Below are positions 1 through 64,000 of a stretch of 64,000 nucleotides of DNA, in pieces (within the stretch, counting starts at the first letter, position 1; each line of letters begins with the position of its first letter). The stretch lies in assembly GCF_000427785.1 (NCBI RefSeq), contig NZ_ATYR01000005.1, positions 62,001 through 126,000 on the forward strand. Reading direction: 5' to 3'. Made by a program: the position numbers and the translations under genes. The stretch comes from Massilia alkalitolerans DSM 17462 (lineage in GTDB: Bacteria; Pseudomonadota; Gammaproteobacteria; Burkholderiales; Burkholderiaceae_D). Below the pieces are notes generated by a model. That model worked only from the letters and a program-made list of their open reading frames with translations. It was not told the DNA's origin and ran no database searches.

Positions 1-240
1 CGCATTCTTGCTGACTTCCAGCATCCATGGGAACTGCTCATGCTTGATGGCGTTCAGGCGCCGTCGCAGGGCAGCCTCGTTCGGCTTTGGCAGTGCAGGA
101 TCAGCCAGGCTGGCCGCATACATCCGGCGCCACTCAGCCAGTGCCCAGTTATAGGCGAAACGGGCCGTTCCGGCGGCACGAGCAAGGTGGCTGGCCTGTG
201 CCCTGTTCGGATCGAGCCGGATCCGGTGCGCCGTCAGCAT
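1..240 (-). CDS. tnpB: TnpB (IS607/IS605 OrfB family), N-terminal part, cut by window edge
   Basis: The reading frame starts with ATG at 240 and stays open to base 1, giving about 80 residues that begin MLTAHRIRLDPNRAQASHLA. The segment AAGTARFAYNWALAEW and the later LNAIKHEQFPWMLEVSKNA match the N-terminal region of TnpB proteins, the RNA-guided nucleases carried by IS200/IS605 and IS607 elements. The ATG overlaps the TGA of the upstream recombinase frame (234-236), the usual tnpA-tnpB coupling of IS607. No stop or frameshift is visible in this part, unlike the recombinase. The RuvC catalytic residues, the zinc ribbon and the element's other end lie outside the window, so activity cannot be judged. 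Confidence 0.8.
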   Translation of the reverse strand, partial: MLTAHRIRLDPNRAQASHLARAAGTARFAYNWALAEWRRMYAASLADPALPKPNEAALRRRLNAIKHEQFPWMLEVSKNA

Positions 241-855
241 TGCGCCTCCTGCACGGCCTGCCGCACCCCTTCGATCAGCTTGCGGTTCCGGTGGCTGCGG
301 CTGCCGTAGAGCCGGGCTGAAAACACGGTGGTGATCTCCAGTACGTCATTTGCCAGGTCTTCCTCGAAGCTGCTGTCCTGCCCCGGGTTGATGATCACGA
401 CTTCGAGTTCGCGCGCCTCGCAGATGGCAAACACCAGTTCGGCACCAAAGCGCAACAGCCGGTCCTTGCGCGTAAGGACAAGACGTCCGGCCTGTCCATC
501 CGGGATGCTGTCGAGCAAGGTTTTAAGCCCTTCTTATGACAGTTCATGCGCGAACCGAGGTCGGCGATGACGTCGAATGTCCAGCCCTGACTGGCGCAGT
601 ACAGCTCCAGCACCTGCTTCTGGCGCTCCAAATCCGCGTTCAGATCAACGCCGGACACGCGCGCATGCGCGATCGTGCGGCGTCATGCTGGCGCAGCATG
701 GTTCGACTTGGGACGCAGGGTAGCGAGATCATAGCGCCGCTGGCCGCTCTGCGTAAGGGATGGGACAAGCTTGCCCCTGGCTTCCCAACGCCGCAGATGC
801 TGGCCGAGACGCCTAAAACGCTCGCAGCAGTGGTAATGGGCACGAACCTATTCAA
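234..855 (-). pseudogene. IS607-family serine recombinase TnpA, disrupted
   Basis: Three reading-frame pieces together make one IS607 TnpA. The start (TTG at 855) encodes NRFVPITTAASVLGVSAS, the MerR-like helix-turn-helix; one base is then missing near 798 before LRRWEARGKLVPS. Near 675 an in-frame TGA interrupts the junction with the resolvase domain (ARVSGVDLNADLERQKQVLE). One base is missing near 515 in a run of A residues, after which the C-terminal part (LLDSIPDGQAGRLVLTRKDR onward) continues to the stop at 234. An intact IS607 TnpA is about 200 residues and recombines DNA through a resolvase-type serine. With three lesions this copy should be inactive. Confidence 0.8.
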
Positions 856-910
856 ATTGAATGAGACTAGCCAAGGATAGGTAAGTTCCTTGTGAACTGT
901 TAATCCCCTT

Positions 911-1720
911 TCATTGCGCCGGCACCGCGCGCGCCTCGGCCTGCAGTTCGCGCACCCGTTTCAGGTAGCGCAGGCAGTAAATACCGAAGGCCAGCGGCGC
1001 CTTGTCCATGTGGCGCCGGCGCACGTTGAATTCCTCCTGGCGCGCCTTCAGGCGGTTGGCCGAGGACACGCTGCCCGCATGGTCGCGGAACACGGTCAGG
1101 GGCTGGTCGATCATGGCCGGACGCGACTCGGCGCCCAGGCGCAGCCACAGGTCGATGTCCATCGCGTACTTAAGCTTCTCGTCGAAGGCGCCGACGCGCT
1201 CGAAGGCCGACTTGCGGATGAACACGGCCGGGTGCGGGATCGAGCTGCGCCCGGCCACGAAGGAGCGATAGGAAAAGACCGGCATCGCATAAGGCGGCAC
1301 CATCTTGCCGTCCTTCAGCACCTGGATGTTCCCGTACACCCAATCCACCGGCTGGCCTGCCGCCCGGGCCTCGTCGAAGGCGCGTTTGACAGTGGCCAGC
1401 ACGTCGGGGCCGTTGTAATAATCGTCCGAATGCAAATGGGCGATGTATTCGCCCTGCGCCGCTTCGATGCCCTGGTTCATGGCGCGGCTGATGCCGCCGC
1501 CGACGTCGCGCAGCACCCGCTTGTTGCCCGGATAGGCCGCGATCATGTCGAGGGTGCCGTCGGTGGAGCCGCCGTCCACGAAAATGTGTTCGTAGTCCTG
1601 GCAGGTCTGGGCCTGCACCGAGGCCAGGGTGTCGGCCAGGGTTGCGGCACTGTTCCAGGTGCAGGTAACAATGGAAAAAGTCGGCTTGGCGGCGACAGGG
1701 GTCGAAGCATTATTGTGCAT
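911..1720 (-). CDS. Family 2 glycosyltransferase
   Basis: A 269-residue GT-A-fold glycosyltransferase, probably adding a sugar to a lipid-linked repeat unit on the cytoplasmic face. FSIVTCTWNS opens the nucleotide-binding fold, FVDGGSTDGT and the HLHSDDYY segment (acidic metal/nucleotide site) follow, and YAMDIDLWLR lies further on. I chose the ATG at 1720 because the protein then begins MHNNAST just ahead of the domain; the frame runs further upstream but only as a shadow of the preceding gene. The start overlaps the end of the upstream GT4 gene by about 11 bp, indicating translational coupling. It is the last gene of the cluster before the IS607 remnant. The sugar specificity is not evident. 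Confidence 0.85.
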   Translation of the reverse strand: MHNNASTPVAAKPTFSIVTCTWNSAATLADTLASVQAQTCQDYEHIFVDGGSTDGTLDMIAAYPGNKRVLRDVGGGISRAMNQGIEAAQGEYIAHLHSDDYYNGPDVLATVKRAFDEARAAGQPVDWVYGNIQVLKDGKMVPPYAMPVFSYRSFVAGRSSIPHPAVFIRKSAFERVGAFDEKLKYAMDIDLWLRLGAESRPAMIDQPLTVFRDHAGSVSSANRLKARQEEFNVRRRHMDKAPLAFGIYCLRYLKRVRELQAEARAVPAQ

Positions 1721-2930
1721 AGAAGTCCACGATCTTGGGAAGGGCCTGGAAAACGTCCATCCCGGCGATTGCCGGCAATGGACGCGCCTGAGCCGGCTGC
1801 GCCAGTTCGTCGACCAGGAGCTCCACCAGCTCCTCCATCGACGTGGCCAGGCGCAACTGGCCGGAATAGGATTCGTAGACGGCAAGCTCGGGATTGCCGC
1901 CGCGCGCCAGCGCCAGGCAGGGTCGGCCCAGAGCCAGCGCTTCGAGGATGGTGGTGCCGCAGGGTTCTTCCCACACCGAAGGCACCACGCAGGCATGGCT
2001 GGTGGCGGTCAGGGCCACCACTTCCTGGTTCGGCTGCCAGCCGAGGAAGCGTATCTGCTCGCTCGCATACTCGGCTTCCAGGCGCGCGCGCAGCGGGCCG
2101 TCGCCGACCACCAGCAGCCGGGCCCCGGCAGGCAGCCGTCCGCGCGCCGCGGCCAGGAATTCGGCGAAGCCCTTGCCGGTATCGATGCGCCCGGCCAGCA
2201 GCACCTGCCCCGGCCTTGGCGCGCCGCTGCTGGCGGCCAGGCGCGCCAGCTTGCGGTAGTTGATGAAGTTGTGGATCACGCGCGAGCGCGACAGGTCGGC
2301 ATGCGGCAGCGTGCGCAGGAACTGGCGGCGCAGGAAGTCCGACACGAAGATCGTCTTGTGCTGCGCGAAGCTGCGCTCGGTCTCGCCGCGGTAACGCGCC
2401 ACCGCGTGGCCGGACAACAGGGTGCGCACCGGCCCCGGCGCCGCGTGGGCGCAGCCGGCGCAGGCCCGGGGCGAGGTTTCAAGGCACACGGCGTCGTCCT
2501 TGAAACGCAGGTGGGTCACGCATTCGCTGCCCTGGTCGTGGCGGGTCTGGACGAAGTTCAGGCCGGGGTCGACGTACAGCCCGGTCATCGGCAGGTGGCC
2601 GTGGTAGTGCACCACGTCGTAGTTGCCGATCCTGCGGGCATGCTCGGACAGCGCGCGCGCCACCCTGGCGGCGAACCAGGGCCGCTTGGCGGGATTGAAG
2701 AAGCCGAGCTGGGCTTCCTTCCAGCCGACCCGGCGGAAGTCGAAACCGGGGACGAACCGGCCCTGGAAGCCGATCTCCTCGGCGCTCCCGGGGTGGGCCC
2801 GGTCGGAGCGGCCCATGATGTCCACGTGGTGGCCTTCTTCGAGCAGGGCATTCGACAGCGTGACGACATGCTTGGCCAGGCCGCCGAGCTGGGCGCCCGG
2901 CAAATCTTCCGAGACCATCAGTATCCGCAA
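1710..2930 (-). CDS. Family 4 glycosyltransferase (GT-B fold)
   Basis: A retaining glycosyltransferase of about 406 residues. The N-terminal Rossmann half begins RILMVSEDLPGAQLGGLAKH, with the glycine loop that contacts the acceptor. The C-terminal half has VLLAGRIDTGKGF, LLVVGDGPL and the EX7E signature in EEPCGTTILEALALG, which binds the nucleotide-sugar donor. TTG at 2930 gives the family-typical start LRILMVSED and lies just after the stop of the flippase gene; ATG at 2918 is the alternative. A short cysteine-rich stretch in the middle (CLETSPRACAGC) is unusual. It overlaps the following GT2 gene. Role: assembly of the exopolysaccharide repeat unit. Confidence 0.85.
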   Translation of the reverse strand: MRILMVSEDLPGAQLGGLAKHVVTLSNALLEEGHHVDIMGRSDRAHPGSAEEIGFQGRFVPGFDFRRVGWKEAQLGFFNPAKRPWFAARVARALSEHARRIGNYDVVHYHGHLPMTGLYVDPGLNFVQTRHDQGSECVTHLRFKDDAVCLETSPRACAGCAHAAPGPVRTLLSGHAVARYRGETERSFAQHKTIFVSDFLRRQFLRTLPHADLSRSRVIHNFINYRKLARLAASSGAPRPGQVLLAGRIDTGKGFAEFLAAARGRLPAGARLLVVGDGPLRARLEAEYASEQIRFLGWQPNQEVVALTATSHACVVPSVWEEPCGTTILEALALGRPCLALARGGNPELAVYESYSGQLRLATSMEELVELLVDELAQPAQARPLPAIAGMDVFQALPKIVDFYAQ

Positions 2931-2932
2931 AT

Positions 2933-4456
2933 CTAGGCTCCTTTCGCCTGCCAGCGCGACCAGCCCGACTTCAGGCGCGACCACGCCATCAGCCGGTCGT
3001 CGCGCTCGACGACGAACAGCGCACCATGCACACCCAGCAGCAGCACGGTCACGCCGAGAATGAACACGAAATCCCAGGCCCCGCGGTCGAACAGCTGCTC
3101 GGCCGCGGTGGCGGCGACCGCCACCAGGGCGACGCCGAACAGGCCCGGCACATAGCCCTGGCCCAGCAGGCGCCCAAGGGTGGTCGGCACCGTGCGGCCA
3201 TGGACATAGACCAGGAAGATGCTGGTGAACACGAGCGACGCAACCAAGTGGCCCCAGGCGGCGCCGTCGATCCCCCAGCCCGCCACGCCGGTGTAGACGA
3301 TGGCCAGGCCGGCCAGGGCGCGGGTGACGGCGAACAGGCCGGACACGCGCGGGTGGCCCATGCCGTCGTTGACCAGTGACGGCAAGCTGGTGAGCGAATC
3401 GACGAACTGCGACAGCGCCATCACGGCCAGCACCAGCGCACCGGCGCCGGCAAAGTCCTCGTTCATCCAGTAGCCAAGGATCTGGTGGGCGAACACGGCC
3501 ACCAGCACCAGGATCGCGGCGTTCAGGAAGACCACGTAGCGGGTCGCCTTCAGGTAGACGCGGTCCAGGCGCGCATATTCGCCGCTGGCGGCCAGCGCGC
3601 TGGCCGCCGGGAAGAACACGCCGGACAGGCGGAAGGTCAGGCTCAGCACGCGGTTGGCGAGCGTGGCCGCCACCGTGAAATAGGCCAGCCCGGTGACGCC
3701 CACCAGGGCGCCGATGATCAGCTTGTCGGCATGGGCGTACGACAGCGTGGCGAAGCGCGACAGGAAGGAATAGGCCGAAAAGCCCAGCAGCGCATTGCGG
3801 AACTGCGCTCCCGGCCAGCGCCAGCGCAGGCCGGGCAGCAGGCGCCGGATCGCGCCCCACAGGATCGTGCAATGCAGGGTACTGGCGGCGACGCGCAGCA
3901 GGATCACCTCGAACAGGCCGTAGCCGAGCAGCAGCACGCCGACGGTGGCCAGGGGCACCAGGGTGCCGAACACCATTTCCAGGCGCGCCGAGATGTCGTA
4001 GCGCATCAGCGATTGCGGCACGCTGTTCAGGTAGCTCTGCAGCTGGCCGGCCAGGAAGCCGAGCGCGGCCAGTTGCAGTGTGGCGACCGCTTCGGGAACG
4101 AGGCGCTCGGGCACCGCGAACACACCCTCCACCAGCCAGCCGGCGCTGAAGAACAGGCCGATCGCGCCCAGCAGGCCGATGCCGGTGTAGGTGGCCAGGC
4201 CAAAGGAGACGGTCTCGAAGATGCGGTCTTCGTCCTTGCGCGCATTGTGCTCGGCGATGTACTTGACCGAACCGGCGGTGACGTTGATGTCGATGACCGC
4301 GAAATAGCCGACGATGGCCGTGACCAGCGAATACAGGCCATAGCCGGCATCGCCCAGTCCCTTGACGACCAGCGGCACGGTGCCGAGCATGACCAGCGCG
4401 GGGATGGCCGCGCCGAGCAGGTTCGACCAGGCGTTACGGGCAAGACGCAGGTTCAT
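2933..4456 (-). CDS. Wzx-type polysaccharide flippase
   Basis: A 507-residue polytopic membrane protein of the MATE/Wzx/MurJ superfamily that should flip undecaprenyl-linked repeat units across the inner membrane. The N-terminus (NAWSNLLGAAIPALVMLGTVPL) is typical of Wzx and is followed by roughly a dozen hydrophobic segments through most of the length. It lies between the polymerase/ligase gene (sharing base 4456) and the GT4 gene, as expected for a Wzx/Wzy-dependent locus. Individual substrate contacts cannot be assigned from sequence. Confidence 0.85.
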   Translation of the reverse strand: MNLRLARNAWSNLLGAAIPALVMLGTVPLVVKGLGDAGYGLYSLVTAIVGYFAVIDINVTAGSVKYIAEHNARKDEDRIFETVSFGLATYTGIGLLGAIGLFFSAGWLVEGVFAVPERLVPEAVATLQLAALGFLAGQLQSYLNSVPQSLMRYDISARLEMVFGTLVPLATVGVLLLGYGLFEVILLRVAASTLHCTILWGAIRRLLPGLRWRWPGAQFRNALLGFSAYSFLSRFATLSYAHADKLIIGALVGVTGLAYFTVAATLANRVLSLTFRLSGVFFPAASALAASGEYARLDRVYLKATRYVVFLNAAILVLVAVFAHQILGYWMNEDFAGAGALVLAVMALSQFVDSLTSLPSLVNDGMGHPRVSGLFAVTRALAGLAIVYTGVAGWGIDGAAWGHLVASLVFTSIFLVYVHGRTVPTTLGRLLGQGYVPGLFGVALVAVAATAAEQLFDRGAWDFVFILGVTVLLLGVHGALFVVERDDRLMAWSRLKSGWSRWQAKGA

Positions 4457-5919
4457 CAGGCGGGCACCAGGTGGGGACGCGGCGGCGTGAAGGGTTTCAT
4501 TGCGGGCCTGGTCACCGGCGCCGCCTTGGCCACCGCCATGGCCAGGTAAGGCAGGGCAATGCAGACGGCCAGCATCTGGCTGGTGCGTACCTGCGGGAAC
4601 GGCGTGCCGATCAGGAAATCGGGAATCATGAAGGCGAGCCCCGCCACCCCGGCGGTGGCCAGGCCGAGCAGTTCCGGCGGCAGTTGCTTGAGGGCGCGGC
4701 GTGCGAACAGCACGAAGGTGATCAGGGTGCCGAACAGCAGCACGGTGCCGATCAGGCCGCTCTTGAGCGCGATGTGCAGCACCCCGCTATGCAGGAACAG
4801 GCCGCCGTCCGGGTTCTGCTGCCACGAGATGTACTGGTAGCCGGTGTACCTGCCCCAGGTGCCGATGCCGGTGATCGGGTTGGCCAGGAAGTCGCCCAGC
4901 GCGAACTTCAGTTCCAGCACCCGCTCGCTCTCGGGACCGAAGCGCTTGGACTGCATGTCGTAGACCAGGCTGGACAGGCCGGTGCCGGCCCCCTTGGTCT
5001 GCGACAGGCGTTGCACCGCGACGTAGGTGAGCGCGGCCCCGACCACCGGCAGCCCGGCCGTCATCAGCTGCATGCGGCGCTTGAGCGGGAAGCGCATCAT
5101 GATCACCAGGAAGGCCAGCATGAAGCCGATCCAGGCGCTGCGGCGGTAGGACAGCAGGATGCACAGCGCGGTGGAAATCAGGGTCATCCACTCGATGCTG
5201 CGCCAGAATTTCGGGCGATCCGTCTTGACGGTCTGGAACAGGTGGACGGCGGCGATCGCGAAGGCGATGACGCACACCAGGCTGTCGTTGATGTCGAAGA
5301 AGGTCAGGCGGATCTTGATCGCGCCCATGTTGGCATAGACGTTGTTCGGGTCGCCCCCGAAGGCTGCCCAGCGCACCAGGCCGAACAGCGAGCGGCAGAG
5401 GCCCACGATCAGGATGAAATGGGTCAGCTCGATCAGGTGCTCGCGGGTGCGGAAGGACAGCAGCATCAGCGAGATCAGCGGCGCCATCCAGATGATGTTC
5501 GAGAAGCCCTGCGGGGTCAGCGCCTCGGCCACGGAGACGCCGTTCATCAGGCCCACGGCGAGGTGGCCGAGCAGCAGCACGAACCAGGCCCAGAACCAGG
5601 GCCGCAGGTTGCAGGCCGGGGTCGGGTAGCGCTGGAAGGTGGCGGCCACCCGCGCGCAGGCCCAGGCGCCCAGCACGTACCACAGCACCAGGCCGAACAG
5701 CAGGAGTCCGGAACCGCGGCTGTAGATGCTGCGGGTGGCGAAGATCGCCATGTTCCCGTAGCTGGTGGAGTTCATGCAGAAGTAAACCGCCAGGTAGGGG
5801 TAGACCAGGAAGCGCGGCCATGCGATGCCGATGCCGATCCCCGCGACGGCTGCGATCGACAGGCCGATGATGAAGGCCCACGGCAGCGAGTAATAAATGT
5901 ATGGGAGGATCGTGTTCAT
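4456..5919 (-). CDS. O-antigen ligase/polymerase family protein (Wzy-like)
   Basis: A 487-residue membrane protein with about a dozen hydrophobic segments and a larger loop in the second half (about 300-380). The stretch ILLSYRRSAWIGFMLAFLVI is typical of the Wzy_C/RfaL family. It would join flipped repeat units into long chains in the periplasm. Polymerases and ligases of this family are hard to tell apart; the adjacent Wzx, the Wzz-like EpsF and the outer-membrane EpsE favour polymerase. The stop overlaps the flippase ATG. Upstream is the exosortase pair xrtB-epsI. Confidence 0.8.
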   Translation of the reverse strand: MNTILPYIYYSLPWAFIIGLSIAAVAGIGIGIAWPRFLVYPYLAVYFCMNSTSYGNMAIFATRSIYSRGSGLLLFGLVLWYVLGAWACARVAATFQRYPTPACNLRPWFWAWFVLLLGHLAVGLMNGVSVAEALTPQGFSNIIWMAPLISLMLLSFRTREHLIELTHFILIVGLCRSLFGLVRWAAFGGDPNNVYANMGAIKIRLTFFDINDSLVCVIAFAIAAVHLFQTVKTDRPKFWRSIEWMTLISTALCILLSYRRSAWIGFMLAFLVIMMRFPLKRRMQLMTAGLPVVGAALTYVAVQRLSQTKGAGTGLSSLVYDMQSKRFGPESERVLELKFALGDFLANPITGIGTWGRYTGYQYISWQQNPDGGLFLHSGVLHIALKSGLIGTVLLFGTLITFVLFARRALKQLPPELLGLATAGVAGLAFMIPDFLIGTPFPQVRTSQMLAVCIALPYLAMAVAKAAPVTRPAMKPFTPPRPHLVPA

Positions 5920-5944
5920 CGGCGCTCGTTACCTTCTCCCTGTC

Positions 5945-6697
5945 TCAGCCATGCGCCGGACCATGCGCCGCGGGCGCCGCGGCGGCCGCCTCCGGCGCCG
6001 CTTCCGGTGCACCTGCCAAGCCCGAGCCCAGCAGGCGCGTACGGTCGCGCGGCGCCATGACGCCCAGCATCTCGGCGACGAAACGGTCCTGCACCCCGTA
6101 GGCCTGGGTCTCGTTGGACTGGATGGTCGAGACGCGCACCAGCATGCCGTCCGGGATCTCGCCCGACAGGCCGTAGGCCAGGCGGTGCAGCTTCTGCTGG
6201 ATGCCGGCGCGCGAGGCGTGCTCGCCGATCGTGATCCAGTAGGTGATCGGCTCGTTGCGCTCGTGCAGGCGCGCCACCAGGCGCTTGACCGGCAGCTCGC
6301 CGAAGCGGGTCGTCAGGCTGTCCTCGGCGTCCTTCTGCATCTGGAAGCCCTGGGCCACGTAGCAGACCTCGGGCAGGTGCAGCTGCAGCGCCTTGCTCTG
6401 GTCGCCGCCGTAGGCGATCGACAGCATCACGCGCTGTCCCTGGCTGTTGATGTAGGTGCGCGACAGGGTCTGGTCGTAGATCTTTTCCAGCATGCTCTGC
6501 TGCTCCGGATCGGGCGCGAGCGGCACCACCGAAGGGTCGATGCGCCAGTCGGCGAAGCGCTGCGGGATCATCTGTTCCAGGCTGAACTGTTCATGCGGCT
6601 GCAGCACCCGCGGCTTCGGGGTGAGCGCCCCGGTCAGGGCCGAGGTGCCGGCCATGGCCAGGCCCAGCACCAGGCTGATGGCGAAACGGCGGTTCAT
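5945..6697 (-). CDS. epsI: Exosortase-associated protein EpsI
   Basis: A 250-residue protein with one N-terminal hydrophobic anchor (RFAISLVLGLAMAGTSALTG) and a periplasmic domain. Motifs of the EpsI family include FADWRIDPS, SIAYGGDQSKALQLHLPEVC with its conserved cysteine, and YWITIGEH. EpsI is encoded next to, or fused with, exosortases of the EpsH type and is needed for exopolysaccharide production and PEP-CTERM processing; its biochemical role is not settled. Its ATG (6697) overlaps the TGA of xrtB. The C-terminus is alanine-rich, which is probably not functional. Confidence 0.9.
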   Translation of the reverse strand: MNRRFAISLVLGLAMAGTSALTGALTPKPRVLQPHEQFSLEQMIPQRFADWRIDPSVVPLAPDPEQQSMLEKIYDQTLSRTYINSQGQRVMLSIAYGGDQSKALQLHLPEVCYVAQGFQMQKDAEDSLTTRFGELPVKRLVARLHERNEPITYWITIGEHASRAGIQQKLHRLAYGLSGEIPDGMLVRVSTIQSNETQAYGVQDRFVAEMLGVMAPRDRTRLLGSGLAGAPEAAPEAAAAAPAAHGPAHG

Positions 6698-7677
6698 GTT
6701 GCCTCCTTCAGAGTGCCGGGCATGCGGCGGCCGCCGCCCGCGCCCGGGCCGCCGCCGCGATTGCCGCGGCGCTTGATCCACCATTGCAGGCCGTTGTCGA
6801 CCGCCAGGATCAGCAGCAGCGCGGTCACGAACAGCACCATGCCTGCGAAGCCATGCAGGAAGCCCTGGCCGGCGGCGTCGCCGAAGTAATAGGTGATCAG
6901 GGTCAGCGCGATCACGCGGATCACGTTGGCCGTGAACGAGATCGGGATGATCAGGATCGCCAGCGTGATGTTGCGGAAGGCCGAAGGGTGGCGCATCAGG
7001 TTCAGGTAGAACAGGCCAAGCGCTTCCAGCGTCAAGAGGGTCTGCAGGCCGGCGCAGGCATCGGCCACCAGCAGCTGGTACTGGCCCATCTGCAGCACCA
7101 CCCCCGAGCGCGAGATCGGGTAGCCCAGCGCGAACAGGATGTGCTCGGTCACCCAGGACACCGCCATCTTCATCGGCATCGTCACCGCCGCCACCAGTTC
7201 GCTCGGCAGCGGGATCAGGAACAGCATGAAGAAGAACGGGAACCACAGGGTGCGCAGCGCCCGGCTGCCGAACTTGAGCAGCACCAGGGCCGCCATCACC
7301 ACCACGATCGAGGCCACCTCGAACATCAGGATCTTCTGCGAGCGGCCCAGCAGGTGGAACATCAGGCCGATCGCCAGCACCGGCCAGCCGGTCCAGCTGC
7401 CCTCGGGCCTGGGACCGACCGCAGCCATGACTTCGGGCCACTTGCGCCAGATGAGCCAGAGCGCCAGGAAGAAGATGATGGGCCCGTGGCCCTGCTCTTC
7501 GCTGATCCAGGCGCCGGTGAACAGGCTGTAGAAAGTGGGGCCGAACAGGATTGCCAGGCCGGCATACACCGGCCACCATTCGGAGATGGAGCCCTTCAGG
7601 CCATCGAGGGTCCCTGCCACGGTCGGAGGCGGCAGTTCCGCCTGCGCCCTTGCGTGATCTGGTGCCGCGGTCGCCAT
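6694..7677 (-). CDS. xrtB: Exosortase B
   Basis: A 327-residue polytopic transpeptidase-like protein expected to cleave PEP-CTERM tails and transfer the protein to an acceptor at the inner membrane. The catalytic triad is visible: Cys in ADACAGLQTL (about residue 209), Arg in ANVIRVIAL (about 254) and His in FLHGFAGM (about 275), each in or next to a membrane segment. The ATG at 7677 follows the epsG stop by one base. The frame can be extended upstream only through epsG in another phase. Likely substrates in the window are the PEP-CTERM protein at 33.0 kb and, formerly, the remnant at 23.4 kb. Confidence 0.92.
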   Translation of the reverse strand: MATAAPDHARAQAELPPPTVAGTLDGLKGSISEWWPVYAGLAILFGPTFYSLFTGAWISEEQGHGPIIFFLALWLIWRKWPEVMAAVGPRPEGSWTGWPVLAIGLMFHLLGRSQKILMFEVASIVVVMAALVLLKFGSRALRTLWFPFFFMLFLIPLPSELVAAVTMPMKMAVSWVTEHILFALGYPISRSGVVLQMGQYQLLVADACAGLQTLLTLEALGLFYLNLMRHPSAFRNITLAILIIPISFTANVIRVIALTLITYYFGDAAGQGFLHGFAGMVLFVTALLLILAVDNGLQWWIKRRGNRGGGPGAGGGRRMPGTLKEAT

Positions 7678-7678
7678 C

Positions 7679-8578
7679 TCAGAACTCCACCACCACCGAG
7701 CCGACCACTTCGGCGCCGGATTCGGCCATCTGCTCGGCCATGCGGCTGATGTTGGCGATACGGGTGCGGTGCTTGCAGGCCACCAGCAGCACGCCGCCGG
7801 CGCGGCCGGCCACCGCCAGCGCATCGGCCCCGCTGGCAAACGGCGGCAGGTCGTACAGCACCACGTCGTAGCGCGACTCGAGCTGGGTGTTCAGGTTGCG
7901 GAAGCCTTCGCGCGCCAGCAGTTCCTGCGGGTTCGGCGGCAGCGTGCCGGCCGGCATCAGGGACAGGTCGACGAAAGCGGGAACGCGCTGGATCACGTCG
8001 AGGTCGGCGCGGCCGGCCAGCAGGTCGGACAGGCCCTGGCGCGGCTTGACGCCGAACATCTCCTGCTGGCGCGGGCTGCGCAGGTTGGCGTCCACCAGCA
8101 GGGTTTGCTCGCCCAGCTGGGAGAACACCACCGCCAGGTTGGCCGCGAACAGGCTGGAACCGTCTTCCGGGGTCACGCCGGCGATCGCCAGGGCGCGCCG
8201 GCCGCGCGCGAACCAGCGCAGCATCAGCTGGCTGCGGATCGCGCGCAGGGCCTCGACCTGGGGCGAAAACGGGTCGTAGGCGGCGACCAGCTTGGGCGAC
8301 AGGTTGGCCTGCCCTTTTTGCAGGTAGGGATAGGAGAACTGGCGTGCCAGCACCTGCTGGATGTCTTCCTCGCTCACCAGGCCCAGGCGCACGGCGGCTT
8401 CGCCGAAGCGGATCCCGAGGTCTTTCTGCATGCGCAGGACACGCTCGGCACTCTCGGGGGTGAGCTTGCCGGAATCGAGCAGCAATGCGCCCATGCTCGA
8501 ATCGGCCTGAGCCCCGTTGTGCAGTGCGCCCTCGTGGGGTGCACCGGTCGGCAATGCGGATAGCACGGATGAATTCAT
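7679..8578 (-). CDS. epsG: Chain-length tyrosine-kinase-like protein EpsG
   Basis: A 299-residue cytoplasmic P-loop protein of the bacterial tyrosine kinase (BY-kinase) family that partners the Wzz-like EpsF. Residues 25-95 form a GspE-type N-terminal module (LLDSGKLTPESAERVLRMQK). The kinase-like domain follows: ALAIAGVTPEDGSSLFAANL in place of Walker A, TLLVDANLRSP for Walker A', and VLYDLPPFASG for Walker B. The Walker A lacks the canonical GK[ST] lysine and Walker A' reads DAN rather than DAD, so ATP hydrolysis may be weak or absent. No tyrosine cluster is visible at the C-terminus (…SVVVEF). It is transcribed after epsF. Confidence 0.88.
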   Translation of the reverse strand: MNSSVLSALPTGAPHEGALHNGAQADSSMGALLLDSGKLTPESAERVLRMQKDLGIRFGEAAVRLGLVSEEDIQQVLARQFSYPYLQKGQANLSPKLVAAYDPFSPQVEALRAIRSQLMLRWFARGRRALAIAGVTPEDGSSLFAANLAVVFSQLGEQTLLVDANLRSPRQQEMFGVKPRQGLSDLLAGRADLDVIQRVPAFVDLSLMPAGTLPPNPQELLAREGFRNLNTQLESRYDVVLYDLPPFASGADALAVAGRAGGVLLVACKHRTRIANISRMAEQMAESGAEVVGSVVVEF

Positions 8579-8626
8579 GGTCGTGTCCTATTCTTTTCTG
8601 GTTCGGATGCGCGAGCGCCGCGCGCC

Positions 8627-10033
8627 TCAGTTCAAACGCAGCAGGCGGCGCGGGGTCATCAGCGCACGGATACCGCCGCTGCGCGGGCGCTTCATGCGCC
8701 ATTCGATGGTGCCGAGCACCGGGATGCCCAGCATGTCCTTGACGTCGCCGGTCGAGCGGACCGGACGGTTGATCAGTTCCAGCAGCAGGGCCAAGCCGAC
8801 GCCGAGGATGGTGCCCAGCAGGATCGAGACCAGGGTGTTGAGCAGCACGCGCGGCCCTGCGGGCTCGGTCGGCGGCACCGCCGGGTTCAGGATCGAGATG
8901 TCGGACTGCTCGGCCTGGGCCTCGATGCGGGTCTGCGAGAAGCGGTTGCTGGCGGCGTCGAAGGCGCGCTGGGCGCTGTCGAGGTCTTTCAGCATCACGC
9001 CGAGTTCGTCGCGGGTGCGGTTCAGTTCGAGCACGCGGGTCTTCTGGGCGGCCAGTTCGGCGCGCAGCTCGGCCTCGCGCTGGCGGTAGACCTGGGCATT
9101 GGCGCCCACGCTCTTCGACACGCTGCCCAGGGCGGCGTTCAGTTCGGCACGCATTTTGCTCACCTCGGCCTGGGCCGACTGGTAGGCCGGGTGGTTGCGG
9201 CCGTAGCGCGATGCGGCTTCGGCCAGCTTGGCTTCGCCGCTCGCCAGGCTCACGCGCAGGCTCTGCACTAGGGCATTGTTGGCGACGTCGGGCGAGCCGA
9301 CACCGGTGGCCATGCGTTCGCGCGAGCTGGCTTCCATGGCCTGGGTCTGGGCCGCGACCAGCTGGGCCGACAGGTCGCTCAGGCGCGACAGCTCGACGTC
9401 CACGCGGTTGTTGTCGAGGCTGACGATGCCCTTCTCCTGCTGGTATTTCGACAGGCGCGCCTGCGCGGCTTCCAGGTTGTCGCGCAGCTGCTTGGTCTGT
9501 TCATTGAAGTAGGACGAGGCTTTCTTGGCCGGCTCGGTCTTGAGCTGGACACTGATCTTCTGGTATTCGTCGGCGAAGGCATTCGCGACGGCGGCGGCGA
9601 AGGCCGGGTCGGCGCCCTTGAAGCTGATCTCGACCACGCTCGATTCGCGCGAGGGCATGATCTCGAGTTTCTTCAGCAGCAGGTCGGCCAGCCAGTCGCG
9701 CACCGAGCCCTTGCCTTCGCTGGCTTCGCGCCACTGCGCCTGCACGGCCGGGCTCGATGCGAGGCGCAGCGAGTCGACCACCCGCAGGGCCACGTTCTTG
9801 CTGGTGATGATGTCCATCTGGGTGGCCATATAGCCCGGCATCAGGTTGCCTGGCATGGTGAGCCCGCTCACCGGATCCACCCCTTTGTAGTTCAACAGCA
9901 CGGATGCGGTTGCCTTGTAGGTCTTCTGCTGGATCAGGCTCCAGCCCAGCGCGAGCAGGACGGTGACCAGCAGGGTTCCCAGGATGATCTTCTTCCTGGC
10001 AAGCAGGATCAGCAGGAATTGATGAACGTTCAT
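8627..10033 (-). CDS. epsF: Chain length determinant protein EpsF (Wzz family)
   Basis: A 468-residue polysaccharide co-polymerase. The Wzz domain begins with an N-terminal membrane helix (ILGTLLVTVLLALGWSLI, about residues 16-33). A long periplasmic coiled-coil hairpin (about 170-370, rich in Q/A/E heptads) follows, then a second membrane helix near 405-425 (VLLNTLVSILLGTILGVGLALLL) after a Pro/Gly-rich PPTEPAGPR segment. Such proteins control chain length and connect the polymerase to the export channel. No kinase domain is fused; that function is supplied in trans by epsG. The next gene upstream, epsE, is separated by 213 bp that contain a palindromic repeat. Confidence 0.92.
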   Translation of the reverse strand: MNVHQFLLILLARKKIILGTLLVTVLLALGWSLIQQKTYKATASVLLNYKGVDPVSGLTMPGNLMPGYMATQMDIITSKNVALRVVDSLRLASSPAVQAQWREASEGKGSVRDWLADLLLKKLEIMPSRESSVVEISFKGADPAFAAAVANAFADEYQKISVQLKTEPAKKASSYFNEQTKQLRDNLEAAQARLSKYQQEKGIVSLDNNRVDVELSRLSDLSAQLVAAQTQAMEASSRERMATGVGSPDVANNALVQSLRVSLASGEAKLAEAASRYGRNHPAYQSAQAEVSKMRAELNAALGSVSKSVGANAQVYRQREAELRAELAAQKTRVLELNRTRDELGVMLKDLDSAQRAFDAASNRFSQTRIEAQAEQSDISILNPAVPPTEPAGPRVLLNTLVSILLGTILGVGLALLLELINRPVRSTGDVKDMLGIPVLGTIEWRMKRPRSGGIRALMTPRRLLRLN

Positions 10034-10126
10034 GGCCTTACCTTTGCATCAGATGCCTTGACAGCGGGGTGGACAAAACGGGCGCAGCACTAAAGAATTT
10101 TCAAAACGGGTGAACAGTGGCAAGCC

Positions 10127-10248
10127 GATTGATACCGAGAAACCGTAGCGAGCGGAAGCGCTGGCGCTCGAGAAGCGCAGTCGTACGGATGTACGAGGAG
10201 CATCGCAGGGCGTCAGCGCGACGCGCAGTAGGTTTATCGGCATCAATC
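10127..10248. repeat. 122-bp imperfect palindrome between epsE and epsF
   Basis: The outer arms at 10127-10144 (GATTGATACCGAGAAACC) and 10231-10248 are reverse complements with two mismatches. Inner pairing continues through GCGCTGGCGC-like segments to an apical CGTAC-N4-GTACG stem near 10182-10195. The whole element centres on about 10187, and its right arm covers the last codons of epsE. It is probably a member of a dispersed REP-like family and would fold into a long hairpin in the eps transcript. The rest of the 10034-10246 gap holds no gene. Confidence 0.7.
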
Positions 10249-11035
10249 AGAACCAGCTCTCACGCACGACGATGACATCGTCAACCTGGACTGGATCATG
10301 TGCCTTGACATCAATCGTCACCGGGTTGCCGCTGGCATCCTTGCGGGTGACTTTCATGCCGTTATTGCTGCCACGCATGCTCAGGCCACCGCCGGCCGAG
10401 ACGGCCTGCTGCACGGTCATGCCGCGCTCGAGGCGGAACGGACCCGGGCGCTGGACTTCGCCGGTGACGTAGGCACGCGGGGCGCGCTCGACATAGATGA
10501 TGTCGCCACCGGCCACTTCGTAATCCTTGTTCAGCTCGCCCTTGCGGACCATGTCGACCACGTCGATGGTCTCGCGCGTGGTGTTGCCGTCGCGGGTGCG
10601 CACCAGGTTGATGATGTCGCCGCCGTCGCCGTGGATGCCGCCGGCCATCGCCAGCAGGTCGAGCACCTTGCGGCGCCCCTCCACCGCGTAGCGGCCCGGG
10701 CGGTTCACATAGCCCAGCACCGACACCTGCTGGCTGGCCAGCGTGGTCACCAGCATGTTGACCTGGGCCTTCTTGAGGTAGCCGCCCTTCTCCAGCATGT
10801 CGCCGATCTTCTTCTCGGCCGCGGCCACCGACAGGCCGCCCACCGCGACCTGGCCCAGCAGCGGGAAGGTGATGTTGCCGCTTTCGCTGACGCGGGTTTC
10901 GAGCGAGAGGTCGGGACTGCCGTAGACCGACAGCTTGACCACGTCGCCCGGTCCCAGCAGGACTTCGGCGGCAGCGGCGACACCCATGCTCAGGACGAGC
11001 GCGGTGGCCATCATCCACTTGACGAATCGTTTCAT
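10247..11035 (-). CDS. epsE: Polysaccharide export protein EpsE (Wza-like)
   Basis: A 262-residue outer-membrane export protein. A signal peptide (about residues 1-23, ending VAAAAEV) is followed by the Poly_export domain beginning VLLGPGDVVKLSVYGSPDLS and by SLBB/soluble-ligand-binding repeats (VSVLGYVNRPGRYAVEGRR and AYVTGEVQRPGPFRLERG). There is no lipobox cysteine, as in other EpsE proteins, unlike lipidated Wza. It would carry polymer across the periplasm and outer membrane together with EpsF and possibly EpsL. epsD lies 47 bp upstream. Confidence 0.92.
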   Translation of the reverse strand: MKRFVKWMMATALVLSMGVAAAAEVLLGPGDVVKLSVYGSPDLSLETRVSESGNITFPLLGQVAVGGLSVAAAEKKIGDMLEKGGYLKKAQVNMLVTTLASQQVSVLGYVNRPGRYAVEGRRKVLDLLAMAGGIHGDGGDIINLVRTRDGNTTRETIDVVDMVRKGELNKDYEVAGGDIIYVERAPRAYVTGEVQRPGPFRLERGMTVQQAVSAGGGLSMRGSNNGMKVTRKDASGNPVTIDVKAHDPVQVDDVIVVRESWF

Positions 11036-11082
11036 GATTGCTCCTTCTATTTGTTTTTGGGTCGATGAGTCGATGAGTTCGA

Positions 11083-12150
11083 TTACTTGAGGCCGGCGAC
11101 GCCGCGTTCGAGCGCGGACTTGTCGGTGGTGGGGCCGCTTTCCGGCGGCGGCGCCACCGAGGACTGGCCTGCCGGCGCCGTCGCCACCGCGGTCGCGGCC
11201 GGATCGCCCGCGCCGGCCGGGTCGCCGGCGGCGGGCGCCGCTGCCGGCGACCCGCCCGCCGGGGCGTTCGGATTCGGCTCGTATTCCTTGTTCAGGTAAG
11301 CGATCTTGGCGGTGCCGCGCAGGCGCTGGATCTCGGCGGCGGCCAGCTCCTTGTTCTTCTTGTTCGTCAGGTACTGGGTGATCTGCGGGGCGGCGATGGC
11401 CAGCGTGACGGGCGCGTCGCGCACTTCGGCGATCGAGATCAGCATGGCGCGGTCGCCTTCCTTGACCGCGAACAGCTGGCCTTTCTGCATCGACAGCAGC
11501 TTGGCGGACAGCTGCGCGTTCAGGTCGGCGGTGCTGCGCGTGACCTGGGCGCGGCCGTACTTGATGTTGCGCGCGTCGAGGAACACGGCCACTTCTTCCA
11601 GCGACTTGGCGCTGTCGGCCGCGGCGCGCACTTCCGGGGTCAGGTCGCTGGCCGCGAGGATCAGCTCGTTCATGGCGAACTGCTTGCGGTTGCTGAAGAA
11701 CTGCGGGTTCTTGTTGAAGTAGTCCTCCACTTCGGCCTGCGACGGACGCTGCGGTTCGCCGATGCGCTTCTGCATGTAGGCCTGGGCGATGATCAGCGAA
11801 CGCGCCCGTTCGATGGCCTGCATCACCTTCGGATCACGGTCGAGCTTTTCCTTGGCAGCCTCGCTTTCCAGCAGTTCGCGGTCGATCAGGGCCTGCAGGA
11901 CCTGTTTGCCGGCCACCTGCTGCTGCTGTGCGCCGACGCCCAGGCGCTGCAATTCCTCGTTCAGCTGCAAGACGGTGATCTCTTCGCCGTTGACGCTGGC
12001 CAGGGCCTGGCCCGGCTTCGACTCCTTGGGTGCTTCATCCTTGCTGCAAGCGGCCAGGGTCGTCGCGCACAACACCAGCGCCGCCGTGGACAGCAGGCGC
12101 CTGGGGCTTGGGAAGGAAGTTGGTTTGGCTGCCAAATGGAAGGTTTTCAA
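11083..12150 (-). CDS. epsD: EpsD family peptidyl-prolyl cis-trans isomerase lipoprotein
   Basis: A 355-residue SurA/parvulin-like lipoprotein. The export signal ends in the lipobox LAAC (TTLAACSKDEAPKES), so it should be lipidated. A SurA-N-like helical region (ALASVNGEEITVLQLNEELQ to about residue 160, including QALIDRELLESEA) is followed by a degenerate PpiC-like region. The last 60 residues form a low-complexity Ala/Pro/Gly tail. Proteins of this type accompany exosortase/Eps loci and are thought to assist folding of envelope components. The order epsD-epsE-epsF-epsG-xrtB-epsI is the family's usual one. Confidence 0.88.
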   Translation of the reverse strand: MKTFHLAAKPTSFPSPRRLLSTAALVLCATTLAACSKDEAPKESKPGQALASVNGEEITVLQLNEELQRLGVGAQQQQVAGKQVLQALIDRELLESEAAKEKLDRDPKVMQAIERARSLIIAQAYMQKRIGEPQRPSQAEVEDYFNKNPQFFSNRKQFAMNELILAASDLTPEVRAAADSAKSLEEVAVFLDARNIKYGRAQVTRSTADLNAQLSAKLLSMQKGQLFAVKEGDRAMLISIAEVRDAPVTLAIAAPQITQYLTNKKNKELAAAEIQRLRGTAKIAYLNKEYEPNPNAPAGGSPAAAPAAGDPAGAGDPAATAVATAPAGQSSVAPPPESGPTTDKSALERGVAGLK

Positions 12151-12319
12151 GATAGTTTCCTCGACGTTGGTTAGCGGGCGAGCCCGCCGCGTGTTCCTTT
12201 TGTTATTCGTGACCTGCCCCGCATCACGGAGCAGATTCAGGACTCATCCATTCTGGGTTCCACACGATTCGCCCTCTGTTCGTCAATTAACAAACTGCTA
12301 CCGCGACATGTCCCGCGCT

Positions 12320-13357
12320 TCATGCCAGCGCCCGCGCCGCGCTGCCGGCCGGGCGTCCCAGCAGCTGCGCAGGCACGTCCTGCGAGCCGGCCTCTTCCGC
12401 TTCCTGCTCGGCGACGAAGGCTTCGTAGGCACGGCGCAGGCCTTCGTGCAGCGGCGTGCTGGCGCGCCAGCCGAGCGCGGCCAGCTTGGACACGTCGAGC
12501 AGCTTGCGCGGCGTACCGTCCGGCTTGCCGGCGTCGAACACGATGCGGCCGCGGTAGCCCACAGTCTCGCCCACCAGCCGCGCCAGCTCGGCGATCGTGA
12601 CGTCCTGGCCGGTGCCGACGTTGATGTGCGAATGCATGGGGTCGGTGTTGGCCGCATACACGTCAATCGGCAGGTTCATCACGTAGACGCTGGCAGCCGC
12701 CATGTCGTCCACGTACAGGAACTCGCGCATCGGCTTGCCGCTGCCCCAGATCACCACTTCCGGCGCATTGCTTTCGCGCGCTTCGTGGAAGCGGCGCAGC
12801 AGGGCCGGGATCACGTGACTGTTTTCCGGGTGATAGTTGTCGCCTGGACCGTACAGGTTGGTCGGCATCACGCTGCGGTAGTCGGTGCCGTATTGCCGGT
12901 TGTAGCTCTCGCACAGCTTGATGCCGGCGATCTTGGCCATGGCATAGGGTTCGTTGGTCGGCTCGAGGATGCCGTTCATCAGGTATTCCTCGCGGATGGG
13001 CTGCGCCGCCAGGCGTGGATAGATGCAGGAGGAACCGAGGAACAGCAACTTCTGGACGCCGGCGCGCCATGCTTCATGCACGACATTGGCCTGCACCATC
13101 ATGTTGTCGTAGATAAATTCGGCCGGATAGGTATTGTTGGCATGGATGCCGCCCACCTTGGCCGCGGCCAGGTAGACCTGGTCGATGTGTTCGGTACGGA
13201 AGAATTCGCGCACCTGTACCTGGTCGGTGAGTTCCAGTTCGGCATGGGTACGGGTGACGATGTCGGTGTGTCCCTGTGCGCGCAGGGCGCGCACGATGGC
13301 GGAGCCGACCAGGCCACGATGGCCGGCGACATAGATACGAGGCTGATTATTCGACAC
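12320..13357 (-). CDS. fcl: GDP-L-fucose synthase
   Basis: A 345-residue SDR-type epimerase/reductase converting GDP-4-keto-6-deoxymannose to GDP-L-fucose. It has the NAD(P)-binding [14 protein letters not shown] motif, the [12 protein letters not shown] segment and the catalytic serine in GSSCIYPR, and the YAMAKIAG (YxxxK) motif. GTG at 13357 is preceded by GGAG at a suitable distance and starts 2 bp after the gmd stop; no ATG fits better. Together with gmd it shows that the polysaccharide probably contains L-fucose or a related deoxysugar. The C-terminal 25 residues are Ala/Glu-rich and not typical of the enzyme. Confidence 0.94.
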
Positions 13358-13359
13358 GC

Positions 13360-14475
13360 TTACTCCAGTGAAAGTGCAACGTTGTAGCCATGCGATGCGA
13401 GCAGCTTGTGGCGGCGCGCCGTGTCCAGGTCGTGCGCCACCATTTCCTGCACCATCGCTTCGAAACTGGTTGTCGGTTCCCAGCCGAGGCGCTCGCGCGC
13501 ACGGCTCGGGTCGCCCAGCAGGGTCTCGACCTCGGTCGGACGGAAATATTGCGGGTCCACCGCCACGATCGGCTGGCCTACCACCACGCCCGGCGCATTC
13601 TCGCCGCGGATGGACGCCACCAGGCCGCGCTCGTCGACGCCCTGCCCCTGCCATGCGATCTCGATGCCCAGCTCGCGTGCGGCGATCTCGACGAAATCGC
13701 GCACCGCATACTGGCGCCCGGTGGCGATCACGAAGTCTTCGGGCTTGTCCTGCTGCAGCATCAACCACTGCATGTGGACGTAGTCGCGGGCATGGCCCCA
13801 GTCGCGCAGCGCGTCGAGGTTGCCGAGGAAGAGCTGGGGCTCGAGGCCCTGGGCGATGTTGGCCAGGGCGCGGGTGATCTTGCGGGTGACGAAGGTCTCG
13901 CCGCGGCGCGGCGATTCGTGGTTGAACAGGATGCCGTTGCAGGCGTACATGCCGTAGGCCTCGCGGTAGTTCACGGTGATCCAGTAGGCGTACAGCTTGG
14001 CCACGGCATAGGGGCTGCGCGGATAGAAGGGCGTGCTTTCGCGCTGGGGGGTCTCCTGCACCAGGCCGTACAGCTCGGACGTCGAGGCCTGGTAGAAGCG
14101 GGTTTTCTTTTCCAGCCCGAGGAAGCGGATCGCCTCCAGCAGGCGCAGGGTGCCGATGCCGTCGACGTCCGCGGTGTACTCGGGCGACTCGAAGGACACC
14201 GCCACGTGGCTCATCGCGCCCAGGTTGTAAACCTCGTCGGGCTGTACCTGCTGCAGGATGCGGGTCAGGTTGGACGTATCGGTGAGGTCGCCGTAGTGGA
14301 GGAAGAAGCGCGGATTGTCTGCGTGCGGGTCCTGGTAGATGTGGTCGATGCGCCCGGTGTTGAACAGGGAAGCGCGGCGCTTGATGCCGTGGACCTCGTA
14401 GCCCTTCTCGAGCAGCAGCTCCGCCAGGTAGGAACCATCCTGACCGGTAACGCCGGTAATCAGTGCTTTCTTCAT
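13360..14475 (-). CDS. gmd: GDP-mannose 4,6-dehydratase
   Basis: A 371-residue NADP-dependent dehydratase that makes GDP-4-keto-6-deoxy-D-mannose. It has the Rossmann motif [33 protein letters not shown], the active-site region [11 protein letters not shown] and [10 protein letters not shown] (YxxxK), followed by the GMD-specific [19 protein letters not shown]. Length is normal for the family. It is the first gene after a 296-bp gap holding a candidate sigma-54 promoter, so it may head its own transcript through fcl and the eps genes. Confidence 0.96.
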
Positions 14476-14771
14476 ATGTTTTCCCTTGCGGAACTAGGCA
14501 AACACCAGCCCCGGCAGTTGCAAACTCATCAACGATTCTACGCAGCTCGTGTGGTCATGCAAGCAAGATACCAATCGTGCGCGTGGCTTTTAAGTTGACC
14601 TTAAGCGAATTATTGCCAACTTGAATTTAAAGTGTTTTCACTGGTAAATAAGCACACGTTGCGAGCAGTTAATTACATTTCGCACCGACCTCGATCTGTC
14701 CATCATCCTGCTATTCGATGCCTGTCGCAACGCCGGGTTCAATATGCGCCCGGTGCGCGCTCAGTGGGCGC
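14476..14771. other. Intergenic region upstream of gmd
   Basis: About 296 bp without a gene, more AT-rich (14580-14700) than its surroundings. It contains the sigma-54-like site at 14558-14573. No terminator with a T-run was found after the downstream end of the phosphotransferase gene. A short forward reading frame here (14632-14859) has no coding character. Confidence 0.6.
14558..14573 (-). promoter_or_regulatory. Candidate sigma-54 (-24/-12) promoter upstream of gmd
   Basis: On the minus strand the sequence reads TGGTATCTTGCTTGCA. The -12 element TTGCA is perfect and the GG-to-GC spacing is the required 10 bases, but the -24 element TGGTATC departs from TGGCACG in its last four positions. 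Transcription would begin near 14547, about 70 bp before gmd. The strong sigma-54 site before the PEP-CTERM gene at 33.0 kb makes this more credible. Confidence 0.5.
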
Positions 14772-16154
14772 TCAGTGCGCGTTCTTGCGGGTCAGCACGA
14801 CTTTCACCGTCTTGATGATGATCCAGAGGTCGAGCCACAGCGACCAGTTGCGCAGGTAATCGAGGTCGTACTGGATGCGCGCCTCCATCTTGTCGAGCGT
14901 GGCGGTCTCGCCACGCAGGCCGTTGACCTGGGCCCAGCCGGTGATCCCGGGGCGCACCTTGTGGCGCAGCATGTAGCCCTTGATCAGCTTGCGGTACTGC
15001 TCGTTGTGGGCGACCGCGTGCGGGCGCGGCCCGACCAGGCTCATGCGCCCCTGTAGCACGTTGATGAACTGCGGCAGCTCGTCGAGCGAGGTGCGGCGCA
15101 GGAAGCCGCCGACCTTCGTGACGCGCTGGTCGTTCCTCGAGGCCTGCACCACGTTCGGGCCGTCCTCGGTGACGGTCATCGAGCGGAACTTGTAGACGAA
15201 GATCTCCTCGCCATACAGGCCATAGCGGCGCTGGCGGAAGATGACGGGGCCTGGCGAACTGAGCTTGACGGCGATGGCGCTCGCCAGCATCAGGGGCGCC
15301 AGCAGCACCAGGATGATGCTGCCGATCACGATGTCGCTGCCGCGCTTGATCACGCTGTTCCAGCCCATGAAGGGGGTCTCGCTGATCGCGATGACGGGCA
15401 TGCCGCCGACGGTATCGAACCTGGCCTGCATCAGGTCGAACACGTAGACGTCCGGCAGGAAGTAGACCGAGGCGGTGGTGTCCTTCAGTTCGTCGATCAG
15501 CTTGCGGATGCGCGGCTGGGCCGAGATCGGCTGGCTGATGAAGATCATCTTGATGTTGTGCTGGCGCACGTAGGCGCAGACGTCGGCCATGCCGCCCAGC
15601 ACCGGATGCCCGATTTCGCTCGGACGGCGCTCATCGTTGCGGTCTTCGAAAAAGCCGCAGACTTCCATGAACAGGTTGGGGTGGCGCTCGCACACCTTGG
15701 CGAACTTGATGCCGACGTCGTTGATGCCGACCACGACGATCGAACGCACTTCGCGCTTGCGGTCGCGGCTGCCGGTGGCCTTGCGCACCGCCAGGTGGCT
15801 GGCCAGGATCGTCACCGGCGTGGCGATGAACCAGGCCAGCAGCACGCGCTCGTCGTAGAAGTACTTCAGGCCGCTGGCCGAACCCAGGAAGTACAGCACC
15901 GCGATGGTCAGGCACCAGCCGAACACGGTATCGCGTGCATAGGCCAGCATGCGGCCGCTGCGCCAGGTGCGGTAGGGATCGACGTGCTGGTAGACCGAGG
16001 ACGAGATGAAGAACGCCAGGATCATCAGCACCAGCGAATACCCGGAAAACGGCTCCTGGTAATACAGCGTGGCCAGATACAGGGTCCCCATGATGATCAG
16101 GGGATCGAGCACGCGCTGGAAAAACGAGATGATCGGAATATCGTTTACCGTCAT
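14772..16154 (-). CDS. Undecaprenyl-phosphate glucose phosphotransferase (WcaJ-like)
   Basis: A 460-residue initiating glycosyltransferase of the polyprenyl-phosphate hexose-1-phosphate transferase family. It transfers sugar-1-phosphate to undecaprenyl phosphate and so starts repeat-unit synthesis. Four N-terminal membrane segments and a CoA-binding-like domain (IVVVGINDVG…) precede the catalytic domain, which begins KRGSDIVIGSIILVLLAPLM. Active-site motifs follow: SSPGPVIFRQRRYG, VYKFRSM, RRTSLDELPQFINVL and LVGPRPHAV, ending in RPGITGWAQVNG. It is 19 bp downstream of epsL and probably co-transcribed with it. Glucose as first sugar is a family assignment, not proven here. Confidence 0.92.
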   Translation of the reverse strand: MTVNDIPIISFFQRVLDPLIIMGTLYLATLYYQEPFSGYSLVLMILAFFISSSVYQHVDPYRTWRSGRMLAYARDTVFGWCLTIAVLYFLGSASGLKYFYDERVLLAWFIATPVTILASHLAVRKATGSRDRKREVRSIVVVGINDVGIKFAKVCERHPNLFMEVCGFFEDRNDERRPSEIGHPVLGGMADVCAYVRQHNIKMIFISQPISAQPRIRKLIDELKDTTASVYFLPDVYVFDLMQARFDTVGGMPVIAISETPFMGWNSVIKRGSDIVIGSIILVLLAPLMLASAIAVKLSSPGPVIFRQRRYGLYGEEIFVYKFRSMTVTEDGPNVVQASRNDQRVTKVGGFLRRTSLDELPQFINVLQGRMSLVGPRPHAVAHNEQYRKLIKGYMLRHKVRPGITGWAQVNGLRGETATLDKMEARIQYDLDYLRNWSLWLDLWIIIKTVKVVLTRKNAH

Positions 16155-16173
16155 AAGTCACTTCGTGGGTGCT

Positions 16174-17403
16174 TCAGAACAGCACGTTCGCGTTCACCAT
16201 CACGGTGTTGGCGTCGAATTTGCCCAGGTTGAGCGTCTGCGAACCGCTGCGCGACTGGTGCTGCCAGCCGGCCGAGACCGCGATCTTGCGCTTGACCTGC
16301 CAGGTGGCGCGCAGGCTGGCCGTCTTTAGCGAGTCGTCCAGGTCGGACAGGCCGCTCGCTGCGACCGAGCGCGGGTTGTAGGCGCGCTGTTCGTAGGCGG
16401 CGTTGGCATCGACCTTGATCTTGCCGGTGGCCTGCCAGGTGGCGCCGATGCTGGCGCCGCGGTTCAGGGTGTAGCTGACGATGGTGCTCTCGATCGGGGC
16501 GAATTCGCGCCACAGCGAGGCGTTGTAGGTCACCTTGCCGCGCGGCTGGTAATAGGCGTTCACGCGGCCGTTGAAGCCCTTGGTCGTGCCCTCGCCGAAC
16601 GAAGGCTGCTCGCGCCGCACGTAGCCGGCCAGCGCCTGCACCGTGGTCGAACCGGTGGCGTACCAGTTGACGCGCACTTTCAGTTCGTCCTGGGTGAAGT
16701 CGTCGTTCAGCACGCCGATCGTGGTCGGGCGCCGGAACGGGTACTCGCCCTTGAGGCGGCGCGCCACCAGGCCCACCGAGCTGCCGCTCTTCGGACGGTA
16801 CAGCAGCTCGACTTCGGAGGCCTTCTCGGTGCGGTTGTTCCAGCGCTGGCGCACCAGCTCGTATTCGTAGCGTTCGTGGGTGAAGCCGGTGCGCAGCTTC
16901 CAGCTCGGGTGCATCTTCCAGCCGGCATCGAACCATTTGCGGCGGCGCTCGCGCACATTGCGCTCGTCGCTGAAGAAGTCGGTGTAGGAAGCCAGCGTGC
17001 GGTCGTACAGGGTGCCGGCCTGCCCTTCGAACTTGTTGCCAAGTTCCCAGAACCAGGTGGCCTGCAGGTCGCGGCCGTCGTAGTCGAGCTGCTTGAAGAA
17101 GTCGAAGTCGACCTTCGAGGCCTTGGCCACCACCGCCACGCGCTGGCGGCTGATGCGCTTGTTGTACACAACGCCGGCCTCGGCCTGGCGCCAGCGGTCG
17201 CTGCGCTTGCCGCCGAAGGCCGGACGGTTGTCCGGCACGCGCAGCAGGTTGTCGTCGTAGCCCCAGCCGATGCCGCCGTAGAGCTTCAGGCCTTCTTCCG
17301 GCTGTTGCTGCTGCTGGGCGGCCGCCTGGTGGGCCGGGAACATGAACATCGTCCCGATGAGCAAGGCGATCGGGCGGAGGGATGGGTGGCGTAAAGGCAT
17401 CAT
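16174..17403 (-). CDS. epsL: EpsL family outer-membrane protein
   Basis: A 409-residue exported beta-barrel-like protein found with exosortase-B polysaccharide clusters. An N-terminal signal (about residues 1-29, ending HQAAAQ) and a short Gln-rich stretch precede repeated amphipathic strands such as LYGGIGWGYDDNLLR, AGVVYNKRISRQRVAVVAK and LRATWQVKRKIAVSAGWQHQ. The chain ends in VMVNANVLF, with the terminal aromatic residue usual for outer-membrane proteins. A role in surface export or attachment is inferred. It is transcribed between the CAAX-type protease and the phosphotransferase. Confidence 0.85.
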   Translation of the reverse strand: MMPLRHPSLRPIALLIGTMFMFPAHQAAAQQQQQPEEGLKLYGGIGWGYDDNLLRVPDNRPAFGGKRSDRWRQAEAGVVYNKRISRQRVAVVAKASKVDFDFFKQLDYDGRDLQATWFWELGNKFEGQAGTLYDRTLASYTDFFSDERNVRERRRKWFDAGWKMHPSWKLRTGFTHERYEYELVRQRWNNRTEKASEVELLYRPKSGSSVGLVARRLKGEYPFRRPTTIGVLNDDFTQDELKVRVNWYATGSTTVQALAGYVRREQPSFGEGTTKGFNGRVNAYYQPRGKVTYNASLWREFAPIESTIVSYTLNRGASIGATWQATGKIKVDANAAYEQRAYNPRSVAASGLSDLDDSLKTASLRATWQVKRKIAVSAGWQHQSRSGSQTLNLGKFDANTVMVNANVLF

Positions 17404-17458
17404 GTTGTTTGTCTTTTCTGATTCATTGCGCTTGGGATGGTGAAGCTTCGCCTGCGGA

Positions 17459-18187
17459 TTACCAGAAGGCCCAGCTGCCGGTCGCGACCACCCAGGCGCC
17501 GAGCAGGCCGTTGGTGACAGCGTGGGCGATCACCGCGGACCACAGGTTGCGATGACGCATGTAAAGGAGGCTATAGGCCACACCGGCGACGATGCCGGCC
17601 AGCCACAGGTTGTGTTCGAAACCGAACAGGACGACCGACACCAGGAAACCCTTGATGCCGACCCGTGCGGGCTCCAGGGCTTCGAAGTCGGCGGCGTCGA
17701 CCCAGCGCATGACGAAGGAGCGCCAGAACAATTCTTCCATGACGGGCACGACCAGGGCGGCGCCGGCAATGCGGATGACGATCAGGAGCCAGTCGAGCTC
17801 GCCATTGGTGCGCGGGTCGTAGCCGGGGCTCGAACCGACCGTCATCCAGGGGGCGTCGAGATTAATCCAGAGCACCAGCACCACGATACCGGCCAGCACC
17901 GACACCAGCAGCTGGGCCGCGCCGGGCAGCGGCGCGCGCAGCTCGTGGTAGCGGCGCCAGAACACCGCCAGCAGGACGGCCACGACGCCGATCTGCACCG
18001 GGTAGAGCCAGCGCAGCTCGGCGCGCGACAGGCCGGTGCGCTCGAGCATGTCGCCGAGGATGATGAAGAAGATGTAGGCGCCGAAAGGCAGGATCCGCGC
18101 CCAGGCGGCGCGGCTGAAGAGGGGTGCGTCGACCGATAACGCGGATGCTGCGGATGGAGCGGTACGGGATTCGTTGTGCTCGGTCAT
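17459..18187 (-). CDS. CAAX prenyl protease-related (CPBP) membrane protein
   Basis: A 242-residue intramembrane protease-like protein with six to eight hydrophobic segments. The CPBP (Abi) family motifs are intact: EELFWR (EExxxR), FGFEH (FxxxH) and HAVTN near the C-terminus. Relatives are found in loci encoding exosortases and PEP-CTERM proteins, so a role in maturation or recycling of sorted proteins is plausible but unproven. It is the first gene of the leftward Eps group, 54 bp below the uup stop, and is probably co-transcribed with epsL. Confidence 0.82.
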   Translation of the reverse strand: MTEHNESRTAPSAASALSVDAPLFSRAAWARILPFGAYIFFIILGDMLERTGLSRAELRWLYPVQIGVVAVLLAVFWRRYHELRAPLPGAAQLLVSVLAGIVVLVLWINLDAPWMTVGSSPGYDPRTNGELDWLLIVIRIAGAALVVPVMEELFWRSFVMRWVDAADFEALEPARVGIKGFLVSVVLFGFEHNLWLAGIVAGVAYSLLYMRHRNLWSAVIAHAVTNGLLGAWVVATGSWAFW

Positions 18188-18241
18188 GTCCGGACGTTAC
18201 TCCTGGTCTGTGCAGGCGCCTGGCCTGCCCCGTTTGTTACG

Positions 18242-20197
18242 CTACTCGCCCCGTGCGCGGGCTTCGATGCGCTCCCAGCGTTCGAGGGCGTCGAGCAGCA
18301 GCTCGTCGATCTCGGCGTGGCGCTCGCTCAGGCGGCGCGCGTCGCCGGGATTCTGCTTGTAGAAGTCGGGCGAATTCAGCTGGGCCGTGATCGCCGACTG
18401 CTCATCTTCAAGAGTCGCGATCAGCTGGGGAAGTTCCTCCAGTTCGCGCTGTTCCTTGTAGCTCAACTTTACCTTTTTACCAGACCCGCTCTGTGCGGTA
18501 GATGACATTTCACCAGCTTTGGCTGCCGGGTCGACCGGGGTCGCCGAGGGCGCGGCGCCCTTGGCAAGAGTGGCGGCGGCCTTCGTTGCAGACGCGGCAT
18601 CGTTGGCGCGCGCGCGTTCCCAGTCGGTATAGCCACCGACGTATTCGCGCCACAGTCCATTCCCTTCAGCAACGATCACCTGGGTCACGACGTTGTCGAG
18701 GAAGGTACGGTCGTGGCTGACCAGGAACACGGTGCCCGTGTATTCCTCGAGCAGTTCCTCGAGCAGCTCGAGGGTTTCGATGTCGAGGTCGTTGGTCGGC
18801 TCGTCCAGCACCAGGCAGTTGGCCGGCTTGGCGAACAGGCGCGCCAGCAGCAGGCGGTTGCGCTCGCCGCCCGAGAGCGACTTCACCGGCGAGCGGGCAC
18901 GTTCCGGTGCGAACAGGAAGTCGCTGAGATAGGTCATCACGTGCTTCTTCTGGCCGTTGATCTCGACCCAGTCGCTGCCCGGCGAGATGGTGTCGGCCAG
19001 GCTCGCCTCGTCGTTGAGCTGGGCGCGCATCTGGTCGAAATAGGCGACGTTCAGCTTGGTCCCCAGCTTGGCCGAGCCGCTGTCGGCGGTCTCGTCGCCC
19101 AGGATGATCTTCAGCAGCGTGGTCTTGCCGGCGCCGTTGGGCCCGATCAGGCCCACCTTGTCGCCGCGCAGGATCGTGCCGGTGAAGTTGCTGACGATCA
19201 CTTTCTCGCCGTACGACTTGGAGATGTTTTCCAGCTCGGCAACGATCTTGCCCGATCGCTCGCCGGCGCCAACATCGAGACGGACCGTGCCCTGCTGCTC
19301 GCGGCGCGCGGCGCGCTGCAGGCGCAGCGCTTCCAGGCGGCGCACCCGGCCTTCGTCACGGGTACGGCGGGCCTGCACGCCCTTGCGGATCCAGACTTCT
19401 TCCTGGGCCAGGAACTTGTCGAACTTGGCGTTCTCGACTTCCTCGTTGGCAAGCAGCTCGCGCTTGCGTTCCTGGTAGGTGGAAAAGTTGCCCGGGAACG
19501 AGAGCAGGCGGCCACGGTCGAGCTCGATGATGCGGGTGGCGACGTTGTCGAGGAAGCTGCGGTCGTGGGTAATGAACAGCACCGAGCCGCGGTACTCACG
19601 CAGCAGGCCCTCCAGCCACTTGATCGAGGTGAAGTCGAGGTGGTTGGTCGGCTCGTCCAGCAGCAGCACGTCGGGTGCGGAGACCAGCGCCACGGCCAGG
19701 GCCACGCGCTTCTGCATGCCGCCCGACAGCGTACCCATCTTCGCTTCACGGTTCAGGCCCAGGCGGTCGAGGGTGGTGTCGACCTTGTGCGCCAGATTCC
19801 AGCCGTCGACGGCGTCGAGCTTGACCTGGATCTCGTGCATGCGCTCCATCAGGGCATCGTCGTTGTCGCCGCCGAACTGCCCGGTGAGCGACTCGTACTC
19901 GGCCAGCATGGCCTGCTGGTCGCCCATGCCGGCGGCCACCGCATCGAACACGCTCGCGTCCGGATCGAAGACCGGTTCCTGCTCGACGTAGGCGATCTTG
20001 ACGCCCTGCTGCATGACCAGCAGGCCGTCGTCGAGCCTGGAGCGGCCGGAGATGATCTTCAGCAGCGAGGATTTGCCGGTGCCGTTGCGGCCGATCAGGC
20101 CGACGCGCTCGCCGGTCTCCAGGGAAAAGTCAGCGTGGTCGAGCAGCGCGACGTGGCCGAAGGCCAGTTGCGCGGAAGTGAGGGAAATGACAGCCAT
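18242..20197 (-). CDS. uup: ABC-F family ATPase Uup
   Basis: A 651-residue soluble protein with two ABC ATPase domains. Domain 1 has GRNGTGKSS and LSGGMQKRVALA; domain 2 has GPNGAGKTT and LSGGERNRLLLA. Between them is the ABC-F linker (about residues 240-310) with the RRTRDEGRVRRLEALR segment typical of Uup. The C-terminal coiled-coil (about 570-650, KLSYKEQRELEELPQLIATL) binds DNA or ribosome in characterised Uup proteins. There are no membrane segments, so it is not a transporter. It is housekeeping and unrelated to the neighbouring Eps genes apart from orientation. Confidence 0.92.
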   Translation of the reverse strand: MAVISLTSAQLAFGHVALLDHADFSLETGERVGLIGRNGTGKSSLLKIISGRSRLDDGLLVMQQGVKIAYVEQEPVFDPDASVFDAVAAGMGDQQAMLAEYESLTGQFGGDNDDALMERMHEIQVKLDAVDGWNLAHKVDTTLDRLGLNREAKMGTLSGGMQKRVALAVALVSAPDVLLLDEPTNHLDFTSIKWLEGLLREYRGSVLFITHDRSFLDNVATRIIELDRGRLLSFPGNFSTYQERKRELLANEEVENAKFDKFLAQEEVWIRKGVQARRTRDEGRVRRLEALRLQRAARREQQGTVRLDVGAGERSGKIVAELENISKSYGEKVIVSNFTGTILRGDKVGLIGPNGAGKTTLLKIILGDETADSGSAKLGTKLNVAYFDQMRAQLNDEASLADTISPGSDWVEINGQKKHVMTYLSDFLFAPERARSPVKSLSGGERNRLLLARLFAKPANCLVLDEPTNDLDIETLELLEELLEEYTGTVFLVSHDRTFLDNVVTQVIVAEGNGLWREYVGGYTDWERARANDAASATKAAATLAKGAAPSATPVDPAAKAGEMSSTAQSGSGKKVKLSYKEQRELEELPQLIATLEDEQSAITAQLNSPDFYKQNPGDARRLSERHAEIDELLLDALERWERIEARARGE

Positions 20198-20305
20198 GAT
20201 CCGTGAACCTGCCCGACACGCAAGGCGGCGGGCGCAAAATGTTGAAAGAAGACGCCATTGTACCGACTGGCGCCGTGGTTTCGGCGGCGTGCTGCCGCCG
20301 CCATC

Positions 20306-23062
<2,757 letters not shown>

Positions 23063-23196
23063 CGTGCGGGTCCGGTTGGGGCAAGGGCGCTGCCAGGGCC
23101 GTGCCACGGAAGCAGGAGGCGCTGCCGGGGATTGGCGGCGCGCGGGAAAGTATAGCCGAGATGATGGAAAATCACGCCCGGGTGGGCAGGAGAAGA

Positions 23197-23271
23197 TGGT
23201 GTCGCCAGCAGGAATCGAACCTGCATCTAAGTCTTAGGAGGACCTTGTACTATCCATTGTACTATGGCGAC
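23197..23271 (-). tRNA. tRNA-Arg (anticodon CCU)
   Basis: Read on the minus strand, the acceptor GTCGCCA (23271-23265) pairs with TGGCGAC, followed by discriminator A and an encoded CCA (23199-23197). The D-arm GTAC…GTAC, the anticodon arm AGGTC-CTCCTAA-GACTT with anticodon CCT, and the T-arm CAGGTTCGATTCCTG all fold normally. CCU arginine tRNAs are frequent integration targets; the plus-strand side carries a PEP-CTERM gene remnant 100 bp away. Confidence 0.93.
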
Positions 23272-23371
23272 ACATCGCTCCCACGCGTGTGCGCAGGTGC
23301 AGTCCTGTATTGTACCAGCCCCCTTGCCAAATCAGAACAGTGGCAAAACAGCTACGCGCATTCCTGAATAA

Positions 23372-23647
23372 ATACGAAAAGCTTTACAAGCAGAGGTTGG
23401 TATTTCATTTTTCGGCCGCCTCAGCCATTACATCACCTCGCCGTCGATCCAGATTCCGGTCAAGGATACGAGCCAGAACACCGCCGGCGAAGGCGGTGCT
23501 AGCCAGGCCGGTGGCGGTCTGATTGGCGATGGACTGCAAGCCGGCAGCCAGGAACACCACGACGTGTCGGAGCCGGCCAGCCTGGCGCTGCTGGCCGTGG
23601 GCGCGCTCGCGGTCTGTAGCAGCCGCCGCCGCACCAGCAAAGTCTAG
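23372..23647 (+). pseudogene. C-terminal remnant of a PEP-CTERM protein gene
   Basis: An open frame of 91 residues without an ATG, GTG or TTG near its 5' end. It ends with a recognisable sorting tail: VSEPASLALLAVGALAV, a hydrophobic helix, then SSRRRTSKV and a TAG at 23645. The usual VPEP is changed to VSEP. The preceding Gly/Gln-rich stretch (ASQAGGGLIGDGLQAGSQ) resembles the spacer before such tails. The N-terminal signal peptide and main domain are missing, and the frame begins after a TAA at 23369, so this looks like the 3' end of a gene whose front was deleted. Its stop overlaps the convergent EAL stop. Confidence 0.65.
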
Positions 23648-24273
23648 GCCCAGGCCGCCGGGTGGATGTCGCCGGCCGCGTGCAGCGCGGGCCTGGCGAA
23701 CAGATAACCCTGCATCAGGTCCACGCCCTCCCCGGCCAGCCAGTCGCGCTCGGCCGGCGTCTCGACGCCTTCCGCCAGCACCCGCACCGCCAGTTCCGCG
23801 CACATCGCCAGCACTCCCTTGACGACCGCCTGGCGCGCGCGGTCGCCGTCGATGCCGCGCACTAGGGCCATGTCGAGCTTGAGGACTTCGGGCTGGAACG
23901 CCGACAGCAGGTCCAGTCCGGCAAAGCCGGAACCGAAATCGTCGATCGCGGTGCCGAAGCCGTAGCGGCGGTATTCACGGAAGATCTGGACCAGGTGCGG
24001 CCGGTCGCGCAGGCGCTCGCCCTCGCTGACCTCGAACACGATGTTCTCGAGCGCGAAACCGGCTTCGTTCGCGGCCTCGAAGGTGCGCTGGATGCAGGTC
24101 GCCGGATGGTAGACGGCATTCGGCAGGAATTTGATCGACAGCCGGCCAGGCAGGCCAAGGCGCGCCGCACCGCGGATCGCCTCGATTCGGCAGGCCTGGT
24201 CGAACTCGTAGAGGTTGTCCTCGTTGACGAGGGACAGCACCGACCAGGCGCCCTCGCCGCGCGGCCCGCGCAC
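23644..24273 (-). CDS. EAL-domain c-di-GMP phosphodiesterase-like protein, 5' truncated
   Basis: Most of an EAL domain is present: SIKFLPNAV, NIVFEVSEGER, AIDDFGSGFAGL, VLKLDMALVRG, LAEGVETPAERD and LMQGYLFARPAL, matching small stand-alone EAL proteins of about 240 residues. The domain's beginning is damaged. The homologous frame continues upstream as SVDLKTRSIWAHEALVRGP but reaches a stop inside the marR gene without any ATG, GTG or TTG. The only standard start is the GTG at 24273 inside the EAL motif, which would remove the catalytic Glu. Either it starts at a rare codon or it is a decaying gene. The gene lies 43 bp after marR. Confidence 0.7.
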   Translation of the reverse strand: MRGPRGEGAWSVLSLVNEDNLYEFDQACRIEAIRGAARLGLPGRLSIKFLPNAVYHPATCIQRTFEAANEAGFALENIVFEVSEGERLRDRPHLVQIFREYRRYGFGTAIDDFGSGFAGLDLLSAFQPEVLKLDMALVRGIDGDRARQAVVKGVLAMCAELAVRVLAEGVETPAERDWLAGEGVDLMQGYLFARPALHAAGDIHPAAWA

Positions 24274-24316
24274 CAGCGCCTCGTGCGCCCAGATGCTGCG
24301 TGTCTTCAGGTCGACG

Positions 24317-24826
24317 CTAACGTTCTTCGCCGGTGTTGAGGCGCTGCTTCATGGACGCCAGCAGCGCGATCAGGCTGGCCTTGTCCTCGGCCGGGATATC
24401 GGCCAGCATCTCGTCGATCCAGCGTTCGTGCACCGCCGCCATCTCGGCGAAGGCGCTGCGTCCGGCCGGGGTCAGGCGCACCGCCCAGGCACGGCGGTCG
24501 TGCGGATCGGGCACGCGCAGCACCAGTCCTTCGCGCTCGAGCTGGTCGGTGATGCCGGTGACGTTGCCGCCGGTGACCATCATGCGCCGGGACAGCTCGC
24601 CCATGCGCAGTCCGTCGGGATGGCGCTCGAGCTGGGCCATCAGGTCGAAGCGCGGCAGCGTGATGCCGAAACCGGCGCGCAGCCGCGAGCGGATCTCGTT
24701 CTCGATGCGTACGGTGCACGACAGCATGCGCAGCCACAGCTTGAGCGACTGATGGTGATCCTGCGTCAGCCGGCTTGCCAGGTCGAGCTCCTGCTCTGCC
24801 TGGCCCGAGTCCTCGAGATCGGACAT
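24317..24826 (-). CDS. MarR family transcriptional regulator
   Basis: A 169-residue winged-helix regulator. The DNA-binding core runs from about residue 55 to 120: TLPRFDLMAQLERHPDGLRM, GELSRRMMVTGGNVTGITDQ and the wing GLVLRVPDPHDRRAWAVRLT. ATG at 24826 begins MSDLEDSG; longer versions run into the ligase gene. It starts 7 bp after the ligase stop, so the pair is one operon. The regulator probably represses its own operon through the 20-bp palindrome at 26509-26528 and responds to an aromatic acid or its CoA ester, by analogy with similar pairs. Confidence 0.9.
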   Translation of the reverse strand: MSDLEDSGQAEQELDLASRLTQDHHQSLKLWLRMLSCTVRIENEIRSRLRAGFGITLPRFDLMAQLERHPDGLRMGELSRRMMVTGGNVTGITDQLEREGLVLRVPDPHDRRAWAVRLTPAGRSAFAEMAAVHERWIDEMLADIPAEDKASLIALLASMKQRLNTGEER

Positions 24827-24833
24827 GTTTTCC

Positions 24834-26462
24834 TCAGACCGCGTCCATGCGTAATTTAAACCGTTGTAGTTTACCGGTTTCGGTGCGCGGCAGCTGTTCG
24901 CGAAAACGCACCACGCGCGGATACTTGTACGGGGCAATCTGGGCCTTGACGAATTCCTGCAGCGCCGCGGCCAGCTCGCCGCTTGCCGCCACGCCCTGCT
25001 TGAGCACGACATGGGCCTCGACCACCTGCCCGCGCTCCTCGTCGGGGCGCCCCACCACGCCGCACTCGGCCACCGCCGGATGGTGTAGCAGCGCTTCCTC
25101 GACCTCGGCGCCGGCGATGTTGTAGCCGGCCGAGATGATCATGTCGTCCAGCCGCGAGCGGTAGTAGAAATAGCCGTCGGCGTCCATCTCGTAGGCGTCG
25201 CCGGTGATGTTCCAGCCATCCTGCACGTAGTTGCGCTGGCGCGGGTCGTCGAGGTAACGGCAGCCGGTCGGGCCTTTCACCGCCAGCCTCCCCACCACGC
25301 CCGGCCCCACCGGCCGCCCGTGCTCGTCGAGGATAAAGGCCTGGTAGCCCGGCACCGGCTTGCCGGTGGCGCCGGCCCTGGCCTCGCTGCCCGCGGCCGA
25401 GATGAAGATGTGCAGCATCTCGGTGGCGCCGATCCCGTCGATCATGTCCAGGCTTGTTGCCACCTTCCAGGCCTCGCGGGTGGCGACCGGCAGCGCCTCG
25501 CCGGCCGACACGCTGCGGCTCAGGCTGCGCAAATCGAAGCGCGGCGCCAGCTGGGCCATCTGGCGGTAGAAGGTGGGCGCGGTGAAGCACACCGTGGCGC
25601 GGTGTTCCTGGATCGCCGCCAGCAGGCTTTCCGGGCTCAAGCGCTCGACCAGCACGGCGCTGGCGCCCACGCGCAGCGGAAACAGCAGCAGCCCGCCCAG
25701 GCCGAAGGTGAAGGCCAGCGGCGGCGTGCCGATGAACACGTCGTCCATCCGCGCGCCCAGGGTGTGGCGCGGGAAGCAGTCGCAGATCGCCAGCAGGTCG
25801 CGGTGGAAGTGCATGGTCCCCTTCGGCACGCCGGTGGTGCCCGAGGTGAAGCTGATCAGGCAGATGTCGTCGGCGGCGGTGTCGGGCGCATGGAAGGGTT
25901 CGTCGTGGGCCGTCATGCGCGCTTCCAGCGAATCGGACGCATCCCCGTCGAACAGCACCAGCGGCAGGCCGCCGGGCTCCATCGCATCGACCTCCGCACG
26001 CAGCGAGGCCGCGCACAGCACCGCATCGACGCGGGCGCGGCCGGCGATGATGCCCAGCTCGCGGGCGCGCAGCAGCGGCATGGTCGGCACCGCGATGCAG
26101 CCGGCCTTGATCACGGCCAGGATACAGGCCGCCATCATGGGGCAATTGGCGCCGCGCAGCAGCACCCGGCTGCCGGTCGCGAGCCCGAGGCCTTGGCGCA
26201 GCACGTGGGCGATGCGGTCGACCCGCGCGCGCAGCTGGGCGTAGCTGAGGCGCTCGCGGCTGCCGATGAGTGCCGTGCGCGCGTCCCAGCCGCGCGCGCC
26301 GGCGCCATCGAGCAGCTCGGCCGCGCTGTTCAGGCGCGGCGGATACTGCAGCTCGGGCAGGTCGAAGCGGAATTCAGGCCACTCGCCCGGGGGCGGCAGC
26401 TGGGCGCGGGCGAAACCGTCGGCGTAGCCGGACGGCGCAAGTGCTGCGGAAGCGTCGGTCAT
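24834..26462 (-). CDS. AMP-dependent acyl-CoA ligase (benzoate/2-aminobenzoate-CoA ligase type)
   Basis: A 542-residue ANL-superfamily enzyme that activates a carboxylic acid with ATP and CoA. It has the P-loop ISFTSGTTGVPKG, the A5-like DGIGATEMLHIF, the hinge DGYFYYRSRLDDMIISAGYN and the catalytic lysine region TETGKLQRFKLR. The IGATEMLHIFIS segment and overall length fit the benzoate-/2-aminobenzoate-CoA ligase subgroup, so an aromatic acid is the likely substrate. The precise substrate is not readable. No other aromatic-degradation genes are nearby. Confidence 0.85.
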   Translation of the reverse strand: MTDASAALAPSGYADGFARAQLPPPGEWPEFRFDLPELQYPPRLNSAAELLDGAGARGWDARTALIGSRERLSYAQLRARVDRIAHVLRQGLGLATGSRVLLRGANCPMMAACILAVIKAGCIAVPTMPLLRARELGIIAGRARVDAVLCAASLRAEVDAMEPGGLPLVLFDGDASDSLEARMTAHDEPFHAPDTAADDICLISFTSGTTGVPKGTMHFHRDLLAICDCFPRHTLGARMDDVFIGTPPLAFTFGLGGLLLFPLRVGASAVLVERLSPESLLAAIQEHRATVCFTAPTFYRQMAQLAPRFDLRSLSRSVSAGEALPVATREAWKVATSLDMIDGIGATEMLHIFISAAGSEARAGATGKPVPGYQAFILDEHGRPVGPGVVGRLAVKGPTGCRYLDDPRQRNYVQDGWNITGDAYEMDADGYFYYRSRLDDMIISAGYNIAGAEVEEALLHHPAVAECGVVGRPDEERGQVVEAHVVLKQGVAASGELAAALQEFVKAQIAPYKYPRVVRFREQLPRTETGKLQRFKLRMDAV

Positions 26463-26508
26463 GTCGGGCCTTTGTTGGATGTTCCGGCAATAATGCAGCG
26501 ATCCCGAC

Positions 26509-26528
26509 TTACTTTAAATCTAAAGTAA
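26509..26528. promoter_or_regulatory. Operator-like perfect palindrome for the MarR regulator
   Basis: TTACTTTA-AATC-TAAAGTAA: two perfect 8-bp arms around 4 bp, 47-66 bp before the ligase start and just beyond the 3' end of the neighbouring response-regulator gene. Size and symmetry suit a MarR dimer, and the AT-rich site contrasts with the GC-rich surroundings. Confidence 0.7.
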
Positions 26529-26545
26529 TCTGCCAGCAAGCGTAT

Positions 26546-27223
26546 TTATGAGATGGCTTGCGCGCGCTGCTGCTGGCGGCCGACCGCCCCGCGTGCATGC
26601 GCCAGCGCTGCCTGGAGCGCGTGCGCATCGCCGCTCGCGATCACGGCGCGCAGGCGCGCCGCGCTGTCCGCCAGTCCGAGCGTGGCGCAGCCTTCGGCCA
26701 GGCGCTGCAACCGCTCGCCCCCGTCCAGCGGCAGTGCCGCCAGGCCCGGGCCTGCGTCCTCGAGCTGGCGCTGCAGGCCGCCGAGATAGGCGAGCAGGCG
26801 TTCGGACGTGATGCCCAGGCGCTGCTGCACGGAGGCCGGTTCTTCGTCCTGCGGCGCCAGGCGCGCGAGCTGGGCCCGCACCTGCCCCGCGGCGAAAGGC
26901 TTGACGATGTAGCCGTCGGCGCCGAGGCGCCCCGCCTCGGCCAGCGTATCGGCGTCCGATGCCGCCGATACCAGCACGAAGGGCACGGCCTGCAGGGCAG
27001 GATCGTGGCTTGCGGCGCGCACCCGCGCCAGCAGCGCCATGCCATCGAGCTTCGGCATGCGCAGGTCGCAGAACACGATGCCGGGGCGCAGGCCGGCCTC
27101 CAGCCGGTGCCAGGCGTCCTCGCCGTCCTCCGCTTCCACGATCTCGTATTGTCCGCAGCTGTCGACCAGATGCATCAGCATCATGCGCGACACCACGTCG
27201 TCGTCCACCGCCAGCACTATCAT
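26546..27223 (-). CDS. Response regulator (receiver plus C-terminal helical domain)
   Basis: A 225-residue protein with an N-terminal receiver domain: acidic pocket [10 protein letters not shown], phosphoacceptor Asp53 in [22 protein letters not shown] and the lysine in [10 protein letters not shown]. Residues 130-225 are Ala/Leu/Arg-rich and helical ([20 protein letters not shown]…) without a recognisable DNA-binding or enzymatic motif. The ATG at 27223 overlaps the TGA of the giant hybrid kinase upstream, so they are translated together and it is probably a phosphorelay partner of that kinase's Hpt domain. Confidence 0.85.
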
Positions 27224-30200
27224 GTTCCGCTGTCCTCCTGCCCACTGTCGAGGCTCATTATAGTGGGCTGGAACACGGCCAGCTGCACGCCCAGGCGCGC
27301 CAGCCCGGCCAGCAGGCGCGTGCGGTCGCCCGCATCGGCAGCCGCTTCCAGCTCGGCGCACAGTTGCCCGAGCGCGGTCTCGCCCAGGTAGGCGGCGCTG
27401 CCGCGCAGGCCGTGCAGCACCCTGCCCGCCGCTTCCAGGTCGTCCGCGTCGAGCGCTTGCGCGAGCTCGGCGCGGCGGCGCGGCAGGTCGGCGGCGAAGG
27501 CGGCGCGCAGGCGCGCAGCCAGGTCGTCGGCGCGGCGGCCGGCATTGGGCGGCGCTGCCGCAGCGGCGTCCGGGGATGGGGCATGCGGCGTCGGGGCGAC
27601 GCCGAACATCGCGTCCAGCGCGGCCAGCGGCGAGGCCTGCTGCGCCTCGCCGCTGGCAGGGCCGTCGGCGGCGGGCATCGGCGGCAACGCGATGCCGCGC
27701 CCCAGCTGGCGCTCGATGGCGCGCGAGATCTGCAGGTGCAGCGCGTCCTCGTCGATCGGCTTGGTCAGGAAGGCGTCCATGCCGCAGGCCAGGTAGCGCG
27801 CCCGGTCTTCGCCGCTGGCATTGGCGGTCAGGGCCACGATCATCAGGTGCGGGTCCAGCACCCTGGACTCCGGCGTACCGCCGGCGCGGATGAGGCGAGT
27901 CGCGGTGGCGCCGTCCATCTCGGGCATGCGCCCGTCCATCAGCACCAGGTCGTAGCGGCTGCGGGCGCAGGCGGCCACCGCATGCAGGCCGTTGTCGACA
28001 ATGTCGATCTGGTGGCCCATCTCCTCGACCATGGTGCGGGCGATGATCTGGTTGGTCGCGAAATCCTCGGCGCACAGGATGCGCAGGCGGTGGGTGTGCG
28101 GCGCGCGCGGCGCCTGCTCCACGTGCGGCGGCTCGACGCCGTCGGCCAGCGGCACCAGCACGCTGAAGGTGCTGCCCTTGCCCTCGATGCTGTTGACCGC
28201 GATCGAGCCACCCATCAGGGCCACCAGCTGGCGGCAGATCGCCAGGCCCAGGCCGGTGCCGCCATAGCGGCGCGTGGTGGTGGTGTCGGCCTGTTCGAAC
28301 TTCTGGAACAGGCGCGGCAGCGCATCGGCCGGGATGCCGATGCCAGTGTCGCGCACGGTGAAGCGCACCATGTTCCAGCCCTCCCCGCGCACCTGGTCGT
28401 CCGCGCGCAGCTCGACCAGCAGGTCGATCGCCCCCGCCCGGGTGAACTTGAAGGCGTTCCCGACCAGGTTGACCAGCACCTGGCGCAGGCGCGTCGGGTC
28501 CCCTACCACGAAGCGCGGCAGCCCGGGGTCGATGCTCACGTTGAAGCCCACGCTCTTGCCGGCGGCCTGTTCCTCGAACAGGCTGGCCACGTTGCGGATC
28601 TTGGCGTGCAGGTCGAAATCGATGTTCTCGATGCTCAGCTTGCCCGCCTCGATCTTGGAGAAGTCGAGCAGGTCGTTGATGATCGCCAGCAGGGCCTCGG
28701 CATTGCCCTGGCCGCGCTGGATCTGCTCGCGCGTGGTCTCGCGCAGCGAGGCATCGCGCAGCGCGAACCCGAGCATGCCGATCACGCCCGCCAGCGGGGT
28801 GCGCATCTCGTGGCTCATGTTGGCCAGGAATTCGGATTTCTGGCGCGTCGCATCCTCGGCGCGCTGCTTGGCCTGGCGCAGGAATTCCTCGTTCTCCTGC
28901 AGCGCGCGATAGGCGCGCGCCAGCTCGTTGGACTGCTGGCGCACGCGCTGCTCCTGGTCGCGCAGTTCCTCGGTCTGGCGCTCGAGCATGCGATTCTGCT
29001 GTTCGACCTGCTCGGTGCGCGCGCCCACCTGGCGCGCCAGCTGTTCCTTCTGGCGCTGCAGGCCGGACATGCGCATCCGCACCCCCAGGTAGGCGAGGGC
29101 CGCCAGCAGCAGCACGGCGATGGCGCGGAACCATGGCGTGCCCCAGGGCGGCGGCTCGATCGTGATCGCCAGCGCCGCCACCTGCTCGCTCCAGACGCCG
29201 TCCTTGTTGGCCGCGCGCAGCCGGAACACGTAGGTGCCCGGATCCAGGTTGGTATAGGTGGCGAAGCGCCTGGCGGCGTCCTCGTAGACCCAGTCCTGGT
29301 CGAAGCCGTCGAGGCGGTAGGCGAAGCGGTTGCGCCCCGGCGCGGCGAAGTGCAGGGCCGAGAACTCGAGCGAGAACACCGAGGCGCCGGCCGGCAGCGT
29401 CACCGTCTCGGCATGCTCCACCGGCCCCTTGAGCACGCCCGGCAGCGCCTCCTCGACAGGTTTGTTGAAGATGGTCAGGCCGGTGATGACGGGGCGCGGC
29501 GCCACCCGGTTGTCGCGGATCGCGCGCGGATCGAAGGCCGTGATGCCGTTGAAGCCGCCGAAGTACAGGATGCCGTCCGGGCCGCGCACCGCCGACGAGT
29601 CGAAGAAGGCGCCCTCGGTGAGGCCGTCGGCGGCGGTGTAGTTGCGCCAGGTCCCCTTCTGCGGATCGAAACGGGAAATGCCGCTGGTGGTGCTGACCCA
29701 CAGGCGGCCGTCCTCGTCCTCCAGGATCGCAGCGACCGCGTCGTCCAGCAGGCCTTCGCGGGTGGTGTAGCGCACGAAGCTCACGGAGCCGTCGGCGGCC
29801 GTCACCATGCGGTTCAGGCCCACCGCGGTGCCCACCCAGACGTCGCCGCGGCTGTCCTCGAAGAGCGCGTGCACCTCGTCGTGGCTCAGGCTCGCCGCGT
29901 CGTAGGGATCGTGGCGGAAATGGCGGAAGCGCCCGCTGGCGCGGTCCATCAGGTCGAGGCCGTCGAAGGTGCCGATCCACATGCGGCCGCGCCGGTCCAG
30001 CAGCATCGGCCGCACGATGTCGTCGGCCAGGCTGGTGGACTTGCCCGGGTCGTGGCGCCAGTGCTCGGTCTTGCGCGTGGCCGGGTCGAGCCGGTGCAGG
30101 CCGCCGCGGGTGGCGACCCAGATGCCGCCGTCCGGCGCGGTATACAGGGCGCGCACGTTGTTGGCGTCGGCGTCGCCGGACAGCGTCAGGCGCTCGAAGC

Positions 30201-31539
30201 GGCCGCTAACCGGGTCGAACGAGGTCAGGCCGGTGCGGCTGCCGATCCACAGGCGGCCGCTGCGTTCGCGCGCCAGTGCGCTGGCCGGCAGGTCGGCCAG
30301 GCTGTTCGGATTGCGCGGATCGGGGCGATAGACCCTGGCCGCGCCGGTGGCAGGGTCGACGTGGTTGAGCGCGGTGGCGGTGCCGACCCAGAGCTTGTTG
30401 CCGTCGCCCAGCAGCGCGCGCGCCTTGTTGTCGGCCAGGGTGTCGGGCAGGTCGCCGCGGCGCACGATGCGGGCGAAACCGCCGCTGCCCAGGTCCACGC
30501 GCGACACGCCGGCGTACCAGGTGCCAACCCAGAAAGTGCCGAGGCGGTCGCGGTACAGCGAAGCCACCTGGTTGTCGCCCAGGCTGTGGCGGTCGCTGAC
30601 CGCATGGCGGTGGCTCTCGAACTTGTCCTCGTGCCCGCGCCAGCGCAGCAGGCCGTCGTCATGGGTGCCGACCCAGATTTCGTTGCCGGCGTCGCGGTAC
30701 AGGGTCGTGATCCACCACGGGCCGATGCCGTCTTCAGGACCGAAGCGGCGTACCTTGCCCGCATCCGGCCCGTCGAGCTCGCGCCGTTCCAGCCCGCCCA
30801 GGCGTCCGACCCACAGGCGTTGCTGGCCGTCCACCACCAGCGCGTGCACCGGGTTGCCGCGCGGCCCCAGGCCTGCAGGGTGGTGCTCGATGCGCGCGCG
30901 CCCGGCGTCCTTGCCGATGACCAGGCTGTCGAGTCCCCCGCCGGTGCCGATCCATAGCCTCCCGCCGGCGTCCAGCGCCAGCGCGTTGACGTTGTCGTCG
31001 CTCAGGCTCGCTTCGTTGCCGCGCTCGTGGTGCCAGGTGGTGAAGCGGCGCAGCGTGGTGTCGAAGTGCTGCAGCCCGTCGTTGGTGCCGATCCACAGGC
31101 CGTCGCGGTCGTCGCCGACGATGGTGTTGATGTGGCGGTTGCCGTTGCCGCGCCGCGCGGTCTCTTCCGGCACGAACAGGGTGAAGGACTGGGTGACCGG
31201 GTCATACAGGTTCAGCCCCCCGTCGGTGCCCAGCCACAGGCGGCCGTGGCGGTCCAGGTGCAGCACGCGCACCCAGCTGTTCGACAGCGAGCGCGGCTTG
31301 CCGGGCACGGTGCGGTAGTTGATGACGCGGTAGCCGTCGAAGCGCGACAGGCCGTTCTGGGTGCCGAACCACATGAAGCCGTCGCGGTCCTGCACCACCG
31401 CCAGCACGGTCTCCTGCGCCAGGCCTTCGGACACCGACAGGTGCTCGAAGCGCAGGGTCGGGCGCGGCGGTGCGGCCAGCGCACCCACGCTCAGCACCAG
31501 CAGCAGCGCCGCCGCACACCATCGGATCAGCGCGTTCAT
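27220..31539 (-). CDS. Giant hybrid two-component sensor with beta-propeller, kinase, receiver and Hpt domains
   Basis: A 1439-residue inner-membrane sensor. A signal peptide (1-22) leads into two seven-bladed Reg_prop propellers (about 30-720) with many repeats such as [14 protein letters not shown] and [15 protein letters not shown], then a Y_Y_Y domain (about 720-800) and one membrane helix ([20 protein letters not shown], about 810). The cytoplasmic part has a coiled-coil, HisKA with His in [14 protein letters not shown] (about 909), HATPase_c ([16 protein letters not shown]), a receiver with Asp in [13 protein letters not shown] (about 1201) and an Hpt domain with His in [14 protein letters not shown] (about 1378). 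This family often senses extracellular polysaccharide or oligosaccharide, but the ligand here is unknown. Downstream is a response regulator in the same operon. Confidence 0.93.
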
Positions 31540-32717
31540 TCGGGGAAGAAGGCCAGCACGTCGTCGCGCCGGGCCAGGGTATCGTGTTCGCCGAGACGGA
31601 TCAGCTCGCGCGTATAGCTGCCTTCGAACAGCAGGTAGGAAGCCAGCGCCGCGCCGCGCGTTTCAAGGGCGCCGATTCCGCCCAGCAGCGTGCGCACCGG
31701 CGACGGCAGGCTGTGCACGTGGCGCAGGGCGATGTCGTCGAGGCGTTCGGACGGTGCGATCACCAGGAGTTCCACGCGGCGCAGCGGCAGCGCCGCACGA
31801 GCCTCGAGCGGCACGCGCTCGAGCGTCTGGTTGACGCGCTGCAGGCGTTCGATGTCGGCCGCCAGGCTGTCGAGGAAGATCGAGGACAGCGCATGGCCGG
31901 CGATCTGCGCCAGGCTCGGATAGCCGCCGCTGGTCGCCGGACCTGGCGGGGGGGCGACCGCCGTTTCCGACATGCGCCCCGCCCCCACCACCAGCACCCG
32001 CGTCGCGCCCAGGTGGATGGCCGGCGCGATCGGCGCCAGCTGCCGCATCGAACCATCGCCGCAGTATTCGCGCCGGCCGCCCAGGTACAGCGGCACCGCC
32101 GGGAAGATGAAGGGAATGGCGCTCGATGCCAGCAGGTGCTCGACGCTGATCTGGGTCGACAGCGCCAGGCGCTGGTGGCGCAGCCAGGGCGCGATCTCGC
32201 GCGCCGCCTGGTAAAAGGTGATGTGATGCCCGCTGCTGTACGAGGAAGCGGTGATCGCGAGCGCGTGCAGGACGCCGTCGGCCAGCGCGGCATCGAGGCG
32301 CGGCAGGTCGAGGGCGCGGTGCAGCAGGCCAGCCAGCGGGGTGTTGTCGAGCAGGGACTGGGGCGGCGCAGCGTGCCACTTGCGCAGCAGCCAGCCGAAG
32401 GACAGCAGCGACAGCCAGCGCGCGCCCGAGCGCAGCACGGCCAGCGAATCGGCGCGGTAGACCTGGTGGGCGCTGACGCCTTCCCAGACGCCCAGCAGGC
32501 CGCGCACGGCGCTGCTGAAGTCGTCGGCGCGGCAGGCCAGCGCGGTGGCGTTGAGCGCGCCGGCCGAGGTGCCGCAAATGATGTCGAAGGGAGAGCGCAG
32601 GGCCGGACGGCCGGCGTCGGCAAGGATGCGGGCGATCGCATGCATCACGCCGGCCTGATAGGCGGCGCGTGCTCCACCGCCTGTGAGGACCAGGCCTGTT
32701 TTTGCTCTACTGTCCAC
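31536..32717 (-). CDS. Patatin-like phospholipase
   Basis: A 393-residue lipid acyl hydrolase with the patatin signatures: oxyanion-hole loop [14 protein letters not shown], nucleophile elbow GTSAG and catalytic-dyad Asp in GDGSMRQ. The start is GTG at 32717 ([15 protein letters not shown]); no closer ATG exists. The stop overlaps the ATG of the giant kinase by 4 bp (ATGA), so the two are probably co-transcribed. It may be a membrane-associated phospholipase; no signal peptide is present. The substrate is unknown. Confidence 0.87.
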
Positions 32718-33049
32718 CCGCGAAGCTTAGCAAAAGTCGAGTATCTAATGGGAAATATATGGGTCAAGCATGGCCTGTCCAAGGCTTTTTAACCACAGGG
32801 AGCGTGAAACGGGCTCCCGACTCGAGTTGAAGGAATTTACACATGGAAAGAGTCCCTTTGTACAATTGAAGTGCAGGGCCAAAACTAGAAAAATTCTTTT
32901 TCATAACAATAATTTACTGTCGGAAAATTTTATAACCTTATCTCATCTGGACATCGATATAAAAATTAAATCAATAAAATCAATCATTTGAATCTACTGG
33001 CACGCAAATTGCATAAATACAGATAATCAATATTTGTTTTAACTATTAC
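32718..33049. other. AT-rich divergent promoter region
   Basis: A 332-bp stretch between the patatin gene and the PEP-CTERM gene, strikingly AT-rich from about 32880 onward compared with the rest of the window. It holds the sigma-54 promoter at 32998-33013 and A/T tracts such as ATAAAAATTAAATCAATAAA (32959 on) that may be bent or bind IHF or H-NS. A 73-codon frame at 32770-32991 lacks coding character. Confidence 0.7.
32998..33013 (+). promoter_or_regulatory. Sigma-54 promoter of the PEP-CTERM gene
   Basis: TGGCACGCAAATTGCA matches the -24/-12 consensus TGGCACG-N4-TTGCW at every defined position, with the exact 10-base GG-to-GC spacing. Transcription should begin near 33025, about 25 bp before the ATG. 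PEP-CTERM genes of exosortase systems are known in other bacteria to be driven by RpoN with the PrsK/PrsR pair, which is not in this window. Confidence 0.88.
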
Positions 33050-33943
33050 ATGAACCAAGTCCAAGTCCTGAAGAAAATCGCTGCCGCAGCACTGTTTGCT
33101 AGCGTGTCGTTTGCAGCACACGCCACGCCCATTGCCGTCGGCACGTCGTATAAATACAACTTGTCCACGTCCGCCACCTTCACTGGCAGCCCCGTCACGG
33201 TCCAGTTGACCCAGGCGTCGGCCGACCGCGTCGACGTCAAGGTAAGCCTGGCTGACAATTATTATTTTGCCGGGACTGGACCCAGCGATAGCCCGACTTT
33301 CGGCTTCAGCCTGGCCAGCGCCTACCAGAATGCAGTCATCGGCTACACCGGGAACGCCTTCAGCGTGCTAAGCGGAGGACCGTTCAACCTGACCCCGGAC
33401 GGCATGTTCACGCATGGCTTCAAGCTGAACAGCGGCGGCATTTCCAGCAAGGTCGGCATCCCGCTCGAATTTAGTCTCAGCATGGCCGGCCTTTCCCTGG
33501 ATGCATTCGCGCCAAGCACTGCAAAGAACAAGGGCCAACCCGGCGGCTACGGCTTCGCCGCCCACATCGGCGATGCAGGAGGCAAGACAGGCGGCATCGG
33601 CGTGCAAGGCCTTATTCCCGCCAGCATCTATATGCCGCCTCCAGTCCAGAACGATGGAAATCAGGGCAGCTCGAGCGGCGGCAATTCCACTGGCGGCGGC
33701 TCGACCAACGGCGGCTCGACCAGCGGCGGCTCGACCAGCGGTGGCTCGACCAGCGGCGGCTCGACCGATGGCGGTTCCAATGGTGGCGGCTCCATCGATG
33801 GCGGCTCGATCGATAGTGGTTCCATCGGTGGCAGCTCGGGCGAAGGCAGCGCTACTGGCGAAGTTCCGGAACCGGCGTCCGCGGCCCTGATCGGCCTGGG
33901 CCTGGCGGCGCTGGCCTCGCAGCGCAGGCGCCGCAAGGGGTAA
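33050..33943 (+). CDS. PEP-CTERM sorting domain protein with Gly/Ser-rich linker
   Basis: A 297-residue secreted protein. A signal peptide (1-25, ending AAHATP) precedes a beta-rich domain of about 175 residues that I do not recognise. A low-complexity linker (about 205-265) is built from GGSTS/GGSID pentads, and the C-terminal sorting signal follows: EVPEPASAALIGLGLAAL, a hydrophobic helix, then QRRRRKG. Such tails are processed by exosortases, and xrtB in this window is a candidate enzyme. It is monocistronic, with a sigma-54 promoter before it and a strong terminator after it. Confidence 0.93.
   Translation: MNQVQVLKKIAAAALFASVSFAAHATPIAVGTSYKYNLSTSATFTGSPVTVQLTQASADRVDVKVSLADNYYFAGTGPSDSPTFGFSLASAYQNAVIGYTGNAFSVLSGGPFNLTPDGMFTHGFKLNSGGISSKVGIPLEFSLSMAGLSLDAFAPSTAKNKGQPGGYGFAAHIGDAGGKTGGIGVQGLIPASIYMPPPVQNDGNQGSSSGGNSTGGGSTNGGSTSGGSTSGGSTSGGSTDGGSNGGGSIDGGSIDSGSIGGSSGEGSATGEVPEPASAALIGLGLAALASQRRRRKG
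33692..33840 (+). repeat. 15-bp coding tandem repeat in the PEP-CTERM gene
   Basis: About ten degenerate units of GGCGGCTCGACCAGC (or GGTGGCTC…) encode the GGSTS/GGSTD/GGSID linker. The first units are nearly identical and later ones diverge, as expected for a minisatellite that grows or shrinks by slippage, which would alter linker length between strains. Confidence 0.8.
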
Positions 33944-33961
33944 GGGAGTTCCCACATAACA

Positions 33962-33997
33962 TGCCGCCCGATCTGCATCGGGCGGCATTATTTTTTT
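33962..33997 (+). terminator. Rho-independent terminator of the PEP-CTERM gene
   Basis: An 11-bp stem TGCCGCCCGAT / ATCGGGCGGCA with a 4-nt loop is followed by TTATTTTTTT. It lies 18 bp after the stop codon and runs into the end of the convergent methyltransferase gene, whose TAA is within the T-run. Confidence 0.9.
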
Positions 33998-34599
33998 GGG
34001 CGCTGTGCGATGACGACCAGGTGCTGTTCCGGATGCTGGTCGAATTCGAGGTGCCGCAACAGGCAGCCCGCCTCCTCGACCACCGCGAGCAGGCCGGGTA
34101 TCCCGAGGGTGCCGTAGTAGACCTCGGGGCCCATCGCGGCATCGACGTGCTCATGGGCCTGGTCCAGCCCGCCCGCGGTGAACAGGAAGACCCCGCCCGG
34201 CTCGAGCGCCCCCATCAGCTTGCGCATGAGTGCGCGCTGGTCTTGCAGGCGGACGTGCCAGATGCTGTCCCAGGCCGCCACGAAATGGTAGCCGCGCGGA
34301 AGCGGCCAATCACGGATATCGGCCTGGTGCAGGACGACCTCCGGGTCGGCCGCCTGCGCCAGTGCCAGCATGCGCGCCGACAGGTCGACAGCCTCGATCC
34401 GCAGCCCATGCCGGCGCAACAGGGGATTGAACCGGGTGTTGCAGCCGCAGCCGACGTTGAGCGCCCAGCCATCGGCTGCCGGCGCGAGAAAGGCGAGCGC
34501 CCGCTCGTGCTGGCGCAGACCATTGCTGGCGTCGAATACCCCGTCCAGCCAGCGTTCGGCCAGCTGGTCGTAAGCGGCGGCGGTCGACGGGGGCTGCAT
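33988..34599 (-). CDS. Class I SAM-dependent methyltransferase
   Basis: A 203-residue Rossmann-fold methyltransferase. SAM-binding motif I is LNVGCGCNTR, which differs from the common GxGxG in having cysteines, followed by the acidic EAVDLSARML and the DIRDWPL and LEPGGVFLFTAGG motifs. ATG at 34599 begins MQPPSTAAAYDQLAERW; the longer frame upstream is improbable. The gene ends inside the terminator of the convergent PEP-CTERM gene and starts 13 bp after the gamma-glutamyltransferase stop, so it may be co-transcribed with it. The substrate is unknown. Confidence 0.85.
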   Translation of the reverse strand: MQPPSTAAAYDQLAERWLDGVFDASNGLRQHERALAFLAPAADGWALNVGCGCNTRFNPLLRRHGLRIEAVDLSARMLALAQAADPEVVLHQADIRDWPLPRGYHFVAAWDSIWHVRLQDQRALMRKLMGALEPGGVFLFTAGGLDQAHEHVDAAMGPEVYYGTLGIPGLLAVVEEAGCLLRHLEFDQHPEQHLVVIAQRPKK

Positions 34600-34612
34600 C
34601 CGGATGGTCCGC

Positions 34613-36397
34613 TCAGTCCCCTTGCGCCACGCCTTCGCGGCGTGGATCGGCTCCGCCGTACCACAGCGGCACCCCATGCACCTCGATGCGCTGGATGCCG
34701 TGCAGGCCCGAGGTCTGCTCGCCCAGGCGGACCTTGTGGCCGCGCGCGTTCAGCGCCTCGATGGTGGTCGACGGGAAGCGTCCCACTTCGAGTTCGGTCG
34801 GGCCGTTGCGGCTGCCGAAGTTCGGCAGCGCGATTGCCTGCTGCACGTTGAGGCCCCAGTCGAGCGTCCCGACCAGCACCTTGGCGACGTAGTTGATGAT
34901 GGCCGGGCCGCCGGGCGAACCGACCGTCAGCACCAGCTTGCCGGTCTTGCGGTCGAACACCACGGTGGGCGACATCGCGCTGCGCGGGCGCTTGCCGGCT
35001 TCCACCCGGTTGGCGATCGGGCCGTCGGCGTCACGCGAGGCGAAGGAGAAATCGGTCAGCTGGTTGTTGAGGATGAAGCCGTCCACCATCTGGCGCGATC
35101 CAAACGCATCTTCGATGGTCGTGGTCATCGCCAGGCCCGCGCCGTGGCCGTCGACCACCGACAGGTGCGAGGTCGACGGCGTTTCGATGGCATTGTCCTT
35201 GCCCCAGTGCCAGGCCATCTCCATGCCGGGCGGCTTGCCGGCCGGCGCCTCGCCCATCGAGCGCGCCCCCACCAGCCTGGCGCGCGTGGCCAGGTAAGCC
35301 TTGTCGATCAGGCTCGGCACGCCGCGTCCCGGCAGCGGCACGAAATCGGCGTCGGCGGCGTAGCGGTTGCGGTCCGCATAGGCCAGGCGCCCCACTTCGC
35401 TGAACACGTGCAGCGCATCCGGGCCCGGGACGCCATTGCCTGGCGCGAGCGCCTTCATGTCGAAAGTCTCGAACATGCCGAGCATCTGGGCGACGGCGAT
35501 GCCGCCCGAGGACGGCGGCGGCATGCCGCACACGGTGTAGGCACGATAGTCGCTGCACACTGGGGTGCGCACTTTCGGCTGGTAGGCAGCGATGTCGGCG
35601 GCGCTGAGCAGGCCCGGGTTGGTCGGGTGGCCCTGCACCTTGGCGGCGATGTCGCGCGCGATGCGGCCCTGGTAGAAGGCGTCGGCGCCGCCCTCGGCGA
35701 TCTCGCGCAGCGTCTTTGCCAAGGCCGGGTTCTTCAGGATATGGCCGACCGGCCAGGGCTGGCCGCCGTTGCCGTAGAAATAGCGCGCCGCTTCCGGGTC
35801 CTTGCGCAGGTGGCGGTCGCCGGACAGCAGTGCGTGCAGGCGCGGGCTGACCGCGAAGCCCTCTTCCGACAAGCGGATGGCAGGTGCGAACAAGGCCTTC
35901 CAGGGCAGTCGACCGTGCTCCTTGTGCGCCAGCTCGAGCATGCGCAGCACGCCCGGCGCGCCGACCGAACGGCCGCCGACGATGCCCTCGGTACGCGACA
36001 GCGGCGTACCGTCAGGGCGCTGGAACAGGCGCTCGTCGGCTTTCGAGGGCGCGGTCTCGCGGCCGTCGAAGGCCTGGGTCTTGCGGCCGTCGTAGTGGAC
36101 CAGGAAGGCGCCGCCGCCGATGCCGGACGACTGCGGCTCGACCAGGGTCAGCACCAGCTGGGTGGCAATCGCCGCGTCGATCGCGCTGCCGCCTTGCCGC
36201 AGGATCTGGTAGCCGGCCTGCACCGCCAGCGGATTGGCCGCGGCCACCATGTATTTTTTCGCGGGCCAGCCGGGCTTCGTGGTATAGCCGGTGGCGGCTT
36301 CCGGGGCCGCCTGGCGAGTGTCCTGGGCCAGCAGCGGCTGGACAGTAAAAGCCAGGGCCAGGGCCAGGACAGTGCTGCGCAACTTCGTATTGTTCAA
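34613..36397 (-). CDS. ggt: Gamma-glutamyltransferase (glutathione hydrolase)
   Basis: A 594-residue periplasmic N-terminal-nucleophile hydrolase that cleaves or transfers the gamma-glutamyl group of glutathione. A signal peptide (NNTKLRSTVLALALAFTVQ…LLAQ) is followed by the large subunit (GGSAIDAAIATQLVLTLVEP, GIGGGAFLVHYD). The autocleavage site and catalytic Thr lie in ETPSTSHLSVVDGHG, and GSPGGPAI forms the oxyanion region. I chose TTG at 36397 because GGAG precedes it and the signal peptide then starts correctly. The upstream ATG (36427) lies inside the SDR terminator hairpin. Confidence 0.92.
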   Translation of the reverse strand: MNNTKLRSTVLALALAFTVQPLLAQDTRQAAPEAATGYTTKPGWPAKKYMVAAANPLAVQAGYQILRQGGSAIDAAIATQLVLTLVEPQSSGIGGGAFLVHYDGRKTQAFDGRETAPSKADERLFQRPDGTPLSRTEGIVGGRSVGAPGVLRMLELAHKEHGRLPWKALFAPAIRLSEEGFAVSPRLHALLSGDRHLRKDPEAARYFYGNGGQPWPVGHILKNPALAKTLREIAEGGADAFYQGRIARDIAAKVQGHPTNPGLLSAADIAAYQPKVRTPVCSDYRAYTVCGMPPPSSGGIAVAQMLGMFETFDMKALAPGNGVPGPDALHVFSEVGRLAYADRNRYAADADFVPLPGRGVPSLIDKAYLATRARLVGARSMGEAPAGKPPGMEMAWHWGKDNAIETPSTSHLSVVDGHGAGLAMTTTIEDAFGSRQMVDGFILNNQLTDFSFASRDADGPIANRVEAGKRPRSAMSPTVVFDRKTGKLVLTVGSPGGPAIINYVAKVLVGTLDWGLNVQQAIALPNFGSRNGPTELEVGRFPSTTIEALNARGHKVRLGEQTSGLHGIQRIEVHGVPLWYGGADPRREGVAQGD

Positions 36398-36408
36398 ATC
36401 GTTTCTCC

Positions 36409-36446
36409 AAAAGCAAAACGGGCGCATGGCTTGCGCCATGCGCCCG
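36409..36446 (-). terminator. Terminator downstream of the SDR gene
   Basis: A 12-bp perfect stem CGGGCGCATGGC / GCCATGCGCCCG with loop TTGC at 36419-36446, followed on the minus strand by TTTTGCTTTT (36418-36409). It separates the SDR gene from ggt. Confidence 0.85.
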
Positions 36447-36490
36447 ACATCTGCCAATCCTACAACAATTGGCAAGAGCCTTCAGGAAGC

Positions 36491-37249
36491 TTACTTCGGC
36501 TGCATGCGGATCGCGCCGTCGAGGCGGATGGTTTCGCCGTTGAGCATCACGTTTTCGATGATGGCCTTGGCCAGGTGCGCGTACTCCTTCGGCATGCCGA
36601 GGCGCGGCGGGAACGGGACCATCTTGCCCAGCGAGTCGCGCACTTCCTGCGGCATGCCCATCAGCATCGGGGTTTCAAAAATGCCCGGGGCGATGGTCAT
36701 CACGCGGATGCCGCTGCGCGCCAGGTCGCGCGCCATCGGCAGGGTCATGCCGGCCACCGCCGCCTTCGAGGAACCGTAGGCGGCCTGGCCGATCTGGCCG
36801 TCGAAGGCCGCGACCGAGGCGGTGTTGATGATGATGCCGCGCTCGCCGTATTCCGATGCTTCGGTCTTGCCCATGGCGTCGGCCGCCAGGCGGCACATAT
36901 TGAAGGTACCGACCAGGTTGATGTTCACCGCGCGCTGGAAGGCGTCGAGCGGGTGCGGGCCGTCCTTGCCGACGGTCTTGACGGCCGGCGCCACGCCGGC
37001 GCAGTTGACCAGGCCGCGCAGCGTGCCGAGCTTGGTGGCCGCGTCCACGACCGCGAGGCCGTCCGCTTCCTGCGTGACGTCGCACTTGACGAACTGGCCG
37101 CCCAGCTCAGCCGCCAGCGCGGCGCCTGCCTCCGCCTGCACGTCGGCGATGACGACCTTGCCGCCCGCTTCCGTGATCATGCGCGCCGTGGCTGCTCCCA
37201 GGCCCGACGCGCCACCGGTCACGATGAACACATTGTTCTGAATTTGCAT
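36491..37249 (-). CDS. SDR, 3-hydroxyacyl-CoA dehydrogenase type 2-like
   Basis: A 252-residue classical short-chain dehydrogenase close to the HSD17B10/2-methyl-3-hydroxybutyryl-CoA dehydrogenase group. It has the NAD motif [23 protein letters not shown] (NAD preference), [15 protein letters not shown], the catalytic Ser in [14 protein letters not shown] and [10 protein letters not shown] (YxxxK). In relatives the enzyme acts in isoleucine or fatty-acid degradation. An inverted repeat upstream (37303-37322) resembles operators of LiuR-type regulators, in line with branched-chain amino acid catabolism. It is monocistronic, with its own terminator. Confidence 0.9.
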
Positions 37250-37302
37250 GGTTTTCCCTTTTAAAAGTTCTAGTGCCGCTGTGATGACGGCTTACGCGAA
37301 CA

Positions 37303-37322
37303 TGACGTTAACGTAAACGTCA
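37303..37322. promoter_or_regulatory. LiuR-like operator upstream of the SDR gene
   Basis: Read on the minus strand, TGACGTTTACGTTAACGTCA is a near-palindrome made of repeated ACGT steps, 53-73 bp before the ATG. MerR-family LiuR regulators of branched-chain amino acid degradation bind sites of this general type. The regulator is not in the window, so the assignment is tentative. Confidence 0.5.
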
Positions 37323-37389
37323 AACAGCCGGCATTGTAGCGAACTTTTGGCAAGAAAAACCATCCCGCGAGCGCGATGATGCGGTCGGA

Positions 37390-38070
37390 TCAGAGGCACT
37401 GCACCGTGGTGCCGTTGGTCGTGCACGCGCGGCCGCTGCTGCTGACCGCGACATTGCCCGGTCCGCCCGCGTTATAGGTCGTGCCGTTGACGTCGGTGCA
37501 GGTGCCGCCCACGCAGCTCATCACTTGGCTCGACTGCGGACCGACCGGGCTGGGCGCCGCCGCCACCCCGGCACGCGGGACTGGCGCCGGACTTGGCGCG
37601 GCGATGCGCGGCGTGGGCTCGATGCGCTGGACCGCGCCCGGACGGCGCTGGGCCTGTTTCTTCGTTTGCTGTTGGCGCTCGGGCTTGCCCTGGAGTTCCT
37701 GCTGGGTCTTGGGCTGCTGCGTTTGCGGCTGGGCCGGGGCCTGCAGCGGGGTCGGGGTCGCCGGCTGCCCGGTGCCGGGCGCGGGACGGGCCGAAGGATC
37801 GACTTCGTTCTGCTTGCTGGTGACCGGCGGCTGGCCGGCGCGCTCTTCCTGCGCCTGCGGCCGGGCCTCGCCTGCCGCCTGCGTGCTGGCCGGGGTCGGC
37901 TGTTGCGTGGTGGCCGGGGTCGGCTGCTGCGGATTCAGCACAGGGCCATACGTGGCGCTGTCGTCGACCGGCTTGCCCGTCGGCGGCTGGGCCGGCGCCT
38001 GGTTCTGGGCCAGCGCTGCCGCCGAACCCAGGGCGAACAGCACGGCAATCATGGACTGGATGGGACGCAT
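37390..38070 (-). CDS. Pro/Gln-rich exported protein of unknown function
   Basis: A 226-residue protein that I do not recognise. A signal peptide (1-22, LFALGSAAALAQ) is followed by about 150 residues of low-complexity Pro/Gln/Thr/Ala sequence with PQQPTPATTQQPTPA-type near-repeats. A short C-terminal segment (about 185-226) contains four cysteines in SCVGGTCTDVNGTTYN and RACTTNGTTVQC, suggesting two disulfides. ATG at 38070 is preceded by a GAGG motif. The frame continues far upstream only as an antisense shadow of the DsbA-like gene. The disordered middle could span the periplasm or peptidoglycan. Confidence 0.75.
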   Translation of the reverse strand: MRPIQSMIAVLFALGSAAALAQNQAPAQPPTGKPVDDSATYGPVLNPQQPTPATTQQPTPASTQAAGEARPQAQEERAGQPPVTSKQNEVDPSARPAPGTGQPATPTPLQAPAQPQTQQPKTQQELQGKPERQQQTKKQAQRRPGAVQRIEPTPRIAAPSPAPVPRAGVAAAPSPVGPQSSQVMSCVGGTCTDVNGTTYNAGGPGNVAVSSSGRACTTNGTTVQCL

Positions 38071-38232
38071 GGTGCACCTCGCGCGAATGGATATTGGACA
38101 GGCCATTATCTGCCCGCATTGGGGCGATCGGCGCACGCGAAACACTTCCTCACATGATTGTTGAACGGTAACGGGCGGCGCAGCTGTGGAAGAGCATGCG
38201 AAGATCGGCCCATCACATTCACGGGAGCGAGC

Positions 38233-38745
38233 ATGAGGCAGGTAGAGATCGTGGAAGGCGACCACGTACGGGGCAATCCCGATGCCGACATCGTCATCAT
38301 CGAATATGGGGATTTCCAGTGCCCCTACTGCGCGCGGGCCCACCCGACCCTGAGCGGGCTGCAGAAGCAGTACGGCGAGCGCATCGCGCTGGTCTATCGC
38401 CACCTGCCGCTCGGCATGCACCCCTATGCGGAAAGCGCGGCCGAGGCGGCGGAAGCGGCGGGCGCCCAGGGCAAGTTCTGGGAGATGCACGACACCCTGT
38501 TCGAGCACCAGGCGCAGATGGCGCCGGCCCAGCTGCCGCTGCTGGCCCAGGGCCTGGGGTTGGACGCGGGGCGTTTCGACGCCGACCTGGCCCAGCGCCG
38601 GCACCGCGAGCGGATCCAGTCGCAGGCGGAGGAAGCGCATTCGCTGGGGGCGAGCGGGACGCCAAGCTTCTTCATCAACGGTGAACGCTACCACGGAGAT
38701 TCGGACCGGGAGTCGCTGACGGCGGCCGTCGAGCGCTATCTATAA
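38233..38745 (+). CDS. DsbA-like thioredoxin-fold protein
   Basis: A 170-residue thioredoxin-fold protein with the active site CPYC in EYGDFQCPYCARAHP, an inserted helical domain (about 55-130) and the cis-proline loop GTPSFFING. It resembles the DsbA-like domain found alone or fused to NhaA antiporters. No signal peptide is visible from the ATG at 38233, so unlike true DsbA it appears cytoplasmic, perhaps with FrnE- or isomerase-like oxidoreductase function. The annotated frame could start upstream at TTG 38158, but GGGAG lies just before ATG 38233. It is convergent with adk. Confidence 0.88.
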   Translation: MRQVEIVEGDHVRGNPDADIVIIEYGDFQCPYCARAHPTLSGLQKQYGERIALVYRHLPLGMHPYAESAAEAAEAAGAQGKFWEMHDTLFEHQAQMAPAQLPLLAQGLGLDAGRFDADLAQRRHRERIQSQAEEAHSLGASGTPSFFINGERYHGDSDRESLTAAVERYL

Positions 38746-38747
38746 TG

Positions 38748-38770
38748 AAAAACGGCCCCGCAGGGCCGTT
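38748..38770 (-). terminator. Terminator of the adk operon
   Basis: An 8-bp stem AACGGCCC / GGGCCGTT with a 4-base loop at 38751-38770, followed on the minus strand by TTTCATT. It directly follows the adk stop and abuts the end of the convergent DsbA-like gene. Confidence 0.8.
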
Positions 38771-38789
38771 CGATCAACTTGCTGAGTAT

Positions 38790-39461
<672 letters not shown>

Positions 39462-39627
39462 TTAGAGGATGTTGATAATTTTTATGTTGGCAGACGATTG
39501 TGTTTGATGCATATCTGGCTACTTGACACGAAAGTTACCACAAAAGTCAGCTTTAACGCCAATCCCCGGGGCCTCCGCCAGCTCGTTTTGACATAGCGCA
39601 GACAACGTAAAACTGGCGTAAGAAAGT

Positions 39628-40380
39628 TCAGGCAGCGTAGTGGCGGCGCACCCGCTCCAGGTCGTCCGGGGTATCGACGCCGGCGGGCGGCGCGCTGTCC
39701 GTGATGTGCACGGCGATCGGGTAGCCGTGCCACAGCACGCGCAGCTGTTCCAGCGCCTCGATGGTTTCGAGGGGGGAACTCTCCAGCGCCGGATAGGCCT
39801 GGAGGAAGGCGTTGCTGTAGGCATAGAGGCCGACGTGGCGCAGCGGCGCGTAGCCGGCCGGCAGCGCATCCTTGCTTGCTGCAAAGGCGTCGCGGTCCCA
39901 GGGAATGGTGGCGCGCGAGAAGTACAGCGCCCTGCCCGCCTTGTCGAGCACGACCTTGACGACGTTCGGGTTGAACACCTCGGCCACGTCGACGATCGGG
40001 TGGGCCACGGTGGCCATCGGCACGCCCTCGACGATGCGCGCGGCGCAGGCCGCCAGCAGGTCCGGGTCGATCAGCGGTTCGTCGCCCTGCAGGTTGACCA
40101 CCACCTCGCCTGGCGCCAGGCCCAGCTTGTGCGCCACTTCGGCGATGCGGTCGGTGCCGGAAGGATGGTCGGCGCGGGTCATGCAGGCTTCGATGCCGTG
40201 CGCCTCGCAGGCCGCCAGGATGTCGGGGTGATCGGTGGCCACGATGATGCGGCTCGCTCCCGATTCGCGCGCGCGTTCGGCCACGCGCACCACCATCGGC
40301 TTGCCGCCGAGGTCGGCCAGCGGCTTGTTCGGCAGGCGGGTCGAGGCCAGGCGGGCCGGGATAATGACGGTAAAGCCCAT
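39628..40380 (-). CDS. kdsB: 3-deoxy-manno-octulosonate cytidylyltransferase
   Basis: A 250-residue enzyme that makes CMP-Kdo for lipopolysaccharide core synthesis. It has [20 protein letters not shown] (nucleotide-binding), [32 protein letters not shown] and [10 protein letters not shown], and [12 protein letters not shown] toward the end. The ATG at 40380 gives the standard [13 protein letters not shown] start; a longer frame runs into trm112. The order lpxK-trm112-kdsB is the usual one in this group. Confidence 0.96.
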
Positions 40381-40384
40381 CGAC

Positions 40385-40555
40385 TTACACCGGTTCGATC
40401 TTGCGCGCCTGGTCAGCCCACATGATCGGGATACCATCGCGGATCGGGTATGCCAGGCGGTCCGGGCGGCAGGTCAGTTCCTGCGCTTTCTTATCGTATT
40501 CAAGCGGGCCCTTGCACAGCGGGCAGACCAGGATATCAAGCAGTCGAGCGTCCAC
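40385..40555 (-). CDS. Trm112 family protein (UPF0434)
   Basis: A 56-residue protein, GTG start at 40555: [19 protein letters not shown]…[20 protein letters not shown], ending in EPV. It has the CPLC knuckle and the RDGIPIM motif of the YcaR/Trm112 family, small zinc-ribbon proteins that in other organisms activate methyltransferases. Only three cysteines are visible, so the zinc site may use another ligand or be absent. The gene overlaps the lpxK 3' end by 20 bp and precedes kdsB by 4 bp. Confidence 0.92.
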
Positions 40556-41564
40556 GACATTTCTCCACGATTTGTTCGGCCAGCGCGGGGTCGATCCGCG
40601 CGGTCACGGGCACGACCCACAAGCGCGGATCGTCCTTCAGGTTATCAAGTTGCCGACATTTTACTGCATCCTTCTCCGTGATCAGGATGACATCGGCGTC
40701 GAGCCCGTCGAAAGGTCGGTCGAGGAAGTCGTGGTGGTCGGGCAGCGGCAGTTCCTGGAAGTCCAGGCCGGCGCCGCGCAGCATGGCGAAGAAGCGGCCC
40801 GGATTGCCGATGCCGGCAGCGGCCACGATGCGCCTGCCCTTCAGGCGCGCGAGCGGCAGGCAATCTTCCGGCCGCATCAGGGGCTCGGCGAAGTCGCCCG
40901 CCAGCTGCATCTGGAAAGGCTGGCCGCCGACGGCGCGCGCCAGCCTCGGGGTGATCTCGGGCGCGTTCACCACCGTGAAATCGCGGCGCCGCGAAGGCGG
41001 CTCGCGCAGCGGGCCGGCCGGCAGCAGCCAGCCATTGCCGACGCCGCGGCCGTCGAACAGGACGATCTCGACGTCGCGCGCCAGCGCGTAGTGCTGCAGG
41101 CCATCGTCGGTGATCAGGACGTCCACCTCCGGGTGGCTGGCGAGCAGCGCCCTGCCCGCCTGGGCACGCTGGCGTCCCACCACGACCGGACAGCCGGCGC
41201 GCGCCGCGATCAGGAGCGGCTCGTCGCCCACTTCACGGGGATCGGATTGCGGCGTCACCTCGCGCGGCACTTCGGCCGCACCACCGTGGCCGCGCGAGAT
41301 CACGCCAGGACGCAGGCCGGCGCCGCGCAGGCTGTCCGCCAGCCAGATCGTCAGTGGCGTCTTGCCGGTCCCGCCGATGAAGATGTTGCCGACCACGATG
41401 ACCGGCACCGGCAGGCGCTCGCTCTTCTTCAGGCCAAGCCGATACAGCAGCGTGCGCACCCCGGCGAGAACGCGGAACAGCAGCGCGAGCGGCAGCAAGG
41501 CCAGCGCCAGCGGGCCGCGGCGCAGCCAGGCACGGGTGAGGGTCGATTCTAGGTTGGAAGCCAT
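40536..41564 (-). CDS. lpxK: Tetraacyldisaccharide 4'-kinase
   Basis: A 342-residue inner-membrane lipid A kinase. The N-terminal hydrophobic segment ([16 protein letters not shown]) and the P-loop [14 protein letters not shown] are typical, followed by SRGHGG, the catalytic region [14 protein letters not shown] and PAGPLREPP. It phosphorylates the 4' position of the lipid A disaccharide. It lies between exbD (31 bp upstream) and trm112 (overlapping), in the conserved betaproteobacterial operon. Confidence 0.95.
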
Positions 41565-41594
41565 GGAGGAGCGGACGCCGGGGCGTCCGCGTTG

Positions 41595-42038
41595 TTATTT
41601 CCTGGTGCCGGTCTGGGCAGCGAAGGTCAGCTTATCGTAGCCGGCCACGCGCGCCGCTTCCAGCACGTTGATGACCATCTGGTGCATCGCGAACTGGTCG
41701 GCGTTGACGATCACCACCGGGTCGACCGCTGGTTGACCGCTCGGGGCATTGCGGGCCGCAGTTTTTAAGTCTTCTGCGAGGCCGGCCACGCTGTGGAAGG
41801 ACACCGGCACATTGTTCACCGTGTAGTTGCCCTTGGCGTCGATGGTGACGTTGATCTCGAAGGGACGCTCCTGCACCTTCTCGGCGTCGGCCGTGGGCAG
41901 CGTGATCTGCAGCTCGGTGAACTTGCTGTAGGTGGTCGAGACCATCAGGAAGATGAGGACGACCAGCAGCACGTCGATGAACGGAATCAGGTTGATCTCC
42001 GGTTCCTCGCGCTGGCGGCCGCGGCGGAAGTTCATCAT
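41595..42038 (-). CDS. exbD: ExbD/TolR family energy-transducing protein
   Basis: A 147-residue protein with one N-terminal transmembrane helix (NLIPFIDVLLVVLIFLMVST), including the functionally important Asp in FIDVLL, and a periplasmic domain ending AGYDKLTFAAQTGTRK. It works with ExbB to couple proton flux to TonB (or, in the TolR version, to TolA). The neighbourhood with lpxK is typical of the ExbB/ExbD pair in this group. The start overlaps the exbB stop by 4 bp. Confidence 0.92.
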   Translation of the reverse strand: MMNFRRGRQREEPEINLIPFIDVLLVVLIFLMVSTTYSKFTELQITLPTADAEKVQERPFEINVTIDAKGNYTVNNVPVSFHSVAGLAEDLKTAARNAPSGQPAVDPVVIVNADQFAMHQMVINVLEAARVAGYDKLTFAAQTGTRK

Positions 42039-42640
42039 TTGCGGGTCCCGTGCACGACGTCGACGAATTTCACGGCTTGCAGTTCCATCTCGACGATGAA
42101 GCTGTCGACCGAGGAGCGGAAGTGGCGGTAGAACACCAGGGCCGGCATGGCGATCGCCAGGCCGAAGCCGGTGTTGTACAGCGCCACCGAGATGCCGTGC
42201 GCCAGCTGGGCCGGGTTGTTGCCGGTCGGGCTTTGCGCGCCGAAGATCTCGATCATGCCGACCACCGTGCCGAACAGGCCCAGCAGCGGAGCCAGCGAGG
42301 CGATGGTGCCGAGGGTGGTGAGGAAGCGTTCCAGGCCGTGGGCGACACCGCGGCCGGCTTCCTCGATGGATTCCTTCATGACGTCGCGCGGCGCGTCGAC
42401 GTTGCGCAGCGCGGCGGCCAGCACGGTGCCGAGCGGCGAATTGTGTTCGAGCTTGTCGACCACGTCGGGCGTGACCTTGCCGGCGCGGTAGACGCGGATC
42501 ACTTCATCCAGCAATGCCTTCGGGAGGATCTTCTCGCGGCGCAGGTAGATCAGGCGTTCCACGATCAGGGCGACGGCAATGATCGAGGCAATCAGCAAGA
42601 ACCAGATGGGCCAGCCTGCAGCTTGAAAAATGGCGAGCAA
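42035..42640 (-). CDS. exbB: MotA/TolQ/ExbB family proton channel protein
   Basis: A 201-residue inner-membrane protein with three transmembrane helices: about 8-28 (AGWPIWFLLIASIIAVALIV), then two in the second half (TTLGTIASLAPLLGLFGTVVGM and GFGLAIAMPALVFYRH). It forms the channel with ExbD. The start is TTG at 42640, preceded by GGAG; no ATG fits. It heads the operon exbB-exbD-lpxK-trm112-kdsB, just below the 1.27-kb non-coding tract that could hold its promoter. Confidence 0.92.
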   Translation of the reverse strand: MLAIFQAAGWPIWFLLIASIIAVALIVERLIYLRREKILPKALLDEVIRVYRAGKVTPDVVDKLEHNSPLGTVLAAALRNVDAPRDVMKESIEEAGRGVAHGLERFLTTLGTIASLAPLLGLFGTVVGMIEIFGAQSPTGNNPAQLAHGISVALYNTGFGLAIAMPALVFYRHFRSSVDSFIVEMELQAVKFVDVVHGTRK

Positions 42641-43911
42641 AAGAAACTCCTAGTGGGAAAGAAAATCAGTTCAGCAATGTAACAAGTTGCCAGCAGTGCG
42701 GCAAGTGTGGTTCTGCACAGCTTCTGTGGATAAAAATGTGTGCAAGGCCCTCTTCTGGATCAAAGAGCATTGATTTCAAAGGACATTCTGCGCCTGCGCA
42801 AGAAAACGGCACGTGTCAGATGAGCATGCTTCCAGCTCAGACGTCTTGTTGGGGATGATGTTGATCTAGCTCAACCGTTTGCACTTACGAACAAATTCTG
42901 TGGACAAAATTGTGCGCAATGGCGCCTGACTGCAGCTAAGTCATTGTTTCGTTTCGAGAAATTTCCGGAGCGCAAAAAATAGGCAGTGTCGTAGCTTGTC
43001 CTCTAGCGCCCGGTTCTGTGCGGTTCCTCACATTTTTTGTGGACAAAAGTGTGAGCAAGGGCCGATTTTCGATACTAAGTGCTTGATATAAAACAAGAAA
43101 CCATTAATGCATAAAATTTCATCACTCAGCAGTAATGCGATGGATTGTGTGCAACTCTGCCCTTTCATGCATGACTTATTCTGTGCTGCAGACTCAGCGG
43201 CTAAGAAAATTCACATCTGCACATTTTTTGTGGATAAGGATGTGATGAATGATGTATGCGGCAAGCTAAGCCATTGATTCATAAGGGATCGGATGGGACT
43301 GCCTGCGAAACATGCAAATGCTGGCAAATGCCGGAAAAGCCGTGTTCCAAGCCGCTGGGCGGGCTGATCCAGCGCTTCAGCGCGCGCAAACCGCCCCCGC
43401 CGACCACGGCAAGCGCTCTTGTGCACACTTTGTGTGGACAAAATTGTGTGCAAGGCGCCCTTCGCTAGCTTAAGTCATTGATCTAAAACAATAAACTTTC
43501 CTAGCGTCATTTTTAGGCAGGCGCATCGTGCTCCTGCCCAGTCTTCGGGACTGGGTCGTCGAAGCTAGGATATGCACATATTTTGTGGACAACAATGTGT
43601 CCAAGCCAGGCATAGGGCTGCTAAGTGCTTGACGCATAAGGGAGGCGAGCTCCACGCTCCATTCTTGAGCAGGCGCCTGTCTTATGGATGAGTTGCCCAC
43701 AGATTTTGTGGATAAAGTCGCGTTAAAACCTGAAGACACCTCTGCAAGCCATTGATTTCAAAGACTTTCAATAGAATGCATTGAAAACTGGCAACAACGC
43801 TTCATGCTGGACAAACATCCGCACCGGTGCGCACGACTGCCGCCAAGCCTTGTCGTTTTCCCCAAGATATGACATAAGCATCAGCTTTACCAAAGCAGCC
43901 AAGCAGCCTCC
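42641..43911. other. 1.27-kb non-coding tract between exbB and xseA
   Basis: An unusually long gap with lower GC than its neighbours and no credible gene; the frames at 43211-43468 and 43470-43739 overlap the repeats and lack coding character. It is occupied largely by seven copies of a DnaA-box-like composite repeat listed separately, and should also carry promoters for the divergent exbB and xseA genes. Confidence 0.85.
42713..43760 (+). repeat. Seven-copy composite repeat with DnaA-box-like cores
   Basis: The core TGTGGATAA or TGTGGACAA (reverse complement of TTATCCACA/TTGTCCACA) starts at 42725, 42899, 43038, 43229, 43433, 43584 and 43707, always in this orientation. Twelve bases after each core start lies TGTG or a relative, usually as TGTG-N-GCAAG. 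At 43-44 bases after the core start each copy has a CATTGAT/CTTGAT-like motif, usually as CTAAGTCATTGAT. Flanking arms form inverted repeats that differ between copies: TGCACAC/GTGTGCA (43422/43446), CTCACA/TGTGAG (43027/43050), TCACATC/GATGTGA (43211/43239). Copies are 123-204 bp apart, so this is not a simple tandem repeat or a CRISPR. Confidence 0.85.
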
Positions 43912-45285
43912 ATGGAATATCAAAGCGACGCCGATCCCGCCTACACCGCGCCACCCGTCATGACCGTGACGTCCCTGAACCAGCAGGTCGCCCGCCTGCT
44001 CGAACGGAGTTTTCCACTGGTCTGGATCGGCGGCGAGATCTCGAACTTCACGCGCGCCAGTTCCGGCCACTGGTATTTCACGCTGAAGGACGATGCCGCC
44101 CAGGTGCGCGCCGTGATGTTCCGCAGCCGCGCGCAATACGCCGGATTCAATCCGCGCGAAGGCGACAAGGTCGAGGTGCGCGCCCTGGTCACCCTGTACG
44201 GCGCGCGCGGCGACTACCAGATCAATGTCGAGACCATCCGCCGCGCCGGCGTCGGCCAGCTCTACGAAGCCTTCCTGAGGCTCAAGGAAAAGCTCCAGGC
44301 CCAGGGCCTGTTCGATCAAGAGCGCAAGCGAGCGCTGCCGCTGTTCCCGCGCACCATCGGCATCGTCACCAGCCCCCAGGCCGCGGCCCTGCGCGACGTG
44401 CTCACCGCCCTGCGCCGCCGCGCGCCGCACGTGCGCGTGATCCTCTACCCGGCCCCGGTCCAGGGCCAGTTCGCCGCCGACAAGATTGCCGAAGCGATTC
44501 AAACCGCCTCGCGCCGCCAGGAAGCCGACGTGCTGCTGGTGTGCCGCGGCGGCGGCTCGATCGAAGACCTGTGGAGCTTCAACGAGGAATGCGTGGCGCG
44601 CGCCATCGACGCCTGCCAGGTCCCGGTGATCTCGGGCGTGGGCCACGAGACCGACGTCACCATCGCCGACTTCGCCGCCGACGTGCGCGCCGCCACCCCG
44701 ACCGCCGCCGCCGAGCTGGCGGTCACGCCGCGCGCCGACTGGCTGGCCTCCCTGTCGGGCGACGCCCAGGACCTGCGCCGCGCCATGCGCCGCACGCTGT
44801 CGGAAACCAGCCAGGGCCTGGACAGCTACAGCCGGCGCCTGCTCAGCCCCTCGGCCCAGATCCGCCACCAGCGCGTGAAACTGCTATCGACGGCGGCCGC
44901 CCTGACCCATGCGGTGCGCACCCCGGTCAACCGCCAGAACCTGGTGTTGGCCCAGCTGCAGCAGCGCTGGATGCGCCACCGTCCCGACATGCGCGCAATG
45001 CGCGCGCAATTGCTGGCGGACGGGCGCCACCTGAACACCAGCCTGTGCAACGCCGTCAAACGGCGGCGCGACGCCCTCGATGCCCTGGCGGCGCAGTTGG
45101 AACTGCTGAACCCGCAACGCACGCTCGAGCGCGGCTATGCCATCGTCCGCAACGTCAAGGGCGAAGTGCTGCGCGACCCGGCGCAGGTCAAGGCACGCAA
45201 CAAGCTGAGCGTGCGGCTGGCCGGCGGCACGGCCGACATCGTCGTGTCCAGCGTGCAGGCCGCGCTGGGTGATCCGAATGACTAG
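43912..45285 (+). CDS. xseA: Exodeoxyribonuclease VII large subunit
   Basis: A 457-residue catalytic subunit of exonuclease VII, which degrades single-stranded DNA. The N-terminal OB-fold domain has [20 protein letters not shown] and [18 protein letters not shown]; the central catalytic region has [31 protein letters not shown] and [16 protein letters not shown] long coiled-coil C-terminal part ends in the family motif [11 protein letters not shown] 43912 is the first; the internal ATG at 43960 (MTVTSLNQQ) also fits. The small subunit xseB is not in the window. sodB follows in the same direction. Confidence 0.95.
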
Positions 45286-45300
45286 CCAAGCATGCAACAT

Positions 45301-45330
45301 CGCGCTATCCGGTTTAGAATAGCGCGGTTT
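45301..45330 (+). terminator. Hairpin between xseA and sodB
   Basis: A perfect 8-bp stem CGCGCTAT / ATAGCGCG with a 10-base loop, followed by GTTTT, 16 bp after the xseA stop. The T-run is short, so it may be a weak terminator. The loop also contains TAGAAT, a possible -10 box for sodB. Confidence 0.5.
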
Positions 45331-45370
45331 TGGAACAAAACCCGTCCAACCAACGCACAAGGAATTGAAC

Positions 45371-45949
45371 ATGGAACATACCCTGCCGCCACTGCCGTAC
45401 GCTAAGGATGCCCTGCAGCCGCACATCTCGGCCGAGACCCTGGAATACCACCACGGCAAGCACCACCAGACCTATGTCACCAACCTGAACAACATGATCA
45501 AGGGGACCGAGTACGAAAACATGTCCCTGGAAGAGATCATCCAGAAGTCGACCGGTGGTGTGTTCAACAACTCGGCCCAGGTGTGGAACCACACCTTCTT
45601 CTGGAACTGCATGACCCCGAACGGCGGCGGCGCACCGACCGGCAAGGTCGCTGACGCGATCAACGCCAAGTGGGGCTCGTTCGACAAGTTCAAGGAAGAG
45701 TTCAACAAGTCGGCACTGGGCAACTTCGGCTCGGGCTGGACCTGGCTGGTGCAGAAGGCCGACGGCAGCGTCGACATCGTCAACACCTCAAACGCCGGCA
45801 CCCCGCTGACCACCTCGGACAAGCCGCTGCTGACCGCCGACGTCTGGGAGCACGCCTACTACATCGACTACCGCAATGCGCGCGCCAAGTTCCTGGACGC
45901 GTTCTGGAATGTCGTGAACTGGGACTTCGTGAACCAGAACGCGGCTTAA
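45371..45949 (+). CDS. sodB: Superoxide dismutase [Fe]
   Basis: A 192-residue cytoplasmic superoxide dismutase. The metal ligands are in [11 protein letters not shown] (His27 region), [11 protein letters not shown] (second His) and [11 protein letters not shown] (Asp and His). The [13 protein letters not shown] segment and size are those of the Fe type, though Fe and Mn cannot be separated with certainty by eye. ATG at 45371 has AGGAATTGAAC before it; the TTG two codons earlier is unlikely. A strong terminator follows 21 bp after the stop. Confidence 0.96.
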
Positions 45950-45970
45950 GCCCTTCTCGTTCATGAATGC

Positions 45971-46002
45971 AAACGGCCCGCTTTCGCGGGCCGTTTGCTT
46001 TT
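45971..46002 (+). terminator. Rho-independent terminator of sodB
   Basis: An 11-bp stem AAACGGCCCGC / GCGGGCCGTTT with loop TTTC, followed by GCTTTT. It lies between the convergent ends of sodB and the transporter gene. Confidence 0.9.
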
Positions 46003-46025
46003 CAGGATAGGAAGAATCGGCAGGC

Positions 46026-47363
46026 TTAGCCCCGCGCCTCCGCATCGATCCGCGAATTGGCCGCGGTATCGCGCATGAACCAGCACACCACCAGGGTGCA
46101 GGCGATCACGCCCGTGGCATACCAGTAGAACCCGCTTTCCATATTGATCGACTTGAACCACAAGGCCAGGTACTCGGCCGTCCCGCCGAACACCGACACC
46201 GCGAAGGCATACGGCACGCCGACGCCGGTGGCGCGGATGGTGGCTGGGAACAGCTCGGCCTTCACCAGCGCGTTGATCGAGGTGTAGCCGGACACGATGA
46301 TCCAGGCGCAGGCGATCAGGGCGAAGGCTTCCCACGGGCCTGACGCATTGCGGATCGCCGTGAGCAGCGGCACCGTGAACAGGGTGCCGAGCAGCGCGAA
46401 GCCCACCAGCAGCGGACGGCGGCCGATGCGGTCGGACAGCGCGCCGTACAGCGGCTGCAGGCACATGGCGAACAGCAGCGAGGCCGCGGAGACCGCCGTG
46501 GTCTGGGCGTCGGTGAGGCCGACCGACAGGCGCAGGAATTTCTGCATGTAGGTGGTGTAGACGTAGAAGGCCAGCGTGCCGCCCATGGTCAGGCCGATCA
46601 CCAGGAGGACCTCGCGCGGGTGCTGCATCAGCTGCTGCAGGCCGCCCATCTTCTTGGCCTTCTTGCGCGCCGCCTCGAAGGAGTCGGTCTCGGGCATGTT
46701 GTGGCGCATGGTCAGGGCCAGCACCGCCAGGGTCGCGCCGATGAAGAAGGGAATGCGCCAGCCCCAGGCCCGCAGCTCTTCGTCCGAGAGCAGGTAGCGC
46801 TGCAGCACCAGCAGGAGCAGCAGCGCCAGCAACTGGCCGCCGATCAGGGTCACGTACTGGAAGCTGGCGTAGAAGCCGCGGTGCTTCGAATCCGCCATTT
46901 CCGACAGATAGGTGGCGCTGGCGCCGTATTCGCCGCCCAGGCTCAGGCCCTGCAGCAGGCGCGCCAGCAGCAGGATGCAGGGCGACAGGATGCCGGCGGT
47001 GGCGTAGGTCGGCGCGCAGGCGATCAGGAGCGAGCCGAAGCACATCAGCAGGACCGAGGCCATCAGGGCCGTCCTGCGGCCGCGCCGGTCGGCCAGGCGG
47101 CCGAACAGGATGCCGCCGATCGGGCGCACGAAGAAGCCGAGCGCGAAGATGCCGGCCGTGGACATCATCTGCGCGGTCGGGTCCTGGGCCGGAAAGAAGG
47201 AACTCGCGAAGTACAGCGCGAACGCCGAATAGCAGTAGAAGTCGAACCACTCGACCAGGTTGCCGGACGAGCCGACGAAGATGGCGCGCAAGCGTTTGCC
47301 GGAAATCCGTTCTCCGGCCTGGGCGCGGCCCTCGACGGCCTGCCGCGTTGTGACTGCAGTCAT
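46026..47363 (-). CDS. MFS transporter, metabolite:H+ symporter (MHS) family
   Basis: A 445-residue transporter with 12 predicted membrane segments, close to the alpha-ketoglutarate/dicarboxylate permeases (KgtP type). Family motifs include SSGNLVEWFDFYCYSAFA, GRLADRRGRRTAL (loop 2-3), LQGLSLGGEYGASATYLSEM and GALSDRIGRRPLL. It probably takes up a di- or tricarboxylate with protons. It faces a DctB-like sensor kinase and its regulator across a 182-bp divergent region with two regulatory-looking palindromes, which supports control by that pair. Confidence 0.9.
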   Translation of the reverse strand: MTAVTTRQAVEGRAQAGERISGKRLRAIFVGSSGNLVEWFDFYCYSAFALYFASSFFPAQDPTAQMMSTAGIFALGFFVRPIGGILFGRLADRRGRRTALMASVLLMCFGSLLIACAPTYATAGILSPCILLLARLLQGLSLGGEYGASATYLSEMADSKHRGFYASFQYVTLIGGQLLALLLLLVLQRYLLSDEELRAWGWRIPFFIGATLAVLALTMRHNMPETDSFEAARKKAKKMGGLQQLMQHPREVLLVIGLTMGGTLAFYVYTTYMQKFLRLSVGLTDAQTTAVSAASLLFAMCLQPLYGALSDRIGRRPLLVGFALLGTLFTVPLLTAIRNASGPWEAFALIACAWIIVSGYTSINALVKAELFPATIRATGVGVPYAFAVSVFGGTAEYLALWFKSINMESGFYWYATGVIACTLVVCWFMRDTAANSRIDAEARG

Positions 47364-47380
47364 GTTGTCTCCTGTGATGC

Positions 47381-47404
47381 ACGGGAGATCGACGCGTCTC
47401 CCGT
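47381..47404. promoter_or_regulatory. Perfect inverted repeat just before the transporter gene
   Basis: ACGGGAGA-N8-TCTCCCGT lies 18 bp upstream of the transporter ATG. It could be an operator or form an mRNA hairpin near the ribosome-binding site. Confidence 0.5.
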
Positions 47405-47469
47405 TTCCAGGCCCTTACTATCCCGCGCGGCCGTACGGCGCGCATCCGGGATGTCGCTGCGCCCGCCTC

Positions 47470-47481
47470 CGTAAAACTACG
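47470..47481. promoter_or_regulatory. FixJ/NarL-type binding-site candidate
   Basis: CGTA-AAAC-TACG is a short inverted repeat 65-76 bp before the sensor gene and about 107 bp before the transporter gene. The divergent LuxR/FixJ-like regulator at 49694 is the obvious candidate to bind it. This is inference from position and symmetry only. Confidence 0.4.
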
Positions 47482-47545
47482 CAGAAGCATTCCAAAGCGC
47501 CGGCGCAACTGCTATCGTCTCGTGATCTGATCCTGAGGAAACCGA

Positions 47546-49675
47546 ATGGCCCGCCCGTTCATCGCCCGTTACTGGCGCGGGCTTCTTGTCGCCGTGGGCG
47601 CGCTGGTCCTGATCGCGGCAGCGGGACACTGGGCCGAGCAGCGCGAACTGCGCTCCAAGACCCAGGCCCTGCAGCAGGCCGCCGCCGCGCAGGCGCTGGG
47701 CCTGCGCGGCCTGGTCGAGAAGCACGACTTCCTGCCACATGCCGTGGCGCGCCACCCGGGCGTGCAGGACTTGCTGCGCGCCCCGCAGGATGCCTCCCTG
47801 CGGGCGCGCGCCAACGATTACTTTGCCGACCTGCAGGCGACCACCGGCGCCGCCGCGCTCTACCTGGTCGACCGCGATGGCTTGACGCTGGCCGCCAGCA
47901 ACTGGAACACGCCCTCGAGCTTCGTCGGGCAGAACTACCGGCAGCGGGCCTACTTCGAAGATGCCGTGCAGGGCCGCCGCGGTTTGTTCTATGGCCTCGG
48001 GCTCACCACGGGCCAGTCCGGCCTGTTCATCGCGGAGCCCGTGCGCGTGGACGGCGCCATCCTCGGCGTGGCCGTGGTCAAGATCAGCCTGGAGGCGCTG
48101 CAGGCCACCTGGATGCGCGGGCTCGAACCGGTCGTGCTCAGGGACAGCCGCGGCATCGTCTTCCTGAGCGGCGTGCCCGAATGGCTGTACCAGGGCATCC
48201 GGCCGGTTTCCGCGCAAGACGCGCGCTGGATCGCCGAACACGGCCAGTACGGCAAGCGCACGCGCTTCGATGTCCTGCCGTGGAAGATCGAGGCGCGACC
48301 CGACGGCGCAGGCTTCGTCCTGCGCACCCAGGTGCAGGGACAACGACGAACCCTGCTCGCGCTCGACACCCCGCTGCCGGAACTTGGCTGGACCCTCACC
48401 GTCACCTCGGACATGAAGGAAGTGGCGCAGGCGCGCCGCTCCGCGCTCGCGCTCACGACGCTGGCCGTGGCGCTGCTGCTGCTTGGCACGCTGTACTGGC
48501 GGCTGCGCGAGCGGCGCTTCGTCGAACAGCGCACCGCGCGCCTCGAGCTGGAGCGCCGGGTCGACGAGCGCACCCGCGACCTGGAAGAAGCGCACGCCTT
48601 CCGCAAGGCCATGGAAGACTCCCTCCTGGTCGGCATGCGCGCCCGCGACCCGGACGGGAAGATCATCTACGTCAACCCGGCGCTGTGCGCCATGGTCGGC
48701 TACAGCGCCGAGGAACTGCTCGGCTGCCGGCCGCCCTACCCCTACTGGCATCCGGACGACCTGGAAAAGCAGGCGCGCGAAAGCGACGATGCCCTGCAGG
48801 GCCGCGCCGCACCGCACGGCTTCGAATCGCGCATCCGCCACAAGGACGGGCACGACGTCATCACGATGGTCTATGCCGCGCCGCTGGTCGACGCCCAGGG
48901 CGTGCACCGGGGCTGGATGAGCTCCGTGGTGGACATCACCGCGCAGAAGCAGGCCGAAGCCCGCCAGCGCGACCAGGAATTGCGCCTGCAGCGCAGCGCG
49001 CGCCTGGCCAGCGTGGGCGAAATGGCGTCCACGCTGGCGCACGAACTCAACCAGCCGCTGATGGCCCTGTCCAATTTTGCCGTGGCGGCGCGCGCGCTGG
49101 CCGCGCAGGGACCGTCCGACCTGCTGCCGGGTGCGCTCGACGAGATCGTCGGCCAGTCGCAGCGTGCCAGCGAGATCGTCAAGCGGGTGCGCGCCTTCAT
49201 CAACCCGCAACGGGCCCAGTACGAAATCCTGGCGATGGAGGACGTGATCACCCATGCAGAAACGCTGCTCGAGCCCGAGCTGAAAGCCCAGGGCGCCACC
49301 CTGCGCCTGCTGCTCGAGGACGCCGGCGCCCAGGTGCGCGGCGACCGGGTCCTGCTCGAGCAGGTCCTCGTCAACCTGGTCCATAATGCGCTGCAGGCCA
49401 TGCAGGACCTGCCGCGTCACCGCCGCACGATCGAGCTGGCCTGCCGCCGCAGCGAAGGAGGGCTGCGCATCAGCGTGGCCGACCAGGGTCCGGGCATTCC
49501 GGCCGAGCAGCTCGACCAGGTGTTCTCCCCCTTCTTCACCACCAAGCCCGATGGCCTCGGGCTGGGCCTGAACATCTGCCGCAGCATCGTCGAGGCCCAC
49601 GGCGGCGCCATCGGCGTCGAGAACCGGCCGGGCGGCGGCGCCACCTTCTCGTTCACGCTGCCCATCGTTCCATGA
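47546..49675 (+). CDS. DctB-like sensor histidine kinase with PAS domain
   Basis: A 709-residue membrane sensor. Membrane helix 1 (GLLVAVGALVLIAAAGHW) and helix 2 near residue 300 (ALTTLAVALLLLGTLYW) flank a periplasmic double-Cache domain of the DctB kind (ALYLVDRDGLTLAASNWN, FVGQNYRQRAYFEDA, GLFIAEPV). A PAS domain (about 350-470), a His in STLAHELNQPLMALSNF (about 498) and an ATPase domain (NLVHNALQAM, DQGPGIP, GLGLGLNI) follow. These features match sensors of C4-dicarboxylates, so it probably controls the divergent MHS transporter through the regulator encoded next. Confidence 0.9.
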   Translation: MARPFIARYWRGLLVAVGALVLIAAAGHWAEQRELRSKTQALQQAAAAQALGLRGLVEKHDFLPHAVARHPGVQDLLRAPQDASLRARANDYFADLQATTGAAALYLVDRDGLTLAASNWNTPSSFVGQNYRQRAYFEDAVQGRRGLFYGLGLTTGQSGLFIAEPVRVDGAILGVAVVKISLEALQATWMRGLEPVVLRDSRGIVFLSGVPEWLYQGIRPVSAQDARWIAEHGQYGKRTRFDVLPWKIEARPDGAGFVLRTQVQGQRRTLLALDTPLPELGWTLTVTSDMKEVAQARRSALALTTLAVALLLLGTLYWRLRERRFVEQRTARLELERRVDERTRDLEEAHAFRKAMEDSLLVGMRARDPDGKIIYVNPALCAMVGYSAEELLGCRPPYPYWHPDDLEKQARESDDALQGRAAPHGFESRIRHKDGHDVITMVYAAPLVDAQGVHRGWMSSVVDITAQKQAEARQRDQELRLQRSARLASVGEMASTLAHELNQPLMALSNFAVAARALAAQGPSDLLPGALDEIVGQSQRASEIVKRVRAFINPQRAQYEILAMEDVITHAETLLEPELKAQGATLRLLLEDAGAQVRGDRVLLEQVLVNLVHNALQAMQDLPRHRRTIELACRRSEGGLRISVADQGPGIPAEQLDQVFSPFFTTKPDGLGLGLNICRSIVEAHGGAIGVENRPGGGATFSFTLPIVP

Positions 49676-49704
49676 AAGAGCCATGAAAGAGTCATGAAAG
49701 AAGC
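49672..49704 (+). repeat. Triplicated start region of the response regulator gene
   Basis: An 11-bp unit, ATGAAAGAG plus two bases, occurs three times in a row at 49672, 49683 and 49694. The first two copies make four-codon frames (MKEP-stop and MKES-stop) and only the third opens the regulator. The first ATG overlaps the kinase's stop, so ribosomes could re-initiate along the series. Confidence 0.8.
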
Positions 49705-50293
49705 GCCACTGACCCTGTACGTCGTCGACGACGACGAAGCCCTGCGCCGCTCCCTGCTCCTGTTGCTGTTCTCGCAGGGAATGGCGGTGCAGGCCTTTGA
49801 CTCCGGCGAGTCCTTCCTCGACACCGTCGACCTGCGCCAGCCGGGCTGCGTGATCCTCGACCTGCGCATGGGCGGCATGAGCGGCCTGGAGGTCTTCGAG
49901 CGCCTCTTGGGCGCGCACAGCCCGCTGGTGACCCTGTTCCTGTCGGCGCACGGCGACATCCCGACCGCCCTGGAAGCGGTGCGGCGCGGCGCCTACGACT
50001 GGGTGGAAAAGCCTGACACCCAGCGGCTGCTCGACAAGCTGCCCGCCGCCACCGCGCTGGCGCGCGCCCGCGCCCACGCGCTGCGCATGTGGGCCGAGCT
50101 GACGCCGCGCGAGCGCGAGGTGGCGCGGCTTGTCGGGCTGGGCCAGCCCAACAAGGAAATCGCCCGCATGCTGGTGCCGCCCTGCAGCCACCGCTCGGTG
50201 GAGACGCACCGCGCCAACATCTTCAGCAAACTGGAGTGCGCCAACGACAACGAGCTTGGCCGCTGGCTGGCGGCCCATCCCTTGCTGGACTGA
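49694..50293 (+). CDS. FixJ/DctR-like response regulator
   Basis: A 199-residue regulator with an N-terminal receiver (acidic pocket YVVDDDEALRR, phosphoacceptor Asp56 in CVILDLRMGG, Lys in WVEKPD) and a LuxR-type helix-turn-helix at about 136-185 (LTPREREVARLVGLGQPNKE, SVETHRANIFSKL). There is no sigma-54-interacting AAA domain, so unlike DctD it would act on sigma-70 promoters. The HTH has a short insertion (VPPCSHRSVETH) compared with the usual spacing. It is encoded directly after its kinase. Confidence 0.88.
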   Translation: MKEAPLTLYVVDDDEALRRSLLLLLFSQGMAVQAFDSGESFLDTVDLRQPGCVILDLRMGGMSGLEVFERLLGAHSPLVTLFLSAHGDIPTALEAVRRGAYDWVEKPDTQRLLDKLPAATALARARAHALRMWAELTPREREVARLVGLGQPNKEIARMLVPPCSHRSVETHRANIFSKLECANDNELGRWLAAHPLLD

Positions 50294-50297
50294 AAGC

Positions 50298-51068
50298 TCA
50301 GCGGATCAGCACTTCGTTGCGGAAGCGCCAGGCATAGGTCTGGCCGACCTTCAGCTGCGCCGGATGCTCGCGCAGCTCGACCAGGAAGCTGCCCAGCTCG
50401 TCGCGACGGATGCGCGCGATGGCGCGGGCGCATACCAGGGTGCCGCGCCGGATCTGCCAGAACTGGTCGGGGTCCAGGCCTGCCGCCAGGTCCTTGATCG
50501 GCATCCGGATCAAGCCTTCATCCAGGGCGGTGACCACCCGCGTGTAGCGCGTGTCCGATTCGAAAAACAGGATCTCGTCGATCGGGAACAGCTTGATGAT
50601 GTTCCCCGCCGTGCAGCTGATCCAGCGGATCCGCTCCTGGGCGGCGTTCGGCCGCAGGCGCTGGTCGAGTTCCATCCAGCTTTTGGCGCGCTCGGCGTCG
50701 CCGTTGCCCGCCGCGAGCTGGGTCCGCACGCGTTGCAAGGCCTGTTCCAGCCTGGCCCCGTTGACCGGCTTGAGCAGGTAGTCGACGGCGCCGAGGTCGA
50801 AGGCTTCGATCGCATGGCTGTCGTAGGCGGTCGTGAAGACGACGCAGGCTTTGCCCGCGCTGGCGCGCGCGACCTCGAGCCCGCTGATGCCGGGCATGCG
50901 GATGTCGAGGAAGGCCACGCTTGGTTCCAGCTCGGCGATCGCGGCCAGCGCTTCGCTGCCGTCTTCCACGGAGGCGACGATCTCGAGCTCCGGCCAGGCA
51001 AGCAGGAGCAGGCGTTGCAGCTCGGCGCGCTGCAGGTCCTCGTCGTCGGCAATGATCGCGGTCGGCAT
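50298..51068 (-). CDS. LytTR-family response regulator
   Basis: A 256-residue regulator with a receiver domain (IIADDEDLQR, phosphoacceptor Asp55 in AFLDIRMPG, LLKPV) and a C-terminal LytTR DNA-binding domain (about 150-256: IRWISCTAGNIIKLFPIDEI, FFESDTRYTRV, WQIRRGTLV). ATG at 51068 starts 2 bp after the kinase stop, so kinase and regulator form one operon with the alpha/beta hydrolase. Its stop is 4 bp from the convergent FixJ-like regulator. The signal is unknown. Confidence 0.9.
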   Translation of the reverse strand: MPTAIIADDEDLQRAELQRLLLLAWPELEIVASVEDGSEALAAIAELEPSVAFLDIRMPGISGLEVARASAGKACVVFTTAYDSHAIEAFDLGAVDYLLKPVNGARLEQALQRVRTQLAAGNGDAERAKSWMELDQRLRPNAAQERIRWISCTAGNIIKLFPIDEILFFESDTRYTRVVTALDEGLIRMPIKDLAAGLDPDQFWQIRRGTLVCARAIARIRRDELGSFLVELREHPAQLKVGQTYAWRFRNEVLIR

Positions 51069-51070
51069 GC

Positions 51071-52300
51071 TCAATCTTCCTCCATGGTCTCGACCAGCGG
51101 CAGCGCGATGCTGGCCACCACGCCGCATTCCTCGCCGGTGCGCAGTTCGAGCGCGGCGGCGCCGCCATACAGGTGCTTCAGGCGCTCGCGGATATTCGCC
51201 AGGCCAATGCCGCTGCCGCTCGATGCGGAGAAGCCGATGCCGTCGTCGATCACGCTCAGCTCCAGCATCCTGACGCCATTCAGCTCGCGCGAGGCGGCCG
51301 TCACCCGGATCCGCGCCGGCCCTTTCCTGGGCTCGATCCCATGCTTGACCGCGTTCTCCACCAGCGAAATCAGCATCAGGGGCGGAATCAGGGCGGCGCG
51401 CAGCTCCGGCGCACAGCTCACCTCGGTGCGCAGGCGCGGCATGCGCGCCGCGATCACGCCCAGGTAGGCCCGCACCGAATCGCATTGCGAACCGAGGGTG
51501 ACGAAGGTGCTGGCGCGGTCGGCGCGTAGTTGCGGGATGGTCGAGCGCAGGTAGTCGATCAGGTGGTCGATCATGACGATGCCGCGGTCCGGATCGGACA
51601 GCATGGCGGCGCGCACGCCCGACAGCGTATTGAACAGGAAGTGCGGCTCGACCTGGCTGGCCAGCACCGCCAGCTTCACCTCGACTTCGTTGCGCTGGTG
51701 CTTGTAACGCTCCGCCTCCGCCTGCAGGGCGGCCTCGCGCAGCATCCTGCGCTGGCGGAAATAGGCGGCCAGGTCGAAGGGGCCGGCCAGCCAGACCAGC
51801 ACCGGGAACCAGATCACCAGGTTGACCAGGCGGTTGTCGCGCTCCTGCTCGGCCTGCAGTTCGGCCGACGCCTGCCCTTGCGTCGGCTGGCCGCCGGTCC
51901 TCACGAAAGGGGTCAGCGACCAGGCCAGCAGCACGCCCAGCAGCAATGCGCACACGATGCCGGCCGCTTCGCGCCGCGGACGCCAGCCGCGTGCGCGCAC
52001 CAGCACCGCCAGGCCGCGCCCCAGCGCCAGGGCGGTGGCCACCACCAGCCAGATGGCCGGGAAGGTGAACCAGAAGGACAGCGGGTTCACCTCCGGCGGC
52101 GGCTTGGGAACCAGCGCGGCCAGCACGGCCAGGACCAGCGCGAACAGGATCATCGGCGCGCGGAAGGAGCGCATGCGGTAGACGTACCAGGTCTTGCCGA
52201 ACACCGGATACTGCTGGGCGCGATGCGACCAGCCTCCCAGCCGGGTGGCGAGGCTGGACGGGAGCGGCGACTCGTGCTCGGCTGGCGCATTTTTTTCCAT
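51071..52300 (-). CDS. LytS/YpdA-type sensor histidine kinase
   Basis: A 409-residue membrane kinase of the His_kinase family. About four hydrophobic segments lie in residues 45-190 (MILFALVLAVLAALV, FWFTFPAIWLVVATALALG, IVCALLLGVLLAWSL, LVIWFPVLVWLA), then a coiled-coil and the phosphoacceptor motif ASQVEPHFLFNTLSGVRA. The ATPase part has LISLVENAVKHGIEP and DDGIGFSASSGSGIGLANIR. It is paired with the LytTR regulator downstream, and the hydrolase gene ends 5 bp before its ATG. Confidence 0.9.
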   Translation of the reverse strand: MEKNAPAEHESPLPSSLATRLGGWSHRAQQYPVFGKTWYVYRMRSFRAPMILFALVLAVLAALVPKPPPEVNPLSFWFTFPAIWLVVATALALGRGLAVLVRARGWRPRREAAGIVCALLLGVLLAWSLTPFVRTGGQPTQGQASAELQAEQERDNRLVNLVIWFPVLVWLAGPFDLAAYFRQRRMLREAALQAEAERYKHQRNEVEVKLAVLASQVEPHFLFNTLSGVRAAMLSDPDRGIVMIDHLIDYLRSTIPQLRADRASTFVTLGSQCDSVRAYLGVIAARMPRLRTEVSCAPELRAALIPPLMLISLVENAVKHGIEPRKGPARIRVTAASRELNGVRMLELSVIDDGIGFSASSGSGIGLANIRERLKHLYGGAAALELRTGEECGVVASIALPLVETMEED

Positions 52301-52304
52301 ATGG

Positions 52305-53705
52305 CTATTTTATGCTGTTGCGTGGCGCTGTGACCGTTGCCAGGATCCACTCGCTGACGGTATCGAGCGCGAGCGGCGCAACGCTTTCCTCGATCTCGGC
52401 GTATTCCGATCCGGCCCCGGTGCGCGCGGTCTGGAACAGGTGGTTCAGCGCCGGCAGTTCCTTCACCACGGCGCGCGGATTGCTCTTGAGCGCGCTGCGG
52501 ATCGCCGTCAGGTTCATCGCGGCCGGCACCTGCAGGTCGCGCTCGCCGTTCAGCACCAGAATGGGCTGGCGCACGGACTGCAGGACCGGGCCGGGTTCGT
52601 GCCGCAGGAAGGCATGGAACCAGGGCGAGGTGAATTCCCTGGCGCGCGCCGCGGCCGTCCCGGTCGGCAGGATCCCCTTGCGTTCGGCCTCTTCCATCAT
52701 CTGGCGCGCCTTGTCGCCGGCCAGCTCAGGGCGCGACTCGGCCACGATGGCCGCGAATACCGCGCGGTTCAGCTCACGCTCCCTGGCCACCGCTTCCTCC
52801 GGCATCCCCGCGGCTTTCGTGCCAAGCGCGATCTGTTCGACCATCAGCAGTTCGCCGCGCACGCCGGGGCCCGCCAGTATCACGACGAAGGCCAGGCCTG
52901 GGTCGCGCGCCGCCACCATTGGCGCGATCATGCCGCCCTCCGAGTGGCCGAGCATGCCGATCCGTTTCGCATCGACCTCGGGACGGCCGCGCAGGAAGGC
53001 GACCGCGGCCTCGGCATCGCTGGCGAAGTCCTGGGTCGTCGCGTCCTTGTACACGCCGCCCGACTGCTTGACGCCACGCTTGTCGTAGCGAAGGACCGCG
53101 ATACCCTGGCGGCTCAGGTGGTCGGCCAGCACCAGGAAGGGCTTGTGCTCGCGGGTGGTCTCATCGCGATCGACCGCACCGGAACCATGCACCAGCACGA
53201 CCGCCGGGAACGGCCCCTTGCCCTGGGGGACGGTCAGGGTGCCGGCCAGGTTGTGGCCGCCCGCCGGATTGGCAAAGCCGACCTCGACACTGGCATAGCT
53301 CGGCTGGCGCGCGGCGATCGCTTCCAGCTGCGGACGTTTCGGCTTGAGCGCCGCGGCATCGGTGCGCTCGAGGCGCAGCGGCACGGCCTGGCCGTTCTGG
53401 CTCCAGGTGCCGATCCAGGCCTGGTCCTGCTCGCTCCAGCGCGCCGTGAAACCGGCATTCAGGGCCGGCAGCCTGAATCCGAGCTCCTCCTCGCCGACGC
53501 TGAGCTGCTCCACCTTCGTCTTGAAGCCCTGCTGGGGCACCGCCAGCTTGCCTTCCCATTTGCCGTCGGCCGCCCTGGCGAATTCCAGGTGAACGTTCAG
53601 GGAATCCGCGATGCGGCCTTTCCAGTGGCCGGTGGCGTCGATGGCGGAGGCGGGGCCGGCTGCCAGGGCGAGGCTGGCCACGAGGCCGAGCAGGGTCGAT
53701 TTCAT
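52305..53705 (-). CDS. Exported alpha/beta hydrolase
   Basis: A 466-residue protein with a signal peptide (1-21, ending PASAI), an N-terminal beta-rich domain of about 120 residues, and a C-terminal alpha/beta-hydrolase domain. That domain has VVLVHGSGAVDRDE (oxyanion region), LRYDKRGVKQSGG, the nucleophile elbow GMLGHSEGGMI, Asp in VLNGERDLQV and His in LPALNHLFQ. It resembles serine aminopeptidase S33-like and dienelactone hydrolase-like proteins; the substrate is unknown. It is the first gene of a three-gene operon with a LytS-LytR pair, which may respond to its product. Confidence 0.85.
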   Translation of the reverse strand: MKSTLLGLVASLALAAGPASAIDATGHWKGRIADSLNVHLEFARAADGKWEGKLAVPQQGFKTKVEQLSVGEEELGFRLPALNAGFTARWSEQDQAWIGTWSQNGQAVPLRLERTDAAALKPKRPQLEAIAARQPSYASVEVGFANPAGGHNLAGTLTVPQGKGPFPAVVLVHGSGAVDRDETTREHKPFLVLADHLSRQGIAVLRYDKRGVKQSGGVYKDATTQDFASDAEAAVAFLRGRPEVDAKRIGMLGHSEGGMIAPMVAARDPGLAFVVILAGPGVRGELLMVEQIALGTKAAGMPEEAVARERELNRAVFAAIVAESRPELAGDKARQMMEEAERKGILPTGTAAARAREFTSPWFHAFLRHEPGPVLQSVRQPILVLNGERDLQVPAAMNLTAIRSALKSNPRAVVKELPALNHLFQTARTGAGSEYAEIEESVAPLALDTVSEWILATVTAPRNSIK

Positions 53706-53877
53706 GCGCTGTCTTTTTCTTCAGGTTCGGGAAGTCCACTGTAGTCAGACCGGCGTCCCGGCTCAGCGAAATGCGGCGAACCCCGGTTTTGATGACATGG
53801 ACAGTGCTCGCCCTGACATGAACGCGGCTACACGCTGTTCTCGCCCTGCCCCTTGGCCCGGTCGAACACCTGCCCGG

Positions 53878-54810
53878 TCAGGGAATGGCGCTTGCGTCCG
53901 CGCCAAGCCCGGCGCCCGGCTGCGCCAGGTGCCGGCGCAGGAAGTCCACGCAGACGCGCACCCTGCCCGATCCGGCAAGGCGCTGCGGATAGACCGCCCA
54001 CACGTTGGCCGGCTGGGTGTAGTCCGGCAGCACCTGCACCAGCGCGCCACTGTCCAGGTAGCCCCGCGCATCCCATAGCGAGCGCAGCACGATGCCGGCC
54101 CCTTCCACCGCCCAGCGCAGCGCAATCTCGCCGTGGTTGGTCGACAGCGCGCCGGACACCCGCACCGTCTCCTCCCCGCCTTTGCCGCGCAGGCGCCAGG
54201 TGCCGAACGGGTGGTCGCGCTCCTTGATCGCCAGGCACTGGTGGCTGGCGAGTTCCTTCAGCGACTTCGGCATGCCGTGCCGCGCGACATAGCTTGGTGC
54301 GGCGCACAGGATGCGGTGGTTGTCCATCAGCTTGCGCGCCACCAGCTGCGGCGGCAGGTTGTCGCCGATGCGCACGTCCAGGTCGAAGCCTTCCGCCACC
54401 GTATCGACCAGGCGGTCGAACACCTCGAGGCGGATCTGCAGCATGGGGTGGCTGGCGGCCAGCCTGGCAATCACCGGCGCCACCACATTGCGTCCGAAGC
54501 CGAAGCTGCTGCAGATGCGCAGCCGCCCGGCCGGCTCCTGGCGCCGCTCCGAGACGTCGTCGAGCATGTCGTCGAGCTGTTCGAGGATCAGCAGAGCCCT
54601 GGTATAGACCTGCTCGCCCTCCTCCGTGATGAGCACGCGACGCGTGGAGCGCTCGAACAGCCGCACCCCGAGCTGCGCCTCCAGCACGCCGATGCGCTTG
54701 CTGACGAAGGCCGCGGACATGCCCAGGCTTTCCGCCGCGGCGCTGAAGCTGCCCCGGCGTACTACCTCGACGAACACCCGCAGGTCGCCGTTCTCGATTT
54801 GATTATTCAC
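53878..54810 (-). CDS. LysR family transcriptional regulator (DmlR-like)
   Basis: A 310-residue regulator. The helix-turn-helix is in the first 65 residues (DLRVFVEVVRRGSFSAAAES, SAAFVSKRIGVLEAQLGVRL), followed by the effector-binding domain with GFDLDVRIGDNLPPQLVARK and LCAAPSYVARHG. GTG at 54810 gives VNNQIENGDLRVF, the usual beginning of this subgroup. It is divergent from a tartrate/D-malate dehydrogenase gene, exactly as dmlR is from dmlA in Escherichia coli, so activation by D-malate or tartrate is the likely role. Confidence 0.9.
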   Translation of the reverse strand: MNNQIENGDLRVFVEVVRRGSFSAAAESLGMSAAFVSKRIGVLEAQLGVRLFERSTRRVLITEEGEQVYTRALLILEQLDDMLDDVSERRQEPAGRLRICSSFGFGRNVVAPVIARLAASHPMLQIRLEVFDRLVDTVAEGFDLDVRIGDNLPPQLVARKLMDNHRILCAAPSYVARHGMPKSLKELASHQCLAIKERDHPFGTWRLRGKGGEETVRVSGALSTNHGEIALRWAVEGAGIVLRSLWDARGYLDSGALVQVLPDYTQPANVWAVYPQRLAGSGRVRVCVDFLRRHLAQPGAGLGADASAIP

Positions 54811-54847
54811 GATTCGTGTTCTATAAGGCCACACTAACGGGGATTAT

Positions 54848-54860
54848 AAACGCAGCGTTT
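54848..54860. promoter_or_regulatory. Palindrome in the LysR/dehydrogenase divergent region
   Basis: AAACGC-A-GCGTTT is a perfect palindrome placed 47-59 bp before the dehydrogenase ATG and 38-50 bp before the LysR start. It is a good candidate for part of the LysR-type binding site. Confidence 0.5.
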
Positions 54861-54906
54861 TCTTGCTAAGCTGAGGCCCGACATGCAAACAGCACAGGAG
54901 CGCGCA

Positions 54907-55977
54907 ATGAAGAAGCACAGGATCGCCGTGATCGCCGGCGACGGCATCGGCAAGGAAGTCATGCCCGAGGGCCTGCGCGCCGTCGAGGCGGCGGCGCAGC
55001 GGTTCAACATCCCGCTGGAGTTCGTCACGTTCGAGTGGGCCAGCTGCAACTACTACCTCCAGCACGGCAAGATGATGCCGGACGACTGGAAGCAGCAGCT
55101 TGACGGTGTCGACGCCATCTTCTTCGGCGCGGTCGGCTGGCCCGACCTTGTTCCCGACCACATCTCGCTGTGGGGTTCGCTGCTGAAGTTCCGCCGCGAG
55201 TTCGACCAGTACGTCAACCTGCGCCCGGTGCGCCTGATGCCGGGCGTGCCCTGCCCGCTCGCCAACAAGAAGCCGGGCGACATCGACTTCTACGTGGTGC
55301 GCGAAAACACCGAAGGCGAATACTCGGCGGTGGGCGGGCGCATGTTCGAAGGCACCGAGCGCGAGCTGGTGCTGCAGGAAGCCATCTTCACCCGCAAGGG
55401 CACCGACCGCATCCTCAAGTACGCCTTCGACCTGGCGCAGCGCCGCCCGAAGAAGCACCTGACCGCCGCCACCAAGTCGAACGGCATCGCGATCTCGATG
55501 CCCTACTGGGACGAGCGGGTGGCGGCGATGGGCGAGGCCTATCCGGACGTCCGCTGGGACAAGTACCACGTCGACATCCTGGCGGCGCGCTTCGTGCTGT
55601 CGCCGGAGCGCTTCGACGTGGTGGTGGCCTCGAACCTGTTCGGCGACATCCTGTCGGACCTGGGACCGGCCTGCACCGGCACGATCGGCATCGCCCCCTC
55701 GGCCAACCTGAATCCCGAGCGCAGCTTCCCCTCGCTGTTCGAGCCGGTGCACGGCTCGGCGCCGGACATCTACGGCAAGAACATCGCGAACCCGATCGCC
55801 ATGATCTGGTCGGGGGCGATGATGCTGGACTTCCTGGGCTACACCGAGGCGCACGATGCGCTGGTGCAGGCGATGGAGCATTGCCTGGTGAACGGGCCGC
55901 GCACGCCGGACATGGGCGGGACGGCGAATACGACCGAGGTCGGCAAGGCCATCAGCGGCTACCTTGCCACGATCTAA
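54907..55977 (+). CDS. dmlA: Tartrate/D-malate dehydrogenase
   Basis: A 356-residue member of the isocitrate/isopropylmalate dehydrogenase superfamily: NAD-dependent, Mg/Mn-requiring oxidative decarboxylation. Motifs are AVIAGDGIGKEVMPEGLRAV, FGAVGWPDLVPDHISLWGSL (the tartrate dehydrogenase-type loop), VRENTEGEYSAVGG, ATKSNGI and ASNLFGDILSDLGPACTGTI with the metal-binding aspartates. ATG at 54907 is preceded by AGGAG; the upstream ATG at 54883 lacks one. The divergent DmlR-like regulator supports D-malate or tartrate use. The specific substrate is not decidable by eye. Confidence 0.92.
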   Translation: MKKHRIAVIAGDGIGKEVMPEGLRAVEAAAQRFNIPLEFVTFEWASCNYYLQHGKMMPDDWKQQLDGVDAIFFGAVGWPDLVPDHISLWGSLLKFRREFDQYVNLRPVRLMPGVPCPLANKKPGDIDFYVVRENTEGEYSAVGGRMFEGTERELVLQEAIFTRKGTDRILKYAFDLAQRRPKKHLTAATKSNGIAISMPYWDERVAAMGEAYPDVRWDKYHVDILAARFVLSPERFDVVVASNLFGDILSDLGPACTGTIGIAPSANLNPERSFPSLFEPVHGSAPDIYGKNIANPIAMIWSGAMMLDFLGYTEAHDALVQAMEHCLVNGPRTPDMGGTANTTEVGKAISGYLATI

Positions 55978-56086
55978 CGTAGGGTGGACGGCTTCGCCGT
56001 CCGCGCGTTCAAACTTGGCTTGAGCAGACGCGACCTCTGTTCAAACGAAAGTTGAACGCGCGGTCGGCATAGCCGACCACCCTACG
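55978..56086. repeat. 109-bp inverted repeat filling a convergent gap
   Basis: The left arm begins CGTAGGGTGGACGGC and continues CGTCCGCGCGTTCAA; the right arm, read in reverse complement, is CGTAGGGTGGTCGGC… and pairs over about 38 bases with a few mismatches. Each arm also contains its own small GNCGGC-NNN-GCCGNC hairpin. The element occupies the whole space between the stops of dmlA and the S9 peptidase gene. A single-arm relative is at 58923-58959. Confidence 0.85.
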
Positions 56087-56088
56087 GT

Positions 56089-58062
56089 TTATTTCAGTAA
56101 GTAGGTATTGAAGAAATCGATCGTCGAATAGAACAGGTAATCGGCATTCGCCTTCTTGCCGAAGCCATGTCCCTCGTCGTTCGCCGTCATGTACCACACC
56201 GGCGTGCCGTTCTTCTTCACCGTGGCGACGATCTGGTCGGCCTCCTGCCAAGGCACGCGCGGGTCGTTCTTGCCCTGCACCACGAACAGCGGCTTCTTGA
56301 TTTTCGAAGCATTGTTGGCCGGCGCCGTCGCTTCCATCCACTTGCGCATTTCCGGATCGCGCTCGTCGCCATACTCCACACGGCGCAGGTCGCGGCGGTA
56401 GCTTTCGGTGCGCTCGAGGAAGGTGACGAAGTTCGAGATGCCGACGATGTCGATCGCCGCGGCAATGCGCTCCGGGTACATGGTCGATACGGCAAGGCTC
56501 ATGTAGCCGCCGTAGGAGCCGCCCACCACCGCCACGCGCGAAGCGTCCATGTCGGGCTGGGTCGCGATCCAGTCGAGCAGCGCGCCGATGTCCTTCACCG
56601 AATCTTCCCGCAGCTTGCCGTTGTCCAGCTTCAGGAAGCTCTTGCCGTAGCCGGTCGACCCGCGCACGTTCGGGTAGATCACCGTCAGGCCCATCTCGTC
56701 GGTGTAGTAGTTGTTGCGTCCCAAGAAGCCCGGCGTCGACTGCCCTTCCGGACCGCCGTGGATGTTGATCACCACCGGGCGCTTGCCGGGGAACCGGGCG
56801 GCATCCGGACGGTAGACGAAGCCCGAGATCTCGCGGCCGTCGAAGGACTTCCAGCGCACCAGCGAGGGTTCGACGAACTTGTTCATGTCGACATCCATCT
56901 TCTCGTGCCGGGTCCAGCGCGTCACGACCGCGGTCTTCGCGTCGATGCTGTAGACCTCCGACGGGCTGCGCGCCGAGGACAGCGACAGCGCCAGGTTGCG
57001 GCTGTTGTTGTGCCACTCGATGCGGCCGATGACGCCCATCGGCAGCTTCGGCTGCGCCACCAGCTTGTGGTCACGGGTTGACATCATGCGCAGCACGCTG
57101 CTGCCGTCCTCGTTCGCCACGAAGGCCAGCAGCTTGCCGTCGTCGGTCAGGTCGAAGCTGTCGATGTCCCAGTTGATGTCGGGCGTCAGCACGGTCTCCT
57201 TGCCGCTGGCAAGGTCGATGTAGACCAGGCGCTGGAATTCCGAGCCGCGGTCGCTGGTCGTGTAGACGCCCTTGCCGTCGCGCGAGAACTTGGCATTGCC
57301 GTAGGCGACCTTCTCCTCACCCTTGTCGGTCAGGCGGCGGCTCTTGCCGCTGGCAACGTCCATCAGCCACAGGTAGGACTCGTTGGCCGACACGTACTCG
57401 CTGTACACCAGCTGCTTGTCGTCGTGCGAGAACTCGAAGGAGCCCCAGCCGCCGCCCGGCAGTTCGGCCAGCACGCGCGCCTGCTCCGGCTGCGTCGGGT
57501 CGACGATGCTGACGGTGGAGTTGACCTGGTCGTTCGAGCCCTGCCGGCCCACCGGCACCGTCACGTACAGCAGCCGGCCGTTCTTCTTCGCCCAGGCGGT
57601 GTCCTGCACCCGGCGGTTGTCGGGCGTGACGGGAATCGCGTCCGTCTTCCCGACGTCGCGGCGGTAGGCGCGGAACACCTCGTTGCCGCCGGTATCGCGG
57701 CCGAACACGTAGAACTTGCCATGGCGCGGCTCGTACTGGGCCGTGCGCACCGGCTCGGCGTAATCGGTCATCAATTCGAGCGGGGCGCCGGGCTTGGCCA
57801 TACGGAACAGCTGCGGCGTGTTGTTGTGGCGGCGCGAGACGATCATCTCGAGCCTGGTCGGGTGCCAGGATGCGTAGGAGGTCGGCTTGAAGTCGTTGTA
57901 CTTCGCCACCTGATTGGCCAGGCTGGCGCGTACCGGCGGCACGTTTTCCAGCACCATCGCGGCCGGGGGTGCGACGGCGGTCTCCTGGGCCGCGGCTGTG
58001 CCGGCGGCGAGAAGCAGGGTAGCGATCAGGGTCAGCCCGAGCGGGCGGCGGTCAAGTCTCAT
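56089..58062 (-). CDS. Exported S9 family peptidase (prolyl oligopeptidase/acylaminoacyl peptidase type)
   Basis: A 657-residue serine peptidase. A signal peptide (1-25, LLLAAGTAAAQE) precedes a beta-propeller with WD/TolB-like blades (about 60-400). The C-terminal alpha/beta-hydrolase domain has VVINIHGGPEGQS, the nucleophile in VVGGSYGGYMSLA, Asp in VQGKNDPRVPW and His in NDEGHGFGKK. It should trim peptides in the periplasm. The start at 58062 gives the signal peptide; upstream codons are not coding. It is convergent with dmlA across the repeat and divergent from the RstA-like gene. Confidence 0.92.
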   Translation of the reverse strand: MRLDRRPLGLTLIATLLLAAGTAAAQETAVAPPAAMVLENVPPVRASLANQVAKYNDFKPTSYASWHPTRLEMIVSRRHNNTPQLFRMAKPGAPLELMTDYAEPVRTAQYEPRHGKFYVFGRDTGGNEVFRAYRRDVGKTDAIPVTPDNRRVQDTAWAKKNGRLLYVTVPVGRQGSNDQVNSTVSIVDPTQPEQARVLAELPGGGWGSFEFSHDDKQLVYSEYVSANESYLWLMDVASGKSRRLTDKGEEKVAYGNAKFSRDGKGVYTTSDRGSEFQRLVYIDLASGKETVLTPDINWDIDSFDLTDDGKLLAFVANEDGSSVLRMMSTRDHKLVAQPKLPMGVIGRIEWHNNSRNLALSLSSARSPSEVYSIDAKTAVVTRWTRHEKMDVDMNKFVEPSLVRWKSFDGREISGFVYRPDAARFPGKRPVVINIHGGPEGQSTPGFLGRNNYYTDEMGLTVIYPNVRGSTGYGKSFLKLDNGKLREDSVKDIGALLDWIATQPDMDASRVAVVGGSYGGYMSLAVSTMYPERIAAAIDIVGISNFVTFLERTESYRRDLRRVEYGDERDPEMRKWMEATAPANNASKIKKPLFVVQGKNDPRVPWQEADQIVATVKKNGTPVWYMTANDEGHGFGKKANADYLFYSTIDFFNTYLLK

Positions 58063-58195
58063 CCGGTGGTCTCCGATGCATGGGTTGTTGGTGTTGTTGC
58101 TCCTCAACTTTACACGATGGTGGACCGGGCGCATCATTGTCACCGAACTGTAAGCAAATGTCCCCCCTTTGTAGGGGCTGTGCTGTCGGACAACT

Positions 58196-58218
58196 AGTTC
58201 TATACAATCTCGGACCAA
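58196..58218 (+). promoter_or_regulatory. Promoter/RBS region of the RstA-like gene
   Basis: TTCTATACAAT (a good -10, TACAAT at 58203) is followed by CCAAGGAGA, a strong ribosome-binding site. The same pair occurs upstream of the kinase gene at 62188-62210. A GTAAGC motif lies 53 bp before this TACAAT and 51 bp before the other, a possible regulator box. No clear -35 is visible. Confidence 0.5.
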
Positions 58219-58230
58219 GGAGAAACAAGC

Positions 58231-58920
58231 ATGTACCGAGTGATGTTGGTGGAAGACGACGCACGCCTGGCGGAGCTCGTCACCGAATACCTGTCCGGCT
58301 ATGAATTCGCGGTCGACCTGGTCACGCGCGGCGACCAGGCGCTGGAGCGTTTCAAGACGCTCTCGCCCGACGTCGTCGTGCTCGACCTGATGCTGCCGGG
58401 CCTGGACGGCATGGTGGTGTGCCGCCAGATCCGCGAGCTGTCCGAAGTGCCGATCCTGATCCTGACCGCGCGCGAGGACTCCTACGACGAAGTCTCGGGC
58501 CTGGAACAGGGCGCCGACGATTTCGTCAACAAGCCGGTGCAGCCACGCGTGCTGCTGGCGCGCCTGCGCGCCCTGATGCGGCGCACGGCCCAGGCCAAGG
58601 GCGGCCTTGACGCGCGCGTGCTGCAGTTCGGCGCGCTGCGCATCGTCACGACCGACCGCAGCGTGGTCTGGCGTGGCGAGCCCTGCGTGCTGTCGAACAC
58701 GGAATACAAGCTGCTGCTGGTGCTGGCCGAAGCCGCCGGCCGCGTGCTCTCGCGCGACGCGCTGCTCAAGAAGATGCGCGGGATCGAATTCGACGGGCTC
58801 GATCGCAGCATCGACAACTGCATCTCCAAGCTGCGCCGCAAGTTCGAGGATACCGATTCGGAAAAGATCAAGACGGTGTGGGGCGAAGGCTATCTGTTCT
58901 CGCCCTCTGCCTGGAATTGA
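58231..58920 (+). CDS. OmpR/RstA-type response regulator
   Basis: A 229-residue regulator. The receiver has MLVEDDARLAELV, phosphoacceptor Asp52 in VVVLDLMLPGLDG, LTARED and the lysine in FVNKPVQPR; the C-terminal winged helix (about 130-229) has CVLSNTEYKLLLVLAEAAGR, LKKMRGIEFDGLDRSIDNCI and VWGEGYLF. Sequence and motifs are closest to RstA. Its probable kinase is the RstB-like gene at 62262, 3.3 kb away beyond three leftward genes, which is unusual because such pairs are normally adjacent. A 17-bp hairpin repeat follows the stop. Confidence 0.9.
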   Translation: MYRVMLVEDDARLAELVTEYLSGYEFAVDLVTRGDQALERFKTLSPDVVVLDLMLPGLDGMVVCRQIRELSEVPILILTAREDSYDEVSGLEQGADDFVNKPVQPRVLLARLRALMRRTAQAKGGLDARVLQFGALRIVTTDRSVVWRGEPCVLSNTEYKLLLVLAEAAGRVLSRDALLKKMRGIEFDGLDRSIDNCISKLRRKFEDTDSEKIKTVWGEGYLFSPSAWN

Positions 58921-58922
58921 TG

Positions 58923-58959
58923 TTCGTAGGGTGGGCGGCTTTGCCGCCCACCCTACGAA
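58923..58959. repeat. Perfect 17-bp hairpin repeat in a convergent gap
   Basis: TTCGTAGGGTGGGCGGC-TTT-GCCGCCCACCCTACGAA: perfect arms around three bases, between the stops of the RstA-like gene and the convergent leftward gene. It is related in sequence to each arm of the 55978-56086 element. No T-run follows, so it is not a classical terminator, though it could block read-through. Confidence 0.88.
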
Positions 58960-58965
58960 AGCTCG

Positions 58966-59664
58966 TTACTCGAAGAGCGGCACGATCGCCAGCGGCGCGC
59001 TATAGGTAATCACCTGCGCCCGCTCGGCGCCGAAGCGGTAGTTCACTGCTGGGAAGTCGGCATCGAGGTCGCCGCCGAAGGCCGCGCCAGGCGTGAGCGG
59101 CAGCGCCTGCTCGCCTTCCGGACGGCGCAGCTTGACCGAGGCCTCCACGCCCTTCTTCGGGAACACCATGCGCACGCCCACGCACTGGCGCGAGCGCGCC
59201 GAGGCATCGACGTGGCGGGCATAGGCCAGCGCCTGGGCGCAGGCGGCGCGCAGCTCGTCGGTGTCATAGACGTTGTCCGCCCGCGGCGTGATCGTCACCC
59301 GCGCGCGCAGGCTGAAAGGGCCGATCTTGCGGTTCGGCGCCAGCACGGCGTTTTCGTCGTAGGCGGCTTTTACCAGCGGCAGGACGCCGCGGCCGAGGGC
59401 GTCGAGCGCCAGGCTGGTCTGCACGGTCTTGCCCGTCAGGATTAGCTGCAGGCCCTCACCCAGGACGCCCTTCTCGCGCGGCAGCAGCTGCAGGTGGTTC
59501 TGCAGCAGGCTCTTGGCGCCGCCGTATTTTTCGAACACGACCAGGCTGCGGTAGGCGTCGCGGTAGCTCGCCCACTCCGACGCGGGCGCGAGCGCCTGCG
59601 CCGCGGCCAGGCTGGCCGAGCTCAGGAGCAGTGCGCATGCGGTGGCGTGTGCGAATCGCATCAT
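58966..59664 (-). CDS. Exported protein of unknown function
   Basis: A 232-residue protein that I do not recognise. A signal peptide (1-23, ending LAAAQA) is followed by a mixed alpha/beta domain. Notable segments are GLQLILTGKTVQTSLALDAL and VLAPNRKIGPFSLRARVTIT; LRAACAQALAYA and SRQCVGVRMVFPKKGV carry the two cysteines. The ATG (59664) overlaps the TGA of the MipA/OmpV gene upstream, so the two form one operon. A periplasmic partner of the MipA-like barrel is likely from context only. Confidence 0.75.
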   Translation of the reverse strand: MMRFAHATACALLLSSASLAAAQALAPASEWASYRDAYRSLVVFEKYGGAKSLLQNHLQLLPREKGVLGEGLQLILTGKTVQTSLALDALGRGVLPLVKAAYDENAVLAPNRKIGPFSLRARVTITPRADNVYDTDELRAACAQALAYARHVDASARSRQCVGVRMVFPKKGVEASVKLRRPEGEQALPLTPGAAFGGDLDADFPAVNYRFGAERAQVITYSAPLAIVPLFE

Positions 59665-60509
59665 CAGAACCGGTAGGCGAAGGCGGTCGAAACCGTCACG
59701 TTGTTGGGCCGCTCGACGAGCGGGCTGCGGCGGGCGTCGCCCATCAGGCGCGTTCCCTGCACGCTTGATGTCAGCATCCAGGAAGGCGACAGCGCCCAGT
59801 TCCAGCGCGCGCCGATGCGCAGGTCCTTCACGCCGCCGTTCGGGCGATAGAAGCGGTTGCCGCTGCTCATGGCCTGTTCGGCGCTGACGCCGAAGTAGCT
59901 CTGCTGGTAGGCGCGGTTGGCCACATCCAGGCCAGCCGACAGCGACAGCGTGTGGTGCGGGGCCAGCTGCATTGCCAGGCGCTGGATGCCGAACTCGGCG
60001 CGCACGCCCTTGCGGTCATTGCCGGCGCCGGCCAGCACGCTGCTGGTCAGGCGCCATTGCGGCGACAGGTAGACATTGAAGAAAGCGCCCGCTTCAGGAC
60101 GCGCCTTGACCTCTTCCATGCCGGCGAGCGGACTGGCGCTTTTCATCGCGCGCTCCGTCGACGGCAGCATCGTGGCAAAGGCCTCGACGCCGCCGATGCC
60201 GTTGCCGGTGCCCGATTCGGTGCGGCGCGGATGGATGGCCAGCAGCGGGCCGTATTCGACGACCGGGCTGGCGGACAGGTGCATCCCCGCGCTCATGCCG
60301 GAAATGAAGATGCCGTTGCTCCATTGAACCTGAAGCACTGGCAATGCCCTGACCTTCCTGCTGTCCGCCCCCTCGTACCGCGGCGCCGACACGACGCCCA
60401 GCCCCGCATACATATCGCGGCTGCCGTCGGGCATCGGGTTGGTGGTCGGCGTCTGTGCGCTTGCGGCGCTGCCCGAGACTGCCAGAACCAGGGCGAAAAG
60501 CTTGTTCAT
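59664..60509 (-). CDS. MipA/OmpV family outer-membrane protein
   Basis: A 281-residue outer-membrane protein. The signal peptide (1-18, ending ASA) is followed by the MipA domain, with AGLGVVSAPRYEGADSRKVR, ALPVLQVQWSNGIFI, LGIGARWNWALSPSW-like strands (LRIGARWNWALSPSWMLTSS) and the C-terminal VSTAFAYRF ending in phenylalanine. MipA proteins were first described as interacting with lytic transglycosylases; many homologues are controlled by an adjacent two-component system. Here it sits between an RstA-like regulator and an RstB-like kinase. Confidence 0.9.
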   Translation of the reverse strand: MNKLFALVLAVSGSAASAQTPTTNPMPDGSRDMYAGLGVVSAPRYEGADSRKVRALPVLQVQWSNGIFISGMSAGMHLSASPVVEYGPLLAIHPRRTESGTGNGIGGVEAFATMLPSTERAMKSASPLAGMEEVKARPEAGAFFNVYLSPQWRLTSSVLAGAGNDRKGVRAEFGIQRLAMQLAPHHTLSLSAGLDVANRAYQQSYFGVSAEQAMSSGNRFYRPNGGVKDLRIGARWNWALSPSWMLTSSVQGTRLMGDARRSPLVERPNNVTVSTAFAYRF

Positions 60510-60578
60510 GTCTTTCACAATCGGGAGAGTTCGGCAATCCAACATTTTACGTCGGGCAAGCCGAACTCTCACGCATTG

Positions 60579-61811
60579 TTACTGGTTGGTACGAGTTTCT
60601 GTCACGAATTCCACCGGGGCCTCGCTGCGTTTGACGATGACCAGGTGCGCCGGGTGGACGATCATCATGCCGCAGAAGACGCCGGGGCCTGGGACGCTGT
60701 CGACCACGCCGACCTGCAGCTTGCCGCCCTGGAAAGAGACGCTTCCGACGCCGCCGCCGTGGCAGGTGCTCGGCCTGGGACCGCGGAACACACCGATCAC
60801 CATCTGCTCCTTGAAATCCACCTTCGGCAAGGCGTGCTCGCTGCCGGCATGTTCGGCCCACAGGCTGGCCCAGGCCGCCTCGTCGCGCACCACGACATTG
60901 CGCTGCTCATGGATGGCGGTGCGCACATGCGGCTCGACCGTGGTGAAGTTGACGTAGTCGTTGACGATCTTGCGGAACTCGACCGGCGCGTCAAGCTTCG
61001 GCACCGCGACCACGCGCATTGGCTGGGTCACGGCGGCCAGGCACAGCGCGACCGGCGACATGTCGCGGACTTCGTATTCGACCAGCAGCTTGCCGTCCTT
61101 CGAGCCGGCGTACACCACGTCGAAAGTGCCACAGCCCGGGTTGCCGCTGCCCTGGAACACGGCCACCAGCATGTTGCGCGAGAAATCGACTTCCGGCGCA
61201 GCGATGCGGGTCTTGCTGTGTTCGGCCCACAGTGCCGACCAGGCGGCCGCGTCCTTGATCACGACTTCGCGCGCCGTCTCGATGTTCGAGAAGCTCTCGC
61301 TGACGATGGTCTTGAAGGCGACCGGGGTGCCCGACTTGGGCAGGAAGCCGACCGGCGCGACCTTGTGGCCGGCGCCCAGTCCCAGGTCGGCCTTGTCGAG
61401 GTTCTTCAGCATGGTGTCGAACAGGGCGCGCACGCTCTCATCCTTGCAGCTGGTGCGCGGGCCGGCAATCGTGTCGCCGGAAGTGCACAGCACGGCTTGC
61501 GGATTGGCGCCCATCAGGGTCTGGCCATACGAATTGTCGGCGCAGTTGCCGGCACGGTCCCACAGCACGTACTTGCTGTCGACGACATACAGCTGGTTGC
61601 GGGTCGATGCGCAGGATGCTTCCTGGGCCATCTTGATGTACTCGGAAACGACCGGAACGCCGCCATTCGGCTCGCCGACGGCAATGCCCTGCCCTGCCGT
61701 CTGGTTCCTCATGACGGCAGTGCCTTCACCGCCGCCGCCACAGGCTGCCAAAGCCACGCCCATGCCGAGAACGGCGGCGGCGTTGATCAGAGTGCGTCCC
61801 AACTCCCTCAT
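60579..61811 (-). CDS. Lipoprotein with two PrcB-like domains
   Basis: A 410-residue lipoprotein. The signal ends in the lipobox LAACG (VLGMGVALAACGGGG). After about 140 residues containing CASTRNQLYVVDSKYVLWDR come two related domains. Copy one is about 160-260 (VVIKDAAAWSALWAEHSKTR, PEVDFSRNMLVAVFQGSGNP) and copy two about 285-400 (VVVRDEAAWASLWAEHAGSE, PKVDFKEQMVIGVFRGPRPS). These match the PrcB C-terminal domain, first seen in a protease-complex accessory protein. ATG at 61811 has GGAG before it; a GTG five codons earlier is possible. Function is unknown. Confidence 0.82.
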   Translation of the reverse strand: MRELGRTLINAAAVLGMGVALAACGGGGEGTAVMRNQTAGQGIAVGEPNGGVPVVSEYIKMAQEASCASTRNQLYVVDSKYVLWDRAGNCADNSYGQTLMGANPQAVLCTSGDTIAGPRTSCKDESVRALFDTMLKNLDKADLGLGAGHKVAPVGFLPKSGTPVAFKTIVSESFSNIETAREVVIKDAAAWSALWAEHSKTRIAAPEVDFSRNMLVAVFQGSGNPGCGTFDVVYAGSKDGKLLVEYEVRDMSPVALCLAAVTQPMRVVAVPKLDAPVEFRKIVNDYVNFTTVEPHVRTAIHEQRNVVVRDEAAWASLWAEHAGSEHALPKVDFKEQMVIGVFRGPRPSTCHGGGVGSVSFQGGKLQVGVVDSVPGPGVFCGMMIVHPAHLVIVKRSEAPVEFVTETRTNQ

Positions 61812-61839
61812 TTTCTTCTTCTCCACCGATCGTTTCCAC

Positions 61840-62002
61840 AGGAAGCACTGATTGATTCATGGCGGCGGCCTCAGCCACGAGAAAATGCGCCCTGCAGCGT
61901 TGCAAATCCTCGCGATACCACGCGGTATCGCTCCGGTTTGCGCCTTGCCGGACACATTTTTCGTGACTGATTCCTGCGCGCCAGAACCAATCAGTGCTTC
62001 CT
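61840..62002. repeat. 163-bp MITE-like palindromic element
   Basis: The ends are perfect 15-bp inverted repeats: AGGAAGCACTGATTG (61840-61854) and its complement (61988-62002). The arms remain alignable inward (CACGAGAAAATG versus CACGAAAAATG; GTTGCAAATCC versus GCGCAAACCGG) and meet at the perfect palindrome GCGATACC-ACGC-GGTATCGC (61912-61931). Everything shares one centre near 61921. No obvious target-site duplication is visible. It lies directly upstream of the PrcB-domain lipoprotein gene and must be part of, or displace, its promoter. Confidence 0.8.
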
Positions 62003-62006
62003 TGAA

Positions 62007-62041
62007 TAAAAAAACCCGCCGACACTCGCATATCAGGCGGG
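62007..62041 (-). terminator. Orphan leftward terminator
   Basis: On the minus strand, CCCGCC (62020-62015 side) pairs with GGCGGG around a 15-base loop and is followed by TTTTTTT (62014-62008). No leftward gene ends here: the next gene to the right is on the plus strand. It would end a short transcript or act as an attenuator about 200 bp before the PrcB-domain lipoprotein gene. Confidence 0.65.
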
Positions 62042-62187
62042 CAAACGGAAAACCAGATAATCCTTGACCTGATGTTGAGCATCATAGGCATCCCCGGCCT
62101 CGCATTCCCCCTCGAACTGTCGAGGAATTGTCTGCAATTTGTAAGCTTGCGCAGCGCCAGCGGGGAGATTCCTAAGAGACGTTTGCT

Positions 62188-62210
62188 CCTATACAATGCT
62201 GCCAAGGAGA
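62188..62210 (+). promoter_or_regulatory. Promoter/RBS region of the RstB-like kinase gene
   Basis: TCCTATACAAT (-10 at 62192) followed by GCCAAGGAGATAC is nearly the same as the region before the RstA-like gene. The strong ribosome-binding site serves the leader ORF at 62215 rather than the kinase itself. Confidence 0.5.
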
Positions 62211-62214
62211 TACT

Positions 62215-62265
62215 ATGTGTTTGGCAGCAGTCCGTAACAATCAGTTATGCAGGATGGGCATGTGA
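62215..62265 (+). CDS. 16-codon leader ORF before the kinase gene
   Basis: ATG at 62215, placed five bases after AAGGAGA, opens MCLAAVRNNQLCRMGM and stops with TGA at 62263. That stop overlaps the kinase GTG (62262) in the sequence ATGTGA, so translation of the leader could feed ribosomes to the kinase. Too short to judge by codon use; whether it is a true leader peptide or an accident of the shared upstream region is open. Confidence 0.4.
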   Translation: MCLAAVRNNQLCRMGM

Positions 62266-63563
62266 ACCGGATATTCTTCCGTTTCTTCGTGCTGGTCATG
62301 CTTTCGATCACGGCGGCGACTTTCGTGATTTACTTCGCCTTCAGCCGGCTGTTCGGGGATCCGCTCGAGGACATCGCACGCCGCCAGGCGGCTGCCCAGA
62401 TCTTCCTGCTCGAACAATATATCGACCAGGCCCCAAGCGACGAATGGCTGGCGCGCCTGAACAACGTGCGCATCGTGTCGGACGTGCGCTATGACCTGAT
62501 TCCGCTGGCGCAGGCACGCAGCGCCCTGCCCGCCGGCCGGCGCGCGCTGCTCGACCGCGGCGAACTGGTGCTCGATCCCACCAATCGCAGCTTCTACCGC
62601 CGCGTCGACCTCGACGGCGAACGCTACATCGGCAGCCACGAGGAAGTGCTGCATGCGCAGGACCTGCCGGTGGACATCGGGCAGGCGCTCAAGATGGAAG
62701 CGCTGCGCTACGTGATCGTGGCGATCGCGCTCTTGGTGCCGATCGCGCTGTGGTCGCGCTCGCACTGGCAGGGCTTGCAGTCGCTGTCGCGCATGGCGGA
62801 CGAATTCGGCAGCGGCAAGCTGACCGCGCGTTCCCAGATGAAGCCCTCGGCCTCGATCTATCCGCTGGCCGAACGCATCAACCACATGGCCGACCGCATC
62901 GAAGACCTGCTGGAAGCGCAGAAAAGCCTGCTGCACTCGGTGTCGCACGAACTGCGCACGCCGATCGCGCGGCTCGAATTCGGGCTCGAACTGCTGGACG
63001 CGCGCGCCAGGGACGCCGACCTGAGCAAGCGGGTCAGGGCGATGGAAGGCGACTTGCGCGAACTGAATTCCCTGGTGAACGAACTGCTCGACATGAGCAA
63101 GCTCGACAGCACACGCAAGCTGCAGATCGAGCCGGTCCGGCTGGACGCGTTGCTGCGCGAATGCCTCGAGATGCTGCCGCCTTCGCCGCATACGCTCGAC
63201 TGCATGCTCCCCGAGGACCTGGGCGAGCTCGCGCTCGACCGCCGCCTGCTGGCGCGCGCCGTCTGCAACCTGCTGCGCAACGCCCAGAAATATGCGGCCG
63301 ACCGCATCCTGCTGTCGGCGGCGCGCACCGGGGGCGGCGTCGAGATCACGGTCGACGACGACGGACCCGGCATCCCGGTCGAGGAACGCGAGAAGGTGTT
63401 CGACCCCTTTTACCGGCTCGACCGCAGCCGCGATCGCGCCACCGGCGGCTTCGGCCTCGGCCTGTCGATCGCGCGCAAGGCGGTGGCGCTGCACGGCGGC
63501 AGCCTGCATGCGGACAGCGCGCCGCTGGGCGGGGCGCGCTTCGTGATCAAGCTGCCCGCCTGA
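62262..63563 (+). CDS. RstB-type sensor histidine kinase
   Basis: A sensor of about 433 residues with two membrane helices (IFFRFFVLVMLSITAATFVIYF and YVIVAIALLVPIALW), a short periplasmic domain (about 35-140), HAMP (QGLQSLSRMADEFGSG), HisKA with His in HSVSHELRTPIARLEFGLEL (about 229) and an ATPase domain (NLLRNAQKYA, DDDGPGIPVEER, GGFGLGLSIARKAV). I prefer GTG at 62262 (AGGA at a suitable distance and overlap with the leader stop); ATG at 62247 is the alternative and lacks a ribosome-binding site. It should phosphorylate the RstA-like regulator at 58231. Confidence 0.88.
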   Translation: MNRIFFRFFVLVMLSITAATFVIYFAFSRLFGDPLEDIARRQAAAQIFLLEQYIDQAPSDEWLARLNNVRIVSDVRYDLIPLAQARSALPAGRRALLDRGELVLDPTNRSFYRRVDLDGERYIGSHEEVLHAQDLPVDIGQALKMEALRYVIVAIALLVPIALWSRSHWQGLQSLSRMADEFGSGKLTARSQMKPSASIYPLAERINHMADRIEDLLEAQKSLLHSVSHELRTPIARLEFGLELLDARARDADLSKRVRAMEGDLRELNSLVNELLDMSKLDSTRKLQIEPVRLDALLRECLEMLPPSPHTLDCMLPEDLGELALDRRLLARAVCNLLRNAQKYAADRILLSAARTGGGVEITVDDDGPGIPVEEREKVFDPFYRLDRSRDRATGGFGLGLSIARKAVALHGGSLHADSAPLGGARFVIKLPA

Positions 63564-63597
63564 AGCGGGAACAGGACAACAACACACGGGACACGCC

Positions 63598-64000
63598 ATG
63601 AAACGATGCATTCTTCCCGCCCTGCTGCTGCTTGCAGCGGGCCAGGCGGCGGCCGAAAAGGCCGATGCCTACAAGCCGACGCAGATCAAGTGCCGCTCCT
63701 GCGATGCCAACAGCCTGACCGGCACGTTCACGCTGACGGGTGGGGTGGAAGTCAATCGTGGCACCCTGACGATCAGTGCCGACGGCGGGCGCTTCGAAGA
63801 GTCGCCGGGCGGCTACCAGCGCATCCTGCTGCAGGCGCAGCCCGGCAACAAGGTGCGCTTCCGGCAAAAGGCGGACGGCCCCGGCGAGCGCTGGATGGAA
63901 GGCGAAGCCGAGCGCGTCGAGTACGACGATCGCTCGGCCATGGTGAAACTGATGTCGAAGGCGAAGGTGCGGCGCTCGCTGGACGGTGTCCAGACCGAAG
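63598..64000 (+). CDS. LptA/OstA-like periplasmic protein, cut by window edge
   Basis: At least 134 residues. A signal peptide (1-19, LLLLAAGQAAAE) is followed by LptA-family features: LTGGVEVNRGTLTISADGGR, a beta-jellyroll strand pair, then VRFRQKADGPGERWMEGEAE and RVEYDDRSAMVKLM. LptA shuttles lipopolysaccharide across the periplasm. The usual lptA sits next to lptB and lptC, so this copy, 35 bp after a sensor kinase, is more likely a paralogue or a specialised OstA-like protein under envelope control. Two cysteines (KCRSCDAN) near the N-terminus are unusual. The C-terminus is outside the window. Confidence 0.75.
   Translation, partial: MKRCILPALLLLAAGQAAAEKADAYKPTQIKCRSCDANSLTGTFTLTGGVEVNRGTLTISADGGRFEESPGGYQRILLQAQPGNKVRFRQKADGPGERWMEGEAERVEYDDRSAMVKLMSKAKVRRSLDGVQTE

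Follow-up and report, generated by a model that had tools for sequence, protein, structure and literature searches.

A tandem array of seven DARS-like modules, probably a DnaA-control site, in the exbB-xseA gap of Massilia alkalitolerans

A DARS (DnaA-reactivating sequence) promotes the release of ADP from DnaA, which yields ATP-DnaA, and acts preferentially on ADP-DnaA. Its core is defined as three DnaA boxes of which box I is oriented opposite to box II (PMC8682772). DARS2 of Escherichia coli lies in the rppH-mutH region, is intergenic and located between origin and terminus like the array described here, and has the order core-IHF-Fis (PMC4245941, PMC8682772), with additional boxes and two IHF sites. 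DARS1, between bioD and uvrB, possesses a single core and, as stated in PMC4585315, works independently of proteins such as IHF or Fis; the same source describes datA as intergenic DnaA boxes plus an IHF site. The relative distances from the E. coli origin are 0.33 for DARS1, 0.21 for DARS2 and 0.10 for datA. A 3-bp spacing is also found in ordinary double DnaA boxes, as at the E. coli purH, polA and nrdA promoters, and pairs with 2-3-bp spacing are reported from E. coli promoters more generally (PMC11317965). With respect to distribution, according to a 2017 review (PMC5742627), beta- or gamma-species proximal to E. coli have kept the DARS2 spacing; gamma species alone are named in the relevant passages of PMC4245941, and likewise in those of PMC8682772. 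As the DARS2 spacing has already been extended to beta- or gamma-species in that review, the kind of element as such is known. Neither tandem DARS arrays nor a DARS site between exbB and xseA are described in the literature that was searched.

The array was found in a stretch of 64,000 nucleotides from Massilia alkalitolerans DSM 17462 (the window; contig NZ_ATYR01000005.1, positions 62,001 to 126,000). An initial annotation had reported seven same-strand copies of TGTGGAYAA in a gene-free tract of 1.27 kb, and these are real: the exact 9-mer starts at 42725, 42899, 43038, 43229, 43433, 43584 and 43707, always on the + strand, and nowhere else in the whole window. Seven occurrences stand against 0.31 expected, none of 100 shuffles reaches seven, and the limits of the tract are exactly the start of exbB (-) and the start of xseA (+). 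The features are as follows.

42035..42640, - strand: exbB (PF01618), start 42640, flank outside the element
42641..43911, no strand: exbB-xseA intergenic region with the entire array, 1,271-bp gap
42711..42745, + strand: module 1 core, box I TTCTGCACA (inverted), 5 bp, box II TGTGGATAA, 3 bp, box III TGTGTGCAA
42763..42775, + strand: module 1 IHF-type site, 7/9 fixed positions
42795..42811, + strand: module 1 TGC-N11-GCA palindrome, 6/6
42885..42919, + strand: module 2 core, box I TTACGAACA (weak), box II TGTGGACAA, box III TGTGCGCAA
42937..42949, + strand: module 2 IHF-type site, 8/9
42969..42985, + strand: module 2 TGC-N11-GCA-type palindrome, 5/6; Fis consensus 6/6
43024..43058, + strand: module 3 core, TTCCTCACA, TGTGGACAA, TGTGAGCAA
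43076..43088, + strand: module 3 IHF-type site, 9/9
43108..43124, + strand: module 3 palindrome, 5/6
43215..43249, + strand: module 4 core, ATCTGCACA, TGTGGATAA, TGTGATGAA
43267..43279, + strand: module 4 IHF-type site, 9/9
43300..43316, + strand: module 4 palindrome, 6/6, 1-bp shift
43419..43453, + strand: module 5 core, TTGTGCACA, TGTGGACAA, TGTGTGCAA
43471..43483, + strand: module 5 IHF-type site, 8/9
43503..43519, + strand: module 5 palindrome, 5/6
43570..43604, + strand: module 6 core, ATATGCACA, TGTGGACAA, TGTGTCCAA
43622..43634, + strand: module 6 IHF-type site, 7/9
43655..43671, + strand: module 6 palindrome, 5/6, 1-bp shift
43693..43727, + strand: module 7 core, TTGCCCACA, TGTGGATAA, box III CGCGTTAAA (degenerate)
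43745..43757, + strand: module 7 IHF-type site, 9/9
43777..43793, + strand: module 7 palindrome, 6/6
43912..45285, + strand: xseA, exonuclease VII large subunit (PF02601), start 43912, flank outside the element

The weak boxes in the window are thus box I of module 2 and box III of module 7, a point against a DARS assignment. The smaller motifs named by the initial annotation stand as well: a second TGTG follows 12 bases on exactly in six of the seven copies, with CGCG in the seventh, and the start of the TTGAT-type motif is at an equal distance in all seven (TTGTT in copy 2, TTGAC in copy 6). That annotation did not recognize the left arm as an inverted DnaA box or the downstream motif as an IHF consensus, and it overlooked the TGC-N11-GCA palindrome that follows. 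A scan of 41500-45400 against Rfam matched nothing at E up to 1. The distances from module to module (174/139/191 ... 123 in the window, 42725-43715) are nearly equal in the Massilia-type loci L100, L102 and L109, where the spacer sequence is different.

Aligned over many loci, the module is a rigid unit of about 100 bp: an inverted box I is separated by 5 bp from box II and this by 3 bp from box III, and after some 17 bp there follow an IHF consensus and then the TGC-N11-GCA palindrome. The first alignment drew 227 units from 41 loci, all with an exact 9-mer, and a position matrix of the 35-bp core, built from units with an exact box II, matched a second set of 263 modules at a threshold of >15 bits. 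With position 1 at the start of the 9-mer, the consensus has TTnYnCACA at -13 to -5 (box I, inverted), TGTGGAYAA at 1 to 9 (box II), TGTGnGCAA at 13 to 21 (box III), YAAnnnnTTGATW at 39 to 51 (IHF-type by sequence match) and, at 71 to 87, TGC-N11-GCA around an A/T-rich middle. PMC8682772 and PMC4585315 print YAAnnnnTTGATW, in one strand or the other, as the IHF consensus; its best match lies at the exact offset in 227 of the 263 modules and one base off in 28. Among the modules with an exact-offset IHF site, at least five of the six fixed letters of the palindrome are present at its own offset in 168/226 (one module with unread bases left out) and within one base of it in 207/227. At other offsets the background is 0.9% on average; only offset -10 stands out, with 40%, because the palindrome is mimicked there by the DnaA boxes.

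The palindrome is a probable site for a third protein in every module, and the Fis homologue is our proposal for that protein. The Fis consensus GnnYAnnnnnTRnnC is fully fitted (6/6) in 18/131, 10/96 and 9/28 modules, i.e. 37/255, against a background per position of 0.2% on average and 3.5% at maximum. As this full fit is found in just 37 modules, and in the window in one of seven (module 2), another protein may bind there. We take TGC-N11-GCA to resemble NtrC sites; the DNA-binding domain of NtrC is related to that of Fis.

For a comparison with E. coli, the core matrix from the 227 units was run over fetched stretches of 5 and 4 kb with DARS2 and DARS1, respectively, and over the datA stretch. 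Its best place in the DARS2 stretch is TTATTCACC-TTTTC-TGTGGATAG-AGT-TGTGAAGAA at 29.9 bits, with a second place at 18.1 bits, and in the DARS1 stretch TTATCCACT-ATTCC-TGTGGATAA-CCA-TGTGTATTA at 22.6 bits; the ChIP-seq table of PMC11317965 lists box sequences consistent with these places being DARS2 and DARS1. An exact tail calculation, which takes bases as equal and independent and stands in for a whole-genome rank, gives 2.5e-4 chance places per E. coli genome at the DARS2 score and 0.008 at the DARS1 score. The maximum in the datA stretch, with the module and not the datA layout itself as query, is 10.5 bits, which is at chance level (1.0 place expected per genome).

The array modules have the three-box core with box I opposed to box II and the 5-bp and 3-bp spacing of DARS1 and DARS2, and the layout for which the initial annotation knew no named element is therefore, in its core, that of these two elements. 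With DARS2 they further share the order of core and IHF site, followed by a Fis-like candidate site, the IHF-consensus site standing by sequence at a fixed place 3' of the core, at a distance unlike that in E. coli: the IHF- and Fis-like sites start at 39 and 72, as against 80/96 and 132 in E. coli DARS2, and are thus about 41 and 60 bp nearer the core than the E. coli candidate sites. This difference counts against the DARS reading, and because of it the modules are not filed as DARS2, which also differs in its neighbour genes, in its additional boxes and two IHF sites, and in having one DARS-type core where the Massilia array has seven modules. DARS1 is identical in core geometry and likewise differs in being single. 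The double boxes of the E. coli promoters share the 3-bp spacing of boxes II and III, a point against the DARS reading, but they do not form tandem modules. Judged by these features, the array modules have the structure expected of DARS.

The 5-bp spacing of the head-to-head boxes I and II is independent of the matrix. An open-pattern search with TTATCCACA-N(0-20)-TGTGGATAA matched in 156 of 369 class genomes, and the backward control in 2; among the matches listed, a hand count gave 75 distinct head-to-head pairs, 72 of them at 5 bp and three at 17 bp, and each of the latter is a 5+9+3 arrangement with a third box. A core-only model matched at E <= 0.01 in 288/369 class genomes, the E-values being rough and ordinary DnaA-box groups possibly included. 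The core geometry is thus widespread in the class, and the array elaborates on it.

A datA-like function had been among the options of the initial annotation. In that case about 21 boxes would soak up DnaA, or IHF-bent DNA would promote ATP hydrolysis, and the next start of replication would be delayed. Many boxes and IHF sites at one locus, and the multiple copies, fit titration. The chance-level score of the datA stretch speaks against it, as does the fact that the inverted box I is retained in the aligned units and that head-to-head pairs keep one spacing; together with the distribution and position described below, this makes a titration or inactivation site unlikely.

The initial annotation had also noted that the variable arms around the core remain inverted repeats, and had taken this as selection for pairing. 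The arms are indeed complementary at most positions. However, boxes I and III oppose each other about box II, so that the arms pair where both keep the DnaA consensus, and selection for pairing is not borne out. In 97 non-redundant modules the three variable arm pairs are complementary at 0.186, 0.361 and 0.309, compared with 0.219, 0.324 and 0.277 in global shuffles and 0.217, 0.354 and 0.299 in within-locus shuffles; a cruciform or other arm pairing finds no support, since the variable positions covary no more than shuffles in this set. In the redundant set of 255 modules two arm pairs exceed the global shuffles, of which 8 and 4 in 500 are as high, yet stay within the range of the within-locus shuffles (313 and 97 of 500), and two spacer pairs beside box II exceed the within-locus shuffles (0 and 8 of 500), whereas in the non-redundant set the same two spacer pairs lie within the shuffle range (91 and 147 of 500). 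The excess in the redundant set is taken as relatedness, which that set leaves uncontrolled.

Similarity to the whole tract at the DNA level was found in 18/18 same-genus genomes and in 0/12 genomes of other families in the order, which counts against the DARS reading. A strict pattern matched 59 of 116 family genomes, and 40 loci were fetched, 18 from the same-genus DNA search and 22 picked for their match to the pattern. All 40 contain exbB and 37 contain xseA, divergent and with the array between them; the three without xseA end before reaching it. As these loci were chosen through similarity or pattern match, their synteny represents a biased sample. In one locus (L110, genome G014) xseA follows about 2.5 kb past the last copy, perhaps due to an insertion.

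A scan upstream of xseA started instead from the gene. XseA was found in 114/116 family genomes, and dropping a fragment (G130) left 113, in which cores of >20 bits pointing to xseA were scored; four upstream stretches were shorter than 3,000 bases, that of the window had 1,926, and earlier-fetched, longer loci were scanned whole. At least one core is present in 75/113 genomes and 32/44 genera. Conservation beside xseA, which the initial annotation had named as a check on a degenerate dispersed repeat, holds in this sense. Exactly one core was found in 28 genomes, a poor fit to titration, three or more in 45 and five or more in 34; 276 cores face xseA and 3 the opposite direction. No core at >20 bits was found at xseA in the other 38/113 family genomes, and this also counts against the DARS reading.

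Beyond the family, a full-module model (R2) matched at E <= 0.001 in 250/330 genomes of the order, outside the window's family mostly with one to three matches per genome and at most six, within it with five to nine in 10/11 matching genomes and one in the remaining genome (G043). Among 22 further loci (L178-L199), exbB and xseA flank the module in six (L178, L181, L185, L187, L194, L195) and xseA alone in two (L198, L199), and seven of these eight come from four other families (f212, f215, f223, f224). The matches listed include 118 named loci, of which 46 hold both genes, 9 xseA alone, 3 exbB alone and 60 neither, and 8 are without a core above 18 bits. Linkage to exbB and/or xseA among these matches extends to Massilia, Janthinobacterium, Duganella, Pseudoduganella, Rugamonas, Undibacterium, Collimonas and Noviherbaspirillum, and likewise to Cupriavidus lacunae; the largest array listed has nine modules (L272, a Janthinobacterium MAG). 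Names outside the class among the matches listed are Chryseobacterium, Clostridium, Firestonebacteria, Rhodobiaceae, Rhodobacteraceae and Pararhodobacter. In genus g27, five near-identical cores about 246 bp apart (L077:2235-3252) represent a recent tandem duplication of the module.

It is against this distribution that a degenerate dispersed repeat of the mobile or REP kind, functionless here, has to be weighed. Copies do differ, their number varies among genera, and the near-identical units of L077 were duplicated recently. On the other hand, the strong matches to the core model in the M. alkalitolerans genome are the seven array cores only (E 1.5e-8 to 2.3e-4; next 0.012), all at one place, and this place and the orientation are constant across genera and recur in the four other families, with a spacing that stayed fixed though the spacers diverged. 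Synteny and orientation largely refute the repeat, which we regard as very improbable.

The same synteny could mean that DnaA, IHF and Fis control the promoter region of exbB and/or xseA. The array sits between the divergent genes in the fetched loci, selected as these were, nearly all cores face xseA, and double DnaA boxes with similar spacing are known from E. coli promoters (PMC11317965). However, among the matches listed 35 of the 118 named loci hold priA-like genes, a core above 18 bits being present in 31 of these, and still others contain neither exbB nor xseA. Genes of the priA type also occur in 11 further loci, including L040 of the M. alkalitolerans genome, and in 5/29 loci fetched from other genomes by a class-wide search; PriA was confirmed by Pfam in L223, and in L417 the module lies between the genes for uroporphyrinogen decarboxylase and PriA (Pfam). 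The surroundings of priA thus appear, by their sequence, to be a second recurrent DARS-like site. At the priA site of M. alkalitolerans the type II and III boxes are kept and box I is gone.

Also genus g38 has no core at xseA in 4/4 genomes, and in one of them (G055) an array lies elsewhere: four places of 12.7-17.3 bits near a DUF2026 gene (L415:3377-4150), where box II is weak, box III is strong and the IHF site fits at 9/9 positions. The array placed elsewhere in g38 and the priA-linked modules suggest a function that is not tied to exbB or xseA. A switch for these genes, as considered by the initial annotation, retains the position of the array between them and is weakened because like modules occur away from both; moreover, seven rigid modules over 1 kb seem too many for two promoters. 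We consider promoter control improbable, more so than titration.

Two weaker DARS-type cores in M. alkalitolerans (C1:16448-16480 and 18948-18980; E 0.012 and 0.08) flank a gene for a UvrD-type helicase. With this gene, five genes of repair or restart lie next to such cores, the other four being uvrB, mutH, xseA and priA.

DnaA boxes and IHF sites are also typical of replication origins, and a secondary or main origin had been among the initial options. In eight genomes in which a single large contig carries both the array and dnaA, the circular distance between them is 0.38, 0.29, 0.15, 0.31, 0.44, 0.31, 0.32 and 0.33 of the contig, on the assumption that the contig is the whole circle; in M. 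alkalitolerans dnaA is on a different contig, with one DnaA box found upstream of it. The cumulative GC skew, judged within the window only, shows near the array a maximum, where an origin would have a minimum, and appears to track gene direction. As dnaA is far from the array, which thus lies neither beside it nor at a skew minimum, we think that an origin has hardly any likelihood. The range of 0.15-0.44 is similar to the distance of DARS1 and also spans that of DARS2, in favor of the DARS reading, whereas datA lies nearer oriC than the arrays lie to dnaA, a further point against titration.

As to the partner proteins, DnaA is encoded in the M. alkalitolerans genome, homologues of Hda and IHF alpha score above cut-off, and a Fis homologue is 38% identical; these are components of an ATP/ADP cycle of DnaA. 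As Hda is present, ADP-DnaA should form and need recharging, as judged from E. coli. In another genome (G125) the DnaA family has several short, partial hits that are near-identical and scattered, perhaps from an insertion-sequence ATPase.

We therefore favor the DARS-like option of the initial annotation: the locus is probably a chromosomal DnaA-control site of seven tandem DARS-like modules, and the array likely works like a DARS. The basis for this, established at the level of sequence, is the core geometry, the IHF consensus, the palindrome, the rigid spacing, the synteny, the orientation bias and the homologues of DnaA, Hda, IHF alpha and Fis; protein binding, ADP release and an effect of copy number in the array we infer by analogy. 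As in E. coli DARS2, ADP-DnaA would occupy boxes I and II in head-to-head orientation, with box III bound alongside. IHF would bend the DNA about 17 bp downstream of the core and thereby recruit to TGC-N11-GCA a third partner, which is probably the Fis homologue of this bacterium. Put under strain, the DnaA assembly would release ADP, and the freed DnaA would rebind ATP and could again start replication. Seven copies may multiply or grade the output.

More tentatively, and with somewhat less than even confidence, we propose that beta-proteobacterial DARS loci consist of one compact core-IHF-Fis module at two recurrent places, beside priA and between exbB and xseA. The copy at xseA would have grown, in the Oxalobacteraceae-type branch, to arrays of up to nine, whereas the priA copy may decay, as the loss of box I in M. 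alkalitolerans suggests, and DnaA recharging would thus be set by DARS copy number. If true, DARS copy number would be a tunable control of replication timing that is not known from E. coli. The DARS literature, as represented by the sources cited here, rests on E. coli and near relatives, and a module conserved beyond these would test the generality of the ATP/ADP DnaA switch. The natural arrays of one to nine copies would provide a dosage series for how recharging sets replication timing.
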